Positions 1 to 64,000 of a stretch of DNA of 64,000 nucleotides are shown piece after piece. The notes under the pieces are model-generated. The model was not told the origin of the DNA. It made no database searches and saw only the letters and a list, made by a program, of their open reading frames with translations. Location of the stretch: NCBI RefSeq assembly GCF_900184965.1, contig NZ_FXYA01000154.1:62001-126000 (forward strand), in the 5' to 3' direction. The position numbers and the translations under genes are program-made. The first letter of the stretch is position 1, and every line of letters begins with the position of its first letter. This DNA comes from Akkermansia muciniphila (GTDB taxonomy: Bacteria; Verrucomicrobiota; Verrucomicrobiia; Verrucomicrobiales; Akkermansiaceae).

Positions 1-144
1 CAGGGAAAACTGCCCAATATGGCGTACATCATCAACGGCGTCAACTTCAAGTCCGCCAGCTACAGCTACTATGGCTACGGCTACGGTTACCAGTATGGCT
101 ACGGCGCCAAAGACCCGCAGCAAACCGCCAGGAAACGGGATTAA
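1..144 (+). CDS. C-terminal tail of a polysaccharide-export tyrosine autokinase (Wzc/BY-kinase type), 5' partial
   Basis: Only the last 47 codons are in the window; the frame is open from base 1 to the TAA at 142-144. The peptide has a short hydrophobic strand followed by a tyrosine cluster with eight Tyr alternating with Gly (residues about 21-34). In BY-kinases such as Wzc and CpsD, a C-terminal Tyr cluster is the site of autophosphorylation that controls polymer length and export. A PHP-type phosphatase of the CpsB/YwqE kind follows directly, which is the usual partner. The catalytic Walker motifs lie upstream and are not visible, so the assignment rests on the tail and the neighbour. Confidence 0.72.
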   Translation, partial: QGKLPNMAYIINGVNFKSASYSYYGYGYGYQYGYGAKDPQQTARKRD

Positions 145-209
145 CAAGAGCAGGCCATGCATAAGCCCAAGGCTTTCTTCCCTTCTCTTTAATCTTTTTC
201 GCAGCAACC

Positions 210-881
210 ATGTTCGGCAACCTGTTCACTCCCCGGTACACCACATCCAGCCTCTTTCCGGACGGCATGGATATGCATACCCATATTCTATGGGGAGTGG
301 ACGACGGAGCCTCCAGCCTCAAGGAAAGCCTGGGCATCATCCGCCGGCTCAAAGCCATGGGACTTAAGGGAGCCTACTGTACCCCCCATATCATGGCGCG
401 CTATCCGGAAAACACGCCCGACTTCCTGCGCCGCCGCTTTGACCAGCTGCTTGCCGACGCCAGGAACGAACACTTCCAGCTCCGGCTTGCGGCGGAATAC
501 ATGCTGGACAACCAGTTCAGCGAACAGCTGCGCCGTTATACCCCTCTGACCTACGACGGCACCCACCTGTTGGTGGAATTGCCCCAGTACTACCTTCCCG
601 GCGCCTGGAAGGACATGATCAGCGCCGTCCGGGACAGGGGTTACATCCCTGTCCTGGCGCACCCTGAACGTTACGGTCGCATCCTGCAGCAGGAAGAGTT
701 TCTCCAGCTGGCCCGGCAGGAAGGCGTCAAATACCAGGGCAATGTCGGCTCCCTGAAAGGGTTCTACGGCAAATCCGCCGCAGCCCTGGCACAAACGTTC
801 CGCACCCGCCAGCTTTATGAATGGTGGGGGACGGACAGCCACAACATCGCCATGGCCAACCGCATACCTCTGAAAACCTGA
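210..881 (+). CDS. PHP-domain protein-tyrosine phosphatase (CpsB/CapC/YwqE family)
   Basis: Predicted metal-dependent phosphatase that removes phosphate from the tyrosine tail of the adjacent BY-kinase and so controls capsule or EPS assembly in the cytoplasm. PHP metal motifs are visible: DMHTHILWGVDDG (residues about 21-33), CTPH, an E-x-x-L segment around AAEYMLD, LAHPERY (about 150), and GTDSHN near the C-terminus. At 223 aa it is shorter than the usual 240-260 aa. It ends about ten residues after GTDSHN, so the last helix seen in relatives is reduced or missing. The start is the first ATG after the kinase stop; no Shine-Dalgarno sequence is seen. The neighbour 40 bp downstream is the initiating transferase. 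Confidence 0.88.
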   Translation: MFGNLFTPRYTTSSLFPDGMDMHTHILWGVDDGASSLKESLGIIRRLKAMGLKGAYCTPHIMARYPENTPDFLRRRFDQLLADARNEHFQLRLAAEYMLDNQFSEQLRRYTPLTYDGTHLLVELPQYYLPGAWKDMISAVRDRGYIPVLAHPERYGRILQQEEFLQLARQEGVKYQGNVGSLKGFYGKSAAALAQTFRTRQLYEWWGTDSHNIAMANRIPLKT

Positions 882-921
882 CTCCTCCTACCCTGTCAAC
901 ACCCCCTCTCGTACAATACTC

Positions 922-1767
922 ATGACAATCCCTACAACTAATGTCCGCGTCAGCAAACCGCTGCATAACAGTTTCTACCAACGCTACGGAAAACGCGCCC
1001 TGGATTTCACGGGCGCGCTCTTCGGCCTGATATGCCTGTTTCCGGTATTGGTCATTCTGACTGTTCTGCTGGCCATCATCCAGGGCACTTCACCCTTTTT
1101 CTTTCAAAAACGCATCGGGCTCGGCCTCAAACCCTTTTATATCATCAAATTCAAAACCATGAAAGACACCAGGGACAGGGAAGGCAACCTGCTCCCGGAC
1201 GAAGAACGCACGACGCACCTAGGCTCCCTGCTGCGCAGCACCTCCCTGGACGAACTGCCTGAACTCATCAACGTCCTTCTGGGGGATATGAGCTTCATCG
1301 GCCCACGCCCCTGGATTCCCGATCAAATGGACATCTTCACGCCTGCCACCCGGAGAAGAAGAATGTCCCTGCGCCCGGGCATCACGGGGCTGGCCCAGAT
1401 TCGCGGGCGCAATAACCTCACCTTCCGTCAACGGGTATCTTATGACCTGAGCTACCAACGCCACCTGACCTTCAGGTACGACCTGAACATCTTTCTTTAC
1501 ACCTTCCTCAAGGTCATTGAGAGAGAAGGCATCCAGCAGCGTCCGGACGCTCTCAGCACGCCGGTTCGGGTACTGAAACCAAGGGATATGGCTACCTCCG
1601 GTTTGAAAGAAAATACGCAGCTTATCTTGAGAACTATCCGAAAGGAACCCCTTCCCTCCTTCGGAGGGCCTGATCACACCCCCTTGGTTCCCAAAGACCT
1701 GCCGACCAGAGGCTTGAGAGCAAATACCCAGCTTATCATGAGAAGCCGCCGGAAAGACGTCCAATAA
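922..1767 (+). CDS. Initiating sugar transferase (monotopic phosphoglycosyl transferase, PglC/WcaJ catalytic-domain type)
   Basis: Transfers a phospho-sugar from a UDP-sugar to undecaprenyl phosphate, starting repeat-unit synthesis at the inner membrane. It is the short form: one N-terminal hydrophobic re-entrant segment (residues about 28-53) followed directly by the bacterial sugar transferase domain. Visible motifs are FFQKRIG, IIKFKTMK, SLDELPELINVLLGDMS, FIGPRP and RPGITGLAQI; the Asp-Glu pair in SLDELPEL is the family's catalytic dyad. The domain ends near residue 200. The following tail of about 80 residues is not part of the family and contains a tandem duplication of about 25 residues (see the repeat entry). 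The sugar substrate cannot be told from sequence. Confidence 0.9.
   Translation: MTIPTTNVRVSKPLHNSFYQRYGKRALDFTGALFGLICLFPVLVILTVLLAIIQGTSPFFFQKRIGLGLKPFYIIKFKTMKDTRDREGNLLPDEERTTHLGSLLRSTSLDELPELINVLLGDMSFIGPRPWIPDQMDIFTPATRRRRMSLRPGITGLAQIRGRNNLTFRQRVSYDLSYQRHLTFRYDLNIFLYTFLKVIEREGIQQRPDALSTPVRVLKPRDMATSGLKENTQLILRTIRKEPLPSFGGPDHTPLVPKDLPTRGLRANTQLIMRSRRKDVQ
1573..1758 (+). repeat. Tandem duplication encoding the C-terminal tail of the sugar transferase
   Basis: Two copies of about 75 bp start at 1573 and 1687, a period of 114 bp or 38 codons. Each codes for a basic element of the form KPRD/PKD-x4-GL-x-NTQLI-x-R-x-RK. DNA is nearly identical over the core (AAATACNCAGCTTATCNTGA), so the duplication looks recent or under selection. 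It lies wholly after the catalytic domain. Confidence 0.85.
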
Positions 1768-1797
1768 AATTCATCCACTCCCCTCCACCACCGAAAA

Positions 1798-2574
1798 ATG
1801 AAAATTTCAGTCATTACGGTTTGTTATAACAGCATTGCAACGCTGCAAGACACGCTGGAAAGCATTCTGCGGCAAACTTACCCGGACGTGGAAAACATTG
1901 TCGTGGACGGGGCCAGCAAGGACGGGACCGTGGAATTGATTGAAAAATACAGTCCTCAATTTTCCGGCCGCATGAAATGGATATCCGAGCCGGACAAGGG
2001 GATTTATGATGCCATGAACAAAGGAATAAGCATGGCTACGGGAGATATCGTCGGCTTTCTGAACGCGGACGACTATTACCAGGACGGAGGCGTGCTGGAA
2101 ACCATTGCCGAGGCGTTTGCCCGGCATGGGGCGGATGCCGTACATGGCAATCTGCACTACATCAACGGGGCAAGGGAAATCGTACGCACATGGCGCGGAA
2201 CGGAGTATCGTCCCGGCTCCTTCCAGCGCGGCTGGTGCCCGGCGCACCCCACATTCTATTGTAAAAAGGACTGCTTTACCCGTTACGGCGGCTTTGACCC
2301 CGCTATCGGCAGCGCGGCGGATTTTGAGCTCATGTTGCGCTTTATAGAAAAAAACCATATTTCCACCGCCTATATCGACCGCGACATGGTCTTCATGCGC
2401 ACCGGAGGCTCCAGTACGGCGGGCCTGCGGGCCATCCTGAGGAACACGCGCCAGAACAAACAGGCATTCAGGAAAAACAACCTCCCTTACCCGTGGCATT
2501 ATGGAGTAACCCGGCTGATGGCCAAGGCGGGCAGCACGCGCAATCCCATCCATTACCTGTTCAAAACCCGCTGA
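1798..2574 (+). CDS. Glycosyltransferase family 2 (WcaE/PglI-like)
   Basis: Inverting GT-A glycosyltransferase adding a sugar to the lipid-linked repeat unit at the cytoplasmic face. The N-terminus ISVITVCYNS and VVDGASKDGT (residues about 35-44) form the nucleotide-binding fold. SEPDKGIYDAMNKG (63-76) and LNADD (88-92, the DxD-type metal site) are typical of the subfamily that includes the colanic acid transferase WcaE. CPAHPTFYCK and the acidic segment near GSAADFEL complete the acceptor side. 258 aa is normal length. Donor and linkage unknown. Sits 30 bp after the initiating transferase, so it may add the second sugar. Confidence 0.87.
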   Translation: MKISVITVCYNSIATLQDTLESILRQTYPDVENIVVDGASKDGTVELIEKYSPQFSGRMKWISEPDKGIYDAMNKGISMATGDIVGFLNADDYYQDGGVLETIAEAFARHGADAVHGNLHYINGAREIVRTWRGTEYRPGSFQRGWCPAHPTFYCKKDCFTRYGGFDPAIGSAADFELMLRFIEKNHISTAYIDRDMVFMRTGGSSTAGLRAILRNTRQNKQAFRKNNLPYPWHYGVTRLMAKAGSTRNPIHYLFKTR

Positions 2575-2608
2575 ATTTTCCCAGTCCGCACCTGTCCGTC
2601 ACTCCGCC

Positions 2609-3766
2609 ATGAACCTGATTTTCTATTTTGACCAGCCTATCCTGCCCCATGCGGGAGGAACGGAACGGGCGGCGTATCTTCTGGCGCAAGCCCTGTCGCA
2701 GCACGGCCACCGGGTTTCCTTCCTGTCGCTCCGGCAGGCGGCGGACACACCTCCCGGGGCCCCGCCTTACTTCACCCTTCCCCGGCAGGACACGCTCTTC
2801 TGCCAGGAAAACAGGGAATATGTGGAAACCCTGTGCTCCGCACAAAAGACGGACGGCATCATCAACTGCGGAGCCAATCAGGATGACTCCTTCTTTTTCA
2901 GCCATGAACACCTTGACATCCAGGCTTCCATCATTTCCTGGATTTCCTTTGACGTCCGCACAGGGCTGGATTATTTCTCCTGCCTGCTCCGGAAGGATTT
3001 CTCCACCTGGGGAAATACCATAAAAACGCTGCTGCGCCATGCGCTGCTGCCCTATAAAAAACATGCGGCCATCAACAACAAGAAGAGGAAATACAGGGAC
3101 ATGTTCCGCGGGTCAGACAAGGTGGTTTTTCTTTCCCGGCATTACACGGAAGACGCCCTCCAGCTGGCGGGGCTGCCGGAAAGAGCCCGTCTGTACGCCA
3201 TCCCCAACCTGCTGACTTATGCCCCCGTTCAGCCCGACCTTTCCGGAAAGGAAAACGCCGTTCTTTATGTGGGGAGGCTGGCGGATTCTCCCAAAAAGGT
3301 GGATCGCCTACTGAAGGTTTGGAAAAAAGTGCAGCCGCTTCATCCGGACTGGCATCTGTACTTGGTGGGGGACGGCCCGGAACGCGGCAATCTGGAACGG
3401 ATGGCGGAACGGCTGAAACTGGAAAACGTCCATTTTGAAGGGGTTCAGGAACCCGCGCCCTATTACCGCAAAGCCAGAATACTCTGCCTCACCTCCACCC
3501 ACGAAGGCACGCCCATGGTGATTAACGAAGCTCTTTCCTACGGCTGCGTTCCTGTGGTTTTCAACAGTTTCCACGCTGCCGAAGACATGCTGCCGGACCG
3601 GGAGACGGGACGGCTCATCCCGCCCTTCAGCCTGCGCCTCTTCGCGCGGGAGCTGGATGAACTGATGAGCGGCCCCTACGTCCCTCCCTCCACCAGAGTA
3701 TTAACGAACTATCAACCAGAAAAGGTTATTCCCCTGTGGATGGAATGCCTGCAAGACCAGTTATGA
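2609..3766 (+). CDS. Glycosyltransferase family 4
   Basis: Retaining GT-B glycosyltransferase. The N-terminal lobe opens with a Gly-rich acceptor loop (HAGGTERAAYLLAQAL). The C-terminal lobe has NAVLYVGRLADSPKKVDR, LVGDGPE and the EGTPMVINE motif (E299-x7-E307) that binds the donor nucleotide sugar. 385 aa is the usual length. It shares an unusual F-x-G-x-Q-x-P-x-PYY element with the proteins at 3763-4941 and 11291-12466, so these three look like paralogues. It overlaps the next gene by ATGA at 3763-3766, indicating translational coupling. Donor unknown. Confidence 0.87.
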   Translation: MNLIFYFDQPILPHAGGTERAAYLLAQALSQHGHRVSFLSLRQAADTPPGAPPYFTLPRQDTLFCQENREYVETLCSAQKTDGIINCGANQDDSFFFSHEHLDIQASIISWISFDVRTGLDYFSCLLRKDFSTWGNTIKTLLRHALLPYKKHAAINNKKRKYRDMFRGSDKVVFLSRHYTEDALQLAGLPERARLYAIPNLLTYAPVQPDLSGKENAVLYVGRLADSPKKVDRLLKVWKKVQPLHPDWHLYLVGDGPERGNLERMAERLKLENVHFEGVQEPAPYYRKARILCLTSTHEGTPMVINEALSYGCVPVVFNSFHAAEDMLPDRETGRLIPPFSLRLFARELDELMSGPYVPPSTRVLTNYQPEKVIPLWMECLQDQL

Positions 3767-4941
3767 AAAACATTGTCATCTATCTTCCCAATGAGCCCCT
3801 GGGCAAACAGGGCGGCATGGAGCGGGTCACTCACCACCTGGCCGCCATGCTTGCCGGTGAAGGCCACCGGGTAACGCTCCTCTGCAGAAACAAAAACAGG
3901 CTGGGGGAAGAATACGTGCCTCCGACGGATCTCGTATTCATTCCCGCGTCCCTCAGCCGGGAGGAAGAACAGAATTTTCTGCTTAACTTGATTAAGGAAA
4001 GAGGAATTGAGACCATCATCGACCAGACGGAAGGAGGAATTGTGGGGCGGTGGGGAATTTTCCGGCGTCGCGGGCACATGAACGGGGTTTCCGTTAAACT
4101 CATTGCCGTTCAGCACAACTCCCAATATACCTACCTGAAACATTACCGGACCGTCAACCGGAAGCCCGCCGGACGCGGCCTGATCGGCAAGACACGCTCA
4201 TTTTTCTATAATACGTTTATCCTGGCATTAAAAAAATGCAGGGCCGTTTTGCTTCAGCGCAGCCTGTTCCGGGAACTGGCTTCAGACTATGACCAGATAG
4301 TGACGCTCTCGGAAGGGGGCATTAAAGAATTCAAAAAACTGTATCCCTCCGTCCCCGGGAACAAGCTCTCCTGTATTCCCAATATCGTGGAACCGTCCTC
4401 TCTTCCCGGGGAAGAGAAAAAAGAACCGCGCTGCCTGTTTGTCGGCAGGCTGGATAACGCCCCGAAAGGAGTAGACAGGCTCGTGCGCATATGGGAAAAA
4501 GTGGAAAAAGCATGCCCGGGCTGGCATCTGGACATTGTGGGCGACGGACCGGATGCGGAGCTGCTTAAGGATTCCGCCCAAAAACTGGGGCTTTCCCGAA
4601 TTGTCTTCCACGGCTTCCAGAATCCGGAACCTTACTATTCCAGAGCCTCCATATTCTGCATGACTTCCACGTTTGAAGGATTTGGCCTCGTTCTTGTAGA
4701 AGCCATGCAGCACGGATGCGTTCCTATTGCCTTCGACAGCTACCCTGCCGTCCGGGATATTATCTCCCACGGGGAAAACGGCATCCTCATTCCCCCCTTT
4801 CAGGAAGAAGATTACTCAAACGCTATCATGGCCCTGACGAATAATCCCGACGAGCTGAAACGATTCAGCCTCCACAGCCTCAGCATATCCCCAAAATTCA
4901 GCCCCTCAAACCTGGCATCCAGGTGGAACGCCATTTTGTAG
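3763..4941 (+). CDS. Glycosyltransferase family 4, paralogue of its upstream neighbour
   Basis: GT-B retaining glycosyltransferase, 392 aa from the chosen start. ATG 3763 overlaps the upstream stop as ATGA and begins directly with the first strand (KNIVIYLPNEPLG). An in-frame ATG at 3736 would add nine residues inside the previous gene and is less likely. Motifs: KQGGMERVTHHLA, LFVGRLDNAPKGVDRL, IVGDGPD, FHGFQNPEPYY, EGFGLVLVE (E305-x7-E313). Sequence similarity to the proteins at 2609 and 11291 suggests duplication within the locus. Donor and acceptor unknown. Confidence 0.87.
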   Translation: MKNIVIYLPNEPLGKQGGMERVTHHLAAMLAGEGHRVTLLCRNKNRLGEEYVPPTDLVFIPASLSREEEQNFLLNLIKERGIETIIDQTEGGIVGRWGIFRRRGHMNGVSVKLIAVQHNSQYTYLKHYRTVNRKPAGRGLIGKTRSFFYNTFILALKKCRAVLLQRSLFRELASDYDQIVTLSEGGIKEFKKLYPSVPGNKLSCIPNIVEPSSLPGEEKKEPRCLFVGRLDNAPKGVDRLVRIWEKVEKACPGWHLDIVGDGPDAELLKDSAQKLGLSRIVFHGFQNPEPYYSRASIFCMTSTFEGFGLVLVEAMQHGCVPIAFDSYPAVRDIISHGENGILIPPFQEEDYSNAIMALTNNPDELKRFSLHSLSISPKFSPSNLASRWNAIL

Positions 4942-4974
4942 GATCAGAAAAACGTTATCAAATCACTGGCAGAA

Positions 4975-6147
4975 ATGAAAATTTGTTTTGTCGCATGGTC
5001 GGATTTCGGAATAGGAGGAGTTCCAAGGGTTCTGACAGGCCTGATGAATTCCTTGTCGCGCGAACATGATGTAAGCCTTTATTCTTTGAAAAACCTGCCG
5101 CAGTCAGATGCCTACGTAATAAACCGGGAACAAATTCATATTTACTGTAGAGAAATGACTCTATATGAGAAAATTCGCCGTTCGGCAGTGGATTTTCTTG
5201 TCAACAAAACTCCCCTGTTCAGCTCATCGCTGGGGTGCAGAATGTATGCGTCTGCGCGCTATACATCCAGCTTTAAAAAAGCGCTAGCTTCCCACATCAA
5301 TGAGCATCAATATGATGTAGTCATCTTCGGTTCCGGTTTGGAGGACTCGCTTCTACTCTCTTTGGTTCGCCCTCACATTCCTCTCCACACAAAAACTGTT
5401 TCATGGTCTCATACTTCCTACGAAGATTACTTTAGAATCAAGGGTAATTATTTCTCCCGCTATTTCCATCATGCACTTAGAATGTTTTACCACCGCTTCG
5501 ACCAAATCGTCGTGTTATCAAATGACGACCAGAAAAATTTTAAAATTCATGACCAACTGACAACGCAACGCATTTATAATCCATCAAGTTTCAAACCAAA
5601 AAAATATTCTTCTCTAACATCAAAAACGTTTGTCTTTGCAGGCGCTCTATCCTCCCATAAGGGGGCAGACATAGCCTTAAAGGCATTTGAGGAATTCAGC
5701 AAAGATAATGAAGAATGGAACCTGCACTTATATGGAGATGGTCCTTTGCGCCCATGGATAGAAAAATTCATCTGGCAACACGATCTCCAATCCCGCGTAC
5801 ATTTACACGGCAACCAAGGCAATATGGAACAGGAATATCCTAAACACACTATTTTCCTGTTTCCATCTCGCTATGAAGGCTTTGGTCTCGTACAAATTGA
5901 GGCTATGAGCTGTGGTCTTCCCATCATTGCAGCAAACCTCCCTATTTGCCGCGAACTCATCAAGGACAGCGGAGCGGGACATCTGTTTCCCGCAGGAGAT
6001 AGTCATGCTCTGTGTAACATCATGCACTCTATGGTTGATGAGGATCTGACGCCATATGCTTTAAAAGCACGTGCGCAAGAGCAGTTTTTTACGCAGGAAC
6101 GAATTACTGGTGAATGGAATAATCTTCTCAAGAGCCTGAACTCATGA
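4975..6147 (+). CDS. Glycosyltransferase family 4, AT-rich
   Basis: 390 aa GT-B protein with an N-terminal GIGGVPRVLTGLM acceptor loop and C-terminal FVFAGALSSHKGAD, LYGDGPLR and EGFGLVQIE (E301-x7-E309). By eye its DNA is clearly more AT-rich than the genes on either side, with more A/T-ending codons and AAA/AAT runs. This suggests it was acquired separately from the rest of the locus. It overlaps the next gene by ATGA (6144-6147). Family assignment is firm; the sugar it transfers is unknown. Confidence 0.86.
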   Translation: MKICFVAWSDFGIGGVPRVLTGLMNSLSREHDVSLYSLKNLPQSDAYVINREQIHIYCREMTLYEKIRRSAVDFLVNKTPLFSSSLGCRMYASARYTSSFKKALASHINEHQYDVVIFGSGLEDSLLLSLVRPHIPLHTKTVSWSHTSYEDYFRIKGNYFSRYFHHALRMFYHRFDQIVVLSNDDQKNFKIHDQLTTQRIYNPSSFKPKKYSSLTSKTFVFAGALSSHKGADIALKAFEEFSKDNEEWNLHLYGDGPLRPWIEKFIWQHDLQSRVHLHGNQGNMEQEYPKHTIFLFPSRYEGFGLVQIEAMSCGLPIIAANLPICRELIKDSGAGHLFPAGDSHALCNIMHSMVDEDLTPYALKARAQEQFFTQERITGEWNNLLKSLNS

Positions 6148-7109
6148 AAAAACTTCTACTGCTAGAACCTATTAGAAAAGAAGGCAATTACCAATTCTTC
6201 ATGCAATGGTTCGCGGACGCATGGACAACCAGCGGAGGACAAACGGTCAAGGGAATCTCCGCTCCGTGGAATCTGCGTCTGTTGATCGCCAAATCCCGGA
6301 TTTCACGGAATTTCCGCCTGTTCACCAGTTCCCGCAGGGCGCTGCTGGTGCCGGGAGCCGGTTATCCGGATTCATTCGCGTGGCCGTTTGGTTATGCAAA
6401 TGAAATCGTGCCCATGCTGTGGGACGTCTGGCCCCGGTACTGGCCGCGCCTCATCTCCTCCCTGAAACGCCACCATGTGCAAACATTGTTGTGCACCTCA
6501 TCCCAGGTTTGCGAATACGTGGCGGAAAAACTTCCGCATATTCACGCGGTTCATGTTCCGGAAGGCATAGACCCCGCCGGCTACCGGGACGGAGGCCCCC
6601 TAGAGGGACGCCGGACGGACATTCTCCAGATCGGGCGCCTGATGCAGCCCGTGCACGAGGCCATTCTTCAAATGCGGCAGTCGTCTCCCCGCCTCAGCTA
6701 TCTTTACCCGGAAGAGCCGGGCCGCCTCGTTTTTCCGGACTTTCCTTCCCTGTGCGAAGGACTGGCTTCCTCAAAAATCGTCATTTGCTACCCGCGCTGC
6801 CGAACCCACCCGGAAATGGCGGGCGATGTGGAAACGCTGACGCAGCGTTACTGGGAATGCATGCTCTCCGGAACGCTCATTGTCGGCCATGCCCCCAAAG
6901 AACTGGTTGATCTGCTGGGGTACAATCCCGTCATTGGACTGGAGACGGATGAGGACATCGGCAACCGGCTCTCCCAGATTCTGGACAACATCTCCTCCTA
7001 TCAGGAACTGGCGGATAAAAACCTGGCCGCCGCCCGGGAAAACGCATCATGGGATACAAGAATGACCCGTATTCTCCAGCAACTGCGCCAACTGGGATAT
7101 ATGCAGTAA
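6144..7109 (+). CDS. Glycosyltransferase, GT1/GT4-like fold (glycosyl transferases group 1 C-terminal type)
   Basis: 321 aa. No clear N-terminal Gly-rich loop is seen. The second half has a GT-B nucleotide-binding lobe: a LQIGRLMQPVHEAIL region, then VETLTQRYWECMLSGTLIVGHAP with the conserved Glu, and a C-terminal helix of the kind seen in spore-maturation CgeB-like and other group 1 transferases. Translationally coupled to the upstream GT4 gene by ATGA. Returns to the GC-rich composition of the locus. The role as a repeat-unit transferase is inferred from fold hints and position; specificity is unknown. Confidence 0.65.
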   Translation: MKKLLLLEPIRKEGNYQFFMQWFADAWTTSGGQTVKGISAPWNLRLLIAKSRISRNFRLFTSSRRALLVPGAGYPDSFAWPFGYANEIVPMLWDVWPRYWPRLISSLKRHHVQTLLCTSSQVCEYVAEKLPHIHAVHVPEGIDPAGYRDGGPLEGRRTDILQIGRLMQPVHEAILQMRQSSPRLSYLYPEEPGRLVFPDFPSLCEGLASSKIVICYPRCRTHPEMAGDVETLTQRYWECMLSGTLIVGHAPKELVDLLGYNPVIGLETDEDIGNRLSQILDNISSYQELADKNLAAARENASWDTRMTRILQQLRQLGYMQ

Positions 7110-7149
7110 CAGTCTTTTTCAGTTTCATTCGAATTCAGCGGATCCGGAT

Positions 7150-8289
7150 ATGGCCACACTCTGCAAATACTGGGCTTTCGCCTTCATTCTCTGCCAGCTT
7201 GGCCAGCAGCACATGTCCTTAAACGGCATTGGCTCCATGGGGTCTTTCCTCCTGCTGGGTCTGGGGGCTCTTTTGCTGCTGATCAACGCCGGACGCGTAC
7301 TTGACCGGAAGACGATCGCATCATCCTCTTTCATTTATTCCTTCGTCTTCATCTTCATCCTGTACCAATTCACCTTCGGTATTTTTAACCTCAATGAGAA
7401 AACGGGGATTTATCTGCTTGCCAAGGTGGTCTGCTGCCTGATGATTGCGCTTTCCGTCCAGAAGGACCCGTCACTTTATTTGCAGCGTCTCATGCCGGTT
7501 CTGGCGACCGTCACCACCGTGCTCATCCTTATCGGCTTTGTCCACAATAACCTTGTTTTTGAGGGACGCTACACCCTGGGGTTCTGCAACGCGAATGGTC
7601 TGGGAGCCGTCTCCTCATTATGCGCGGGGGCCATGATTCTGGATTCTTCCGACCGCTCAAAGAAAAAAATCGCCATCATTCTTCTGTGCGCCCTGGCCAC
7701 ATTCCTCTCCGGCAGCCGGGCTTCCATAGGCATTCTCTGTTTGACCTTCATCATCAAATACGGTCTGAACATCAAATTTCTGGCGGTGCTTCTGGCCGGA
7801 ATCCTCACCTGGCAAATCATCCTGCCCATGACGGGAATCTCTTCCACCGGCCTGAACCGGTTCACGGAATCCGTGGAACATATGGATTTTTCATCCTCCC
7901 GGGAAGGAGAACGGAAAGCGACCCTCATCATGATTGCAGAATCCCCCATCCTGGGAAACGGCTTTGACGTGGAACAGAGTGAAAAGGCCAAGGAGGTAAG
8001 CGGCCTGGGCTCCCATAACGGCTATCTTGATATCATGAAAATGATAGGCATTCCCTACTCCATGTTGCTGTTTGCGTTCATGGCGTATTATACCTTCACC
8101 GTCTGGCGGAAATTCCATAAATCCGCTTGCGATTATGACAGGATACACCTGTTCATCATTATCTCCGTTCTCATCGCCGCCAACTTTGAATCATATCTGT
8201 GGGGGATCAACCAGGTAGTCACAACCCTGTTGTTCACCTCCTTCGCCGTATTACAAAAACGCATGACAGACCTTAAACATGGAATCTGA
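7150..8289 (+). CDS. O-antigen/capsule polymerase (Wzy-like) membrane protein
   Basis: 379 aa, strongly hydrophobic, with about ten to twelve predicted membrane segments. There is one larger loop (residues about 230-290) carrying RFTESVE, SREGERKATLIMIAESPILGNGFD and GLGSHNGYLDIMKMIG. The loop pattern R-x(n)-PILGxG-x(n)-HN-x-YL is characteristic of the Wzy/WaaL superfamily, which joins undecaprenyl-linked repeat units in the periplasm. Since the locus also has a Wzx flippase and no ABC transporter is visible, polymerase is a better guess than ligase, but sequence cannot separate the two. The last 11 bp overlap the next gene. Confidence 0.75.
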   Translation: MATLCKYWAFAFILCQLGQQHMSLNGIGSMGSFLLLGLGALLLLINAGRVLDRKTIASSSFIYSFVFIFILYQFTFGIFNLNEKTGIYLLAKVVCCLMIALSVQKDPSLYLQRLMPVLATVTTVLILIGFVHNNLVFEGRYTLGFCNANGLGAVSSLCAGAMILDSSDRSKKKIAIILLCALATFLSGSRASIGILCLTFIIKYGLNIKFLAVLLAGILTWQIILPMTGISSTGLNRFTESVEHMDFSSSREGERKATLIMIAESPILGNGFDVEQSEKAKEVSGLGSHNGYLDIMKMIGIPYSMLLFAFMAYYTFTVWRKFHKSACDYDRIHLFIIISVLIAANFESYLWGINQVVTTLLFTSFAVLQKRMTDLKHGI

Positions 8290-9109
8290 AAAAACATACT
8301 TCTACCCCGTCCTCTCGGATTATGACTTCGGCTGGTTCCGTTTATCAGGACCGGGGCTTGCCAACTGCATGTTTGTGGCGGCCCGCGCCTACATACTCAG
8401 CAGGCAGGAAAACGCAGGCTATATTTCCCCCACCTGGACCAAACTCAGCCCGGGAACCTTCCTGCGCCGGGAGAAAGATAAAAGAGTCTATTTCAAAATT
8501 TTCAATGAACTGGGAATCAGCGGATTCAAAAAAATCCGACTGCTGCTTGCGGAAAAATTGCGCCCCGGCTCCCGGAGGGTGAAACAAATCCGCGGCATGG
8601 GGGAATACTTCGACGACCTCAATGAACACATGGACCTGGTGCATGAATTCATTGAAAAAATCACCAGGAAGGAAATTATTGAAAACGTGCGTCCGGAAGC
8701 CCTGAAGGACTGCATCGCCATTCACGTGCGGCTGGGAGACTATTCCCCGGAGATGCGGGTGGATATCTGCTGGTACGTGAATCTCGTCAAGGAAATCCTG
8801 TCCATCAAGCCGTCCCAGCAATTCCTCATCTTTTCCGACGGCTCGGACGAAGAGCTGAGGGAGCTGCTGGCCCTGTCCAACACCAGGCGCGCGTTCTACG
8901 GCAACGCCTACGCGGATATGTACGCCATCAGCAAGTGCAAATGGGTCATCGCTTCGGACTCCACCTTCTCCGCCTGGGGGGCATTCATGGGGGAACGCCC
9001 CATCCTGTTCAACAAAAGGCATTTCAAGCGGGTGTTCCGGGACCGCGTTCCGGAAGCCGTTCTGGGGGACAGCACCCGCATTCCGGATGAATTCAAGACG
9101 CTTCTTTAA
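8279..9109 (+). CDS. Glycosyltransferase family 11-like (alpha-1,2-fucosyltransferase family)
   Basis: 276 aa. Three hallmark regions of GT11 are recognisable. Near the N-terminus GPGLANCMFVAARAY matches the G-x-LGNQMF loop. IAIHVRLGDYS is the HxRxGDY GDP-fucose-binding motif. IFSDGSDEEL and ASDSTFSAWGAFMG match the FSDD and STFSWW motifs. GT11 members usually transfer L-fucose in alpha-1,2 linkage to galactose, but a few enzymes of this fold use other donors, and the first loop is diverged (ANC for GNQ). It overlaps the polymerase gene by 11 bp and precedes a GT4 gene by 2 bp. Confidence 0.75.
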   Translation: MESEKTYFYPVLSDYDFGWFRLSGPGLANCMFVAARAYILSRQENAGYISPTWTKLSPGTFLRREKDKRVYFKIFNELGISGFKKIRLLLAEKLRPGSRRVKQIRGMGEYFDDLNEHMDLVHEFIEKITRKEIIENVRPEALKDCIAIHVRLGDYSPEMRVDICWYVNLVKEILSIKPSQQFLIFSDGSDEELRELLALSNTRRAFYGNAYADMYAISKCKWVIASDSTFSAWGAFMGERPILFNKRHFKRVFRDRVPEAVLGDSTRIPDEFKTLL

Positions 9110-9111
9110 AT

Positions 9112-10155
9112 ATGAAAAAGCAATATGACTTCATCTACCTGACCAATACGCCCTCCTTCTACAAGGCAAGGCTTTGTGAGGAACTGGCGAAAAAACACTC
9201 CGTTCTTCTGGTCCTTTACGGCTATGGGGCGGAAGCGGTCAATACCCGGCTCTCCGACAATGAGAACGGCTTTGACTACTTCTTTCTGCATGAGGGAGAC
9301 GCGGGAAAAAGAAACAAGGCCCTTGTCCTGTTCAGGCTCCTGAAGCTGATGGCCCGGGTCCGGGCCCGCAGAGTGCTGTTCTCCGGCTGGATGGCGCCGG
9401 AATACAACATCTACAGCTTTCTTTCCTCAAAACGGCGCAATGCCGTCATCTGCGAATCGTCAGCCATTGATTCCGGCATGAACGGCTGGAAAGGCCTGCT
9501 TAAAAAAGCCGTCATACGCCGCATGAGCGCGGCTCTCCCTTCCGGTTCCCCCCACCGCGCCCTGTTTGAGCATATCCGCTACCCGGGCGACATCCACGTC
9601 ACGGGCAGCGTCGGCATCTTTAACATGGAAGGCCGCCGCTCCCGTCCCCATTCCCCGTCCTCCCCCCTGAACTACATTTACGTCGGGCGCCTCGCGCCGG
9701 AAAAAAATCTGGAAATGCTCATCAGGGAATTCAACTCCAACGGGCGGCCTCTGACCATCGTGGGGGACGGGCCCCAAAAGGAACTTCTCAGAAACATGGC
9801 CGGGGGCAACATCCGCTTTCTGGGCCACATCCCCAATGACAGGCTCCCGGAAATCTATGAACGGCATGACGTGTTCATCCTCCCCTCGCTCTATGAGCCC
9901 TGGGGTCTGGTCGTGGAAGAAGCCCTCTTCCGGGGGCTGCCCGTCATCGCCAGCGACAAGGTGGGCAGCGCCGCCGACATGGTGACCGCTCTGGAAACGG
10001 GCGCGGTCTTTTCCCTGGCCGCTCCCGACGGCCTGCGCAACGCCATTCATGAAGTTGAAAAGAACTATGAGACCATGGCGCGCCGCGTAGCGGACATCAA
10101 CTGGAACGGCCGCGTGGAAGCGCAGCTCAAGGCATATACCTCCCTTTTAGATTAA
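9112..10155 (+). CDS. Glycosyltransferase family 4
   Basis: 347 aa GT-B protein. N-terminal FIYLTNTPSFYKARL lacks the usual GG loop. The donor lobe has NYIYVGRLAPEKNLEMLI, IVGDGPQKELL and EPWGLVVEE (E262-x7-E270), a variant typical of a GT4 subgroup. Starts 2 bp after the GT11-like gene and its TAA shares a base with the next ATG (TAATG at 10153-10157). Part of the tightly coupled run 8279-12466. Donor unknown. Confidence 0.86.
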   Translation: MKKQYDFIYLTNTPSFYKARLCEELAKKHSVLLVLYGYGAEAVNTRLSDNENGFDYFFLHEGDAGKRNKALVLFRLLKLMARVRARRVLFSGWMAPEYNIYSFLSSKRRNAVICESSAIDSGMNGWKGLLKKAVIRRMSAALPSGSPHRALFEHIRYPGDIHVTGSVGIFNMEGRRSRPHSPSSPLNYIYVGRLAPEKNLEMLIREFNSNGRPLTIVGDGPQKELLRNMAGGNIRFLGHIPNDRLPEIYERHDVFILPSLYEPWGLVVEEALFRGLPVIASDKVGSAADMVTALETGAVFSLAAPDGLRNAIHEVEKNYETMARRVADINWNGRVEAQLKAYTSLLD

Positions 10156-11294
10156 TGGCTCCCATATTACAAACCATCGCATCCCTTGACTCCCGTTCGG
10201 GTGGCACCAGCACCTGCACTTATGACCTGGTCAAAGCTTTGAACGCTTCCGGCATGCCCACGGATATCCTCACCCTCCAGCCCGGCTCCCCGGAAGAACG
10301 GATGGTGGGAGAAGACAGCTTCATCCATGCCTGCCCGTTTGACGCCCGCACCCCCCTCGCCGTCTCCCGGAACATACGCCGTTTTCTGGCCGGCTCCCGA
10401 TACAGCCTCTACCACACCAACGGCCTGTGGCTGGACGTCAACCACGCGACATGCGCGCACGCGCGCAAAACGGACACACCCTGCATCGTTTCCCTGCACG
10501 GCATGCTGTACCCCCAGGCGCTGGAGCGCGGCGGCTGGAAAAAGAAACTCATGCTCGCCCTGGGGCACCGGAAAGACATCGCCGGAGCCGCCTGCGTCCA
10601 CGTCACCTGCGACAAGGAAATGGAATACTACAGGGACATGGGGTTTTCCAACCTCGTGGCCGTCATCCCCAATCCGGTGCGGATTCCGGAATATCTTGCG
10701 GACATCAGGCGCCCCGGGCATGACGGCTTCCGGGCAGGGTTCCTGGGCAGGCTTCATCCCATCAAAAATCTGGAGGCCCTGATCACGGCCTGGGGTCAAC
10801 TGCGCCTCCCGAACGCGGAGCTTCTGCTCATCGGGGACGGAGAACCGGAATACAAGGCCCGGCTGGAAGAACTGGTCCGGGCGGAAAACATTTCCAACAT
10901 CTCCTTCACGGGCTTTGTATCCGGGAGGCGGAAATATGAAATGCTCGCTTCCCTGGACGTCCTGTGCGCCCCCAGCCACCAGGAAAACTTCGGCATGAGC
11001 ATTGCGGAGGCCCTGCTGGCGGGAACGCCCGTCATCGCCAGCCGGGGAACGCCGTGGGAAACGCTGAACACCCGCCGGTGCGGCTGGTGGTGCGGCAAAG
11101 ATTCCTCTTCCCTGGCCGCAGCCCTGGAAAACGCCTTCAGCCTCTCCCCGCAGGAAAGGCTCGCCATGGGGGAACGCGGCCGCGCCCTCGTCATGGAAAC
11201 CTGCGCCGCCCCTCACGCGGCCGACTGCATGAAACGCCTGTACCGGTATCTGCTGGGGCAGGAAGCCAAACCGGAATTTGTCTATCTCCCATGA
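10155..11294 (+). CDS. Glycosyltransferase family 4
   Basis: 379 aa. The N-terminal acceptor loop is SRSGGTSTCTYDLVKAL. The hinge has the VIPNPV element. The donor lobe shows AGFLGRLHPIKNLEALI, LIGDGEPEYKARLE and ENFGMSIAE (E277-x7-E285). These are features of the GT4 subfamily common in exopolysaccharide loci. Coupled at both ends: TAATG with the upstream gene and ATGA with the downstream one. Sugar specificity unknown. Confidence 0.87.
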   Translation: MAPILQTIASLDSRSGGTSTCTYDLVKALNASGMPTDILTLQPGSPEERMVGEDSFIHACPFDARTPLAVSRNIRRFLAGSRYSLYHTNGLWLDVNHATCAHARKTDTPCIVSLHGMLYPQALERGGWKKKLMLALGHRKDIAGAACVHVTCDKEMEYYRDMGFSNLVAVIPNPVRIPEYLADIRRPGHDGFRAGFLGRLHPIKNLEALITAWGQLRLPNAELLLIGDGEPEYKARLEELVRAENISNISFTGFVSGRRKYEMLASLDVLCAPSHQENFGMSIAEALLAGTPVIASRGTPWETLNTRRCGWWCGKDSSSLAAALENAFSLSPQERLAMGERGRALVMETCAAPHAADCMKRLYRYLLGQEAKPEFVYLP

Positions 11295-12466
11295 ACATCC
11301 TCTTTTTGCTTGGAAAATTCCCTTCCGTGGGCGGCGTGGAAACCGTCACCGCCATTTTGGCGAATGAATTTTCCGCCCGGGGCCACGCGGTGCACGTGGT
11401 TTCCTTTGAACAGGTGACGGAAACGCCCACCCCCGCGCTGGACGACCGGGTCACCCTGCACCGGCTGAGCTACCCCGTCTCCAGCCGGGCCAACCGGGAC
11501 GCCCTGCGGGACATCCTGGTCTCCAGTCACATTGACGTCATCATCAACCAGTGGTGCCTGCCCTTCCACGTCACCAGGCTGTGCCGGAAAGCCATGAAAG
11601 GCCTTCCATGCCGCCTGCTGGCCGTCCACCACAACGCCCCGGACTGCAACGCCCGGCTGGAAGGCCTCCGGATGCGCATCGCCCGGACGGGAAACCCGTT
11701 CAACAGGGCGTGCCTGCGCCTTCTGCTGAAAGGCTGCTCCATGGCTACCGGTGCCAGCCTGCGTTACGTTTACGCTCACAGCGACCGTTACATCCTCCTT
11801 TCTGACAGTTTCCACCAGTCCTTCCGGAACATCACCGGACTGAAGGATACCGGAAAACTTCTGACGATTCCCAACCCCATTACCGTGGAAAATCCGGAAT
11901 TCCGCTATGATCCGGCCCTCAAGAAAAAGGAGGTTCTCTTTGTCGGACGGCTGGAACCCAACCAGAAACGGGTCTCCCGCGTGCTGGAAACATGGGCGCT
12001 GCTGGAACCCCGCTTCCCGGACTGGACTCTCCGCCTGGTGGGAGACGGCCCGGAAAAACGCTCCCTTCAGGAATTCTGTGCGGAACACCGCCTGAAGCAC
12101 GTCACCTTTGAAGGCTTCCAAAATCCGGCTCCGTATTACGAACAGGCTTCCCTGCTCTTGTTAACCTCGGAATATGAAGGATTCGGCCTGGTAATCGTGG
12201 AAGGCATGTCCTTCGGCGTCTCCCCCATCGTTTACGGAAGCTTTTCCGCCGCCTATGACCTGGTGGACCACGGCAAGGACGGCTGCATCCTGCCCGCAGC
12301 CGGAGGGTTCCAAGCGAGCCGGATGGCGGAAATGGCCGCAGGGCTGATGCAGGAACCGGCCGCCCTGCACGCCATGGCGCGGAAAGCCATAGCCAAAAGC
12401 CGGAAATTCACGCGGGAGCACATCATTCCCCAGTGGGAAAAGGCCTTCCGACCAAACGCCTCCTGA
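11291..12466 (+). CDS. Glycosyltransferase family 4, paralogue of the 2609 and 3763 proteins
   Basis: 391 aa from ATG 11291, which overlaps the upstream TGA as ATGA and starts with the first beta strand (NILFLLGKFPS). The frame is open for another 109 codons upstream, but that part lies inside the previous gene. Motifs: SVGGVETVTAILANEF, VLFVGRLEPNQKRVSR, LVGDGPEKRSL, FEGFQNPAPYY, EGFGLVIVE (E296-x7-E304). The QNPxPYY element and the spacing match the two other paralogues, suggesting in-locus duplication and a related donor or linkage. Confidence 0.87.
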   Translation: MNILFLLGKFPSVGGVETVTAILANEFSARGHAVHVVSFEQVTETPTPALDDRVTLHRLSYPVSSRANRDALRDILVSSHIDVIINQWCLPFHVTRLCRKAMKGLPCRLLAVHHNAPDCNARLEGLRMRIARTGNPFNRACLRLLLKGCSMATGASLRYVYAHSDRYILLSDSFHQSFRNITGLKDTGKLLTIPNPITVENPEFRYDPALKKKEVLFVGRLEPNQKRVSRVLETWALLEPRFPDWTLRLVGDGPEKRSLQEFCAEHRLKHVTFEGFQNPAPYYEQASLLLLTSEYEGFGLVIVEGMSFGVSPIVYGSFSAAYDLVDHGKDGCILPAAGGFQASRMAEMAAGLMQEPAALHAMARKAIAKSRKFTREHIIPQWEKAFRPNAS

Positions 12467-12488
12467 ACACGCCTTCCCCCCTTTCTAC

Positions 12489-14060
12489 ATGGAACAGACC
12501 CGGAACAAAACGGACATCGCATTCACCGTCAGCGGCAGGCTCGCCGTATCCTGCGCCGTGGCCTACATGACGCTCCCGACCATCCTTTTCCTGCTGGGAT
12601 GGGTCAGGCCCCTGTTTTCCGTTCCGGCCGCTGCGGCCGTAGCCGCGGCAGCCGTCCTGCTGAGCGCAACAATCCCGGCCCCCACGCTTCATTTCACCAG
12701 GCGCCAGATGGCCATTTACCTTTGCGTCCTCGCCCTTTCCCTTCTGTGGCTTCTGGCGGGCGGAATGACGGGAATCACTTCCCAGCACGCGGACTTCGTG
12801 GTCCGCAACCCCATTTATGAAACGCTCATCCGCTGCGACTGGCCGCTGGTGGACGCGGGAGGGCGGCCCTTCATCTACTACCTCGCCTTTTGGCTTCCCC
12901 CGGCCCTGGCGTGCAAATGCCTCTCCTGTTCGGACATCTTCATCATCAACTACGTCCTGACCGCCTGGACGGGGCTGGGCCTGGCGCTAACCCTCACGGT
13001 CCTCTGGAGCAAATTCCGTACGGCCACCCTGCTTTTCCTGCTCCTGCTCATCTTCCAGGGCCCGCTGGACGGCATCGTCAGGTGGGGGCTTCATTTATTC
13101 CATTTGCAAGGGCCGCTGGCCCACGAACTTTACCTGACGGTACTGGCGTTCTTCGGGGGCGTGCCCCCCACCATGCAGCTTCACTACACCTTCCATCACA
13201 CCACGCTGCTGTGGCTGTTCCTGTCCATGGCGGTCGCCTGGGACATTCCGCCCAAATACCAGCTCTTCCTGGCCTCCCTGTGCCTGCTCGCCTCTCCCAT
13301 CGGCTCGCTGGGCCTTCTGGTCTTCATCGCCGTCCGCACGCTGATCCTCCGCACGCCCGTCAGGCAATACTTCTCCTCCTGGACGGTGCTGGCGGGCGCC
13401 GCGCTGGTGCTGCTGGCCGGCATCTATTTCACGAGCAGCAACGGAAACAACCGCATCCGCCTGACGTGGCAGGACTCCCCCTTTGACCTGCTCCAGTACG
13501 GCAACTGGAAATTCTGGGCCGCCATGGCCGGCTCCTGGCTGCTGACGGTCGGCGTTCCGGCGGCGCTCCTGTTCCGCCGCTTCAAAAAAGACGCCCTGTT
13601 CTGGTCAGCCCTGTCCATTCTCACCCTTACCTACTTCATTTACATAGGTTCCGTGGGCGGCTACAATGAATTCTGCTACAAAGCCTCCAGCGTCAGCTTC
13701 TTCTGCCTGGCTCTCATCTTCACCCGCATCTTCTCGGAACGGATGGGGCCGCCCCGGTGGCGCCGGCTGTGCGTCTGTTACCTGATCCTGGCCGCGCTCC
13801 CCAGCCTTTCCGTCTTTGCCAAGGCCGCCCCCACGCTCGCCTTCTCGGAACCCGCGCGGCTTGCCAACATGCAGCGGGAATGGAAGGGGCACCTCCACCA
13901 CCCGGAACATCCCTGGAACCGCCCGCTTTGGGGAACCGGAGAAGGACGCGCCTTCAGGAACATCTATTTCCAAAAGGCGGGCCAGTCCGCGGACGGCCCG
14001 CTGGCCCCCTTTTCCACCGGAATAAGGACGGATGCGGAACCCGCCGCTCCGCGTCCATAA
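12489..14060 (+). CDS. Large polytopic membrane protein of unknown function in the polysaccharide locus
   Basis: 523 aa with roughly ten to twelve hydrophobic segments spread over the whole length, and a soluble tail from about residue 440. I do not recognise a family. A periplasmic-type loop after the second or third segment contains ADFVVRNPIYETLIRCDWP, and a later part has FHHTTLLWLFLSM. The overall layout resembles GT-C glycosyltransferases or a second polymerase-like protein. The start is preceded by a pyrimidine-rich stretch rather than a Shine-Dalgarno sequence. The position between GT4 and acetyltransferase genes argues for a role in polymer assembly or modification, but this is inference only. 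Confidence 0.7.
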   Translation: MEQTRNKTDIAFTVSGRLAVSCAVAYMTLPTILFLLGWVRPLFSVPAAAAVAAAAVLLSATIPAPTLHFTRRQMAIYLCVLALSLLWLLAGGMTGITSQHADFVVRNPIYETLIRCDWPLVDAGGRPFIYYLAFWLPPALACKCLSCSDIFIINYVLTAWTGLGLALTLTVLWSKFRTATLLFLLLLIFQGPLDGIVRWGLHLFHLQGPLAHELYLTVLAFFGGVPPTMQLHYTFHHTTLLWLFLSMAVAWDIPPKYQLFLASLCLLASPIGSLGLLVFIAVRTLILRTPVRQYFSSWTVLAGAALVLLAGIYFTSSNGNNRIRLTWQDSPFDLLQYGNWKFWAAMAGSWLLTVGVPAALLFRRFKKDALFWSALSILTLTYFIYIGSVGGYNEFCYKASSVSFFCLALIFTRIFSERMGPPRWRRLCVCYLILAALPSLSVFAKAAPTLAFSEPARLANMQREWKGHLHHPEHPWNRPLWGTGEGRAFRNIYFQKAGQSADGPLAPFSTGIRTDAEPAAPRP

Positions 14061-14090
14061 CCCCCCCTTCCACCTCCGCACCCTTTCGCC

Positions 14091-14630
14091 ATGGACCTTT
14101 CCCGTTACCAGGAACATTACTCCCTCAGCTACCGCCTCAAACGGTACGGCTGGTATATTGTCAACAGGACCCTCTTCCGGATCATGGTCACCAACGCCAT
14201 GAAAGTTCCCCGGAACCTTCTGCTGCGCCTGTTCGGGGCGCGCATACCGCTCGCCTCCCTCGTTTACCCCAGCAGTAAAATCTGGGCTCCCTGGAACCTC
14301 TCCGTAGGGGAATACGCCTGCATCGGCCCCGATACGGAAATTTACAACAAGGCCCCCATCACCATCGGGAACCACGCCGTCATCTCCCAGGGGGCCTTCC
14401 TCTGCACGGCCTCCCATGACATCTCGGACCCCGCCCACTCCCTCATTTCCGCCCCCATTACCGTGGAAGACCAGGCATGGGTGGCGGCGCAGGCCTTTGT
14501 GGGCATGGGGGTGACGGTTGGCAGGGGAGCCGTGGTAGGAGCCCGCAGCGCCGTATTCAGGGACGTGGCTCCCTGGACGGTTGTAGGCGGGAACCCGGCC
14601 CAATTCATCAAACAACGCACGATCCGCTGA
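14091..14630 (+). CDS. Hexapeptide-repeat O-acetyltransferase (WcaF/LbetaH type)
   Basis: 179 aa. An N-terminal helix region (YSLSYRLKRYGWYIVNRTLF) like that of colanic acid acetyltransferase WcaF precedes a left-handed beta-helix. The hexapeptide steps are visible from about residue 60 (I-x-x-x-x-x pattern through LSVGEYACIG, ITIGNHAVISQG, ITVEDQAWVAAQAFVGMGVTVGRGAVVGA). The ASHD segment supplies the likely catalytic His. The end VGGNPAQFIKQR is typical of the family. Predicted to acetylate a sugar using acetyl-CoA in the cytoplasm. Only 3 bp separate it from the following GT2 gene. Confidence 0.85.
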   Translation: MDLSRYQEHYSLSYRLKRYGWYIVNRTLFRIMVTNAMKVPRNLLLRLFGARIPLASLVYPSSKIWAPWNLSVGEYACIGPDTEIYNKAPITIGNHAVISQGAFLCTASHDISDPAHSLISAPITVEDQAWVAAQAFVGMGVTVGRGAVVGARSAVFRDVAPWTVVGGNPAQFIKQRTIR

Positions 14631-14633
14631 ACC

Positions 14634-15482
14634 ATGCTTAACCTCGCCGTCATCATCCTCGCCAGAAATGAGGAGCTCCATATCCGCCGCTGTCTGGAAA
14701 ACATTCTTCCCATCGCCAGGGAAGTCTTTGTCATTGACTGTTTTTCCACGGACAACACCGCCGCCATCTGCCGGGAATACCCCCGGGTGCAGGTCATCCA
14801 GCATGAATGGCCCGGCCTGTACGCCCTGCAATTCAACTGGGCTCTGGACAACTGCCCCATCACCGCAGAATGGGTCCTGAGACTGGACGCGGACGAATGG
14901 TTCATGCCGGAAGCCCTGGAAGAACTGAAAGAAAAACTGCCCTCCCTCCCCCCGGACGTCACCGGAATCATCCACAAGCGCAGGCATATTTTCCTGGGCC
15001 GTTGGATGAAGCACGGCGTTTACCCGGTCAAGCTGCTGCGCCTGTTCCGCTACGGCGCGGCCAGGTGCGAACAGCGCCATATGGACGAACACATGGAACT
15101 CAGCCGGGGCCGCTCCGTCGAATTCGAATACGACTTCGTGGACGAAAACCTGAATGACCTGGGATGGTGGGCGCACAAGCACGTGGACTATTCCGCCCGG
15201 GAAGCGGCGGATATTGAAGACATCCTCTCCTCCTCCGCGGCGGCCTCCGGCATCAGCGGTCAGGCGGCCAAAAAGCGGGCCATGAAGGAACGCTACGCCC
15301 GCCAGCCGCTTTTCTGGCGTTCCTTCGCCTACTTCTGCTACCGTTATTTCCTGAAACTGGGTTTTCTGGACGGCAGGGAAGGATTTTTGTGGCATTTCAT
15401 GCAGGGATGGTGGTACAGGACCCTCGTGGATGCCCGGCAATTCGAAAAACAGAAACAAGACGCCGCCAAAACGGCACGCTGA
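14634..15482 (+). CDS. Glycosyltransferase family 2 (WaaE/KdtX-like)
   Basis: 282 aa. N-terminal LAVIILARNEELHIRRCLENI, VIDCFSTDNT and LRLDADEWF (DxD-type site) are characteristic of the lipopolysaccharide core beta-1,4-glucosyltransferase (WaaE) branch of GT2. A later HKRRHIFLGRWMKHGVYP segment and RHMDEHMEL are also found in that branch. The C-terminal part has a hydrophobic aromatic stretch (FAYFCYRYFLKLGF) that may contact the membrane. Start at ATG 14634 just after the acetyltransferase stop. Whether it acts on core or on the repeat unit is unknown. Confidence 0.82.
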   Translation: MLNLAVIILARNEELHIRRCLENILPIAREVFVIDCFSTDNTAAICREYPRVQVIQHEWPGLYALQFNWALDNCPITAEWVLRLDADEWFMPEALEELKEKLPSLPPDVTGIIHKRRHIFLGRWMKHGVYPVKLLRLFRYGAARCEQRHMDEHMELSRGRSVEFEYDFVDENLNDLGWWAHKHVDYSAREAADIEDILSSSAAASGISGQAAKKRAMKERYARQPLFWRSFAYFCYRYFLKLGFLDGREGFLWHFMQGWWYRTLVDARQFEKQKQDAAKTAR

Positions 15483-15507
15483 TTCCATTCCACCCCGCTT
15501 TCTCTCC

Positions 15508-16512
15508 ATGTCCCCCCTTTTTTCCATCATCATCCCCGTTTACCGTTCCGGCCCCTTCCTCAGAGACTGCCTGGACTCCATCAGGAACCAGACCCTGACG
15601 GACTGGGAATGCATCTGCATCAATGACGGCTCCCCGGACGAGAGCGGAGCCATTCTGGACGAATATGCCCGGAAGGATTCCCGTTTCACCGCCATCCACC
15701 AGGACAACCGGGGCGTAAGCGCCGCGCGCAACGCGGGGCTCTCCGTGGCGAAGGGAAGCTGGACCGCCTTTGTGGACGGGGACGATACCGTAGAGCCGGA
15801 CATGCTGGACTGCCTGCATGAGGCGGCTCTGCGCACGCCGGAAGCCTCCCTCCTCTGCTACGGAATCAGCAAAGACTTCCATACGGGGCTCCGGCTCATC
15901 CGCACGGAAACCACCCTCCCAAGCCGGGACCAGCACATCCCCGCGGAGGAAACGGGGGCCTTCCTGCGCTACCTGCTGACCAGCCTGGACATGGAATCCT
16001 CCTGCAACAAACTGTTCCGCACGGAACTCCTGAAAAAAAACGGCATCCGCTTCAATACCTCCGCCGTCGTATTTGAAGACTTCCAGTTTGTCCTGGACTA
16101 CCTTTCCGCCTGCTCCCCGGACATCAGCCTGGTCAAAAAAGCCTTCTACCACTACCGCGCGCAGGAAAAGGAAAACGGAGCGGCCAAGCGCAGCCGCTTC
16201 AACCTCGTCCGGGACATAGACACGCTCACGGCCAAATTCCTGGCCTGGATCAGCACCCTTTCTCTCCCGCAGGAAGACATCCCCGTCGTCAAAGGCTACA
16301 TCCTGCAAAAAATCAGCGTGATTTTCCATGCCCTCCAGCGGCAACCCTATGCCGCGCGCAGGGAAGTATTCCGGGACTTCCTTTCCAGCGGTCTGGCCGC
16401 CCGCAAGGCGGAGCTTCCCCTGTGCGGCCGCTACTACCACCTCGTCTGCCGCCTGCTGGCGGCGCGCAGATACCGGCTGGCCCACCTTCTGCTGAAAACA
16501 AGGAACATTTAA
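15508..16512 (+). CDS. Glycosyltransferase family 2
   Basis: 334 aa. Start ATG 15508 is chosen because LFSIIIPVYRSG, the first GT-A strand, follows directly; an upstream ATG at 15430 would overlap the previous gene. Motifs: CINDGSPDESGAILDEY, NRGVSAARNAGL and FVDGDD (metal site). The N-terminal 110 residues are closely similar to those of the next gene (16567-17595), with near-identical ILDEY and RGVSAARN blocks, so the two are paralogues with diverged acceptor halves. An A8 run lies at 16033-16040 within the coding part. Donor unknown. Confidence 0.86.
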   Translation: MSPLFSIIIPVYRSGPFLRDCLDSIRNQTLTDWECICINDGSPDESGAILDEYARKDSRFTAIHQDNRGVSAARNAGLSVAKGSWTAFVDGDDTVEPDMLDCLHEAALRTPEASLLCYGISKDFHTGLRLIRTETTLPSRDQHIPAEETGAFLRYLLTSLDMESSCNKLFRTELLKKNGIRFNTSAVVFEDFQFVLDYLSACSPDISLVKKAFYHYRAQEKENGAAKRSRFNLVRDIDTLTAKFLAWISTLSLPQEDIPVVKGYILQKISVIFHALQRQPYAARREVFRDFLSSGLAARKAELPLCGRYYHLVCRLLAARRYRLAHLLLKTRNI

Positions 16513-16566
16513 CCCTCTGAGCCTCCCCATCCAAACGGCATCGCCCATACACAGCCTTTCAACAAT

Positions 16567-17595
16567 ATGACCCAGCCTCTCGTCAGCATCGTCATTCCGG
16601 TGTTCAATGTGGAACGCCATCTGCGCCAATGCCTGGATTCCGTTCTCCGCCAAACCCTGAAAGAATGGGAATGTATTTGCATAGATGACGGTTCCCCGGA
16701 CGGCAGCGGAGCCATTCTGGACGAATACGGAAACAAAGACGCGCGTTTCAAAATCATCCACCAGCGGAACAGGGGCGTTTCCGCCGCACGCAATCTGGGC
16801 ATCAAACTGGCCTCCGCCCCTTATTTGACATTCATTGACTCGGACGACTGGGTTGAGGACGACGCGCTGGAAAGCCTCCTTTCCGCCATGAAGGAATCCT
16901 GCGCCGATATGGTGATGTGTTCCATCTGCATCCATCAGGAAAATCATCAGGAGGTTTCCATGGAAACACCTTACCCCCCTTCCGAAAACATGCGGGACGA
17001 ATACGCGGTAACTGAAAAATCCTTCTCCGGAGCGGCTCTGGTAGATGTCTCCATCTGGGCGAAACTCTTCAGCATGGAAACGATCCGCGCCCATCAAATC
17101 CACTTTGCGCCGGAACTCAAGGTATCCGAAGATATGGAATTTTCCACCCGGATGCTCTGTCACAGCCGCCGCGTCTCCATCATCCGGAAACCCCTGTACC
17201 ATTACCGTGCCGGCCACGAGAGCAGCATTATGAACAACATTGTCCGCGGAAGAATGAAAACGCCGGATTTCATCAATTCCATCAATGCCATCTACCGCCT
17301 CTACCAGTGCGTCCCCTCCGGCCTGGAACGCGGGGAATGCAGGGAACGCATTACAGGCACGCTGAGAAGGGCTCTTTCCGGAAAAAACTTTTACCGGCAA
17401 ATCATCCGGCAACTTGACCACAAGGATCAGGCCGCCATCGCGGCCTCAACCTCCTTCCCTTACATGAATTACCTGAAGAAGGGGAAAAAGCTTGCTTCTC
17501 TCCAGATGATTCTGCGGCACTTCAGAATGCAGTTCGGCCTCGGAACCCGTTTTCAGGCTCTCTCAAACGCCGTTAGAAATTTTTTTAAAAGCTGA
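16567..17595 (+). CDS. Glycosyltransferase family 2, paralogue of the upstream gene
   Basis: 342 aa with LVSIVIPVFNVERHLRQCLDS, CIDDGSPDGSGAILDEYG, NRGVSAARNLGIKLA and FIDSDDW (DxD). The second half contains ADMVMCSI, KVSEDMEFSTRML (the conserved EDxxF element) and HYRAGHESS, as in EpsJ/WcaA-type enzymes. A 54 bp spacer separates it from its paralogue and 6 bp from the pyruvyl transferase gene. Specificity unknown. Confidence 0.87.
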   Translation: MTQPLVSIVIPVFNVERHLRQCLDSVLRQTLKEWECICIDDGSPDGSGAILDEYGNKDARFKIIHQRNRGVSAARNLGIKLASAPYLTFIDSDDWVEDDALESLLSAMKESCADMVMCSICIHQENHQEVSMETPYPPSENMRDEYAVTEKSFSGAALVDVSIWAKLFSMETIRAHQIHFAPELKVSEDMEFSTRMLCHSRRVSIIRKPLYHYRAGHESSIMNNIVRGRMKTPDFINSINAIYRLYQCVPSGLERGECRERITGTLRRALSGKNFYRQIIRQLDHKDQAAIAASTSFPYMNYLKKGKKLASLQMILRHFRMQFGLGTRFQALSNAVRNFFKS

Positions 17596-17601
17596 CGCCC
17601 A

Positions 17602-18762
17602 ATGAAGATAGGCATTATCACCATCCATTATTCGTTCATCACCCGCAACTACGGCTCTCTGATGCAGTTATATGCCATGCAGCAGGTGTTGGAAGGAATG
17701 TCCGTTCAATCCGCCCTGATCAAGCAGCTCCCCAGACCGCTTCCCGTCCCCCCCCCTCCCACAACTCGGCAAAAACTGGACTATTACTGCCGGCATCCCT
17801 GGAATTTGCTTGCCCGCTGCGCCCGTTCCCTGAAACCGGAACGGAAAGCCCCGCGGACTGCCCCTTCATTTGAATCCTTTATTGAACAGGAGATACACTC
17901 CCTGTCCCCCATTTTCCTCCCTGGAGAACTCAACGCGCAAGAACTGGATTTTGACGCATACCTGGCGGGAAGCGACCAGATATGGACATCCTGCGAACCG
18001 GAAAAACTTCTGGATTTCGCCCCTGCCGGCAAACGCATGGCCTATGCCGCCAGCGCAGCATGGGGACAGCAGTCCCCGGAATGGCATACCCTGGCCCAGA
18101 GGGAATTCCCTAAATTCTCCGCCATTTCCGTACGGGAAAAACACGGGGTGGAAATATGCCGGAAAGCCGGCGCAGAAAAAGTTGAAGTTGTTTTGGATCC
18201 CACACTGCTCCTGGACCGCCGGGAATACTCCCGGCTGACGGAAGGGAGGCCGCCGTACTTTTCCGAACCGTGCGTCCTGGGTTATTTTCTCAACACAGGC
18301 CAGCTTTCCCGGCTTCCCTGGAAGCAGGTGAAAGAGGCCGGGAAAAAAATGCGCGCCCCACTCCGCGTCATTCCTCTCCAGGGAGCGGAATGCTGCATCC
18401 CGGAAAAATATTCCATCTCCCCGGATCCTTATGAATTCCTGCAGGCCTTCCAGGAAGCCCTCTGCATCATCACCAATTCCTTCCATGGCACAGTATTCGC
18501 GCTTATCATGCGCAAGCCCTTTATAACCATTCTTCAAAAAGGAGAAACAGCCGTCCAGAACACGCGTATTTTCTCCCTGCTGGAATCCCTGGGGCTGGAA
18601 GACAGGATCTACCATCCGGAAAAAGGCTCCATGGCCGAACAACTGGACCGTCCCATTAACTGGACGGCCGTCGAACGGAACTGGGAGGCTCTGCGCATTC
18701 ATTCCATGGAGTTCCTGAAAAACGCCATTCAACAATGCACCTCCGCTACCCGCCATGGCTGA
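17602..18762 (+). CDS. Polysaccharide pyruvyl transferase family protein, with poly-C tract
   Basis: 386 aa. Predicted to add a pyruvate ketal from phosphoenolpyruvate to a sugar of the repeat unit. N-terminal KIGIITIHYSFITRNYGSLMQLYAM, FDAYLAGSDQIW (about 110-125), a central VVLDPTLLLDRREY segment and NSFHGTVFALIMRKPFI (about 293-309) are the family signature. A run of nine C at 17748-17756, encoding prolines near residue 50, makes the frame vulnerable to slippage. As written the frame is intact. The 3' end overlaps the flippase gene by 8 bp. Family members can also transfer other groups, so pyruvylation is likely but not certain. Confidence 0.82.
   Translation: MKIGIITIHYSFITRNYGSLMQLYAMQQVLEGMSVQSALIKQLPRPLPVPPPPTTRQKLDYYCRHPWNLLARCARSLKPERKAPRTAPSFESFIEQEIHSLSPIFLPGELNAQELDFDAYLAGSDQIWTSCEPEKLLDFAPAGKRMAYAASAAWGQQSPEWHTLAQREFPKFSAISVREKHGVEICRKAGAEKVEVVLDPTLLLDRREYSRLTEGRPPYFSEPCVLGYFLNTGQLSRLPWKQVKEAGKKMRAPLRVIPLQGAECCIPEKYSISPDPYEFLQAFQEALCIITNSFHGTVFALIMRKPFITILQKGETAVQNTRIFSLLESLGLEDRIYHPEKGSMAEQLDRPINWTAVERNWEALRIHSMEFLKNAIQQCTSATRHG
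17748..17756 (+). repeat. Poly-C tract (C9) inside the pyruvyl transferase gene
   Basis: Nine consecutive C early in the reading frame (codon about 49-52). A change of one base would truncate the protein soon afterwards. Such tracts are classic sites of slipped-strand phase variation. Confidence 0.9.
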
Positions 18763-20278
18763 AGAAAACAGCAACAAACGCATTGCCCGCAACACCATAC
18801 TGCTTTACACCCGTTCGTTGATCAATCTGGTCATCGGGCTGTACACGTCGCGCCTTACCCTGGACGCGCTGGGAATACCGGATTACGGGATTTACAACGT
18901 CGTCGGCAGTCTGGTGGCGCTCTTCGGCCTGTTCAACGGCAGTCTGAACACGGCGATCAGCCGGTTCATCACCTATGAACTGGGAAGGAACAACAACCAA
19001 AGGCTGAACAAGGTTTTTTCCTCCTCCCTGAGCATCCTCTTCATTTTTGCCCTGGTGATATTCATCCTGGGAGAAACCGTGGGGCTGTGGGCAATTAATT
19101 GCCGCATGGTTTTTCCCGCGGACCGAATGAATGCCGTCAACTGGGTCTATCAGATTTCCCTGATGACATTCCTGGTAAGCCTGCTCAACGTGGCGTACAC
19201 CGCTACGCTGGCTGCGCATGAAAATTTCCGGGTGCTGGCGACAGTAGAAATCCTGTTGACAGGGGTCAAAGTAATATGCGTCATCCTGCTGTATTACGTT
19301 CCCATGGACAGGCTGATTTACTTCGCCGGGTACAGCTTCCTGCTTACGCTGGCTTCGAGCGGCTTTTACGTCTTTTATTGCATGCGGCATTACCCCATCT
19401 GCCGCTACCGGGCCATCCTGGACAAGCCATTCCTCAAGGAAATGGGAGCATTTTATTCATGGAACCTCTTCGGCTCCATCGCCTGGCTGCTGAAAGGTTC
19501 CGGCATCAACGTGGTCATCAACCTCTTTTTCGGCGTACTCATCAACGCCGCGCAGGCCGTGGCGTCCCAGGTATCTGCCGGGGTCACGGCCCTGATGGGA
19601 AGTTTTTCCAGCGCCATGCAGCCGCAAATCACGAAAAGCTACGCGGCGGGAGACTACGAACACATGTGGAAACTTGTCTTCAACGGAACGCGCTACAGCT
19701 TCTTTCTGCTGGCCGTCTTCATTCTCCCCCTGTGCTTCAACATTGATTTCATCCTATCTCTCTGGCTCAAGGAAATTCCCGAGTACACCAACATCTTCGT
19801 TATCCTTTTCCTGGCCAATGTGCTGGCGGAAAGCTACTCCACCTATTTGATCACCGTTCTCCTTGCTACAGGGAAAATCGCTTTCTACCAGGCCAGCGTG
19901 GGAACAATCCTCCTGTTGAACGTCCCGTTAAGCTATCTGGCCTTCCAATGGGGATATCCACCCGTTTCTTTCCTTGTAGTATCCATTATTCTGACGTTCG
20001 CTGCGTCTGCCCTGAGACTTTTCCTGCTAAAGAAAAGATTTTCCTTCTCCATTACTCTCTTTCTTCGTTCCGTCTTTCTCAAAACGCTTCTTACTATTCT
20101 CCTGGTCAGCGCGTTGAATTTCATGTTGCTGCATCTTCGCTCACTCCTCCCATATGGGAATATCCTCGTGCTTCTCTTCTCCTGTCTTATTTCCATGGGA
20201 GGCATTTACATCCTAGGCCTCAACCCGGAAGAACGCCGCATTGTCATCGTGCAGGCAAAAAAATACCTTCACCGTTAA
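18755..20278 (+). CDS. Oligosaccharide flippase (Wzx-like, MATE/MVF superfamily)
   Basis: 507 aa with about 12-14 hydrophobic segments. The start NKRIARNTILLYTRSLINLVIGLYTSRL and GIPDYGIYNVVGSLVALFGLFNGSL are typical of Bacteroidetes-type lipopolysaccharide biosynthesis flippases. AVASQVSAGVTALMGSFSSAMQPQITKSYAAGD is the well conserved central stretch between segments. It moves undecaprenyl-linked repeat units to the periplasmic face, for the Wzy-like polymerase at 7150-8289. Overlaps the pyruvyl transferase gene by 8 bp. The trio pyruvyl transferase, flippase and F420-hydrogenase-beta-like protein is often seen together in gut capsular loci. Confidence 0.88.
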   Translation: MAEENSNKRIARNTILLYTRSLINLVIGLYTSRLTLDALGIPDYGIYNVVGSLVALFGLFNGSLNTAISRFITYELGRNNNQRLNKVFSSSLSILFIFALVIFILGETVGLWAINCRMVFPADRMNAVNWVYQISLMTFLVSLLNVAYTATLAAHENFRVLATVEILLTGVKVICVILLYYVPMDRLIYFAGYSFLLTLASSGFYVFYCMRHYPICRYRAILDKPFLKEMGAFYSWNLFGSIAWLLKGSGINVVINLFFGVLINAAQAVASQVSAGVTALMGSFSSAMQPQITKSYAAGDYEHMWKLVFNGTRYSFFLLAVFILPLCFNIDFILSLWLKEIPEYTNIFVILFLANVLAESYSTYLITVLLATGKIAFYQASVGTILLLNVPLSYLAFQWGYPPVSFLVVSIILTFAASALRLFLLKKRFSFSITLFLRSVFLKTLLTILLVSALNFMLLHLRSLLPYGNILVLLFSCLISMGGIYILGLNPEERRIVIVQAKKYLHR

Positions 20279-20294
20279 CTCTTCATTCACGAAC

Positions 20295-21554
20295 ATGATC
20301 ATTTTGGAAAACAAATACGATTGTTGCGGCTGCCACGCCTGCGTGACAATCTGCCCCCGGAAATGCATTTCCATGCATCCGGATCAGGAAGGCTTCCTTT
20401 ATCCGTCAACTGATCAAAACCTCTGCGTGGACTGCCATCTGTGCGAGAACGTCTGCCCCATGATTTCACAGAAGGAAGAAAGAAAAAACGCCGCGGGAGA
20501 GGCAGACAGAGAACCAATCAAAGCGTATGCCGCACGCAGCGGAGATAGCCTAACGGCGCAGAACAGCGCTTCCGGAGGAATATTTCCCATTTTGGCAGAG
20601 AAGGTATTGAATGAGGGAGGAGTCGTTTTTGGAGCCAGGTGGGACGAGGATTTCATGGGAGTCCGGCACGATTTCATCACAGACAAAAAAGACCTGTATC
20701 TTTTCCAAGGCAGCAAATATGTCCAATCCACCATAGGAAACGCATTCTTTCAGGTCCGTGATTTTCTGAAATCAAACCGTAAAGTCCTTTTTTCCGGAAC
20801 TCCGTGCCAAATTCAAGGGCTGAAAAAAGTCATCCGGAAAAACTCCGAACTTTTAATTACCGTTGATGTTGCCTGCCATAGCGTACCGTCTCCGAAAGTT
20901 TGGAAGTCCTTTTTCCGCAATCTGATCGCCAAGAACAGGATTTCCGATGTTTCCGGCGTTTTCATGAGAAAAAAGACTTTCTCTCCTGCGCGGGGCTGGA
21001 GATGTGATTCCTTCGTGGTGGAATCAACCAACACCCCACCCCTTGAAGATTCCATTTATGAAACCGCCTACGGACGCGGTTTTTTGGAAGGCATGTTTTC
21101 CCGCCCGTCATGTGAAAAATGCCCTGCCAAAAATATGGAAAGCGGCAGCGACATCACGCTTGGAGATTTTTGGGGAGTGGAAAACTATTTTCCGGATCTG
21201 GTCATGCAAGAGGGGCTTTCCATCATTATCTGCAAGACGCCCAGGGCTCACGCATTGTTGGAATCTGTGCGCGGCTCTCTGTCCGTTTTACGTCCTGCCG
21301 AATATAAATGGGCGGCAGCGCATAATGAGGGATTACGTTTTGATCCCCGGAAAAACCCTCATCGGGACTCCTTTTTCCGGAAGCTGGCCAAATGCCGTTC
21401 CGATCAGGCGGCGGTCAATCTGATGGAATCATATTTCCGCCCTAAGCTTCTTGCAAAGATAAAGACGAAATTAAAATCCGTGTTGAAATGTATTCTTTGC
21501 CGCTCGCTGTTCTCTTCCGGCAGAAAAGAAAAAAACCACTCTGAAAAGCCTTAA
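20295..21554 (+). CDS. Ferredoxin-type/coenzyme F420 hydrogenase beta-subunit-like protein of polysaccharide loci
   Basis: 419 aa from ATG 20295; an upstream start at 20241 lies inside the flippase gene. The N-terminus holds two 4Fe-4S motifs: CCGCHACVTICPRKCI and CVDCHLCENVCP, each C-x2-C-x2-C-x3-C-P. Next comes a F420-hydrogenase/dehydrogenase beta-subunit N-terminal region (SGGIFPILAEKVL, GSKYVQS) and the C-terminal domain (VLFSGTPCQIQGLKK, CEKCPAKNMESGSDITLGDFWG). Proteins of this type recur in capsule loci, where a redox role in sugar or acceptor modification is assumed but, as far as I know, not shown. The DNA is more AT-rich than the first half of the locus. Confidence 0.82.
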   Translation: MIILENKYDCCGCHACVTICPRKCISMHPDQEGFLYPSTDQNLCVDCHLCENVCPMISQKEERKNAAGEADREPIKAYAARSGDSLTAQNSASGGIFPILAEKVLNEGGVVFGARWDEDFMGVRHDFITDKKDLYLFQGSKYVQSTIGNAFFQVRDFLKSNRKVLFSGTPCQIQGLKKVIRKNSELLITVDVACHSVPSPKVWKSFFRNLIAKNRISDVSGVFMRKKTFSPARGWRCDSFVVESTNTPPLEDSIYETAYGRGFLEGMFSRPSCEKCPAKNMESGSDITLGDFWGVENYFPDLVMQEGLSIIICKTPRAHALLESVRGSLSVLRPAEYKWAAAHNEGLRFDPRKNPHRDSFFRKLAKCRSDQAAVNLMESYFRPKLLAKIKTKLKSVLKCILCRSLFSSGRKEKNHSEKP

Positions 21555-21643
21555 CAGCTGCCTGAACAAACTGATTATCAACTACCTGCATAGCAATCAT
21601 CTGAAATGCGACACCTTTCAGATTGACACACGTTCCGATCAAT

Positions 21644-22720
21644 ATGAATAAACATACAGGAGAGAAAACAGGAAGGCTGAGATACTTTGACGCCCTCCGG
21701 GGCTTTTCCATGATTTTCGTCGTATTCAGTCATGTAGTACTTTTCTCCATGGGCCTGACCGACGTGAAGGACAGTACTGTAAACTGGGTGATCATGACTT
21801 TCCGGATGCCTCTGTTCTTTTTTGTCAGCGGCTTCTTCGCCTACAGGGTTTGCACGAAATGGACCGCCTCCCTTGTGGGTGACGTCATCAAAAGGAAGAT
21901 TCAGGCACAGGTAATTGGAACGATTGTGTTTTGTTCCCTGTTCCTGTTTTGTCAGGGTCAGGGAATCTTTACATGGCTGCACACGGGTTTCCAGGGATAT
22001 TGGTTTACCATCACCCTGTTTCAGATGTTTTTAATCTTCCTGGCTCTGTCTCTGTTATCCAGGTTATGTTGCACGGAGCGCATGCTGGACATCGGGCTCC
22101 TGCTCGTTTCTTCCATCTATTTCCTCTCTTTCGGGGTGCCGGCAATAAGAGAATTCTGGGATTCCCCGCTGGGAGGCATATTGTGCGAGTATGAGGTAAC
22201 CCGCTATTTCCAGTTTTTTGCATTGGGAATCTTTTGCCGCAAGTACTGGAACCAGTTTGCACGGTTATTAACAAAGGATTGGTTTAAAACCCTTTTCATA
22301 GTTATTTTTGTGGCGTGTCTTTGTTTTATGAATCTAATTGAAAAATCCCAAATATTTCCACCCCCCCCCAATTCAGCCAAAATAATCGGCATTCTTGTAC
22401 GATATGCCGGTTTAATAGTCGTAGTTTCATTCTTCTTCAGCAAGGAGAGATACTTCAACGAAGGCAATATCTCTGGTAATCTCCTGGAATACATCGGCCG
22501 GCGCACATTGGACATCTACCTGCTCCATTACTTTTTCCTTCCCAATCTGAAATTCTTACAGCCATTTTTAACCACAGGCAATACGGTCATCATTCAACTG
22601 TTTATCGGCATCACCGTATCAGCAGCCATCATCACCCTCTGTCTATTGATAAGCAATGTACTTCGTTCCAGCAACTTTCTCGCGTCCTGGCTATTTGGCG
22701 TCAAACCGCCTCCAAAGTGA
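21644..22720 (+). CDS. Acyltransferase family 3 membrane protein, with poly-C tract
   Basis: 358 aa from ATG 21644; a TTG at 21623 in frame would add seven residues. Begins with RLRYFDALRGFSMIFVVFSHVV, the signature of integral membrane acyltransferases (R/K-x-x-x-D-x-x-RG...H), followed by about ten hydrophobic segments. Such proteins O-acylate surface sugars. A run of nine C at 22361-22369 (codons about 240-243) lies in a loop between membrane segments; a slip would remove the last third. Frame intact here. AT-rich relative to the early locus. Confidence 0.85.
   Translation: MNKHTGEKTGRLRYFDALRGFSMIFVVFSHVVLFSMGLTDVKDSTVNWVIMTFRMPLFFFVSGFFAYRVCTKWTASLVGDVIKRKIQAQVIGTIVFCSLFLFCQGQGIFTWLHTGFQGYWFTITLFQMFLIFLALSLLSRLCCTERMLDIGLLLVSSIYFLSFGVPAIREFWDSPLGGILCEYEVTRYFQFFALGIFCRKYWNQFARLLTKDWFKTLFIVIFVACLCFMNLIEKSQIFPPPPNSAKIIGILVRYAGLIVVVSFFFSKERYFNEGNISGNLLEYIGRRTLDIYLLHYFFLPNLKFLQPFLTTGNTVIIQLFIGITVSAAIITLCLLISNVLRSSNFLASWLFGVKPPPK
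22361..22369 (+). repeat. Poly-C tract (C9) inside the first acyltransferase gene
   Basis: Nine C coding for a Pro run in an otherwise AT-rich gene, which makes the tract stand out from background composition. Length matches that of the tract at 17748-17756. Confidence 0.9.
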
Positions 22721-22849
22721 AGAAATCCACGGCGCTCCATGCCTGACAGCCCCATGGATGGTTCTTGAATAAAGAAGAAAAGACCTAGTTTCATAAACGT
22801 CAAACGCAGGACATATTTGAGATTTTCTAAAATTCCATCCATATCATAT

Positions 22850-24913
22850 ATGAAGCAAATCACTTCACTCAGAGGGCTGGCGATTATTCTGATCATTCTT
22901 TTTCATCTCAATCCGGAGCATTTCCCCTACGGCTACTTCGGCGTAGAAGTATTTCTGGTGATTTCAGGCTACCTGCTTATGAAATCCTTCCAGAAACAGC
23001 AGATGCAAATCCGTCTGGGGGAATTTGCCCGTAAAAAAGTGTTAAGGCTGTTTACCCCGGTTGCCGTCATCATTCCGCTTACCCTCCTGGCCGGCATGTT
23101 CTTTCTGGACTACACGGACCTGGCGACAGCCAGTTCCACAGGCGGATACACGCTGATAGGAGCCGCAAACAGATTCCTGGCCATCATCCAGTCCGATTAT
23201 TTCGCGCAGGATTCCGCCGGCAATCCATTCCTGCACATGTGGTACCTGGCGGTGACGGTGCAAATTTATCTTTTGTTTGCCGCGGGATGCGTCCTGTACC
23301 GTTACCTTCCCAAACGGGCAGCGGCCTCTCTTTTCTGGATCGCCGGCATCGGGTCCTTTCTCTGGGCCTATTCCTATCCCATTCACAACCTGTTGCAGGA
23401 AATCGGCGTGCCCGTCTGGGAGCAGATTCACGCTCCCTCCCATTACATGACGCTGCCCCGTTTATGGGAGGTTTGCGCGGGGATTTTGTTAGCAATCTAC
23501 CCCCCCCCCTTAAGTTCAACACGTTGCGCAAACCTGTGGAAAAACGATCTCCTTTTTCTCCTTGGAGTATTATGTATCCTCGTTCCCGCTCTTTCCCATG
23601 GAAAGAACGTTTCCCTCTGTTCGGCAGCCGTAGTTTTGGGGACATGCCTGGTGATCCGGTATGCGGAATACGGCAGGCTGCATCAATACTTCAACAATAA
23701 ACTGCTGCTGTGGATTGGAGGAATTTCATTCTCCCTTTACCTGGTGCATATGCCTCTCATCGCGTTCTATCATTCATGGTTTCTCCATGCTCCCGGATGG
23801 CACGGCATGCTTGCCATCGGAGCGGCGTCCGCAGTCCTGGGAAGCCTCCTGTACCTTACAGTAGAAAAAAAGCGCATGAAGATGAAATGGTTTATCCCCT
23901 TATACCTTTTCGCGTTGCTTCTATGCGCAGCTGGAAGGCAGACGGAAGGATTCCGGTACTACATCAACAAGGAAATCAACTCCATTTCCAGCCCCCAGAT
24001 GCATGGCGCATCAGAAATCAAATCTCCTGAAGCCGCCAGGGGATTTGATAAGGGAGCCATCAGATTCAACAGCAACATCTTTGCCTTCGTCAGCAGAGCC
24101 GATTTCAAGGGAAGTGCGGAACCCAGCCTGCTGCAGCTGGGTTCTCCTTCCGGAACTCCATCCGTGGTCCTGTTTGGAGACAGCCATGCCTCTGCGGCCT
24201 TTTGCGGGCTGGACGCCGCATGCTGGGAACTGGGCATCTCCGGGATTTACGTTTCTTCCGTCATTTCCCCATTCTGGAACCGGGAATTGCCCGCGCTGCC
24301 GTTTGATGAAAGCTATTATTGCGACGAGAAAAAAATAAAAGCCCTCATGGCATGGCTGAACGTCCACCCGGAAATTAACCATGTGGTCATAGCCCAGCAC
24401 TGGAGCGCCCGTTACGACAGTAAAAATATACTGGACTGGAAGCTGAAGCCGCTTCCCGCCGGCGAACCTGCCTATTCAGCCTCCCTCCGCGCATTTATCT
24501 CCGAACTGCGGGCGATGGACAAGCAAGTCATCCTGCTGGCCCCCACTCCGCTCATTAAGCAAAATAATGTGGATAAATACATCAGGAACCTGGCACGCAG
24601 GGGGAAAACGGGAAAAGGCCAGGAAAGCCTTACATGCACGCGGCAAAAATACAGGGAAGATCACGCCGCCGTACTTTCCATCCTTGACCGGCTTGAACAG
24701 GAAGGGCTCTGCACCGTCCTGCGCATCCTTCCCCATATATCGGAAAACAGGCCGTTCAACGCCTATGAACACGGGGAAATCCTGTACAAGGATGGCGACC
24801 ACATGTCCAGCAAGGGCTCCATCAGGCTCTTCCAATACCTGAAACCCCAGTTAAAAAAAGCGCTGGAAAAAAAATCCGCGGCATCATCAGTTTCACAAAA
24901 GCCATCCCCGTGA
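22850..24913 (+). CDS. OafA-like O-acetyltransferase: acyltransferase-3 membrane domain fused to SGNH domain, with poly-C tract
   Basis: 687 aa from ATG 22850 (a TTG at 22817 is possible). Residues 1-350: membrane acyltransferase-3 domain starting KQITSLRGLAIILIILFHLNP, with about ten hydrophobic segments. Residues about 435-670: periplasmic SGNH esterase-like domain with VVLFGDSHASAAF (Ser about 445) and YKDGDHMSSKGS near the end supplying the Asp/His. This OafA layout acetylates O-antigen or capsule sugars in the periplasm. A run of ten C at 23500-23509 (codon about 217-220) lies in the membrane domain. Last gene of the locus. Confidence 0.88.
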   Translation: MKQITSLRGLAIILIILFHLNPEHFPYGYFGVEVFLVISGYLLMKSFQKQQMQIRLGEFARKKVLRLFTPVAVIIPLTLLAGMFFLDYTDLATASSTGGYTLIGAANRFLAIIQSDYFAQDSAGNPFLHMWYLAVTVQIYLLFAAGCVLYRYLPKRAAASLFWIAGIGSFLWAYSYPIHNLLQEIGVPVWEQIHAPSHYMTLPRLWEVCAGILLAIYPPPLSSTRCANLWKNDLLFLLGVLCILVPALSHGKNVSLCSAAVVLGTCLVIRYAEYGRLHQYFNNKLLLWIGGISFSLYLVHMPLIAFYHSWFLHAPGWHGMLAIGAASAVLGSLLYLTVEKKRMKMKWFIPLYLFALLLCAAGRQTEGFRYYINKEINSISSPQMHGASEIKSPEAARGFDKGAIRFNSNIFAFVSRADFKGSAEPSLLQLGSPSGTPSVVLFGDSHASAAFCGLDAACWELGISGIYVSSVISPFWNRELPALPFDESYYCDEKKIKALMAWLNVHPEINHVVIAQHWSARYDSKNILDWKLKPLPAGEPAYSASLRAFISELRAMDKQVILLAPTPLIKQNNVDKYIRNLARRGKTGKGQESLTCTRQKYREDHAAVLSILDRLEQEGLCTVLRILPHISENRPFNAYEHGEILYKDGDHMSSKGSIRLFQYLKPQLKKALEKKSAASSVSQKPSP
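23500..23509 (+). repeat. Poly-C tract (C10) inside the OafA-like gene
   Basis: Ten consecutive C, the longest such run in the window, within the membrane domain. Loss or gain of one or two bases would shift the frame and remove the SGNH domain. Confidence 0.9.
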
Positions 24914-25125
24914 ATGCGTCTGCCGCAGAAAACGTTTAAATAAATCCGACTTCTGTGTAAGCAATAGAGTTTTCCTTGAGAAAAATGCCCTTGCATGATG
25001 AATAATGAGCCAAATGTTTAACACTTTTTGTCATACATTGAACATATTTTCATATTTCTTTTCTGGTATTGAAGATACTCTTGCTAAAAATAAAAATATT
25101 GTTATCATATTTTCCCCATATAATT

Positions 25126-26040
25126 ATGCAACGTAAAACCATTATTGCAACGTGTGCTGCCATGGCCGCTTTTTCCGGCATGGCAGCTGCCGATATCCAG
25201 CTTCCCCTGGATGTTTTAAACGCCAATAACGGAGGCAAGGCCTTCTCCGCCCAGCTGGGAGCAGGCTACGCTACCAAATATATCAGCCGCGGCCTGGCTT
25301 TCCAGAATTCCGCCAGCGATCATGTCATTCCTTTGGAAGCCGTCGGCGCTTATCAATTGAACAATCAATATTCCCTGATAGGCGGATTGAAATATCAGTG
25401 GCTGACAGATAATGGTCTGGAACATAATGATTCCGGGATTTGCGACGAAGGATCGGCCATTTTAGGCGTCAGCCGCAAATTCGGAAAATCGACTATCGCG
25501 GCTCTGAGCTACCAGTTTGTTCACGGCGGCATCCCCGGAAGTTTCAATATCCACAATACAGGCAACAACTCCGGCATCCCCATTTTCAGTCACAATAGGC
25601 CGGAAGAACACAGCTTCGTTCTGGACATTCACCATGACTTCGGCAAAGGACTGGAAAACTTCTTCTGGGACTGCCGTGTGCAATACACGTTCCGCTGGAT
25701 GACAGGCTGGTGGTTTACCAATACCCTGGGGTACAAGTATGACGTCAACAAATCCACCTCCGTCATCGTGGCGGGCACCTGGAACGCCACGGCCGGTTAT
25801 TTTGACAGCAATTCCCTGAACGCCAATGGGACACAGGGCATTTCCCTGACGGTTTCCGCCCCTGTCAAAGCTACGAAAGACCTGACCGTGACTCCGTTTG
25901 TTGGAACGGTCTGGCTCGGCAACGGCGGCCTGGCGGCCAACCATCGCGGCGCTTCCTCCCGCTTCCCCTACAGGGAACCATCCAAGGTTTACCGCAATTT
26001 CACCTTCGTCGCCGGGGTAGGAGTTGCCTATTCCTTCTAA
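25126..26040 (+). CDS. Putative outer-membrane beta-barrel protein (TorF/Gcw_chp porin-like)
   Basis: 304 aa from ATG 25126, which gives a clean signal peptide (basic QRK, hydrophobic core, AAA cleavage region near residue 21); upstream in-frame starts give no sensible leader. After it, alternating amphipathic strands begin with SAQLGAGYATKYISRGLAF, the pattern of the Gcw_chp/TorF putative porins, and the protein ends in an aromatic residue (VAYSF) as barrels do. Function unknown; an outer-membrane channel is inferred. Followed by a strong terminator, so it is a single-gene unit separate from the polysaccharide locus. Confidence 0.7.
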   Translation: MQRKTIIATCAAMAAFSGMAAADIQLPLDVLNANNGGKAFSAQLGAGYATKYISRGLAFQNSASDHVIPLEAVGAYQLNNQYSLIGGLKYQWLTDNGLEHNDSGICDEGSAILGVSRKFGKSTIAALSYQFVHGGIPGSFNIHNTGNNSGIPIFSHNRPEEHSFVLDIHHDFGKGLENFFWDCRVQYTFRWMTGWWFTNTLGYKYDVNKSTSVIVAGTWNATAGYFDSNSLNANGTQGISLTVSAPVKATKDLTVTPFVGTVWLGNGGLAANHRGASSRFPYREPSKVYRNFTFVAGVGVAYSF

Positions 26041-26070
26041 AAATCTGACTGTCACTCACTCAACCAACGC

Positions 26071-26112
26071 AGGCTCCGGCATGTGCCATCAATCATGCCG
26101 GAGCCTTTCTTT
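26071..26112 (+). terminator. Rho-independent terminator after the barrel protein gene
   Basis: Perfect 13 bp inverted repeat (26071-26083 and 26094-26106) with a 10 nt loop, followed by a T-rich stretch. It lies 30 bp after the stop codon. Confidence 0.85.
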
Positions 26113-26161
26113 AACTTTTCATATCCCCCGTTTTTTTCATACCGCCCCCGTTCAGGAACAA

Positions 26162-27265
26162 GTGGCCGCCCTGAGCGACGCGTTTGCCATCGCAGGCAAC
26201 TTCCTCCATTGCGAAACCATTAACAGCGGCCACATCAACATGACCTTCCGGGCTACCTGCCTGGAGCCGGACGGCACCACCCGCCGCTACATTTTCCAGC
26301 GCGTGAATGATGCCGTATTCCCATGCCCCAGGGACGTCATGCACAACGTGGAAAAGGTAACCAACCACATCCGCTGGAAAATGCTCCGGGTACTGAAAAC
26401 GCCCTTCCGCCAGACGCTGAACCTGTACTCCGCCCGGGGGGGCCGCAAATATCTGGAAATTCCCGGTTCCGGTTTCTGGCGATGCTACAACTGCATTGAA
26501 AACACCCACACGTTCGACGTGGCGGACCATCCCCGCCAGGCTTACGAAGCAGCCCGGGCTTTCGGCGCTTTCCAACAGCTCCTGTGCGATATGAATCCGG
26601 AGGACATTCATGAAACCATTCCATTCTTCCACCACACCCGCAGACGCTTTGACCATTTGGAAAAAGCAGCGGCGGCGGACTCCCACGGACGGCTGAACAC
26701 CTGCCGCAACGAGCTGGACTTCATCCGCCGCCGCGAACGCTGCGTGGACGTGCTGCTGGATCTCCAGAAACGGGGGGAGCTTCCCGTCAGAATCGTCCAC
26801 AACGACACGAAAATCAACAACGTGATGCTGGACAGGGAGACGGACGAGGCTGTTTGCGTCATTGACCTGGATACCGTCATGCCCGGGAGCGTCCTGTACG
26901 ACTTCGGAGACATGGTGCGCACCATGACCTCCCCCGCGGCGGAAGATGAAGAAAATCTGGATAAAACTTGCCTGCGCATGCCCATGTTTGAGGCCGTCGT
27001 CAAGGGATATCTGGAAACCGCCAGGGACTTCATCACGCCGCAGGAAGTCTCCAAACTCGCTTTTTCCGGTCTGCTCATCACGCTGGAAACGGGAATCCGC
27101 TTCCTGACGGACTACCTGGAAGGGGACGTTTATTTCAAAACGAAAAAAGAACGGCACAACCTGCACCGTGCCCGCACCCAGCTCAGGCTGGTGGAAAGCA
27201 TGGAAGAGCAAATGCCCGAAATGGAAGAATGCGTCCGGAAATGCTTCCAGACTGTTAACGGCTGA
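26162..27265 (+). CDS. Sugar kinase of the aminoglycoside-phosphotransferase fold (N-acetylhexosamine 1-kinase, NahK-like)
   Basis: Predicted ATP-dependent kinase of N-acetylhexosamines, feeding mucin-derived GlcNAc or GalNAc into metabolism. Visible: INSGHINMTFRATC (the GNGHIN-type motif of NahK), VRIVHNDTKINNVMLD (catalytic HxDxxxxN) and CVIDLDTVMPGSVLYDFGDMVR (metal-binding). The frame is open from 26024, but ATGs at 26024 and 26081 lie in the previous gene and in its terminator hairpin. GTG 26162, preceded by AGGAA, gives 367 aa, close to NahK's roughly 360 aa. The exact start remains uncertain. fucU follows 70 bp downstream but has its own promoter. Confidence 0.78.
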   Translation: MAALSDAFAIAGNFLHCETINSGHINMTFRATCLEPDGTTRRYIFQRVNDAVFPCPRDVMHNVEKVTNHIRWKMLRVLKTPFRQTLNLYSARGGRKYLEIPGSGFWRCYNCIENTHTFDVADHPRQAYEAARAFGAFQQLLCDMNPEDIHETIPFFHHTRRRFDHLEKAAAADSHGRLNTCRNELDFIRRRERCVDVLLDLQKRGELPVRIVHNDTKINNVMLDRETDEAVCVIDLDTVMPGSVLYDFGDMVRTMTSPAAEDEENLDKTCLRMPMFEAVVKGYLETARDFITPQEVSKLAFSGLLITLETGIRFLTDYLEGDVYFKTKKERHNLHRARTQLRLVESMEEQMPEMEECVRKCFQTVNG

Positions 27266-27319
27266 GAGGGCATGACCGGCATTACCCCAATTTTATGATA
27301 GTACCGGAACGCGGGCTGG

Positions 27320-27328
27320 TGCTATACT
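27320..27328 (+). promoter_or_regulatory. Extended -10 promoter of fucU, predicted leaderless
   Basis: TGCTATACT at 27320-27328 is an extended -10 element with no recognisable -35. Its last base is 7 nt before the fucU ATG, so transcription should begin at or next to the start codon. Confidence 0.55.
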
Positions 27329-27335
27329 GCGGGGC

Positions 27336-27755
27336 ATGTTAAAAAATATTTCTCCCCTCATCAGCCCTTCCCTGCTGAAAATTCTCGCGGAAATGGGGCA
27401 TGGAGACGAAATTGTCTTTTCAGACGCCCACTTTCCCGCCCATACCTTCAACCCTACGGTGCTGAGGGCGGACGGCCTGGGGGCGGACGCCCTGCTGGCC
27501 GCCGTCATTCCCCTGTTGGAACTGGACGCCTACGCCACCCCTGTCATCATGATGGCCCCGGTTCCGGGGGACTCCCTGGACCCTGCGGTAGAGGCCAAAT
27601 ACCGCAAGGCCCTGAATTATGACGGGGAGATTGAGCAAATGGAGCGCTACGCCTTTTACGAACGGGCTAAAAAGGCCTATGCCGTCGTCATCACCGGGGA
27701 AACGGCCAAATACGGCAACATCATCCTGAAAAAAGGCGTTACCCCTCTTTCCTGA
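27336..27755 (+). CDS. fucU: L-fucose mutarotase (FucU, RbsD/FucU family)
   Basis: 139 aa, matching E. coli FucU nearly end to end in length and motifs: the start [20 protein letters not shown], then [55 protein letters not shown] and the end ILKKGVTP. It interconverts alpha- and beta-L-fucose so that the sugar can enter catabolism or salvage. No other fucose catabolic gene is in the window. With the NahK-like kinase beside it, the pair fits use of sugars released from mucin. Start ATG 27336 follows a -10 box by 7 nt and has no Shine-Dalgarno sequence. Confidence 0.95.
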
Positions 27756-27781
27756 CCATTGCCCGCCAGACAGCCCCTTCC

Positions 27782-28984
27782 ATGCAGTACGACTTTGACG
27801 AAGTAATCGACCGCCGCGGCACCGGAGCCCTGAAATATGAAGCCCTGCTGCCCCGCTGGGGCCGGGACGACCTGATCCCCCTGTGGGTGGCGGACATGGA
27901 CTTCAGGACGCCCCCCTTCATCATGGAAGCCATCCGCCGCCGCTGCGAACACGAAGTCCTGGGATATACCGTCAAGCCCCGCGCTTTCTTTGAAGCCATC
28001 CGGGACTGGGTGGGACGCCGCCACGGGTGGAAGGTGAACGCCTCGGAAATAGGCTTCGCTCCGGGCATTGTTCCCGGCATTTCCAGCGCCATCCAGTGTT
28101 TTACGGACCCGGGGGACAAAATCATGATCCAGCCTCCGGTATACCATCCCTTCGCCATGATTATCCGGGAAAACGGCCGGGAAACCGTCAACAATCCCCT
28201 CATTCTGGAAAACGGCCGCTACCGCATGGACTTCAACCACATGCAGGAAGCCGTGCGCGGCTGCCGCATGTTCATCCTGTGCAATCCCCACAATCCCGGA
28301 GGCCGCGTATGGAGTCCGGAGGAGCTGCGCCGCGTGGCTGAAATCTGCACGGCAAGCGGCACGCTGGTTGTTTCCGATGAAATCCATGCGGACCTGACCC
28401 TCCCCGGCCGCAGGCACACCGTATTCGCCACCGTTTCCGAACAGGCCCGCATGAACTCCGTCACCTACATGGCGCCCAGCAAAACCTTCAACGTGCCCGG
28501 CCTGGGCAGCTCCTACATGATTTGCCAGAATCCGGACCTGTTCGCGAAATACCAGGACTTCGTCAGCGGGAGGGAGCTTGCGGAAGGGCACGTCTTCGCG
28601 TACGAAGGGCTCATCAGCGCCTATTCCGGCCCGGCGGGGGAGGAATGGCTGGCCCAGGCGCTGGACTACATTCAGGAAAACATCCGCTTCATTGACCGGG
28701 AACTGCGCCGCCGCATGCCCAAAATCAAGGCCATCATGCCGGATGCCTCCTACCTGGTCTTTCTGGACTGCCGGGAACTGAACCTTTCCCAGAAGGAGCT
28801 GGTGGAGTTTTTTGTGGACGGCGCGCGCCTGGCTCTCAACGACGGTTCCATCTTCGGCAAGGAAGGGGAAGGCTTCATGCGCCTGAACGCGGGCTGTCCC
28901 CGCTCCATCCTGGAACGGGCGCTCAACCAGCTGGAGGAAGCTTACCAAAACCGCGGGTTCCGGCGGCAACAGGCCCAGGGTTAA
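27782..28984 (+). CDS. PatB/MalY-type PLP-dependent C-S lyase or aminotransferase
   Basis: 400 aa class I/II aminotransferase fold. Start YDFDEVIDRRGTGALKYE and IPLWVADMDFRTPPFIMEAI are diagnostic of the PatB/MalY (cystathionine beta-lyase) group. The PLP site has SDEIHADL (Asp) and MAPSKTFNVPGL (Schiff-base Lys), and the C-terminal FMRLNAGCPRSILERAL holds the substrate-carboxylate Arg. Most characterised members cleave cystathionine or cysteine S-conjugates. Starts 26 bp after fucU and is probably co-transcribed with it. Confidence 0.88.
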   Translation: MQYDFDEVIDRRGTGALKYEALLPRWGRDDLIPLWVADMDFRTPPFIMEAIRRRCEHEVLGYTVKPRAFFEAIRDWVGRRHGWKVNASEIGFAPGIVPGISSAIQCFTDPGDKIMIQPPVYHPFAMIIRENGRETVNNPLILENGRYRMDFNHMQEAVRGCRMFILCNPHNPGGRVWSPEELRRVAEICTASGTLVVSDEIHADLTLPGRRHTVFATVSEQARMNSVTYMAPSKTFNVPGLGSSYMICQNPDLFAKYQDFVSGRELAEGHVFAYEGLISAYSGPAGEEWLAQALDYIQENIRFIDRELRRRMPKIKAIMPDASYLVFLDCRELNLSQKELVEFFVDGARLALNDGSIFGKEGEGFMRLNAGCPRSILERALNQLEEAYQNRGFRRQQAQG

Positions 28985-29222
28985 AAACAGGTTGCACGCT
29001 CTCCGGCAATGGAGTCCATTCCCGGAACCATGCATTGGGGAAACTTTTCCGGGGACATCCGGCCCCGCCGGATTTTCTCCTGTTGGGTCTCCGTGCGGAA
29101 AAGGTCACGGCGCGGCGGAAAGGGAATATCCGCACATCCTCTTCCGCCGTTTCACCCACGGCAGCGCCTTATTCTCCCCTCCCATGCCGGGAAACGCTCC
29201 CGGGACGCCGCCATGACTTTGC

Positions 29223-29250
29223 TTGCAAAATAAAAGGAAAGGAGTATCGT
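29223..29250 (+). promoter_or_regulatory. Promoter of metG, predicted nearly leaderless
   Basis: TTGCAA (29223-29228), 16 bp spacer, TATCGT (29245-29250), then 7 nt to the ATG. An AAGGAG sequence lies at 29239-29244 but is 13 nt from the ATG, too far for a normal Shine-Dalgarno and upstream of the predicted transcript start. Confidence 0.45.
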
Positions 29251-29257
29251 TCCCCGC

Positions 29258-30865
29258 ATGTACTATATCACCACGGCCATTGACTACACCAACGGACCGC
29301 CCCACATCGGGCACGCTTATGAAAAAGTCCTGGCGGACGTTCTCGCGCGCTGGCACCGGATGAAGGGGGAGGAAGTCTATTTCCTGACCGGGGTGGACCA
29401 GCACGGGCAGAAAGTGCAGCAGACGGCGGAAAAGCTGGGCATTACGCCGCAGGAACATGTCAACAACATCACCGCCCAGTTCCAGGCGCTGTGGGACCGC
29501 CTGGGCATCAGCAATGACGGATGGGCCTCCACGACGGACCCGCGCCACAAGGCCTGCGTGCAGAAAATCCTGACGGACCTGAAAGACAAGGGCCAGCTTT
29601 ACAAAAAATCCTACAAGGGGTTCTATTCCGTGCGCCAGGAACAGTTCCTGACGGACAAGGAACGGGATGCGGAAGGCAACTTCGGACCGGAATGGGGGGA
29701 AGTGGTGGAACTGGAGGAAGAAAACTGGTATTTCCGCCTGACCGACCATGTGGAATGGATGAAGCAGTTCGTGGAAAAGAGCGGCGATTTCGTTCTTCCG
29801 GCCTTCCGCAAGGCGGAAGTGCTCAACGCCATTGACTTTGACTCGGACCTCTGCATTTCCCGCCCCAAGAGCCGCCTTTCCTGGGGAATCGAGTTCCCGT
29901 TCGACCCCGAATTCGTCACCTACGTCTGGTTTGACGCCCTGATCAACTACATTTCCTTCGCCGGCTATCTGGCGGAGCCGGACAGCGGCCTGCCGGATTT
30001 CTCCAAACTCTGGCCCGCGGACTGCGAAGTCATCGGCAAGGACATCCTGGTGCCCGCCCACGGCGTGTACTGGCCCGCCATGCTGCATGCCATGGGCTTC
30101 TCCGACGAGGAAATGCCCACCCTGCTCGTGCACGGCTGGTGGAACATCAACGGGGAAAAAATGTCCAAGTCCATCGGCAACGTGGTGGACCCCAACCTGC
30201 TGGCGGAACAGTTCGGCCCGGAACCCGTGCGCTATTACCTGGTGCGGGACATCACCACCGGGAAGGACGCCAACTTTGACGCGGACCGCCTGGTCATGCT
30301 GTACAATACGGAGCTGGCCAACGACCTCGGCAACCTGTGCAACCGCTCCATCAACATGACGCGCCGCTATTGCGACTCCGTTATCTCCGGCGCGGAGGCA
30401 TATGATGACGAAGCCTCCAGGGCCCTGCGCGCCACCATGGACCAGGCCGTCACCCTGTTTTCCAAATACATGGACGACAACATGGTCTCCGACGCCCTGG
30501 CGGCCCTGAACGCCCAGGTTTCCGCCTGCAACGCGTACATTGAGCAGCAGCAGCCCTGGCAGCTGGCCAAGGATGAAGCCTCCGCCCCGCGCCTCCGCTG
30601 CGTGCTGCGCCATTTGCTGGAATGCTGCGCCCAGACGGGCTATCTCATCGGCTGCGTCCTGCCGGACGCCTCCGCCCGCATTCTGGACCAGCTCAATGCC
30701 GGGGACCTGTTCCGGGAACTCACGCCGGCCGCGCTGGAATGGGGAATCCTCCCCGCAGGGCACCGCATCAATGATCCCGCCCCCGTCTTTCCCCGCATTC
30801 TTTCGGATGAGGAAAAGGCCAAACTGGCTGAAAAAGCGGCCAGGGCGGCAAAAAAACAAGGCTGA
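29258..30865 (+). CDS. metG: Methionyl-tRNA synthetase
   Basis: 535 aa class I aminoacyl-tRNA synthetase. ITTAIDYTNGPPHIGHAYEK carries the HIGH motif and GEKMSKSIGN the KMSKS loop (K301-S305). The knuckle region (residues about 120-160, GFYSVRQEQFLTD onward) has no cysteines, so this is the zinc-free MetRS type. The anticodon-binding helical domain follows from about 370. The C-terminal tRNA-binding (EMAP-like) extension is absent, as in many bacteria. 5 bp before menD, likely co-transcribed. Confidence 0.96.
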   Translation: MYYITTAIDYTNGPPHIGHAYEKVLADVLARWHRMKGEEVYFLTGVDQHGQKVQQTAEKLGITPQEHVNNITAQFQALWDRLGISNDGWASTTDPRHKACVQKILTDLKDKGQLYKKSYKGFYSVRQEQFLTDKERDAEGNFGPEWGEVVELEEENWYFRLTDHVEWMKQFVEKSGDFVLPAFRKAEVLNAIDFDSDLCISRPKSRLSWGIEFPFDPEFVTYVWFDALINYISFAGYLAEPDSGLPDFSKLWPADCEVIGKDILVPAHGVYWPAMLHAMGFSDEEMPTLLVHGWWNINGEKMSKSIGNVVDPNLLAEQFGPEPVRYYLVRDITTGKDANFDADRLVMLYNTELANDLGNLCNRSINMTRRYCDSVISGAEAYDDEASRALRATMDQAVTLFSKYMDDNMVSDALAALNAQVSACNAYIEQQQPWQLAKDEASAPRLRCVLRHLLECCAQTGYLIGCVLPDASARILDQLNAGDLFRELTPAALEWGILPAGHRINDPAPVFPRILSDEEKAKLAEKAARAAKKQG

Positions 30866-30870
30866 TTCCC

Positions 30871-32466
30871 GTGAGCTCCCCCGCATCCTTCGTCAAATCC
30901 CTGCTGGCCCAATGCTGCCTGGGCGGCATTTGCGAGTGGGTGGTCTGCCCCGGCGCGCGCAATATGGCGCTGCTCCAGGTGCTGGCCGCCGCGGAGGATC
31001 TGGTGAAATGGACTCACTTTGACGAACGGTCCGCCGCCTTCTTTGCGCTGGGCCGCATTCAGGATATGGGGCTGCCCGTGGCCGTGGTCACCACCTCCGG
31101 AACGGCGGCGGCGGAACTGCTCCCCGCCGTGGTGGAGGCCTACTACCAGCGCCGTCCCCTGCTCCTGCTTACGGCGGACCGCCCGGCGGCCTGCCGGGGT
31201 TCCGCCGCTCCCCAGGCCATTGAACAGGCGGATCTGTTCGGCATTTACGCACCCACGATTGACCTGGAAACGCCGGAAAACCTGCCGGAAGACATTTTGC
31301 AAGACTGGGATTACGCCTCCCCGCTCCACATCAACGTGTGCCTGCCGGACCCGGACCCTGCCTGGAATCCCGGCAGCTGCGACCTTTACCCGGCGGAACC
31401 TCCGGAGGAAAACGGCTTCCGGGGCTCCCTGGCGGAGCTGGCCCGGGCCCTGCGCTTCACATCGCGCGACGGGCTGGTAGTCATGATCGGCGGCCTGGAC
31501 CCCACGGAACAGGCCCCGGCCCGGTGGCTGGCCAACGAACTGAAAGCTCCCGTGGTGGCGGACGCCACCTCCGGACTCCGGGAAGAGCTGGCCCATCTGG
31601 CCCTGACGGACGCGGACGCCCTGCTGCGGGAACACCCGCCCGCCGTCCTGCTCAGATTAGGGGACGTGCCCGTGGCCCGCTTCTGGCGCGACCTGGAGGA
31701 CATTCCGGCCACGGAAGTCTTTTCCGTCACCCGCACCGGCTTCTCCGGGCTGGCCCGCCCCTCCACCGTCGTCACCGGAGATCTGGAGGCTATTCTGCAC
31801 GCGCTGGGGGATATAGATACCGTGGGCGACGTCAACGGTCTGCGCGCCATGAACAAACGCAGAAAAGCCCTGATGGAGGAATTGCTCATCACCTGCCCGG
31901 AAAGCGAACAGGCCATGGTGCGCTCCTTCTCCTGCTTTGCCGCGGACAGCGACTGCATTTACCTGGGCAACTCCATGCCCGTGCGGTACTGGAACAGCTT
32001 CGCCCAGACGGCCATCCCCACGGAAAACGTCCGCGCCAACCGGGGAGCCAACGGCATTGACGGGCAAATCTCCGGTTTTCTGGGGGTCTCCGCCAGGTGC
32101 TCCCGCTCCTGGGCCCTCGTGGGCGACCTGACCGCCATGTATGATTCCAATGCCCTGGCGCTCCTTCCCCAACTGGACAAGGGCACACGCGTCCTCGGCG
32201 TCATCAATAACGGGGGCGGCGGCATCTTCCGAGCCCTGCCCGGGGCGGACGGACATTCCGAAGCCATGAGGAAACTGCTGGTGCAACCCCACGCCCATTC
32301 CTTCAAGGCCATTGCGGAACAATGGGGCATGAGCTACCTGGCGATCCGCACGGCGGAGGACTTCGACCAGCTTGATTCCCTGGAGGAAAACAGCCAGACG
32401 CTTGTAGAACTTATCCCGGACAGGGAACAGACGGAACAGATGCGCCTCCGGCTGGCTAACGCCTAA
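30871..32466 (+). CDS. menD: MenD, SEPHCHC synthase of menaquinone biosynthesis
   Basis: 531 aa, thiamine-diphosphate enzyme that condenses isochorismate with 2-oxoglutarate. N-terminal CLGGICEWVVCPGARNMAL and TTSGTAAAELLPAVVEAYY (with the ThDP-activating region) are typical. RPAACRGSAAPQAIEQADLFG matches the DRPxELRxxGANQ segment in altered form. GDLTAMYDSNALALLPQL plus VINNGGGGIFRALPG is the ThDP-binding GDG-like motif. GTG start at 30871, 5 bp after the metG stop. No other men gene is near, so the pathway is dispersed. Altered residues in the RPxELR region are worth noting but are within family range. Confidence 0.92.
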   Translation: MSSPASFVKSLLAQCCLGGICEWVVCPGARNMALLQVLAAAEDLVKWTHFDERSAAFFALGRIQDMGLPVAVVTTSGTAAAELLPAVVEAYYQRRPLLLLTADRPAACRGSAAPQAIEQADLFGIYAPTIDLETPENLPEDILQDWDYASPLHINVCLPDPDPAWNPGSCDLYPAEPPEENGFRGSLAELARALRFTSRDGLVVMIGGLDPTEQAPARWLANELKAPVVADATSGLREELAHLALTDADALLREHPPAVLLRLGDVPVARFWRDLEDIPATEVFSVTRTGFSGLARPSTVVTGDLEAILHALGDIDTVGDVNGLRAMNKRRKALMEELLITCPESEQAMVRSFSCFAADSDCIYLGNSMPVRYWNSFAQTAIPTENVRANRGANGIDGQISGFLGVSARCSRSWALVGDLTAMYDSNALALLPQLDKGTRVLGVINNGGGGIFRALPGADGHSEAMRKLLVQPHAHSFKAIAEQWGMSYLAIRTAEDFDQLDSLEENSQTLVELIPDREQTEQMRLRLANA

Positions 32467-32894
32467 ATGAAGGCAAGCCTTTACCAAAGACCGGAGCGAA
32501 GACGATCCTCCGCCCGGCCATATCTTGCGGTTCTCTCCACATGGCTTGAAAGTACCAGATAAAAATAACATTTCCTCCATCTGACCATAGGGGAATTTCT
32601 TTCTTGCCTGACGAAGAGAAGAAAACAGCCTCACCATGGTGGTATTCACCAAGCCGCATTCAACAGGGAAACGCCGGGCAACAGCATGTCCGCCTTAATT
32701 CATACGGAAGGAAGCGCCGCGCCGCAATCCCTCTTTCCGCCTCCAGAATGCTCTGATGCAGTATCCCCGCTATAAAAACACCTCCCTGTATGGGCATGCA
32801 AAAACCGGGCGGAACATCAATCCACCCGGCTTTTGCAGCCGCCCGGCGCGAACGCCGGAGGCATGGGTTTTCCGGCTTCCCGCCGGGAACCCCG
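32467..32894. other. Intergenic stretch between convergent menD and malic enzyme genes
   Basis: 428 bp. The only structure I can support is the minus-strand terminator at 32797-32837. Short open frames here lack start context and recognisable motifs. Nothing else seen. Confidence 0.6.
32797..32837 (-). terminator. Terminator of the malic enzyme gene
   Basis: Inverted repeat 32797-32813 / 32821-32837. On the minus strand all 17 positions pair, with two G-U wobbles; on the plus strand the same positions are A-C mismatches. The 3' arm ends in a T-run on the minus strand. The strand asymmetry supports the minus-strand assignment. Confidence 0.75.
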
Positions 32895-34205
32895 TTAAAG
32901 GTAGCTGCGCACCACGCCGGCGACGCGTTCACGAGCCGCGGCAATGCGCTTGCGCAATTCCAGCGTGTAGGCCTCCATATCCCGGATGGGGGACTGGGCC
33001 ACGCCGGAAATCATGGCCGCCTGGGCCACCGCCGGGCATTCCCATTCAATGATGCGGGGATCAATGGGCTTGGGAATCACGTAATCGATGCCGAAGCTGA
33101 GCGGGGCGCCCCCGTAAAGGTCAATCACCTCCTGAGGGACGGGTTCCTTCGCCAAATCAGCCAGGGCGCGGGCGGCGGCGATTTTCATCTGTTCATTGAT
33201 GACGGAGGCGCGCACATCCAGGGCGGCACGGAAAATAAAGGGGAAGCAGGAAACATTGTTCACCTGGTTGGGCCAGTCGGAACGTCCGGATCCCATGATG
33301 CAGTCAGGCCGCGCTTTTTTGGCATCCTGGTAAGTGATTTCCGGGTCCGGATTCGCACAGGCGAAAATGATGGGGGAAGGAGCCATCAGCTTGACCATGT
33401 CCTGCGTGAGCAATCCCTTGGTGGAAAGCCCCAGGAACACGTCCGCTCCGGTGAGGGCCTCCTCCAGGGAACAGTCTTCCGACTGGGAGAACTGGGCTTT
33501 CGTGGCGTGCAGGTCAATGCGCCCGGTATGAATCAGCCCCTTGGAGTCAAACATATAGATATGTTCGCGGCGCACTCCCAGCGTCATGTAGAACTTGGCG
33601 CAGGAAATGCCGGCGGCCCCGGCCCCGACGACGACGACCTTCATATCCTCCAGCTTGCGGCCCGTCAACTCGGCTGCGTTCAAAAGGGCGGCGCCGGAGA
33701 TCACCGCCGTTCCATGCTGGTCGTCATGGAACACGGGAATATTCATCTCCTGGCGGAGGCGTTCCTCCACCATGAAGCATTCCGGAGCCTTGATGTCCTC
33801 CAGATTGATGGCGCCGAAGGTGGGCTCCATGGTCTTGATCGTTTCAATCAGCTTTTCCGGCTCCTTCACGTTCAGCTCAATGTCAAAAACATCAATGTCC
33901 GCGAATACCTTGAACAAAACGCCCTTGCCTTCCATCACCGGCTTGGCCGCATCCGGGCCGATATTGCCCAGCCCCAGAACGGCGGTGCCGTTGGTGATCA
34001 CGCCCACCAGATTGGAACGCCCGGTATACAGGGCGCTCTGGGAAGGATCTTCTTGAATGCGGAGACAGGGTTCGGCTACGCCCGGGGAATAGGCAAGCGT
34101 CAAATCCCGTTGTGAAAAGCAGGGCTTGCAGGGAAGCGTTTCCACCTTGCCGGGGCGGGGCTGGGAATGATACTGCAAGGCGTCTAATCTAATATCGGAA
34201 CTCAT
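32895..34205 (-). CDS. NADP-dependent malic enzyme (short MaeB type)
   Basis: 436 aa from ATG at 34205; the longer open frame to 34292 adds an unlikely hydrophobic leader. Oxidative decarboxylation of malate to pyruvate. LTLAYSPGVAEPCL, NLVGVITNGTAVLGLGNIGPDAAKPVMEGK (substrate and metal region), FMVEERLRQEMNIPVFHDDQHGTAVIS and VVVGAGAAGISCAKFY (dinucleotide binding) are visible. It lacks the phosphotransacetylase-like domain of E. coli MaeB. Divergent from the kinase-like gene at 34382. Confidence 0.93.
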   Translation of the reverse strand: MSSDIRLDALQYHSQPRPGKVETLPCKPCFSQRDLTLAYSPGVAEPCLRIQEDPSQSALYTGRSNLVGVITNGTAVLGLGNIGPDAAKPVMEGKGVLFKVFADIDVFDIELNVKEPEKLIETIKTMEPTFGAINLEDIKAPECFMVEERLRQEMNIPVFHDDQHGTAVISGAALLNAAELTGRKLEDMKVVVVGAGAAGISCAKFYMTLGVRREHIYMFDSKGLIHTGRIDLHATKAQFSQSEDCSLEEALTGADVFLGLSTKGLLTQDMVKLMAPSPIIFACANPDPEITYQDAKKARPDCIMGSGRSDWPNQVNNVSCFPFIFRAALDVRASVINEQMKIAAARALADLAKEPVPQEVIDLYGGAPLSFGIDYVIPKPIDPRIIEWECPAVAQAAMISGVAQSPIRDMEAYTLELRKRIAAARERVAGVVRSYL

Positions 34206-34381
34206 GATTGTAATGGAAAAACAAAAAAGCGAGCCTTGCTTGCACCACATAATCGCCATGCATTCAAGCAAATAATCAATTAATCGCGTCACACGCTCCG
34301 GCCCCAGAAAACCTCTTTTTACATTGATAGAAGCCTCCGGATATGCTAACAGGCAGTCGGATAATCACCTGTCATGTGACC

Positions 34382-37300
34382 ATGGAACATACGCCTCCCC
34401 TCCCTTCCGGATTTAATATCAACGGTTATCTTATCCAATCCCTGAAGCAGACGGATTCCCTCTGCCATGTGTATTACGCTTCGGACGCCGACCATGTTCA
34501 ATACCTGCTCCGCGAATTCTGTCCCCAGGGGCTCGCTGTGCGCGACCCGGAAAGCGGGAAACTGCGTTATCCGGAAAACACGGATATTGAACGGGAAGTT
34601 CTTCCGCTGAAGAATGATTTCGAAGCGCAGTTCCGCACGGGCTCCCTGGGGGAAATCCCCGCTCTGGGCACCCTGTACCTGGCTTATGCCATTCCCGGCG
34701 GCCATGCCGCCGCGCAGCCCCCTGCGGCATCCCGCCTCCAGCGCGATCAGCGGACCCTGGCCGCTCCCGGAACCGCCGGGGCGGCGCCCGTTCATGCGGG
34801 CTCCCTTCCCCAGCCGCGGAAAAAGAAGAACTCCGCCGGCATATGGATTCTCACCCTGCTCCTGCTGGGAGGCGCATGCGGAACCTATTATTTCACCCGG
34901 AACCCCGCGGAAAAACCCGTCTCTGCTCAGGAGCCGGACGTTCCCCACTCCAACAGGGAAAAGAAGGAAGCCGCCAAACCGGAAAAGAAAGCCGCCCCGC
35001 CCGCCGTAAGTGGGGAAGCCTCCCCCGAACAGGAAAACGCCGCGGGCCTCTCCCCGTCCGGACCGGCGGAGCAGCCGGAAAAAACGCCGCCGGCCACTTC
35101 CTCCGGGGAACGGAATGAAGACGCCCCGGGCGCTTTGGAGGAAAAATCCGCAGACGCTCCTGCACAGCCTGACGAAAGCTCCTCCGCCCCGGCAGACGAC
35201 GCTGCGGATGGAAAACAGCCGGAACCGCAACAGCCCGCCAACCGGAAGGAATCACAGGAGGGACAGACTGCCGCCAAACCTGCACCCGTAGTGCGTCCGC
35301 GTGGGAAAGCCGCCAGGCAAACAACCAATATGGGGGATGTGAACGCCTATGTGAAAAAATTCGCCAAGCCCATGCCGCTGAACCAGTGGAGAAAACAATA
35401 CGCCGAGCTGTACACGAGCTGGTTCGGCAATTCCGAGGAAGTAGCCAAAGGCTGGATCACCACCTTCGGTCCTCTGGGCTTCCGCGCCCGCGGCCTGGAC
35501 GCCTCCTGGCCGGACACGAACTTCCGCGGCTTCTTCCCAAAAACCATGCTGGACCCCAACGGGGAACCCGTGGCGAACCTTTACACGGTCACCCAGGTGA
35601 TTGAAGGTTCCCCTGCCGAAAAATACGTCAAGGAAGGTGACCTGATCCTGGGCATTGACGGACACCTCTTCAAAACGTCGCAAAGCCTGGACGTGCTTTA
35701 CGGCCCTTATCAGCATCAGAACCGGCGCGGCCTGGACATGCACGCGGGCCTTCTGGTGGACAAGGCGGAAGGCGCCGGAAAAATCACCCTGAACCTTATT
35801 CCCGCGGAAAGCGTGGAAAAAATCCAGGGCATCCAGCCCCTCTGGAAGGAAGCCTTCCGGGAGGAACGGGCTAAAAAGCCCGTTTCCCTTTCCATTCCGG
35901 TAAAGGGCGGCCAGCAGGTGCGCCTGCGTGTGGATGACGGCGGCAACGGCATCGGCAGTGACGGCTTCGAATGGTCGGAACTGAGGCTGGAAGGCCCCGG
36001 CGGAACCGTTCCGCTGACCAAGGCCCAGCAATACACCGTGGGTTACGGAGAAGCCAGGTACGACGCCAAAAGCAAGGTATGGCAGGCGCACGCCGTCTCT
36101 TCTCTGGTCTTTGATATCCCCAAGGGAGACTGGAATCTTAAAGGAACGGGAACCCCCAGGTGGTCCGCCTCCGTGGGCGTGACCGTACAGGTGGGCGGCT
36201 CCGCTGCCCTGCCGGACGCAGTGAAAAAATACGTGAAAAACGTCACCTTCAAAATCCCCCAGCTGGGTTCTTATGCCCTCGGCTTCCCCAAAAATTGCGC
36301 CAAGAGCAAGGCGGTCGTCCATATGATGAGCGAATGGCTGGCGGCCCAGCAGCGCGAAGACGGCTCCTGGGAACGCCCGGGCGGCTACTGCGGCAACCAT
36401 TATGATACAGGCTGGGCCGGCCTGGCCCTGATGGCCACGGGCAACCCGAAGTATGACCCCGTCATTAAAAAAGCGGCTCAGTACATCGCCTTCTCCGGCT
36501 CCCAGTGCTGGTGGGCCGTCCCCCAGGCCTCCGCGGGCATTTTCCTGTGCGAATACTGGCTGCGCTACCGGGACAACTCCGTGCTTCCGGCCATCCGCAA
36601 CGGCGTGCAGCGCATGAAAAATGAAGTCCTTTATGGGGACTTCGTCACCGGCCACGGCATTCACCCGGGCTACCGGGGAACAGGCGTCAGCATCGGCGGC
36701 TCCCACATGTGCCTGTTCCTGGCGCTGGCCAGCAAAACGCCGGCGCGCACGGAAGACGGCGTACTGGACAAAATGATGGACCATGCCCAGTCCATCTGCC
36801 CCACCGGCATGGGACCCTATGGCCGCATGACGGAAACCTTCACCTTTGAACCCGACCGTGAATGCGGGGGGACCTACTCCGGACGCCACGGCCCGTACTA
36901 CATCGCCTCCCTCATCTGCGGCGGACCGGAGCTGTACACGAAAAACAGCCGCATCATGTATGGGGAAGGCCCCATCGGCGGCTGTGACCAGGGCCACTCC
37001 TCCGAGACGCTCTCCATCATGTGGGCCCTCCCCGCCTACTGGCGAACCAATCCGGAAGCATACTACAAAAACATGGAGGCTTTCCGGTGGAAACTGACGC
37101 TGCTGCGCCCCTTTGACGGCGGCATGATGCAGAACCCCAACCGCCTGGAACTGATGACGGCGGACTCCGTCATCGGCACCTACATCCGCACCAGCATCTG
37201 GATCACGGCCCTCTGCGCGGAACGCCAGAACCTGGCAATTACGGGCAAGCCTGAATTCCAGGCCAAAACGTTCCGGAAGGTTCCCCCCATCATTGACACG

Positions 37301-38743
37301 GAATCCCGCTTCCTGAACACCTACGTGCGCAACTGGTCCATGGTAAACGCTGCGCTTGGAACCAAGGCCCCCGCCTCCCTGAAATCCGCCATCCGGGAAT
37401 TGAAAAATATTCCGGTGGAACAGGGCTGCCGCTTTAAGCTTATCAATGTCGTCAACAACCGCGCCCTCCCCATCGCCAAGGCCATCATGGAGATTCCCGG
37501 GGTGGACCAGCTCACCAGGGCCACTTGCGCGGAAATGATTTTGGGCATGGATGTGCGCATTTTCTTTGAACCCAAGCGCAACGACGGCAACCCCCAGCCC
37601 GGGGAATATTCTCTGAACGTGGACGTCCAGCAACCACTGGGCGGCCGCGCCCTGGGGCTCCACCGCGACAAGGAGCAGGAAGGGAAAGCCAACTCCGCCT
37701 ACAAATATGATTTTGCCGGCACGGTGCAATTCAGCGACACGACCACCTTCTCCCCCATGGAAACCATTTCCTGGACGCCCAATTCCAAATTCGGCGGCCA
37801 ATGGAACGTCTACTCCTACAAGAAGGAACTCAGCGGCCCCACCCAGCCGGGCGTGCAAAAAATGAACGCCAAAATCAAATGGCGCGTCAATGACCTGGAG
37901 GTGGAATACGACCGCCCCATCGCCGTGGGCGGCTTTGAAGTGGGATGTGCAGAAAAGGCCCTCTCAGTCACCAACTGCAACCATCTGTGGGTGCCGGGCA
38001 TCCTGATCCGGGATCACGGCAACTGGGGCTGCTCCTTCCATCTGCCGGACGGGACCTACATTTCCGCGGCCTCTCAGGGCAATCAGATAGAGGTGTACGA
38101 CAAAACGGATAAAAAGAAGGAAAAAACCTGGGTTTCCCCGAATGACTCCTGCCTGACTCAGGGTTCCCGCTGCCTGTTCCACGTTTCCACGGACTGGCAC
38201 GGCCTGGAATGCCGCGTGCATGAACTGAAACTGCTGGGAAGTTCCACGGAGGAAGTGGAGGACTACAAGCTGAAAGCCTCCACAGGAGGCCGTGTGGACA
38301 CGGCCAAACTGACGGACCGGGACGCCACCACCATTGAGGAGCTGGACGCTTCCCCCACGGAAGACGAGCCCCTGGTGCTGGAACTCACCCTGAAATCCCC
38401 TGCCGCCCTGCGCGCCGTGGACATCAAGATTGAAAAGGGCCACAACCGCCTCATCATTGAAGCCTACAAGGGCGGCAAGTGGGTTCCCGTCCACTGGGGC
38501 TCCCTGGGAGCCTCCACCGCCGGCGTCAGCGATGCGCAGAAAGCCATGTACGCCAATGAACCGGAAGTGCTGCGCATGCTTCAGCTTCCGGGCAACGGAT
38601 TCATCAAATGCATGCGGACGTTTGACCCCGTCACCACCAACAGGCTGCGCGTCAAGCTCTTCCAGAAGGGCGGAAAAGTCCGCCTTGCGGAACTGCACGT
38701 GTACAAGGCGAACGCTGCCAAAAATATGGCTCTCCGGTCTTAA
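34382..38743 (+). CDS. Large membrane protein: degenerate kinase N-lobe module, TM, PDZ, alpha/alpha-toroid and discoidin-like domains
   Basis: 1453 aa from ATG 34382; the frame is open 13 codons further upstream. Residues about 10-105 resemble the N-lobe of bacterial Ser/Thr kinases of the IKEYLPxxLAVRD type. Here the VAIK lysine is Arg (LLREFCPQGLAVRD, 42-55), the Gly loop is lost and no HRD or DFG exists. A KKK-flanked TM helix (153-172) follows, then a Pro/Glu/Ala linker (175-310), a PDZ domain (about 395-475, with GSPAEKYVKEGDLILGIDG) and a beta-rich stretch. Next are helical repeats (about 645-960; REDGSWERPGGYCGNHYDTG) like alpha/alpha-toroids. The C-terminal 150 residues look F5/8C-like. 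Predicted topology is N-in, C-out. Function unknown. The N-terminal module recurs at 42623. Confidence 0.85.
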   Translation: MEHTPPLPSGFNINGYLIQSLKQTDSLCHVYYASDADHVQYLLREFCPQGLAVRDPESGKLRYPENTDIEREVLPLKNDFEAQFRTGSLGEIPALGTLYLAYAIPGGHAAAQPPAASRLQRDQRTLAAPGTAGAAPVHAGSLPQPRKKKNSAGIWILTLLLLGGACGTYYFTRNPAEKPVSAQEPDVPHSNREKKEAAKPEKKAAPPAVSGEASPEQENAAGLSPSGPAEQPEKTPPATSSGERNEDAPGALEEKSADAPAQPDESSSAPADDAADGKQPEPQQPANRKESQEGQTAAKPAPVVRPRGKAARQTTNMGDVNAYVKKFAKPMPLNQWRKQYAELYTSWFGNSEEVAKGWITTFGPLGFRARGLDASWPDTNFRGFFPKTMLDPNGEPVANLYTVTQVIEGSPAEKYVKEGDLILGIDGHLFKTSQSLDVLYGPYQHQNRRGLDMHAGLLVDKAEGAGKITLNLIPAESVEKIQGIQPLWKEAFREERAKKPVSLSIPVKGGQQVRLRVDDGGNGIGSDGFEWSELRLEGPGGTVPLTKAQQYTVGYGEARYDAKSKVWQAHAVSSLVFDIPKGDWNLKGTGTPRWSASVGVTVQVGGSAALPDAVKKYVKNVTFKIPQLGSYALGFPKNCAKSKAVVHMMSEWLAAQQREDGSWERPGGYCGNHYDTGWAGLALMATGNPKYDPVIKKAAQYIAFSGSQCWWAVPQASAGIFLCEYWLRYRDNSVLPAIRNGVQRMKNEVLYGDFVTGHGIHPGYRGTGVSIGGSHMCLFLALASKTPARTEDGVLDKMMDHAQSICPTGMGPYGRMTETFTFEPDRECGGTYSGRHGPYYIASLICGGPELYTKNSRIMYGEGPIGGCDQGHSSETLSIMWALPAYWRTNPEAYYKNMEAFRWKLTLLRPFDGGMMQNPNRLELMTADSVIGTYIRTSIWITALCAERQNLAITGKPEFQAKTFRKVPPIIDTESRFLNTYVRNWSMVNAALGTKAPASLKSAIRELKNIPVEQGCRFKLINVVNNRALPIAKAIMEIPGVDQLTRATCAEMILGMDVRIFFEPKRNDGNPQPGEYSLNVDVQQPLGGRALGLHRDKEQEGKANSAYKYDFAGTVQFSDTTTFSPMETISWTPNSKFGGQWNVYSYKKELSGPTQPGVQKMNAKIKWRVNDLEVEYDRPIAVGGFEVGCAEKALSVTNCNHLWVPGILIRDHGNWGCSFHLPDGTYISAASQGNQIEVYDKTDKKKEKTWVSPNDSCLTQGSRCLFHVSTDWHGLECRVHELKLLGSSTEEVEDYKLKASTGGRVDTAKLTDRDATTIEELDASPTEDEPLVLELTLKSPAALRAVDIKIEKGHNRLIIEAYKGGKWVPVHWGSLGASTAGVSDAQKAMYANEPEVLRMLQLPGNGFIKCMRTFDPVTTNRLRVKLFQKGGKVRLAELHVYKANAAKNMALRS

Positions 38744-38832
38744 GCTGCGGCCGCCCGCAGCTGGAAATAACAAAAAAGCCTTGTGACAAGAGAATTCCGG
38801 CAGGGGCGCCAATCGCTGCGCCCCTGCCGGAA
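38743..38832 (+). terminator. Two consecutive hairpins after the toroid-protein gene
   Basis: Hairpin 1 overlaps the stop codon (38743-38750 / 38755-38762, 8 bp perfect). Hairpin 2 is a perfect 15 bp stem (38795-38809 / 38818-38832) with an 8 nt loop. Neither has a following T-run on the plus strand, so they may act as Rho-dependent end protection or pausing rather than classic terminators. Confidence 0.5.
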
Positions 38833-38907
38833 AAACCGGGAGGTCCCTCTTAAGGACGGCGGGAATTTCCTGCTCCATGCCGGGGCCGCCTGCCAATTTT
38901 TTGTCTA

Positions 38908-38936
38908 TTGACACCCAGCGGCGCCCGCTCTATATT
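38908..38936 (+). promoter_or_regulatory. Strong sigma-70-type promoter of the GH16 gene, predicted leaderless
   Basis: TTGACA (38908-38913), spacer 17, TATATT (38931-38936): near-consensus. Only 5 nt separate the -10 from the ATG at 38942, which places the expected +1 within the first codon or next to the second ATG at 38945. Confidence 0.75.
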
Positions 38937-38941
38937 TTCTC

Positions 38942-39904
38942 ATGATGTTCATCAGAACGGCGCTCCTTTTTCCTCTTCTCTTTCTCTCACTTTCAGCATC
39001 TTCCGTCATGGCGGCGACTCCCTGGGCATCCGACAGGAACTGGGAACTCGTTTTTGAAGACGACTTTGACGGATCATCTCTGAACGAACACAACTGGAGC
39101 CGCATTGATTACGTAGGCTATAACGCCCCGGACTGGCGCAAGTACCAATCCCGGGAGGAAAGCCTTGTGGAATTCCGGGAAAAGGACGGCAACTCCACCA
39201 TGACCCTGTGGGGAAAATACGGGGACTACACTACTCAAACCAACCAGACCGCACCGGCCAAAACATACGCCTGCGGAGGGGTATATTCCCTGAAAACCTT
39301 CTCCTTCCAATACGGCTACGTAGAAGTCCGCGCCAGATTCGACTGCGTGCAGGGCGTCTGGCCGGCCATCTGGATGATGCCCAAATCCGACAGCATAGGC
39401 TGGCCTGTCGGAGGGGAAATTGACATCATGGAACACCTGAATTACGAGGGCCGCGTTTACCAGACAATCCACTGGTCGCAAAACGGCGTTCCCAATCAGG
39501 ATAAATCCCAGGGGGTCACCCCCGGCTGGAGCGACGGCGCCGCAAAAACGAGCTGGCACACCTACGGGATGGAATGGACGGAAGAAGGCATCACCTTTTA
39601 TGTGGACGGAAAAGCAACCGGTTCATTCAAAAAGCCCAATAACGCAAACTGGCCCTTTGACAAGGACGGGAATGAATTCTACCTGATCATCGACCAGCAG
39701 ATTGGAGGCAACTGGGTGGAAAACGCAGGAGTCAATAAAGGAATTGACCAAAATACGCTGGCCAATTCCGGAGCCGCATTCGACATCGACTATGTCAAAG
39801 TTTATGCCTCAAGCATCTACAACCACCTCGTTCCGGAACCCGCCGCGGCTTCCCTGGGCTTGCTTGGCGCGGCCCTGCTGGCGGCTCGCCGCAAAAGAAG
39901 CTGA
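38942..39904 (+). CDS. Glycoside hydrolase family 16 with signal peptide and PEP-CTERM tail
   Basis: 320 aa. Signal peptide (residues 1-24, ending VMA). The GH16 jelly roll starts ELVFEDDFDGSSL and has CGGVYSLKTFSFQYGYVEVRA, WPAIWMMP and the catalytic GGEIDIMEHL (E-x-D-x-x-E). GH16 enzymes cleave beta-1,3/1,4 linkages in glucans and galactans; some gut members are endo-acting O-glycanases on mucin. C-terminus VPEPAAASLGLLGAALLAARRKR is a PEP-CTERM signal: PEP, hydrophobic helix, basic end. So the enzyme is probably processed and held at, or released from, the surface. Two start codons in tandem (38942, 38945). Substrate unknown. Confidence 0.9.
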   Translation: MMFIRTALLFPLLFLSLSASSVMAATPWASDRNWELVFEDDFDGSSLNEHNWSRIDYVGYNAPDWRKYQSREESLVEFREKDGNSTMTLWGKYGDYTTQTNQTAPAKTYACGGVYSLKTFSFQYGYVEVRARFDCVQGVWPAIWMMPKSDSIGWPVGGEIDIMEHLNYEGRVYQTIHWSQNGVPNQDKSQGVTPGWSDGAAKTSWHTYGMEWTEEGITFYVDGKATGSFKKPNNANWPFDKDGNEFYLIIDQQIGGNWVENAGVNKGIDQNTLANSGAAFDIDYVKVYASSIYNHLVPEPAAASLGLLGAALLAARRKRS

Positions 39905-40001
39905 TCAGCCAGCACTCTTGTTATTCCCCCTGCCGCGGAAATAAACTTTCCGGGACATCTCCGGCATGCGCTTTCAGGCAAAAGCCGTCATCGGGCCTGC
40001 C

Positions 40002-41066
40002 TCAATACTCCTGAACGGGGGATGAAGGCAGGTTTTCCCCGCCGCCTTCCTCTCCCAGGCGGCACAGGGCTTCCGCACGGCGGAGGCAGGAATCCCACAG
40101 GGAAGCCTTTTCCGGAAACGGGAAACACAGGGAGTCGCTCAGCTTTTCCACCCGTTTGAAAGAATCCTCCCGGTCATAGGCGTTCAGACCCTCCAGGCGG
40201 CAAGCCAGCCCATCCAGCCAGGGAAGAGGGTCATGGCAAATCAGGGGCAGATCGCATCCGGCCCGCAGGGACAGGAAAGCGGCGTCATCCGGGGAATACT
40301 GCGCCGCAATCGCCCCCATGCACAAATCATCCGTAAACACCACGCCCCGGAAGCCAAGGCGGTCGCGCAGAAGCCCCCGGATCACCCGTTCGGACAAGGT
40401 GGCGGGATAATCGGGATCAATCTGAGGCAACATGATATGGGCGGACATGATGGAGGATAATGCCGGGCACAGAGCCAGAAAAGGCAGCAAATCCGTCTTG
40501 AACAACTCCCGTTCATCCAGGTCAACCACAGGAAGGCTGAAATGGGGATCCGCCTGGGCACGGCCCATGCCGGGAAAATGTTTGCCACAGCTCTGCACGC
40601 CGCCCCGGCGCAGATTGGAGGCATAAACGCCGCCGCGTGAAATGACGTCCTGCGCATTATCTCCCCAGCAGCGGCCGGGAAGCGCGTTGGCCGCGGACGG
40701 ATCATGGCAGATATCCAGCACCGGGGCAAAATTCAGGTTCACCCCCAGGTAGCGGAGAGCCAGGGCCGTCACCGCGGCCAGTTCCACCATGCCGCCAACC
40801 GAACCGAGCCGGGCCAGCGAAGCCGGGGAGGGCAGATTCAGGCCCAGGGAAGCGGTGCGCACCACCCGGCCTCCCTCCTGGTCCACGGCAATGACAGGAT
40901 GGTGGAGGCAAAGTTTCCGCAGTGTCTCCGTCAGCCCGCGCACCTGCTCCACGGAATCAATATTCCTGGAAAACAGAATAAAACCCGCCGGCTGCCAACG
41001 CCGGATGGCAGCCTCTTCCTCCGCGCCCACTTCATGGCCGCTTATGCCGATCAGGGCCGGGAGCAT
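40002..41066 (-). CDS. Beta-N-acetylhexosaminidase, glycoside hydrolase family 3 (NagZ-like)
   Basis: 354 aa from ATG 41066, chosen because the TIM barrel begins there (ALIGISGHEVGAEEEAAIRRW); the longer open frame runs into pyrE. Visible: GFILFSRNI, IAVDQEGGRVVR, NLNFAPVLDI, GKHFPGMGRAQADPHFSLPV (the loop with the Asp-x-His dyad; HG is MG in KHFPGxG) and FTDDLCMGAI (nucleophile Asp). NagZ removes GlcNAc from peptidoglycan fragments in recycling. No signal peptide, consistent with a cytoplasmic enzyme. 13 bp after pyrE, same strand, likely one operon. Confidence 0.88.
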   Translation of the reverse strand: MLPALIGISGHEVGAEEEAAIRRWQPAGFILFSRNIDSVEQVRGLTETLRKLCLHHPVIAVDQEGGRVVRTASLGLNLPSPASLARLGSVGGMVELAAVTALALRYLGVNLNFAPVLDICHDPSAANALPGRCWGDNAQDVISRGGVYASNLRRGGVQSCGKHFPGMGRAQADPHFSLPVVDLDERELFKTDLLPFLALCPALSSIMSAHIMLPQIDPDYPATLSERVIRGLLRDRLGFRGVVFTDDLCMGAIAAQYSPDDAAFLSLRAGCDLPLICHDPLPWLDGLACRLEGLNAYDREDSFKRVEKLSDSLCFPFPEKASLWDSCLRRAEALCRLGEEGGGENLPSSPVQEY

Positions 41067-41079
41067 GAAAGGAAAAGGA

Positions 41080-41649
41080 TTAACGGCCCAACAGGGAAGT
41101 CCTGGTGTACAGCGGGTAAACGGGAATGCCGCGTTCCTCAATCGCCTGGCGTCCGCCTTCCTCGCGGTCCAGCAGCACCAGGGCGGCGGCAACCCTGCCC
41201 CCTTCCGCCTCAATGGCGTCAATAGCCTTCAATGTGGAGCCGCCCGTCGTGATGACGTCATCCACCACGACCACGGTATCCCCGGCCTGGAAATTGCCTT
41301 CAATGCGGCGGCCGCGTCCATGGTCCTTCGGCTCCTTGCGCACGGTGAACACCTGAAGCTTCTTTTCCGCCCCTTCCAGAGCGCTGGTCATGCCGACGGC
41401 CAGGGAAATAGGGTCCGCCCCCATGGTCATGCCGCCGATGGCCGCCACCTCCGGGAAACGGGGCAGAATATCCTCCTTCACCAGCTTCCAGCCCAGAGCG
41501 CCCACCAGGGTGGCCCCTACGGGGTCCAAGGCTGTCATGCGGCAGTCCACATACAAGTCGGACACCTTGCCGGAAGCCAGCGTAAAGGTTCCCGTACGCA
41601 CGGATTTTTCCAGAAGAATGCTTTTAAGAAGATCGTATTGTTCGCTCAT
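41080..41649 (-). CDS. pyrE: Orotate phosphoribosyltransferase
   Basis: 189 aa from ATG 41649. Converts orotate and PRPP to OMP in pyrimidine synthesis. FTLASGKVSDLYVDCR is the family N-terminal signature, IGGMTMGADPIS follows, then RKEPKDHGRGRRIEG (flexible loop Lys/His) and the PRPP motif VVVVDDVITTGGSTL. A longer frame up to 41754 crosses the promoter and has no matching residues. Length and motifs are normal. Confidence 0.95.
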   Translation of the reverse strand: MSEQYDLLKSILLEKSVRTGTFTLASGKVSDLYVDCRMTALDPVGATLVGALGWKLVKEDILPRFPEVAAIGGMTMGADPISLAVGMTSALEGAEKKLQVFTVRKEPKDHGRGRRIEGNFQAGDTVVVVDDVITTGGSTLKAIDAIEAEGGRVAAALVLLDREEGGRQAIEERGIPVYPLYTRTSLLGR

Positions 41650-41679
41650 GAAAATAGGGATGAATGAAGTGGTCCGCCG

Positions 41680-41708
41680 TATATAACAGATACCCTTGGA
41701 ATAAGCAA
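41680..41708 (-). promoter_or_regulatory. Promoter of pyrE-nagZ
   Basis: On the minus strand: TTGCTT (41708-41703), spacer 17, TATATA (41685-41680), about 25 nt leader to the pyrE ATG. Confidence 0.6.
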
Positions 41709-41728
41709 CGGATAACAGCATGCAAATC

Positions 41729-41757
41729 TTGACAAAAAGGAGGACAGGCCCCATAAC
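41729..41757 (+). promoter_or_regulatory. Promoter of the L,D-transpeptidase gene
   Basis: TTGACA (41729-41734), spacer 17, CATAAC (41752-41757), about 17 nt before the ATG. A small inverted repeat (41743-41749 / 41760-41766) followed by TTTTT spans the -10 region and start site; it could be an operator or chance. Confidence 0.5.
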
Positions 41758-41780
41758 CTGCCTGTCATTTTTCCGTTCCC

Positions 41781-42428
41781 ATGAAATCCGGCATATTGAC
41801 GCTAGTTTCTATCAGTTCCGCTCTTGTTTCCTGCACATCGTACGAGAGGCCCCCGCTGTTTGACCAAATCGCCGGAAAAATCCAGGGCGTGTCCGGGCGG
41901 AACGATTACCTGTCCGGGGTGGGTTCTACCTCCGGCGTCAACACGGACCTGCCTCCGGAAGCCCGTCTGGGCCAGGGATATTGGGACCTGCCGGCGGGCA
42001 CCCAGGGGGAAAAGCACATCATCATTGACCTCAAGCAGCAGAAAGTCTTCTACTACGTGGGAACCACGCTCGTGGGCGTTTCCCCCATGTCTTCCGGCAA
42101 GGAAGGCTACGGCACTCCCAGGGGAACGTACAAAATCATCCAGAAAGACGCCAACTACAAATCCGGCACCTACGGCGTTCTGCGCAGCAAGGCTACCGGA
42201 GCCGTCGTCAACGGGGATTACAACGCCAGGTCTGGCGGAGCGCCGGCAGGCACCTACTTCGACCCCGCCCCCATGCCCTACTGGATGCGGATTACGGGGG
42301 GCTACGGCATGCACGTGGGGTTTGTCACCGGATATCCGGTCAGCCACGGATGCGTGCGCCTGCCTGAGGACATGGCCAAGACCTTCTTTGAGCATACCCC
42401 CGTCGGCACCAGGGTCACCATCCGTTAG
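41781..42428 (+). CDS. L,D-transpeptidase (YkuD) lipoprotein
   Basis: 215 aa. N-terminal lipoprotein signal with lipobox LVSC (Cys about 18), so it should be anchored in a membrane facing the periplasm. The YkuD domain (about 75-215) has IIIDLKQQKVFYYVG, GTPRGTYKI and the catalytic MHVGFVTGYPVSHGCVRLP (H...SHGCxR, nucleophile Cys). Forms 3-3 peptidoglycan cross-links or attaches proteins to peptidoglycan. Relevant here because the class A PBP at 52952 seems to lack transpeptidase residues. No partner gene in the same operon. Confidence 0.92.
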   Translation: MKSGILTLVSISSALVSCTSYERPPLFDQIAGKIQGVSGRNDYLSGVGSTSGVNTDLPPEARLGQGYWDLPAGTQGEKHIIIDLKQQKVFYYVGTTLVGVSPMSSGKEGYGTPRGTYKIIQKDANYKSGTYGVLRSKATGAVVNGDYNARSGGAPAGTYFDPAPMPYWMRITGGYGMHVGFVTGYPVSHGCVRLPEDMAKTFFEHTPVGTRVTIR

Positions 42429-42622
42429 CCGCTTCCCGTGCGGCGTCACGCCGCAGGAAGGCCCTGTTCTTACGGGACCCGGCATGTTTCGTATTCCCGC
42501 CGTCCGGAAGCTTCCCGGGGTGGTAGCCTCCCCCGTCTCATGGCGCAGCTTCCTCACTCCGGCATTGACAAACGGCCCCGAACCTTTTTGAATATACGGG
42601 ATCTTTGACCTCTTGATTCGTC

Positions 42623-45532
42623 ATGACAATCCCTCCTCCCCCTGCCCTCCCGCCACATTTCAACATAGGCGGCTACAGCATCACGGCGCTTGTAGAAAGC
42701 GGCCCGGACTATCATCTGTACCAGGCTCTTTCCCCGGAAGGCCATACGGTCCTGATACGCGAATTCTGCCCACGGGGCCTCGTCACGCGCGATCTGGCCA
42801 GCGGGGAACTGTCTGTCTCTCCGGGATATGAAGCCCAATACTCCCAGGCCTGGGAAGCTTTTGAAACCCAATACGCAGCCAATGCGCAAGGCAAATTCGG
42901 AGGGTTAGGCACCGTCCTGTTTCTTTACCCGCTTTCTCCGGCGCAGCCCCAGCCGGCTGTAGCGCATGCCCAGGCTCTCCGCCCCGCCCAAAAACCTCAG
43001 CAACCGCAACTGCGGAAACCCGTAGCCGGCGCCCCCATCCCCGGAGCGCCGCTGCCGCGGGTAAAGCGCTCCGGAGGGTTCCCGGTCATCACAGTGATTG
43101 TGACCGGGATGCTTGCCCTCTTTGGATTTCTGGGCTACCAGATACTCAAGGATAAAAAGGAACCCGTCGCCAAATCCGTTACCGTGCCGGCAGCGGCTCC
43201 GCCCAAGCCCAAACCCAAGCCCGCTCCTCCTGCTCCGGAGCCCGTGGTGGTCGCTCCCGAACCGGAACCCGTAGTGGTCGCCCCCGAACCTGAACCGGAA
43301 CCCGAACCGGAACCGCCTGCTCCCGACCTTTCCCCCTCCCCGGAAGTCATTGCCATGGAAAAGGCTTTACGGGAGGAAGCTATCGCGTCCAAGGGGAAAT
43401 TTTCTGAAAAACTGCTGAACAAATATCCCCATTACGCGGAAGCCTACGTGCGCGACTACGTAAAAAAACGCGGAGGCAGTTTTTCTCCGGATTTTGAAAA
43501 ATGGCTGAAAAACACGAAAAACAACCGTGAAGTCTTCGCCATGTTCTTCCCGCCGGACCCCAGCGTCGCCACCAATGTGGCGTTCATGATTGATGAACTG
43601 GGCCTGGAAATGACGGAAAAATATGACCAGCTCGTTCTGGCGTTCGCGGTAGGACGCCGCGAATTCGGCATGGGGGCCTTCGACCTCACCCATCAGGGCC
43701 GCTACGTTGACGCCCTGGGCAAGCTGGAAGGCCTCAGATCCTCCGGAGTCATGCCCCCGCCAGCGGACCTGTACTGCGCCGGGAAACCGCCCGTCAACTG
43801 GTATGGGAACGCCCCCCGCACCGTGGATGAGGAATGCTACAAAAAGGTGGAAGCTTATCTGGACCGCAAAAAAATCACCCCCAAGCAGGCCTGGCTCAAA
43901 AAATACCCCACCGTATCGGAAATCGGGGATTCCGCCATTACGGAAGACAACCTGGCCGGATTTCTGCATGAATACATGTACCGCCACGGCCAGCTGAGGC
44001 GCAAGAGGGACCCCTTCCCCACCCCGGTGGAATTCTTCTCCTACCTGGTGGATAAATATGAACATTGCGGCGATTTGCGCGACGTGGACCGCAAGCGTGT
44101 GGAATGGACCGGCGTTTCCCTGGAAGGAACGCCCTGGCCGGCCATGATGGCCCTTTCGGAAACGCGCCCCCTGCGTGAGTGCGACAGCGTGTGGGAACGC
44201 TACATGGGACAGCGTGGGCCGACCCGCCTGTGGCTGTACGGCCCCTACCGGTCGGATGACGATAAAGAGCCGCCCATCCTGTTCAGCTTTGACCCGGATC
44301 CGGAATGGTCCCGGGAATCCAACGAACGCAAGCTTCATGAAGGCGGCGTGTGCGGCACCATGTCCCTTATCTCCCGCAATTCCCAGATCGCCCGCGGCAT
44401 CCCCGCCGCCCCCGCCGGACAACCCGGCCACGGCAACCTGATGACCACCCACTTCACCGGCAACGGCTGCTGGCTGAGCGTGGGCCAGAGCGTGGACACC
44501 CTGAAAGCCACCACGGGATTCTGGTACTTCCGGGATTCCAGCGCGCCGCGCACCGGAAATGCGGAATACCATTCCGGACTGGCCCTGTCCATGAACCTCG
44601 ACTATGAAAAGTTCATTGACAGCCGCTTCGCCATGAACATTTACAAACTGGCGGGCGCCGGCTCCTCCCCGGAAGAGGCGGCCGACCCCTCCGGCACGCT
44701 GCCCAAGGCATTCACGCAGACCGCCATGAGGACTGTGCTCAAAGCCAACCCGTTCTATACGGAAGCCTGGTACACCCTCTTCAAGCAGGAGCCCCAGGAC
44801 CTCATGGGAGCCACCAAGATGGTGGATGAAGTGAGGGAGGCCCTGCCGGACGGCATGGGCATCAGGAAACTCTGGAAAACGCGCAAATACGTTCCCTCCG
44901 TAGGCCGTGGCGACAAAAACGGCAAAGACATGCTGGCCAACCACACCAAGGAATACGTCAACGTACTCTGCTCCGTGATTCTTGAAAACGCCCTGAAGCA
45001 GGAATATGATTACAAAACCTTCCAGTGGACCGAACTCATGTCCTGGCTCAAATCCGAATCCAAGCGCAACTCCTACCCGGAACCCCAGGCCGCCTATCAG
45101 ATCGCGTACGCCAAGGCGCAGGGCACGGACAGGCTTAAAAGGACGGTGGACAGAGGGTTCAAGAAGGCCGCCAGCTTCTACCGGGATGAAAACAATGCGC
45201 TGAACGCGCCCAAGGATGTGGACCAGGAAGAAATGTCCTTCTCCCTGGACGCCCTGTGCCAGGCCCTGCCCAAGGAAGAACTGATCCCGTGGATGAAAAA
45301 CATGGTGGACACCTGCCCGGACGGCTTCAAGTATAAGCCCAAGAATAAAAAGGAAACGAAAATCCACCCCTTCTACGACACCCTGACGAAAAACTACATG
45401 TCCCTGGCTGACGAATCGGAAAAATCCCGCGTCAAGACGGAGATGAAAGACGCTTCCGACAGGATTCTGGAGCTTTCCCAGAAAAAGAAGGGAGACGGGG
45501 AATCATCCTCTGGACGCCGCCGGAGACGCTAA
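42623..45532 (+). CDS. Membrane protein with degenerate kinase N-lobe module, TM, Pro/Glu repeats and possible Cys-His protease/transglutaminase-like region
   Basis: 969 aa. Residues 12-105 match the N-terminal module of the 34382 protein (HFNIGGYSI, TVLIREFCPRGLVTRD at 42-57), again like a kinase N-lobe with Arg in place of the ATP-binding Lys. TM helix at about 153-174. The linker 185-240 is built of PEPVVVAPEP-type repeats. The remaining 730 residues are soluble and probably periplasmic. Within them GGVCGTMS (Cys 577) and GQPGH (His 603) recall the Cys and His of transglutaminase-like folds; this is tentative. C-terminus is RRRRR. Function unknown. 17 bp before hemW. Confidence 0.82.
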   Translation: MTIPPPPALPPHFNIGGYSITALVESGPDYHLYQALSPEGHTVLIREFCPRGLVTRDLASGELSVSPGYEAQYSQAWEAFETQYAANAQGKFGGLGTVLFLYPLSPAQPQPAVAHAQALRPAQKPQQPQLRKPVAGAPIPGAPLPRVKRSGGFPVITVIVTGMLALFGFLGYQILKDKKEPVAKSVTVPAAAPPKPKPKPAPPAPEPVVVAPEPEPVVVAPEPEPEPEPEPPAPDLSPSPEVIAMEKALREEAIASKGKFSEKLLNKYPHYAEAYVRDYVKKRGGSFSPDFEKWLKNTKNNREVFAMFFPPDPSVATNVAFMIDELGLEMTEKYDQLVLAFAVGRREFGMGAFDLTHQGRYVDALGKLEGLRSSGVMPPPADLYCAGKPPVNWYGNAPRTVDEECYKKVEAYLDRKKITPKQAWLKKYPTVSEIGDSAITEDNLAGFLHEYMYRHGQLRRKRDPFPTPVEFFSYLVDKYEHCGDLRDVDRKRVEWTGVSLEGTPWPAMMALSETRPLRECDSVWERYMGQRGPTRLWLYGPYRSDDDKEPPILFSFDPDPEWSRESNERKLHEGGVCGTMSLISRNSQIARGIPAAPAGQPGHGNLMTTHFTGNGCWLSVGQSVDTLKATTGFWYFRDSSAPRTGNAEYHSGLALSMNLDYEKFIDSRFAMNIYKLAGAGSSPEEAADPSGTLPKAFTQTAMRTVLKANPFYTEAWYTLFKQEPQDLMGATKMVDEVREALPDGMGIRKLWKTRKYVPSVGRGDKNGKDMLANHTKEYVNVLCSVILENALKQEYDYKTFQWTELMSWLKSESKRNSYPEPQAAYQIAYAKAQGTDRLKRTVDRGFKKAASFYRDENNALNAPKDVDQEEMSFSLDALCQALPKEELIPWMKNMVDTCPDGFKYKPKNKKETKIHPFYDTLTKNYMSLADESEKSRVKTEMKDASDRILELSQKKKGDGESSSGRRRRR

Positions 45533-45549
45533 TCCCCCCGCCGCCCCAG

Positions 45550-46659
45550 TTGCACCTTTACGTCCACATTCCCTTCTGTCACCGCATCTGTCCGTACTGT
45601 GCCTTCTTCAAGCACACCCCGGCGTCCACGGACATGAAACTTTTCATCCGTGCGCTGGGGCGGGAAGCGGAATCCCGCGCCGCGGCCCTGTCCATGAGCC
45701 GCGGAGGGGAAACAGCCACCCTTTACTTTGGAGGAGGGACGCCCTCCATGCTCTCGGACACGCATCTGGGGCGTCTCATGGAAACCCTGAACCGTCTCGT
45801 GCCCGTGGACAGGCTGGATGAATTCTCCTTTGAGGCCAACCCCGCCACCTTTACGGAAAAAAAAGTGCGCTTCTGGCGCAGCCTGGGCATGAACCGGGTT
45901 TCCCTGGGCGTGCAGTCCCTGGATTCCGGCATCCTGCGTCTGCTGGGGCGCGAACATACCCCGTCCCAGGCGCTGCGCTCCGTGGAAATGCTGAAAAATG
46001 CGGGAATGCCCCATATCAACATGGATCTCATGTTCGCCATTCCGGGGCAAACCCTCTCCATATGGGAAGCCACCCTGAAAGAGGCTGTCCGCGCCGGCAC
46101 GGACCATATCTCCGCCTACAACCTCACCTATGAAGAAGACACGGAATTCTTCCGGAGCCTGCTTCGGGGGGAAAAAAGGCAGGATCCGGATGAAGACGCC
46201 GCCTTCTTTGAACTGGCGGAACATGTGCTGGAGGCGGCGGGCATGCGCCACTATGAAACGTCCAACTACGCCCGGGAAGGCTGCCAATCCCCTCACAATA
46301 TGGCCTACTGGAAGGGAGAGGACTATGTGGGCATAGGCCCCGGCGCAGTCAGCACCATCAACGGCATGCGGTACTCCAACACGCGGGACACGGACGCCTA
46401 CATACGCAGCACGCTGGAAAACGGCCTCCCCCTTTCCGAACAGGAACCCGTCACCGCGGAAGACTACCGCCTGGAACGCATTGCCCTGATGCTCCGGACG
46501 GATGAAGGATTGCCGCTGAAATACATTCTGCCGGAATCCCGCCCTCTGCTGGAACAATACCGGGAACTGGGCCTGGCGGACATTTCACCGGAACAAAGGC
46601 TCATCCTGAAAGGCCGCGGCCGCCTGCTCGTGGACGCCATCGCGGCAGAACTGTGCTGA
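45550..46659 (+). CDS. hemW: HemW-like radical SAM protein (heme chaperone / coproporphyrinogen oxidase family)
   Basis: 369 aa. LYVHIPFCHRICPYCAFF holds the radical SAM C-x3-C-x2-C motif without the fourth Cys of HemN, which points to HemW. YFGGGTPSML, FEANPATFT, RVSLGVQSL, HINMDLMFAIPGQ and GIGPGAVST are all family blocks. TTG start at 45550: the conserved N-terminus starts there and no ATG is available between the upstream stop and the motif. HemW binds heme and is thought to deliver it to respiratory enzymes. Confidence 0.9.
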   Translation: MHLYVHIPFCHRICPYCAFFKHTPASTDMKLFIRALGREAESRAAALSMSRGGETATLYFGGGTPSMLSDTHLGRLMETLNRLVPVDRLDEFSFEANPATFTEKKVRFWRSLGMNRVSLGVQSLDSGILRLLGREHTPSQALRSVEMLKNAGMPHINMDLMFAIPGQTLSIWEATLKEAVRAGTDHISAYNLTYEEDTEFFRSLLRGEKRQDPDEDAAFFELAEHVLEAAGMRHYETSNYAREGCQSPHNMAYWKGEDYVGIGPGAVSTINGMRYSNTRDTDAYIRSTLENGLPLSEQEPVTAEDYRLERIALMLRTDEGLPLKYILPESRPLLEQYRELGLADISPEQRLILKGRGRLLVDAIAAELC

Positions 46660-46788
46660 AAGCAAATTTTCCCTCCTTTAGAGTTTAGCTGCCTCCGGAA
46701 TCCGGCAGGAACCGGGCGCAGAAACAGCCGGGCACGGGCCATCTACAGACATCCCTGTGGAACGTAATACACAATAACAGCCGCGTAT

Positions 46789-47568
46789 TTAATCAATCTG
46801 GAACTGGTGCGCCATTTTTTTCAACCACCAGTCCCGGTGCCGCATTTCATCCCTGCTGCGCTCCAGTTCCCGGAGTTCGCTGCCCCGCAGCCCTCCCTTC
46901 ATGTACCGTTCATCCAGCTTGCGCGCCTCCATCCGCGTATCCTTCCTCAGGGCCTTGTAAAACTGGGCCCCCGTGACCAGGCCGCCGGCGGCTCCGCTCC
47001 GGCCCACCAGATTCATGTAAAGTTTCCTCAACCTGTTGTAATCCTCCACCACCCGGTTGTATTGCAAGGCGGCGTACTGGTAGCGTTCCTTCCAGTCCTC
47101 CGCCCCCGGATTGATTAGCCGGTCCTCTACGGAGCCGGGTTCCGGCGCGGGTTCGGGAGGAGCCTGGCCGCCGGAAGGCAGCGGCGTAAGCGGCGGAGGC
47201 TGGGGAACGGGCCTGCGGCTTGTCCTGGGGACACCGCCAACCGTCACGGAAAGGGGGGACCGTTCCTTCAGCAGGGCATCCACGCGCGCCTGCTCCAGCG
47301 TTTCCAGCAGATGGGCGCGCTCTTTCTGCAGGGAGGCATTAGAATCACGCTCTTCAGAAAGGGATTGTTTCAGCGACCGCATGCCGCCGGACATTTCCGA
47401 GTAAACCAGCGCATACGCCCCAATGCACCCCAGCAGAAAACCCAGGCCCAGCAAGATTCCCCTTTCCCGCCACGGTCCGGGGCTGCGTTCCGGAGCCGGT
47501 TCCGGAACATCCGGCTCCGGCCCATGGGAAACAGTCAGGTAGTGTTCCAGGGGGCCCTCGTCAGGCAT
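46789..47568 (-). CDS. Single-pass membrane protein with coiled coil, unknown function
   Basis: 259 aa. Cytoplasmic N-terminus rich in Pro/Glu (1-33), TM helix about residues 38-58 (ILLGLGFLLGCIGAYALVY), then a coiled-coil-like segment (60-98, LKQSLSEERDSNASLQKE). A Pro-rich linker (110-145) and a second helical region (155-259) with many charged residues follow. I do not recognise the family. It lies 36 bp after serS on the same strand and so may be co-transcribed. The layout (TM, coiled coil, Pro-rich linker) suggests a scaffold or envelope-spanning role, which is only a guess. Confidence 0.75.
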   Translation of the reverse strand: MPDEGPLEHYLTVSHGPEPDVPEPAPERSPGPWRERGILLGLGFLLGCIGAYALVYSEMSGGMRSLKQSLSEERDSNASLQKERAHLLETLEQARVDALLKERSPLSVTVGGVPRTSRRPVPQPPPLTPLPSGGQAPPEPAPEPGSVEDRLINPGAEDWKERYQYAALQYNRVVEDYNRLRKLYMNLVGRSGAAGGLVTGAQFYKALRKDTRMEARKLDERYMKGGLRGSELRELERSRDEMRHRDWWLKKMAHQFQID

Positions 47569-47604
47569 GGGCTGATTCAGGGTTGGGACGGGAGAAACGT
47601 CGGT

Positions 47605-48885
47605 TCAGGCCTGTTCCGGACGGATGCAGTCCGCGCCGAAATACGGCACAAGCGCTTCCGGAATCCGGATGGAGCCGTCCGGCTGCTGGTAGGTTTCCAG
47701 AAGGGCCACGTACAGCCGCGGCAGAGCCGTTCCGGAACCGTTCAGGGTGTGGCAGAACTGGTTCCTGCCGTCGGCATCCTTGTAACGCAGGCGCATGCGG
47801 CGCGCCTGGTAGTCCGTAAAGCAGGAGCAGGAGGAAACTTCCAGATACTGACCCTGTCCCGGAGCCCATACTTCAATATCATACGTCTTGGCGGAGGAAA
47901 AGCCGAGGTCGCCCGTGCAAAGTTCAATCACGCGGTAGTGAAGCCCCAGCTTCTGAAGAATGGATTCCGCATGGCCGCGGAGCACTTCCAGCTCCCGGAA
48001 AGAGTCTTCCGGCTTCAATATCTGCACCAGTTCCACCTTGTCAAACTGGTGGACGCGGATCATGCCGCGGTTGATGCGGCCGGCGCTTCCGGCTTCCCGG
48101 CGGAAGCAGGGCGTGTACGCGGCCATCTTGATGGGCAGGTCGCTTTCCTGTAAAATGGTATCCCGGTACAGGTTGGTGACCGGAACTTCCGCCGTGGGAA
48201 TCAGGAACATCTGCTGGTCTTCCGTGCCGTACATGTCTTCCTCAAATTTAGGAAGCTGGCCGGTGCCTTCCATGCACTCCCTCTTCACCACAAACGGAAC
48301 GCCCACTTCCTGATAACCGTTTTCCACGGTCTGCGTATTCAGCAGGAAGTTGATCAGGGCGCGTTCCAGACGGGCGCCCGCCCCGCGGTACACCACAAAA
48401 CCGGAGCCCGTAATCCGCGCGCCGTCTTCAAAGGAAATCATGCCCAGATTCGCGGCCAGTTCCACATGGTCCTTCGGGTTTTCAATAGCGGGCTTTTCTC
48501 CCCACAGCTTGATTTCCGGGTTGGCCGTTTCATCCGCGCCCACAGGGCATTCCAGATGCGGCAGGTTGGGAATGTTCATCAGCAGGGAGTTGAGCTGGGC
48601 CGCATTTTCCTCCGCGACACGGTCCAGTTCCCGGATGCGGTCCCCGATTTCGCGCACGCGCGCTTCAATGGAGGACGTGTCTTCCCCCTTCTTTTTGAGC
48701 ATGCCGATCTGCTTGGAGGTGGCATTGCGCTCGGACTGCAAGGCCTGCTTTTCCGTTTCGGCATTGCGGCGCGCTTCATCGCAAGCCAGAACGTCATCAA
48801 CAAGCTTCCACGCGTCGCCGCTGCGGGGCTTTAACCGCGCTTTCACTTCTTCCGGATTTTCTCGTATTACACGGATGTCGAGCAT
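47605..48885 (-). CDS. serS: Seryl-tRNA synthetase
   Basis: 426 aa from ATG 48885 (LDIRVIRENPEEVKARL); the longer frame to 48957 adds non-conserved residues. The N-terminal long antiparallel coiled coil (residues about 25-100) binds tRNA. The class II catalytic core has motif 2 TPCFRREAGSAGRINRGMIRVHQF and motif 3 LNGSGTALPRLYVALLETYQ. Full length. Followed by the unknown membrane protein at 46789. Confidence 0.96.
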   Translation of the reverse strand: MLDIRVIRENPEEVKARLKPRSGDAWKLVDDVLACDEARRNAETEKQALQSERNATSKQIGMLKKKGEDTSSIEARVREIGDRIRELDRVAEENAAQLNSLLMNIPNLPHLECPVGADETANPEIKLWGEKPAIENPKDHVELAANLGMISFEDGARITGSGFVVYRGAGARLERALINFLLNTQTVENGYQEVGVPFVVKRECMEGTGQLPKFEEDMYGTEDQQMFLIPTAEVPVTNLYRDTILQESDLPIKMAAYTPCFRREAGSAGRINRGMIRVHQFDKVELVQILKPEDSFRELEVLRGHAESILQKLGLHYRVIELCTGDLGFSSAKTYDIEVWAPGQGQYLEVSSCSCFTDYQARRMRLRYKDADGRNQFCHTLNGSGTALPRLYVALLETYQQPDGSIRIPEALVPYFGADCIRPEQA

Positions 48886-49204
48886 AACGCGCACAGATTG
48901 CACTCCATCCCCCCGCCACGCAAGCCAAATGAACGGCCCTTCATGGAAAAACTGCACCTGCCATAACGTGCCTTTGGGGTCGGAGCGCCGCGGTTATTGT
49001 GGAAAATTCAGATGAAAGGCATCAAGATTGCCGTCATCTGTGACTGGCCGGGAAACTCTTCCTCTCTTCCCAAGCCGCCGTTTTTGAAAAACGGCGGCTT
49101 TTTTACGCCATCTTTCCCCGTAAGAAAAACGTCCCGGACCTGCGCCCGCTGCCGCTCCAAGGATTCCTCGGAATACATCAACCGGGCAGAGGGGCGGGGC
49201 AGGT
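48886..49204. other. Intergenic stretch between serS start and the nitrilase gene end
   Basis: 319 bp, upstream of serS (minus strand) and downstream of the nitrilase gene (minus strand). It holds a strong plus-strand terminator (49072-49104) although no plus-strand gene is recognised upstream. A TTGCGT-17-CAATCT promoter-like pair for serS lies just upstream of its ATG. A possible small plus ORF from 49012 runs through the hairpin and is not convincing. Confidence 0.5.
49072..49104 (+). terminator. Rho-independent terminator with no known plus-strand gene upstream
   Basis: Near-perfect stem of 14 bp (49072-49085 / 49087-49100) followed by TTTT on the plus strand. On the minus strand the stem is followed by CCC rather than T, so it is oriented to end a plus-strand transcript. 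Confidence 0.7.
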
Positions 49205-50062
49205 TCACCTGCCCCAGCGTTCCGTAATGCCGCCGTAGGAGTCTATGCGGCGGTCGCGGAAGAAGGGCCAGATGCGGCGGTGGTCTTCCAGAGCGTCCAG
49301 ATCCAGGTCCGCGTACAGGATGGTTTCATCGCTGACGGGGGCCTTCGCGATTACCTGTCCATAATAGTCCGCCACAAAGGACTGCCCCCAGAATTCGCTT
49401 TCCCCTTCCGTCCCCACGCGGTTGACGGCGCAGACGTAACAGCCGTTGGCCACGGCGTGGCCGCGCTGCACGGTTTCCCAAGCGCAGTGCTGCTGTTCCC
49501 CCAGCAAGGGCTTTTCCTCCGGCAGCCAGCCGATGGCCGTGGGGTAGAAAATGATTTCCGCCCCCTGCATGGCCGTCAGACGGGCGGCTTCCGGGTACCA
49601 CTGGTCCCAGCAGATGAGCACGCCGATGCGGCCGAATCTGGTGTCGAACGCCTTGTAGCCCAGGTCGCCGGGGGTGAAGTAGAATTTTTCTTCAAAACCG
49701 GGGTCCTGCGGAATGTGCATTTTGCGGTACATGCCCAGAAACGAGCCGTCCGCATCCACCACCCAGGCGGTATTATGGTAAAGCCCGGTAGCGCGCTTTT
49801 CAAAGCCGGAGGCCACAATCACCACGCCCAGTTCCTCCGCCAGTTTCCGGTGGGCTTCCGTCAATTCCCCGGGTACAGGTTCCGCCAGGTTAAATAAATC
49901 GCATTCCTCCGTCCTGCAAAAGTATTCCGTAGTAAAAAGTTCCTGGGTGCAAACGATCTGCGCGCCGTTGGCGGCGGCTTCACGGATGGCGGCTTCCGTC
50001 TTCTCCTTGTTTACGGAAGGCCGGGCATCTGCGGACAGTTGAATGAGTGCAATTTTCGGCAT
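49205..50062 (-). CDS. aguB: Carbon-nitrogen hydrolase, N-carbamoylputrescine amidase-like
   Basis: 285 aa nitrilase-superfamily enzyme. The catalytic triad is visible: Glu in CTQELFTTEYF, Lys in YRKMHIPQDPGFEEK and Cys in GVLICWDQWYPEAAR. CRTEECDLFNLAEPVPG, YPTAIGW and HCAWETVQRGHAVANGCYV fit N-carbamoylputrescine amidase (AguB), which makes putrescine from agmatine via carbamoylputrescine. The usual partner, agmatine deiminase, is not in the window after the stop, nor upstream. Divergent from moxR. Confidence 0.88.
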   Translation of the reverse strand: MPKIALIQLSADARPSVNKEKTEAAIREAAANGAQIVCTQELFTTEYFCRTEECDLFNLAEPVPGELTEAHRKLAEELGVVIVASGFEKRATGLYHNTAWVVDADGSFLGMYRKMHIPQDPGFEEKFYFTPGDLGYKAFDTRFGRIGVLICWDQWYPEAARLTAMQGAEIIFYPTAIGWLPEEKPLLGEQQHCAWETVQRGHAVANGCYVCAVNRVGTEGESEFWGQSFVADYYGQVIAKAPVSDETILYADLDLDALEDHRRIWPFFRDRRIDSYGGITERWGR

Positions 50063-50148
50063 GCCCCTTCCTTACCCCGTTTCCCTGCCCATTCCAAGCA
50101 GGGAAAATGAACGCGGCGCGATTATTTGGTGGAAAACGGCCCGGAAAG

Positions 50149-50157
50149 TGCTATGAA
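50149..50157 (+). promoter_or_regulatory. Extended -10 element of moxR, predicted nearly leaderless
   Basis: TGCTATGAA at 50149-50157, 8 nt before the ATG; no good -35. The predicted start of transcription is about 2 nt before the start codon. Confidence 0.4.
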
Positions 50158-50165
50158 ATTGCAAT

Positions 50166-51170
50166 ATGGAACCCGCCACCCCCACTCTGCCCGACGACGA
50201 CGTAGCCGCCATTGACCGCCTCGGCGCCATTTACAAGGAGCTTTCCTCGGAATTGAGCAAAATGATCATTGGCCAGCAGCGCGTCGTGGAGCTGCTGAGC
50301 ATCGCCCTGTTTTCCCGCGGCCATGCCCTCCTGATGGGCGTTCCGGGCCTGGCGAAGACGCTGCTGGTCAGCTCCGTGGCAAAAACGCTGGACCTCAGTT
50401 TCAACCGCATCCAGTTCACGCCGGACCTGATGCCCGCGGACATTACCGGCACGGACATCATTCAGGACGATTCCGCCGGCGGCAAGCGCCAGTTCGAGTT
50501 CATCAAGGGCCCCGTGTTCGCCAACATCGTGCTGGCGGACGAAATCAACCGCGCCCCCGCCAAAACCCAGTCCGCCCTGCTGGAGGCCATGCAGGAGCGC
50601 CGCGTCACCGTCATGGGCCGCACCTTCACCCTGCTGCCTCCCTTCTTCGTGCTCGCCACCCAGAACCCCATTGAGCAGGAAGGCACCTACCCCCTGCCGG
50701 AAGCCCAGCTGGACCGCTTCATGTTCCTGATTGAAGTGGATTACCCCACGGAAGAGGAGGAAATGCGCATCGCCCGGGAAACCACCGGAACCAGGAGCGA
50801 GGAGCTCAGGCACATCCTTTCCGGGGAGGAAATCCTCTTTTACCAGGATCTGGTGCGCCGCGTTCCCGTTCCGGAGCATATTTACGAGTATGCCGTGAAA
50901 CTGGTGCGCGCCACCCGCCCCACCCTGGCAACTTCCCCGGAATGGGTAAAGCAGTATGTGGCCTGGGGCGCAGGCCCCCGCGCCGTCCAGTTCCTGATTC
51001 TCGGGGCCAAGACCCGCGCCGCTCTCCAGGGCAGCTACATCGTCCGCAGGGAAGACATAGACGCCATTGTGGAACCCGTGCTGATGCACCGCGTGGTCAC
51101 CAACTTCGCCGCGGAATCCCAAGGCATCACGCCCCGTAAGGCCGTGGCGCGCCTGGCGGCGGAAATCTGA
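50166..51170 (+). CDS. MoxR-family AAA+ ATPase
   Basis: 334 aa. Walker A GVPGLAKT, Walker B IVLADEINRAPAKTQSALLEAM, and the sensor region LATQNPIEQEGTYPLPEAQLDRFM are diagnostic of MoxR. The C-terminal lid contains VKLVRATRP and WGAGPRAVQFL. MoxR ATPases act as chaperones, often with vWA or DUF58 partners; the DUF58 gene follows 38 bp later. No BatA/BatB genes follow, so the operon is shorter than the usual Bat cluster. Confidence 0.93.
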   Translation: MEPATPTLPDDDVAAIDRLGAIYKELSSELSKMIIGQQRVVELLSIALFSRGHALLMGVPGLAKTLLVSSVAKTLDLSFNRIQFTPDLMPADITGTDIIQDDSAGGKRQFEFIKGPVFANIVLADEINRAPAKTQSALLEAMQERRVTVMGRTFTLLPPFFVLATQNPIEQEGTYPLPEAQLDRFMFLIEVDYPTEEEEMRIARETTGTRSEELRHILSGEEILFYQDLVRRVPVPEHIYEYAVKLVRATRPTLATSPEWVKQYVAWGAGPRAVQFLILGAKTRAALQGSYIVRREDIDAIVEPVLMHRVVTNFAAESQGITPRKAVARLAAEI

Positions 51171-51208
51171 CCGCCGTCCCGGCATCCTCCATTCCCTTTC
51201 CCTGCCCC

Positions 51209-52111
51209 ATGAAATACCTGAATCACAACCTGCTCAGCCGCCTGGGGAACCTTCCCCTGGAAGCGCGCCACAGCATGACGGGGAACGTATCCGGCCGCCA
51301 CAGAAGCGCCAGCCGCGGCTCCTCCGTGGAGTTTGCGGAGTACCGCAAATACGTGGCCGGAGACGATACGCGCCGTCTGGACTGGAAAGCGTATGCCCGG
51401 TCGGACAGGTATTACATCAAGGAGTTTGAAGCGGATACCAACCTGCGCGCCTACATCGTCATGGATCTTTCCGGCTCCATGAATTATCATCCGGAGCAGG
51501 TGGAAACCAAGTATATGCGCGCGTGCAGGCTGGCGGCCAACCTGGCTTACATCGCCATCCGGCAGGGAGACGCGGTGGGGCTGAGTTTTGCCCGGCAGAC
51601 GAAGGACGACGCCACGCTGCACATCCCCGCCTCCCGCCGCCCCGCCCACCTGAACGTGCTCATCAGCCAGATGGACACGCATTACCCTAAAGGGGAAACC
51701 GTCCTTCCCGATACCCTGCATGAACTGGCGGAACGCGTCGGCCGCCGCGCCCTGGTGCTGATTTTTTCAGACCTGTTCACAGATACGGCGGAGCTTAAAA
51801 ACGCCCTCCGCCACCTCCATTTCCGCAAGCATGACGTCGCCGTCTTCCATCTGGTGGACCAGCAGGAAATAGATTTTGACTTTGACCGCCCCATCCGCTT
51901 CGTGGACATGGAAGGGGGAGGCTCCCTGATTACGGAGCCGGACCTTATCGCGGACGAGTACCGGGCGATCGTGGCCAATTATCTGGAGGAAACGCGCCGG
52001 ATCTGCACGGATATCAACGCGGACTACCGCCTGGTCAGAACCGGAGATTCCCTGGAAGACGTGCTGACCGGCTTCCTGATGGGACGGCAGAAAAAGAAAA
52101 CGGCCGGATAA
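51209..52111 (+). CDS. DUF58 domain protein (MoxR partner)
   Basis: 300 aa. HRSASRGSSVEFAEYRKYVAGDD and RLDWKAYARSDRYYIKEFEADTNLRAY are the DUF58 signature, followed by a vWA-like fold with IVMDLSGSMNY (a MIDAS-like DxSxS, here DLSGSM). Works with MoxR in an unknown maturation or envelope-stress role. The start is preceded by a C/T-rich stretch. No TM helix is obvious, so it is probably cytoplasmic. Confidence 0.9.
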   Translation: MKYLNHNLLSRLGNLPLEARHSMTGNVSGRHRSASRGSSVEFAEYRKYVAGDDTRRLDWKAYARSDRYYIKEFEADTNLRAYIVMDLSGSMNYHPEQVETKYMRACRLAANLAYIAIRQGDAVGLSFARQTKDDATLHIPASRRPAHLNVLISQMDTHYPKGETVLPDTLHELAERVGRRALVLIFSDLFTDTAELKNALRHLHFRKHDVAVFHLVDQQEIDFDFDRPIRFVDMEGGGSLITEPDLIADEYRAIVANYLEETRRICTDINADYRLVRTGDSLEDVLTGFLMGRQKKKTAG

Positions 52112-52246
52112 AAGCCCGGCTGTCTCACGGAACGGTTGATTGCCCCGCGGAACGGATGCAGGATGCCCGTGCGCTCCCCGGATTTGCAGGCAGCGTCCGT
52201 TTTCATCTCTTTCCCTCTTTTTTCCATCGTGGACGTACCCGTTAAA

Positions 52247-52801
52247 ATGATTGTGGGCCTGGGCAACCCGGGCAGAACCTATGAAGACACCCGCCATAAC
52301 GCGGGGTTCATGGTGCTTGACCGCCTGGCCGCCCGGTGGGGCGCCGCGTTCAAGGCGGACAGGCAGCGCAAGTGCGAGGCGGCGGCCGGCCCCGGCGTTC
52401 TGCTGGTGAAGCCCTCCACATTCATGAATGAATCCGGCCTGTGCGTGGGCCCCATGATGCGGTTCTTCAAACTGGACCCCCGCAGCGTGTTCGTCATCCA
52501 TGATGAAGTGGATTTCCCCCTGGGCGTGATGAAACTGCGGGAAAAAGGCTCCGCAGGCGGCCACAACGGCATGAAATCCCTCATCGCCCACATGGGCACC
52601 CAGGAATTCCCTCGCCTCCGTTTCGGCATCGGCCAGCCCCGGGGCAAAGGGGAAATGACAGGGCACGTGCTGGGCAAGTTCCGCCCGGAGGAACGCGAGC
52701 TTCTGGACGTGACGCTTGCCAAGGCGGCGGACGCCGTCCTGTACGCCATGGAACACGGCATCACCAGGGCAGGCAACATTTTCAACGCCGTTCAAGGGTG
52801 A
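52247..52801 (+). CDS. pth: Peptidyl-tRNA hydrolase
   Basis: 184 aa. Releases tRNA from prematurely dropped peptidyl-tRNA. IVGLGNPGRTYEDTRHNAGF (with catalytic His), KPSTFMNESG, FVIHDEVDFPLG (Asp) and GSAGGHNGMKSL are all present. ATG 52247 begins directly at the first strand. A GTG at 52229 would add VDVPVK, giving an N-terminus of the length seen in E. coli; I cannot decide between them. The frame is open to 52136, but that part is not conserved. Confidence 0.93.
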   Translation: MIVGLGNPGRTYEDTRHNAGFMVLDRLAARWGAAFKADRQRKCEAAAGPGVLLVKPSTFMNESGLCVGPMMRFFKLDPRSVFVIHDEVDFPLGVMKLREKGSAGGHNGMKSLIAHMGTQEFPRLRFGIGQPRGKGEMTGHVLGKFRPEERELLDVTLAKAADAVLYAMEHGITRAGNIFNAVQG

Positions 52802-52951
52802 CCGCCGCATGAAAGGCCGCCCCCGCCCGCGCCATGGCGCATGCCTTCTTTTTTCGCCCGCCCTTCATGTACGGTATTGCTAAACAAACGGGAATCCGTT
52901 AGGATTTTCGCACGTTTTCCCTTTCCTCGGGATTAATCCTGCTTCATCTTC

Positions 52952-55477
52952 ATGGCTGAATTAAGTTCACAAGCTCCCCGCAGGCACATGCAGGCCAACA
53001 AAAGGCGGAACCCCAAGGCAAAGCCCAGGGAACGATTCTGGAGCTTTATCCGGAAGCTGGTTCTGTGGTGCCTGGTGATGGCGGTTATTGGCGCGGCCGT
53101 GGGATACTTCGGGTTCATGATGGCCTGGAAACGCTATGACAACTGGGCGGCGGAATTTGACCTGGAACGCATCAATGACCTGGAAAAGCCCAGCATTATT
53201 TATGACCGGAACGGGGAGGAAATAGGCCGCATTTATGTGGAAAACCGCAGCTACGTCACGCTGGACAAAATCTCCCCCGCCATGATTAATGCGCTGATTG
53301 CCCAAGAAGATTCCCGCTTCCGGGAACATCCGGGCTATGACTTCCTGGGGATTCTGCGGGCAGGCCGGGAGTATATCCACAACAGCGGGGACGCCAACCA
53401 GGGAGCCTCCTCCATCACCCAGCAGCTTGCCAGAAATGCGTATGACCTGAAAAACCGGGCCAAAGCCAGGAATGAGGGCAGCTTTGGCCGCAAATTCGTG
53501 GAAATAGCGCTGGCGCGCCGCATTACGGAACGGTACAGCAAAGACCAGGTGCTGGAGTTTTACCTGAACCGCGTTTACTTCGGCAGCGGGTTTTACGGCA
53601 TCCGCGCCGCTTCCCTGGGCTACTTCGGCAAAGAGCCGGCGGACCTGACCACGCGGGAGGCAGCCTCCATCGCCGCCCTGATTAAGAACCCGAACGGGCT
53701 TTCCCCCCTGAACAATCCGGCAAGCAACCTGAAATGGCGCAACCATGTGCTCAACCGCATGGCCAAAGAAAAATACATTACGCCGGATGAAGCGGAACGC
53801 CTCTCCGCCATGGACCTGGGGCTGAACCCCAAGCCGCTGAAACGCGGCGTCTCCCACATTTACGACCGCATTTCCTCAGAAATCACCGCATACCTGGGGG
53901 AAGAACGCGTCAATGCCGCCGGGCTTAAAATTTACACCACCATTGACAGGCAGCTTCAGGAAGTTACCGGAAAAGCCCTGGAACAGGCCCTGGAAAACGT
54001 TGAAAAACACCCGGACTACCGTCATCAGAAGGCCGCAGACTACCACAGCGGTTCCGCGAACAAGCCGCGTTATCTGGAAGGAGCGCTGCTGGTGGTGGAC
54101 AACAAATCAGGCGCCGTCCTGGCCTACCACGGCGGCAGGGATTACACCAGGCGCCAGTATGACGCCATCAAGGACGGAGCCCGCCCCACCGGCACCGCAA
54201 TCCTCCCTTTCCTGTACGCTACAGCCTTTGACACGGGAAAAAGCCCCGTCACCCGCATCCTGGACGATGCCATTGACAACCGCCTGACGGGCATCGGCGG
54301 CTCGGAAGGAATCCTGGGGGAATGGGGAGCGGAAAACTCCAAGAACCGTTATGAAGGCATGATTACCGCCCACCGCGGCCTGTCCGCCTCCAAAATTGCC
54401 GCCTCCCTGCGCATGGGGATGGACATGGGCACGTCACCGTTCGTCAAGAAGCTGACGGATTTCGGCATTCGCAAGCCCGTAAGGGAAGCGGGAAGCACGG
54501 AAGTCAATCCCATTTACCGCCCCAAGATTTTCGTGGGCACGGAACCCGCCTCCCTGAAAGAAATGACGCTGGCCTACACCGCCATCCCGAACGGAGGCTC
54601 CCGCCCCCAGGATATTTACTATCTGGACAGGATAGAAGATGAAGACGGTCAGCTGATCTGGGAATCCACCCAGGCGATTGAAACCAGAAACAATGCCCAG
54701 GTGCGGAAGGGGGCCACGTCCACCGCCACGGCTTTCCAGCTTCACAACATTCTGAATTCCTCCCTGAAAAACGGTTCAGCCCGGCGCGTGGCCCCGCATC
54801 TGCCGAAAAACTTCAAGGGCGGCGTGAAAACGGGCACCACGTACGACTTCGCGGACAACTGGCTGTTTGGCTATGACAGCCGCGTTACCTGCGGCATCTG
54901 GGTAGGCTTCCTGGAAGGGAAAAAACCCATCTATCACGGAGCTTTTTCATCAGACACCTGCGCTTCCGTGCTGGGCGCCGCCATCACGGAAGCGGAACGC
55001 CTGTTCCCCGCCGGGGAGCTGCTCCCGCCCCCCAGCGTGGAAAGGGTGGAAATCTGCCTGACCACCGGGAAAAGGGCCACGCACAGCTGCTATGACATTG
55101 ACCCGTCGGATAAAAAATACCGCCGCCACACCATATTCGAGTACCTCCGCAAGGGGGATTCCAGCCTGCCCTTCTGTGACCTCCACGGGGAGGACATTTC
55201 CGCGCCCGTTTCCACCTTCACGGCCCAGAACCGCATTCTTCCCCTGCCGCCCATCCTGCCCACCAGGCCCATCCTCCAGGGAGACGATCCCTACCACACG
55301 GAGCTGAACCAGGTCCCGGCCAACCGCAGCTTTGAGCTGCTGGGGGCTGGCGAAAACGTGCCGGAAGCCCAAGCCCTTTCCGCAGATCCCGTTTCTCCGG
55401 ACCATACGGATACGAGCATTACGCTCCCGGCGCCCAAACCCATCACCATTCCCGTCCCGGAATTCATCCACCTGTAA
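52952..55477 (+). CDS. Class A penicillin-binding protein (PBP1A-like) with apparently inactive transpeptidase domain
   Basis: 841 aa. Basic cytoplasmic N-terminus, TM about 36-56, then a GT51 glycosyltransferase domain with intact motifs: AQEDSRFREHPG (catalytic Glu about 119), GASSITQQLARN (151-162), RKFVEIALARRITERYSKDQVLEFYLN and YFGKEPADLTTREAA. The transpeptidase domain keeps KTGTT (626-630). However, the SxxK tetrad aligns to T415-A-I-L418 (in PTGTAILPF, where relatives have PGSxFKPF), and SxN aligns to S480-K-I482. So both the acylated Ser and its Lys are missing. The GT function should remain. Long Pro-rich C-terminal tail after about 700. Confidence 0.9.
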   Translation: MAELSSQAPRRHMQANKRRNPKAKPRERFWSFIRKLVLWCLVMAVIGAAVGYFGFMMAWKRYDNWAAEFDLERINDLEKPSIIYDRNGEEIGRIYVENRSYVTLDKISPAMINALIAQEDSRFREHPGYDFLGILRAGREYIHNSGDANQGASSITQQLARNAYDLKNRAKARNEGSFGRKFVEIALARRITERYSKDQVLEFYLNRVYFGSGFYGIRAASLGYFGKEPADLTTREAASIAALIKNPNGLSPLNNPASNLKWRNHVLNRMAKEKYITPDEAERLSAMDLGLNPKPLKRGVSHIYDRISSEITAYLGEERVNAAGLKIYTTIDRQLQEVTGKALEQALENVEKHPDYRHQKAADYHSGSANKPRYLEGALLVVDNKSGAVLAYHGGRDYTRRQYDAIKDGARPTGTAILPFLYATAFDTGKSPVTRILDDAIDNRLTGIGGSEGILGEWGAENSKNRYEGMITAHRGLSASKIAASLRMGMDMGTSPFVKKLTDFGIRKPVREAGSTEVNPIYRPKIFVGTEPASLKEMTLAYTAIPNGGSRPQDIYYLDRIEDEDGQLIWESTQAIETRNNAQVRKGATSTATAFQLHNILNSSLKNGSARRVAPHLPKNFKGGVKTGTTYDFADNWLFGYDSRVTCGIWVGFLEGKKPIYHGAFSSDTCASVLGAAITEAERLFPAGELLPPPSVERVEICLTTGKRATHSCYDIDPSDKKYRRHTIFEYLRKGDSSLPFCDLHGEDISAPVSTFTAQNRILPLPPILPTRPILQGDDPYHTELNQVPANRSFELLGAGENVPEAQALSADPVSPDHTDTSITLPAPKPITIPVPEFIHL

Positions 55478-55489
55478 CTTTTTCCCCTC

Positions 55490-56932
55490 ATGCCCTCCCC
55501 ATCCCAGGATACGGTAGCCTGCACATGCCCGTCATGCGGCAATCTCTTCGCCGTGAAGGCGTCTTTTCTGGGACGCCAGGTAAAATGCCCCATCTGCACC
55601 GCTTCAGTCACAGCCACTCCGGAAGAACAGCCCACCCCGGAAACGGAAGAACAGGATGCCGTCACGGCCGTCAAACGGGAAGAAGCGCATTCAGCATCCC
55701 CGGGCCGGATGCCTGAAGCCGCAGAAAAAGCGCCCGGAACTCCGGCTCCTGCCGCCGGGACGCCGCACCCCTCCACGGACGCCGCGCCGCGCGCGCCGCT
55801 TGCACCCAAGAAAAAGACGGACAAACGGGCCATTTCCGTTCACGCGCCTTCCCTTCCCGGGGCCGCCGGCCCCACCACAAAAATCCGCAAACGGAAAGAG
55901 GAAAACGCCGCTCCGGCCATCGCCGCTCCGCGCAGCGCCTCCCTGGCCCCGGAAGAGCCGGAATACCAGCCCACCGCCGCGGACATCGCGCGCAGCGAAC
56001 GCCGGGCCACCTGGCATATCTGGCTTTTTGTCTCAGGGTTGATTCTGTTGCTTCTGGGCATGTTCATGTTCCTGCGCGGGAGGGATATGGAAGCGGCAAG
56101 TTCCCAAATCCTGAATATCTCAGACCGCTTTGTGGATCATGAAGCGCTTTTCTCGCAGGAAGTGAATAAAGACCTGCTGGAAAAATTGCAGCAGAGGGAA
56201 CGGCAATACCGACTCATAGCCCATTCCCGCAGGGAGGAAGACCGGAAAGCGGAATCCATTTCCCCCCATATCACGGCAGCCATGAATGTACTGGCCCTCT
56301 ACTGCATGGCGGGATCGGACGAAGAGAGGCTCAACCATGTCATGAATCCCGCCGCCGTGGCTCCCAAAATGGCCTATTGGGCCTCCTACGGACAATACAA
56401 GGACTATCTGCCCCAGGAAGCGGGCAGGAGCTCCAAGAACGGAGACCTGCTTCAGATTTCCGTGCTGATGGACGACAACATGATCCGCCCGGCGATTTTC
56501 CTGTATGACCGGGATTCCGGCAAATGGAAGCTGGACTGGGAAGCCTGGGAAGGCTATTCCCCCATAACTCCGGCGGAACTGGAAGCTGAAAAACCCTCCT
56601 CCCCCGTCCCTGTCAGGATAACCCTGAGCATGTCCGGCATCTACCAGCCGCCCTTCCTGGAGGAATCCTCCGCGGAAAGCTACCGCAACGCGTCTTATCT
56701 CAATTTCTCCCTTGAGTTCCCCAACGGGGAACGCGTGAACGCGTATGTGGACAGGTATTCCCCGCTGGCCCTGGAACTGATCAGGCTGCTTCACAACGGC
56801 CCCGTGCGCGCCTGCGTGCTCATTCATTACCCGGCAGACCTGCCCGGCAACCGGGCCGTGCTGATTGACCGGCTCCTGCACTCCGGTTGGATGAGCGACG
56901 CCACCCGCAAGCTTCTTCCCACCAATAACTGA
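55490..56932 (+). CDS. Zinc-ribbon membrane protein of unknown function
   Basis: 480 aa. N-terminal zinc ribbon (C13-x2-C16 ... C33-x2-C36), then a long Ala/Pro/Glu/Lys linker (40-165), a TM helix (about 175-197) and a soluble domain of about 280 residues outside. That domain shows MAYWASYGQYKDYL and DRDSGKWKLDWEAWEGY, suggestive of a beta-rich fold. I do not recognise the family. 12 bp after the PBP gene and 26 bp before the next gene, so it is likely an operon member; an envelope role is inferred from that position. Confidence 0.78.
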   Translation: MPSPSQDTVACTCPSCGNLFAVKASFLGRQVKCPICTASVTATPEEQPTPETEEQDAVTAVKREEAHSASPGRMPEAAEKAPGTPAPAAGTPHPSTDAAPRAPLAPKKKTDKRAISVHAPSLPGAAGPTTKIRKRKEENAAPAIAAPRSASLAPEEPEYQPTAADIARSERRATWHIWLFVSGLILLLLGMFMFLRGRDMEAASSQILNISDRFVDHEALFSQEVNKDLLEKLQQRERQYRLIAHSRREEDRKAESISPHITAAMNVLALYCMAGSDEERLNHVMNPAAVAPKMAYWASYGQYKDYLPQEAGRSSKNGDLLQISVLMDDNMIRPAIFLYDRDSGKWKLDWEAWEGYSPITPAELEAEKPSSPVPVRITLSMSGIYQPPFLEESSAESYRNASYLNFSLEFPNGERVNAYVDRYSPLALELIRLLHNGPVRACVLIHYPADLPGNRAVLIDRLLHSGWMSDATRKLLPTNN

Positions 56933-56958
56933 AAACCAAGAACCGGTTCCCGCTTTCC

Positions 56959-58347
56959 ATGAGTTCCAAAGCATTAGCGCAAACACAGGATAAAGCCCTC
57001 CAACTCAACCTGGCTTCCACCATTTACGGCACCTTCGCGGAAATCGGCGCCGGACAGGAAACGGCCAACTGGTTTTTCCGGGCCTCCGGAGCCGCCGGAA
57101 CAGTGGCCAAAACCATCTCCGCCTATGACATGACCGTCAGCGACACCCTGTACGGGCCGGTCAAGCGCTACGTTTCTGAAGAACGCCTCAAGGGCATGCT
57201 GGACTATGAGTTCAGCCAGCTCATCAACCGCCTGGGCCCCCAGCGCGGCAAAGACACCCGCTTCTTCGCCTTCTGCAATACGGTAAAAGTCAAGGGCTAC
57301 CGGGACAACGGCCCCTGGCACGGCTGGATAGGGGTGCGCTTCCAGCTGAAACCGGAGGCAAAACCGTCCGACCTGATTATCCACGTCCGCCTGAACGACC
57401 CGGACCACGACCGCCAGATGAAGGACCTGGGCATCCTGGGCGTCAACATCCTGCACGCCGTCTTTTTCAAAAGAGACCGTCTGGAGGAATTCATTGAATC
57501 CCTGGTGGACAACCTGGACCCCCGGCTGGTGGAAATAGACGTCGTCCGTTTTGAGGGCCACGGCTTTTCCATGGTGGACAACCGCCTGTTCGCGCTCCAG
57601 CTTGTCCAATCCGGCCTGACGCCGGCCACCCTGTTCCTGGCAAACGGCCAGGTGGCCCAGGCGGCGGATGTGCTGTACAAGCGCCCCATCGTGCTGATGA
57701 GGGGCAGTTTCAACCCCGTCTGCAATCTGCATCTGGAAGTCATGGCCCAGGTGAAAAAAACCTTCCTCTCCCACATCAATGAGACGCAGGCGGACCGCTG
57801 CATGGAAATTTGCGAAATATCCATGAACAACCTGCTCCGCGGCGATGATGTGGACCACCTGGAATTCCTGGACCGGGCGGACAGCCTCAAGGCTCTCGGC
57901 AAAAACGTGCTGATTACCAAAATGGCCCGTTTCGACAACCTTTCCGGGCTGCTCGCGCGCTACACGCGGGAGCCCATTGCCATCGCCCTCTCCATCGGCC
58001 TGCTGAATGAGCTGTTCAAGGAAAAATGGACGGAGGATATTCCGGGCGGCATCCTGGAATCCTTCGGCCGCACCTTCCAGAACAAAACGCGCCTGTACGT
58101 CTCCCCGTGGCTCAACCGCAAATCCGGCGAATTCGTCACGGCACGCACCTTCCGCGCCCCGGAACAGTACGTGCACCTGTACCAGCACTTCCTGGCGAAC
58201 GGCCTGGTGGTGGACGTCCCCTTCTTCAATGAATTCCTGCTGCGCCATACGCCGCGGGACATCCAGCGCATGATCGCCGCGGATGAAGACGTCTGGAAAA
58301 CGCTGGTTCCCGGGGAAGCGCACCGTTCCGCCCTCCATTTCCGGTAA
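56959..58347 (+). CDS. Conserved uncharacterised protein (sometimes annotated as nicotinate-nucleotide adenylyltransferase or TonB receptor)
   Basis: 462 aa, no signal peptide or TM. Conserved-looking start KALQLNLASTIYGTFAEIGAGQE and ANWFFRASGAAGTVAKTISAYDM, then TRFFAFCNTVKVKGYRDN, GWIGVRFQL and GRTFQNKTRLYVSPW. I recall this as a widespread family without a demonstrated function. The functional names given to it are not supported by any motif I can see: no HxGH nucleotidyltransferase motif and no beta-barrel or plug features. A cytoplasmic enzyme is most plausible. Follows the zinc-ribbon gene by 26 bp; a terminator follows. Confidence 0.8.
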   Translation: MSSKALAQTQDKALQLNLASTIYGTFAEIGAGQETANWFFRASGAAGTVAKTISAYDMTVSDTLYGPVKRYVSEERLKGMLDYEFSQLINRLGPQRGKDTRFFAFCNTVKVKGYRDNGPWHGWIGVRFQLKPEAKPSDLIIHVRLNDPDHDRQMKDLGILGVNILHAVFFKRDRLEEFIESLVDNLDPRLVEIDVVRFEGHGFSMVDNRLFALQLVQSGLTPATLFLANGQVAQAADVLYKRPIVLMRGSFNPVCNLHLEVMAQVKKTFLSHINETQADRCMEICEISMNNLLRGDDVDHLEFLDRADSLKALGKNVLITKMARFDNLSGLLARYTREPIAIALSIGLLNELFKEKWTEDIPGGILESFGRTFQNKTRLYVSPWLNRKSGEFVTARTFRAPEQYVHLYQHFLANGLVVDVPFFNEFLLRHTPRDIQRMIAADEDVWKTLVPGEAHRSALHFR

Positions 58348-58364
58348 CGTGTTTGAAGAAAAAG

Positions 58365-58391
58365 GGCTCCCGGCCTTTGGGAGTCGTTTTT
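58365..58391 (+). terminator. Probable Rho-independent terminator
   Basis: 7 bp stem (58365-58371 / 58379-58385, one G-U) and GTTTTT directly after it, 17 bp downstream of the gene ending at 58347. Confidence 0.6.
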
Positions 58392-58532
58392 CGGCAGCGG
58401 ATTACATTCCGGTGCATGTCGGATTTCTCTCAATCGTGGTAAAAACAGGGAAAACGGCTCTGTCCTGGCTTGAAACAGACGATCATGGAAAAGTTCCAAT
58501 TTTATTAAAAGGCTTTCCATGAAAAAATAACG

Positions 58533-58561
58533 TTGACTCCGGATATGTAAATCGTCATATA
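58533..58561 (+). promoter_or_regulatory. Sigma-70-type promoter of the small PEP-CTERM protein gene
   Basis: TTGACT (58533-58538), spacer 17, CATATA (58556-58561); with spacer 19 the -10 would be TATATA. Leader of about 43 nt. Confidence 0.6.
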
Positions 58562-58610
58562 TAGCGTGGAAACGCAAATAGCGCGTTCCTGATCAACACT
58601 ATTAATAACC

Positions 58611-59273
58611 ATGAAAAAATCTCTCCTTCTTTCCATTCTTGCTCTCTCCCTAACGGGTATGGCTTCCGCCGCCTCGTTTATTTTTGAGGAAAGCCAATGG
58701 ACATGGAATAACACCACCGGCACTCTGGATCTTGGAGAAGCCGCTCTGACTGGCCTTCAAGACTGGACGCTGAGCGCAACCATCTCCCTCAACGGTACAA
58801 GTGGAAATAATTGGGGAAGCACCTTGCTGGCCTCCGGAGCCAACCCCACAGCAGATTCTTTCCCGAACGGATTCCAGTTTTACATGTCCAACACCAATGG
58901 TCTGGTGACCAAAGGCATTCCCAGCAGTGACTCCGGAGGAGAGGCGACCTACGGCACTACAGCGTTTAAAACGGGTCTTATCACCATTGACATGGCCTAC
59001 GATTCGTCTGCAAAATCCCTAACGTGGACCGTTTATACCCAAGGGGACAACACGGGGGAAAAACTCCTGTATGCCACTGCTACCCGCACGGAGTTGAATT
59101 CTTTTTTCCAAAACGGTCAGATCACGCAGCTGAGTTCCATGTTAAACAAAGACAACAGTTCTCCCTCTACTATTCAATCCGTCTCCATCAATATTGTTCC
59201 CGAACCGACTACAGCCGTTATGGGATTGTTAGGTATTGTTGTTCCGGCCATGCGCCGTAGGCGTCGTTCCTGA
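58611..59273 (+). CDS. Exported PEP-CTERM protein, small beta-rich (LamG-like?)
   Basis: 220 aa. Signal peptide 1-20 (KKSLLLSILALSLTGMASA), then a body of alternating beta strands (WTLSATISLNG, LITIDMAYDS, SLTWTVYTQGD) reminiscent of concanavalin/LamG-like domains. C-terminus is VPEPTTAVMGLLGIVVPAMRRRRR, a clear PEP-CTERM signal. No catalytic motif. Probably surface-associated or secreted after processing by an exosortase-type enzyme, which is not in the window. It resembles the 61188 protein in plan. Own promoter and terminator. Confidence 0.85.
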   Translation: MKKSLLLSILALSLTGMASAASFIFEESQWTWNNTTGTLDLGEAALTGLQDWTLSATISLNGTSGNNWGSTLLASGANPTADSFPNGFQFYMSNTNGLVTKGIPSSDSGGEATYGTTAFKTGLITIDMAYDSSAKSLTWTVYTQGDNTGEKLLYATATRTELNSFFQNGQITQLSSMLNKDNSSPSTIQSVSINIVPEPTTAVMGLLGIVVPAMRRRRRS

Positions 59274-59358
59274 CCGATACCGGCCAAGTTGTGTGAAGAG
59301 AATCCAAATTTTTCTTATTTCACCCCTGGTATCCCGTCTCACGCTGCAGAAAACTGTC

Positions 59359-59397
59359 TCCCGTTCCGCCTCTCCCGAGGGGGACGGGATATTTTTT
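59359..59397 (+). terminator. Rho-independent terminator of the small PEP-CTERM gene
   Basis: Stem based on TCCCGT / ACGGGA (59359-59364 / 59384-59389), extendable with one bulge, followed by TATTTTTT. Confidence 0.7.
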
Positions 59398-59413
59398 CCA
59401 CAGCTCAGCCTGA

Positions 59414-60766
<1,353 letters not shown>

Positions 60767-60793
60767 GCCTCGGCAGATCTTGATGATTTCCTT

Positions 60794-60829
60794 CAAAGCA
60801 GTCCCGCCATAACGTGCAGGACTGCTTTG
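60794..60829 (+). terminator. Hairpin terminator of purA
   Basis: Perfect 11 bp stem (60794-60804 / 60819-60829) with a 14 nt loop, 27 bp after the stop. Only a weak T-run follows. Confidence 0.55.
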
Positions 60830-61128
60830 TTATGTTCAGGGTAAAAAGACAAAACACGCATTTCAACGCTTTCTCCGCAACCATTTCTCCGCGGCAACGG
60901 ACATATGGAAAATTTATTTTCCGCACCGCATCTCTGTGTGAAACGCGGCAATGCCTTCAACAAGGCCTCCAGGATGGATGCAAACGGCACCCCTGCCGCT
61001 TCCAGATCAGGAAAAAAGAAATCATCCGCAACGGTCCGGCAGAAAACGCGGCGCAACAGGCCTGGGAAAACCAGGCGTGAGATTTCCGGAAACAGGTTCG
61101 CAAACACGGCCATTTCCCGCCCGGCAAT

Positions 61129-61158
61129 AAAAAAGGAGGCGGGATTTTTCCCGCCTCC
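61129..61158 (-). terminator. Rho-independent terminator of the minus-strand PEP-CTERM gene
   Basis: 10 bp GC-rich stem (61135-61144 / 61149-61158); on the minus strand it is followed by six T (plus-strand A at 61129-61134). Confidence 0.85.
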
Positions 61159-61187
61159 TGCAAAAAAACAACAATGACTTCCGCGGC

Positions 61188-61898
61188 TCAGGCGCGTCTG
61201 CGGCGCATCATCAGGGCAGCCAGACCAATCAGGCTGAGGGATGCCGTAGCCGGTTCCGGAACGGCAGCCGCCGCAATGGCGCTAAGGTTGGCTTCCTGGG
61301 AAGCGTTAGCCTGCAGCGTGGTATTATCTACGACGAGGTACTTGACGTAATCCGTGCCATAGGTGAATGAAGTCAGGGGGCCGAAAGTGTTCGTTCTCAA
61401 ACCCGACTCATTCCCTCCATAGGTAGAGGCAGTCCCTTCGGAATCAACCAGGGTCAGATAAGTCCAGGTGCCGGTGCTGGTAATTTGATAAGTAACAGCG
61501 ATGGACTCATAAGTGTTGTCGGCGAACAGCTGCCCCAGTCCCGAACTCAGGTTGACCGCAGAACCATTGACGGGACTGATCGCGCGGGTGTAACTCGTAC
61601 CTTGCCAGGAGCCGTAGAGGCCCGCGTTGGGAGTGGTCCCGATGCCCAAGCCTATCTTATTATTGTTGGCCGAGAAAATAGTTCCGGAGACGTCGCCTGC
61701 CAGAATGGCGCTTTGGAAAGCCTGAGCGTCCAGAGCCATCGTCACGGAGAAATTGCCGTAACCGGAGTTGATTCCTTCCGTCAGGGTGTATGATCCGCCG
61801 GCCAGCTGCAATGCATTGGAATCCAGAGTAAGGACGGGCTCCCCGTAGGCCAGGGTAAACAGAGACGCTGCAACCAGCGTAATAAATGCCGTTTTCAT
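61188..61898 (-). CDS. Exported PEP-CTERM protein, beta-rich (LamG-like?)
   Basis: 236 aa. Signal peptide about 1-19 (KTAFITLVAASLFTLAYG). The body has repeated strand-like segments (GNFSVTMALDAQAF, ESIAVTYQITSTGTWTYLTLVDSEG), as in LamG/concanavalin-like domains. C-terminus VPEPATASLSLIGLAALMMRRRR is a PEP-CTERM signal. Similar in size and design to the protein at 58611, and possibly a distant paralogue. Its upstream region is the AT-rich segment with two dyads shared with the divergent porin gene. Confidence 0.85.
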   Translation of the reverse strand: MKTAFITLVAASLFTLAYGEPVLTLDSNALQLAGGSYTLTEGINSGYGNFSVTMALDAQAFQSAILAGDVSGTIFSANNNKIGLGIGTTPNAGLYGSWQGTSYTRAISPVNGSAVNLSSGLGQLFADNTYESIAVTYQITSTGTWTYLTLVDSEGTASTYGGNESGLRTNTFGPLTSFTYGTDYVKYLVVDNTTLQANASQEANLSAIAAAAVPEPATASLSLIGLAALMMRRRRA

Positions 61899-61962
61899 GT
61901 GCTGTAGTAAACGATAAAAATGGAAAGGAAGCGGTCTTATTTCTTCCTGACGCTTGGTGTAA

Positions 61963-61977
61963 CGGATTAGAAATCCG
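61963..61977. promoter_or_regulatory. Dyad operator-like site, copy 1
   Basis: CGGATTAGAAATCCG: arms CGGATT / AATCCG around a 3 nt centre. An exact reverse-complement copy lies at 62131-62145. 65 bp upstream of the 61188 protein's ATG. Confidence 0.6.
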
Positions 61978-62130
61978 CAGTCAATACTATTTTTTCACAG
62001 GAAATGGATTTGGCCAACCCTGCCCGCCGCGCATACAGATATTTTCATCAAAAACATTTCGTTAAAAATTTTTGTATTCTATTGAATGAGATATATTTAT
62101 TATTTTTTTCACACCATTGATTCACTAACC

Positions 62131-62145
62131 CGGATTTCTAATCCG
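62131..62145. promoter_or_regulatory. Dyad operator-like site, copy 2
   Basis: CGGATTTCTAATCCG, the exact reverse complement of copy 1, with 168 bp between centres. It lies 223 bp upstream of the porin ATG. Confidence 0.6.
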
Positions 62146-62368
62146 CGCCTCATTCGGGCTCTTTTCAGGGGATATTGTTGCATGACTTTTTTCCGCCCGT
62201 GAAAAAGCCCTCCATGTTCATCTTAATCATATTTTACTTATTTTCAAATAGGAACACCTTAAAAAAACTGACTTGAACAACTGTTCAAAGATGCGGCTCT
62301 CAAGCTATTCGCGTCAGCATCGGGCGGAGTTATGATACTTCCGGGAAAAGTCTTGTCTGACTGTCCAT

Positions 62369-63850
62369 ATGAGACATGTCATTCTTCCTTCCGCGTGCGC
62401 CGTCGCCGTCGCGGCCTCCTGCCACCCCGTCCTCGCCCAACAGGCGGCTCCCGCCGCGGCTGCCCCTGCCTACCTGAACACGGAACGCGGCCTGCGCGTG
62501 AAAACCCTGGAAGGCAGGGAAATAAGCCCCAGCCTGATGAAAGGAATGCGCCCGGAAGAACAAATCACCAGGAGGACGCCCGGCGTCCCCACCAGGCCCA
62601 GCGTGCTGCTCCAGCATGAGGGCAGGCCCTCCGCCCCCGGCATGGAATGGTTTGCGGCCAGACCGCTCAAGATGATGCCGTATCTGGACAGTTCCTACGT
62701 CTTCGGCAATACCTGCGCGGAACCGGACGCCTGGATACGGGAAGACGCGATTTCCACCGGAGCGCAGAAGCTCAAAACCGCCCTTTCCAGGTACGGCATC
62801 ACTTATTCCGCCCAGTTCGGATTCAATTACACGGGGCTGACGGGCGGCGGCCTGAACGGAAAAACGGATTTCCCCTCCTACAATGGCTCCCTGCTGACCA
62901 ATATCACCCTCTTCCGCAATCACTCCACGGGCAGCGGCCTGTACCTGGCCTCCGAATTCGATTTCGGCAACGGCTTTGACTTCAATGAAGGCAGCCAGGG
63001 CCCCCAAACCACGCTGGGTTCCCTCCAGAACCCCACCAGCTCCTTCCAGGGCCCGCACCCCCACCTGAGCAATCTGAGCCTGGCATGGGTGGGCGCTGGG
63101 GGAAAGCTCCTGCTGATGGCGGGGCAGCTGGACACCACCAACTACATGGACCACAACGCCTACGCCAATTCCCACAACAATAACCTCACCAACAGCGTTT
63201 TCGGCAATAATCCCGTACTCCCCCTGACGGATAATTCCCTGGGGTTCCATTTCGCGTGGCAGCCCACTACCTCCTTTTACGTGATGGGCGCCACCGCCGC
63301 CAATAACATGACCCAGAATCACAATCCTTTCCGGAACCTGAATTCCGACAACTGGACGAACGTGCTTGAATTCGGCTACATCGCGGAAGATTTCTGCAAC
63401 ATGGGCCCCGGCGTGTACCGCCTCCAGCCCTTTTTCACCACCAGCAACGGAGAAAACGGGGGCGGCGTGGCCGTGAACTTCCAGCAGCAGCTGGGCCGCG
63501 GCAGCCACCTGGGGTGGTTCTTCCGCGGCGGCTGGGCAAGCGATGACGCCGCCACGCTGACCGGCGTGCGCTGCGCGGCCACCACGGGGCTGGTGCTTCT
63601 CTCCCCTTTCCGGGGAAAAGGCGCTTCCAATGACGGCTACCTGGGCTTCGGCCTCCTCTGGCAGCAGGGGGCCAAAAAGAACGGCCCGTACGTGAACAGG
63701 AATGAATACGGCATTGAATTGACGTACGTGGCCCAGGTGACGCCCACCATGACGCTCCAGCCTGATATTCAGCTTGTCAAGAATCCCGTCAATGGCCGCC
63801 GGGGGCAAACGGCGGTGGTTTTCCAGATTCAGAACGTCTGGTCCTGGTAA
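62369..63850 (+). CDS. Carbohydrate-selective porin, OprB family
   Basis: 493 aa. Signal peptide about 1-23 (ending VLAQ). After a Pro/Ala-rich spacer, the OprB domain starts near residue 130 with ALSRYGITYSAQFGFNYTG. GLYLASEFDFGNGFDFNE, LAWVGAGGKLLLMAGQLDTTNYMDHNAYAN (the GKLDxxxFFDxNxxA-type motif), FGYIAEDFCNMGPGVYRLQPFF and NEYGIELTYVAQVTPTMTLQPDIQLVKNP, with a C-terminal Trp, are family features. Forms an outer-membrane channel for sugar uptake. Possibly regulated through the upstream dyads. Confidence 0.88.
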   Translation: MRHVILPSACAVAVAASCHPVLAQQAAPAAAAPAYLNTERGLRVKTLEGREISPSLMKGMRPEEQITRRTPGVPTRPSVLLQHEGRPSAPGMEWFAARPLKMMPYLDSSYVFGNTCAEPDAWIREDAISTGAQKLKTALSRYGITYSAQFGFNYTGLTGGGLNGKTDFPSYNGSLLTNITLFRNHSTGSGLYLASEFDFGNGFDFNEGSQGPQTTLGSLQNPTSSFQGPHPHLSNLSLAWVGAGGKLLLMAGQLDTTNYMDHNAYANSHNNNLTNSVFGNNPVLPLTDNSLGFHFAWQPTTSFYVMGATAANNMTQNHNPFRNLNSDNWTNVLEFGYIAEDFCNMGPGVYRLQPFFTTSNGENGGGVAVNFQQQLGRGSHLGWFFRGGWASDDAATLTGVRCAATTGLVLLSPFRGKGASNDGYLGFGLLWQQGAKKNGPYVNRNEYGIELTYVAQVTPTMTLQPDIQLVKNPVNGRRGQTAVVFQIQNVWSW

Positions 63851-63935
63851 ACGCCCTCCCGGAAAATTGGAAAATATTGATCGCATTTCCCGGAAATCCT
63901 GTCTAAATGGAAATGTTCTTATTTGGACCACGCAC

Positions 63936-64000
63936 ATGAAGCGCACTCAGCAACCTTCCATGCAGGAGGCGGAGCAGGCCTCCCTGAATCATGAGATTTT
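63936..64000 (+). CDS. Start of a further gene, 3' partial
   Basis: ATG at 63936 opens a frame that runs to the window end (21 complete codons, MKRTQQPSMQEAEQASLNHE...). It is preceded by a GT-rich, T-rich stretch 85 bp after the porin gene. Too short to identify. It could be the actual start or a chance frame. Confidence 0.4.
   Translation, partial: MKRTQQPSMQEAEQASLNHEI

What the first reader, a model, noticed from the sequence alone, without database searches (positions are those of the whole stretch)
34382..34900. Kinase N-lobe reduced to a stand-alone cytoplasmic module on a membrane protein
Seen: the N-terminal ~100 residues follow the order of the IKEYLPxxLAVRD-type Ser/Thr kinase N-lobe, with Arg where VAIK has Lys (LLREFCPQGLAVRD), no Gly-rich loop, and no C-lobe, HRD or DFG anywhere. 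A TM helix, low-complexity linker and large outside domain (PDZ, toroid-like, discoidin-like) follow. Known: Ser/Thr kinases with a TM and sensor domains are common, but a lone dead N-lobe on such a frame is not something I know as a described class. Inference: it may dock a real kinase or another cytoplasmic partner and link it to an envelope function.
Basis: partly seen in the sequence, partly recalled or inferred. Interest (0 to 1): 0.82.

Follow-up and report, generated by a model that had tools for sequence, protein, structure and literature searches.

The report
Lone kinase half on membrane proteins
Two neighbouring genes of the gut bacterium Akkermansia each begin with just the upper half of a protein kinase, dead and without its catalytic half, joined through one membrane helix to two unrelated large outside domains, so evolution has reduced a signalling enzyme to a small conserved cytoplasmic part whose partner is still unknown.

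Summary
Residues 1-106 of the 1453-aa protein (34382-38743 +) are a complete but dead kinase N-lobe with no C-lobe. An AlphaFold2 model built from N-lobe-only sequences (pLDDT 92) matches PpkA-type Ser/Thr kinase N-lobes (Z 13.2, 102 of 109 residues); all 50 listed matches are kinases. A kinase-only profile gives 24.9 bits; the best of 2500 shuffles gives 9.5. The Gly-loop, VAIK Lys and αC Glu are gone. A second gene in the window (42623-45532 +) carries the module on an unrelated ectodomain. N-lobe-only copies occur in 15 of 76 Akkermansia genomes and in no other of 198 sampled Verrucomicrobiota genera. They form one group apart from 33 kinases (100/99). In gene A the module is as constrained as the ectodomain (dN/dS 0.07-0.10) while the linker is not. 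Outside Akkermansia the gene-A ectodomain has a zinc ribbon, a bare anchor or a signal peptide in that place. Best reading: a swapped-in cytoplasmic docking or dimerisation module, working like the EssB and MviN pseudokinases but half their size. The partner is not shown; a short kinase without an ectodomain, present in the same 15 genomes, is a candidate.

The parts
34382..34699 (+). Dead, lone kinase N-lobe of gene A (residues 1-106): beta1-beta2-beta3-alphaC-beta4-beta5, REFCP in place of (I)KEYLP
   Evidence: AF2 pLDDT 91.9; Foldseek and VIA-align to PpkA; profile and shuffle test; alignment
34700..34831 (+). Cytoplasmic juxtamembrane segment (residues 107-150), ending PQPRKKKN; resembles the juxtamembrane segment of the short kinase without ectodomain
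   Evidence: sequence; dN/dS 0.2-0.4
34832..34894 (+). Single transmembrane helix (about residues 151-171), N-in/C-out by charge
   Evidence: highest hydropathy window of the protein
34895..35317 (+). Low-complexity Pro/Glu/Ala/Lys-rich periplasmic linker
   Evidence: sequence; dN/dS 0.27-0.73
35318..38740 (+). Outside domain of gene A: PDZ-like, NPCBM/CBM51-like, DUF6288 helical toroid, C-terminal discoidin/F5-8C-like domain
   Evidence: Pfam; PDB profile search; AF2 and Foldseek; orthologues in other families
42623..42937 (+). Second dead, lone N-lobe (gene B, residues 1-105)
   Evidence: (E 3.1e-13, 35% identity to gene A module)
43076..43144 (+). TM helix of gene B (about residues 152-174)
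   Evidence: hydropathy
43145..45529 (+). P/E-rich linker and outside domain of gene B, not convincingly related to that of gene A; carries a conserved GGVCG...GxPGH core shared with secreted verrucomicrobial proteins

Best explanation
Shown by computation: genes A and B each carry a stand-alone, catalytically dead kinase N-lobe of the PpkA-type Ser/Thr kinase lineage. Very likely: the module lost its C-lobe once within Akkermansia, was copied between two unrelated ectodomains, and is kept by purifying selection. Inferred: it is a cytoplasmic protein-docking or dimerisation module. The large outside part binds something in the periplasm (in gene A it holds carbohydrate-binding-like folds), and through the TM helix and long linker the folded N-lobe localises, clusters or regulates a cytoplasmic partner without catalysis. 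The most likely kind of partner is a genuine PpkA-type kinase or another copy of the same N-lobe; a good candidate is the 361-aa kinase that has a TM helix but no outside domain.
For: N-lobe fold from N-lobe-only sequences, nearest PDB neighbour PpkA. Profile homology to true kinases: PpkA 5hnv E 0.0089, own kinase E 1.7e-5, shuffle control. Lys, Gly-loop, alphaC Glu and C-lobe lost. All 12 N-lobe-only rows lie on one side of a branch with support 100/99 against 33 kinases and 2 full-length pseudokinases. Gene-A module dN/dS 0.065-0.095 against 0.27-0.73 in the linker; gene-B module 0.17-0.25. Exchangeable place: zinc ribbon, bare anchor or signal peptide before the gene-A ectodomain elsewhere. 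Precedent for membrane pseudokinase scaffolds: EssB and MviN (PMC12599244; PMC3694306). The short kinase is found in the same 15 genomes and its juxtamembrane segment resembles that of gene A.
Against: No partner, interaction or phenotype is shown. Co-occurrence with the short kinase is within one clade, so it may be shared ancestry only; other short kinases occur elsewhere in the genus. The juxtamembrane similarity was noticed after the fact, is short, and fails for gene B of this genome. PknB-type back-to-back pairing uses a beta4 residue that lies in the segment shortened here (from memory of PknB). A bare membrane anchor or a signal peptide serves orthologous gene-A ectodomains elsewhere, so the module is not needed for export.
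Confidence: 0.55

Rival explanations
1. Passive cytoplasmic plug: the N-lobe is only a stable folded tail that fixes N-in topology or stops slippage of the anchor; any small fold would do, as the zinc ribbon does in a relative.
For: The same ectodomain elsewhere has a zinc ribbon, a bare TM anchor or a signal peptide.
Against: Strong purifying selection on the gene-A module, equal to the ectodomain; an EF.P...R motif conserved across two gene families. A plug should drift.
Confidence: 0.2
2. Phospho-docking platform like MviN: the module or its juxtamembrane tail is phosphorylated by a true kinase and recruits an FHA protein.
For: MviN is a membrane pseudokinase with a carbohydrate-binding domain that does this with FhaA (PMC12599244); true kinases exist in the genome; one FHA protein in this genome.
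Against: No FHA domain found in G081 or G067, which both carry the N-lobe-only proteins; the juxtamembrane Thr is not conserved.
Confidence: 0.12
3. Split kinase: a separate polypeptide supplies the missing C-lobe and completes an active enzyme.
For: The lobe keeps the beta5/hinge start.
Against: VAIK Lys, Gly-loop and alphaC Glu are gone. No lone intact C-lobe in the genome: the seven kinase hits include one partial match (profile 55-199), which is a pseudokinase with its own degenerate N-lobe.
Confidence: 0.03
4. Decaying relic of a receptor kinase with no present use.
For: Motifs lost; full-length pseudokinases exist in the genus as possible intermediates.
Against: dN/dS far below 1, open frames in nearly all copies, two gene families maintained over a clade.
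Confidence: 0.04

Closest known systems
PpkA-type Ser/Thr kinases (PDB 5hnv, 5x1r) and their Akkermansia homologues
   Same: N-lobe fold, PLPxGxxxxxY start, long beta3-alphaC segment with (K/R)E(Y/F)xPxxLAxRD, GT(L/A)Y beta5; kinase - TM - outside-domain order
   Different: No C-lobe, no Lys, no Gly-loop, no alphaC Glu, shortened alphaC-beta4 region; cannot be a kinase
EssB/YukC of type VII secretion
   Same: N-terminal dead kinase fold in the cytoplasm, one TM helix, outside domain; scaffolding role in the literature (PMC12599244, PMC3694306)
   Different: EssB keeps both lobes; different kinase lineage and outside domain; no type VII context seen here
MviN (MurJ) pseudokinase of Mycobacterium tuberculosis (ActPs3)
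   Same: Membrane protein with a cytoplasmic pseudokinase and a carbohydrate-binding outside domain; N-lobe-centred dimer interface (PMC12599244)
   Different: Both lobes present; many-pass membrane protein; works through FHA recruitment, and FHA is not universal here
DUF6288 proteins (PF19805)
   Same: Gene A ectodomain is a clear member (126.5 bits, cut-off 26.3)
   Different: The relatives read here have a signal peptide, a bare anchor or a zinc ribbon instead of an N-lobe
GltJ of Myxococcus gliding machinery (from memory; a weak NCBIfam hit to the linker only)
   Same: Small cytoplasmic adaptor module, TM helix, Pro/Glu-rich linker, periplasmic domain
   Different: No homology claimed; adaptor folds differ

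Membership tests
Ser/Thr protein kinase (PF00069, PpkA-like) | N-lobe beta-sheet plus alphaC helix | tested here: met
Ser/Thr protein kinase (PF00069, PpkA-like) | VAIK lysine, Gly-rich loop, alphaC glutamate | tested here: not met
   Arg/His/Ile at Lys, no Gly-loop; Ala (gene A) or Thr (gene B) at alphaC Glu
Ser/Thr protein kinase (PF00069, PpkA-like) | C-lobe with HRD and DFG | tested here: not met
   no Pkinase match at E 10; no HRD after the lobe in any copy
Bacterial pseudokinase (bilobal, e.g. EssB, MviN) | kinase fold with catalytic motifs lost | tested here: met
   for the N-lobe only
Bacterial pseudokinase (bilobal, e.g. EssB, MviN) | both lobes present | tested here: not met
Bacterial pseudokinase (bilobal, e.g. 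EssB, MviN) | non-catalytic scaffold function | not testable with these tools
   needs interaction or genetic data
MviN-type FHA recruitment | FHA partner in every genome that carries the module | tested here: not met
   G081 and G067 have N-lobe-only proteins but no FHA match at E 0.001; G067 is only 82% complete
DUF6288 (gene A ectodomain) | score over Pfam cut-off | tested here: met
   126.5 bits against 26.3
Transglutaminase-like (gene B ectodomain) | Cys-His core in a matching fold | tested here: inconclusive
   conserved GGVCG and GxPGH, but no Pfam or PDB profile match

The most novel reading that the evidence does not exclude
A divided receptor-kinase system: the kinase with a TM helix but no outside domain is the shared catalytic subunit, and several N-lobe-only proteins are its interchangeable sensor subunits. 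They pair through N-lobe surfaces and juxtamembrane/TM segments, so that one kinase can serve different outside domains.
Probability: 0.13. Interest if true: 0.87.

Novelty: new variant of a known kind. Interest (0 to 1): 0.64.

Why it matters
Membrane pseudokinases with both lobes are known as scaffolds. A kinase N-lobe that folds and is conserved alone, moved as a module between unrelated ectodomains, would show that the minimal useful piece of a dead kinase is one lobe, and would give a small, testable handle on envelope signalling in Akkermansia. The 2025 review of bacterial pseudokinase families that was searched mentions no single-lobed family, and the literature searches found none, within an open-access library.

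Tried and rejected
Frameshift or assembly error: rejected, the same architecture is open in 13 gene-A and 15 gene-B genomes (one gene-A copy, G059, is split over two open frames). Chance match: rejected by shuffles. Operon with the downstream GH16 gene: weak, GH16 was not found beside gene A in three loci (L026, L113, L196) and has its own promoter-like site. Ancestor at the gene-B place: the region upstream of hemW in Akkermansia without gene B holds no kinase and other genes (mostly nagB-like by eye), so nothing was learned. Pfam failed (wrong frame given). The search for related loci with the alignment failed; with the gene-B lobe alone it gave two named loci. A transglutaminase assignment of the gene-B ectodomain could not be confirmed. 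Homology of the two ectodomains: one 100-aa stretch at 32.7 bits only, not accepted. The ectodomain model is of middling quality (pLDDT 69), so its fold matches are tentative. No paper mentions the locus tags Amuc_2107 or Amuc_2112 that I guessed from memory.

Full report
Observation. Gene A runs from ATG 34382 to 38743 on the + strand, 1453 aa. Its first ~106 residues align with the N-lobes of PpkA-type Ser/Thr kinases: the KEYLP/LAVRD block, the preceding β1-β2 and the αC-β5 end are in register. Gene A has Arg at the VAIK Lys, KQTDSLCHV at the Gly-loop, Ala at the αC Glu, and about ten fewer residues between αC and β5. Pfam sees no kinase domain anywhere in the protein at E 10.

Statistics. 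A profile of 34 true-kinase N-lobes from the genus, with no N-lobe-only row in it, gives gene A 24.9 bits and gene B 25.8 bits; the best of 2500 shuffles each gave 9.5 and 5.1. The gene-A homologue of G067 gives 33.6 bits. In the other direction, a profile of eight N-lobe-only modules hits one PDB sequence at E up to 10, the PpkA kinase (E 0.0089), with its REFCP on the VAIK motif, and the kinase of the same genome at E 1.7e-5.

Structure. AlphaFold2 on 18 N-lobe-only rows, without templates and without kinases in the alignment, gave pLDDT 91.9 and pTM 0.83 with β1, β2, β3, αC, β4, β5. Foldseek's best PDB matches are PpkA (E 7e-5, TM 0.77 over the query). VIA-align 2 gives Z 13.2, 2.5 Å over 102 residues for PpkA; the next kinase is at Z 9.3, and all 50 rows are kinases.

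A second copy. The same window holds gene B (42623-45532, 969 aa) with the same module, TM helix and P/E-rich linker, and a different outside domain. A Pfam search found no domain in it.

Distribution. N-lobe-only copies were found in 15 of 76 Akkermansia genomes. In 240 genomes of the order (48 genera) and 388 of the phylum (198 genera) the profile's hits at the stated thresholds were all in Akkermansia; the strong ones are these copies and the weaker ones kinases or pseudokinases. A named carrier is A. muciniphila CSUN-56, with both genes. One genome (G081) has the exact size I remember for the A. muciniphila type strain; that identification is from memory.

Origin. In a maximum-likelihood tree all N-lobe-only rows lie on one side of a branch (100/99) against 33 kinases and two full-length pseudokinases, and gene-A rows fall among gene-B rows. 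One origin and a later copy from a B-like to an A-like gene is the simplest reading; the rows are short and the root is only a midpoint. Two genomes hold full-length pseudokinases with the same Lys-to-Arg change and lost HRD and DFG (L096, L097), which shows that intermediates of this kind exist, not that they are the direct ancestors.

Selection. Between gene-A orthologues the lobe has dN/dS 0.065-0.095, the ectodomain 0.08-0.11, the juxtamembrane segment 0.2-0.4 and the linker 0.27-0.73. For gene B the lobe has 0.17-0.25 and the ectodomain 0.08-0.14. The module is kept, more strictly in A than in B.

Exchangeable place. Outside Akkermansia the gene-A ectodomain is joined to a bare TM anchor (L184), to a CPxC zinc ribbon and TM (L185; Zn_ribbon_4 E 0.002, under the cut-off) or to a signal peptide (L186, L187). 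Relatives of the gene-B ectodomain are mostly secreted or singly anchored. So the N-lobe sits where other lineages have other small cytoplasmic parts or none.

Outside domains. Gene A: PDZ-like, NPCBM/CBM51-like stretch, DUF6288 toroid, discoidin-like C terminus. The model (pLDDT 69) matches GH76-type toroids (TM 0.57 over target) and F5/8C/CBM32 domains (TM about 0.6 over target). These point to glycan or cell-wall binding, by inference.

Partner. The genome has six kinases and one pseudokinase by Pfam. One, 361 aa, is a PpkA-type kinase with a TM helix and no outside domain. Its orthologues at E below 1e-70 are in the same 15 genomes plus a weaker, longer one in G013. Its juxtamembrane segment matches that of gene A (score 54, no shuffle of 5000 as high); among 41 kinase segments the short-kinase family ranks first or near first for gene A of G017 and G004 and for gene B of G015 and G097, but not for gene B of this genome. 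Because the carriers look like one clade and the similarity was noticed afterwards, this is a lead only.

Mechanism. Shown: a dead, lone, conserved N-lobe on a single-pass protein. Inferred: a docking or dimerisation module that ties an envelope-binding ectodomain to a cytoplasmic partner, as the pseudokinase domains of EssB and MviN do (PMC12599244, PMC3694306). FHA recruitment as in MviN is unlikely to be general, since two carriers show no FHA protein. PknB-type back-to-back pairing cannot be assumed, as the β4 region is shortened.

Novelty. It fails the definition of a kinase and, strictly, of a bilobal pseudokinase. It is best called a new variant: a membrane pseudokinase reduced to one lobe. 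I found no description of such a class in the searched library, which lacks most subscription journals.

Noticed in passing
L096 (G097:C4:13500-19500) and L097 (G073:C156:24500-30000): Full-length membrane pseudokinases with Arg for the VAIK Lys and lost HRD and DFG, each with a large outside part; possible intermediates.
   Followed up: partly
L010 (G000:C82:35430-38849): A further pseudokinase of this genome (HGGITPK for HRD) with TM helix and discoidin-like C-terminal domain.
   Followed up: no
L185 (G164:C69:216500-223500): Orthologue of the gene-A ectodomain with an N-terminal CPxC zinc ribbon, TM helix and Pro-rich linker in place of the kinase N-lobe.
   Followed up: partly
L236 (G000:C164:5138-6184): PpkA-type kinase of 361 aa with a C-terminal TM helix and no outside domain; juxtamembrane segment like that of gene A.
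   Followed up: partly
window 43145-45529; L188-L195: Undescribed ectodomain family with invariant GGVCG and GxPGH motifs, found in several verrucomicrobial genera, possibly a papain/transglutaminase-like core; no Pfam match.
   Followed up: partly
L024 (G015), 1710-4577 and 4772-7561, minus strand: Two tandem gene-B copies in one Akkermansia genome, diverged in the N-lobe.
   Followed up: no
L186 (G135:C76): The gene-A type ectodomain lies in an open frame of 3970 aa in another genus of the family.
   Followed up: no
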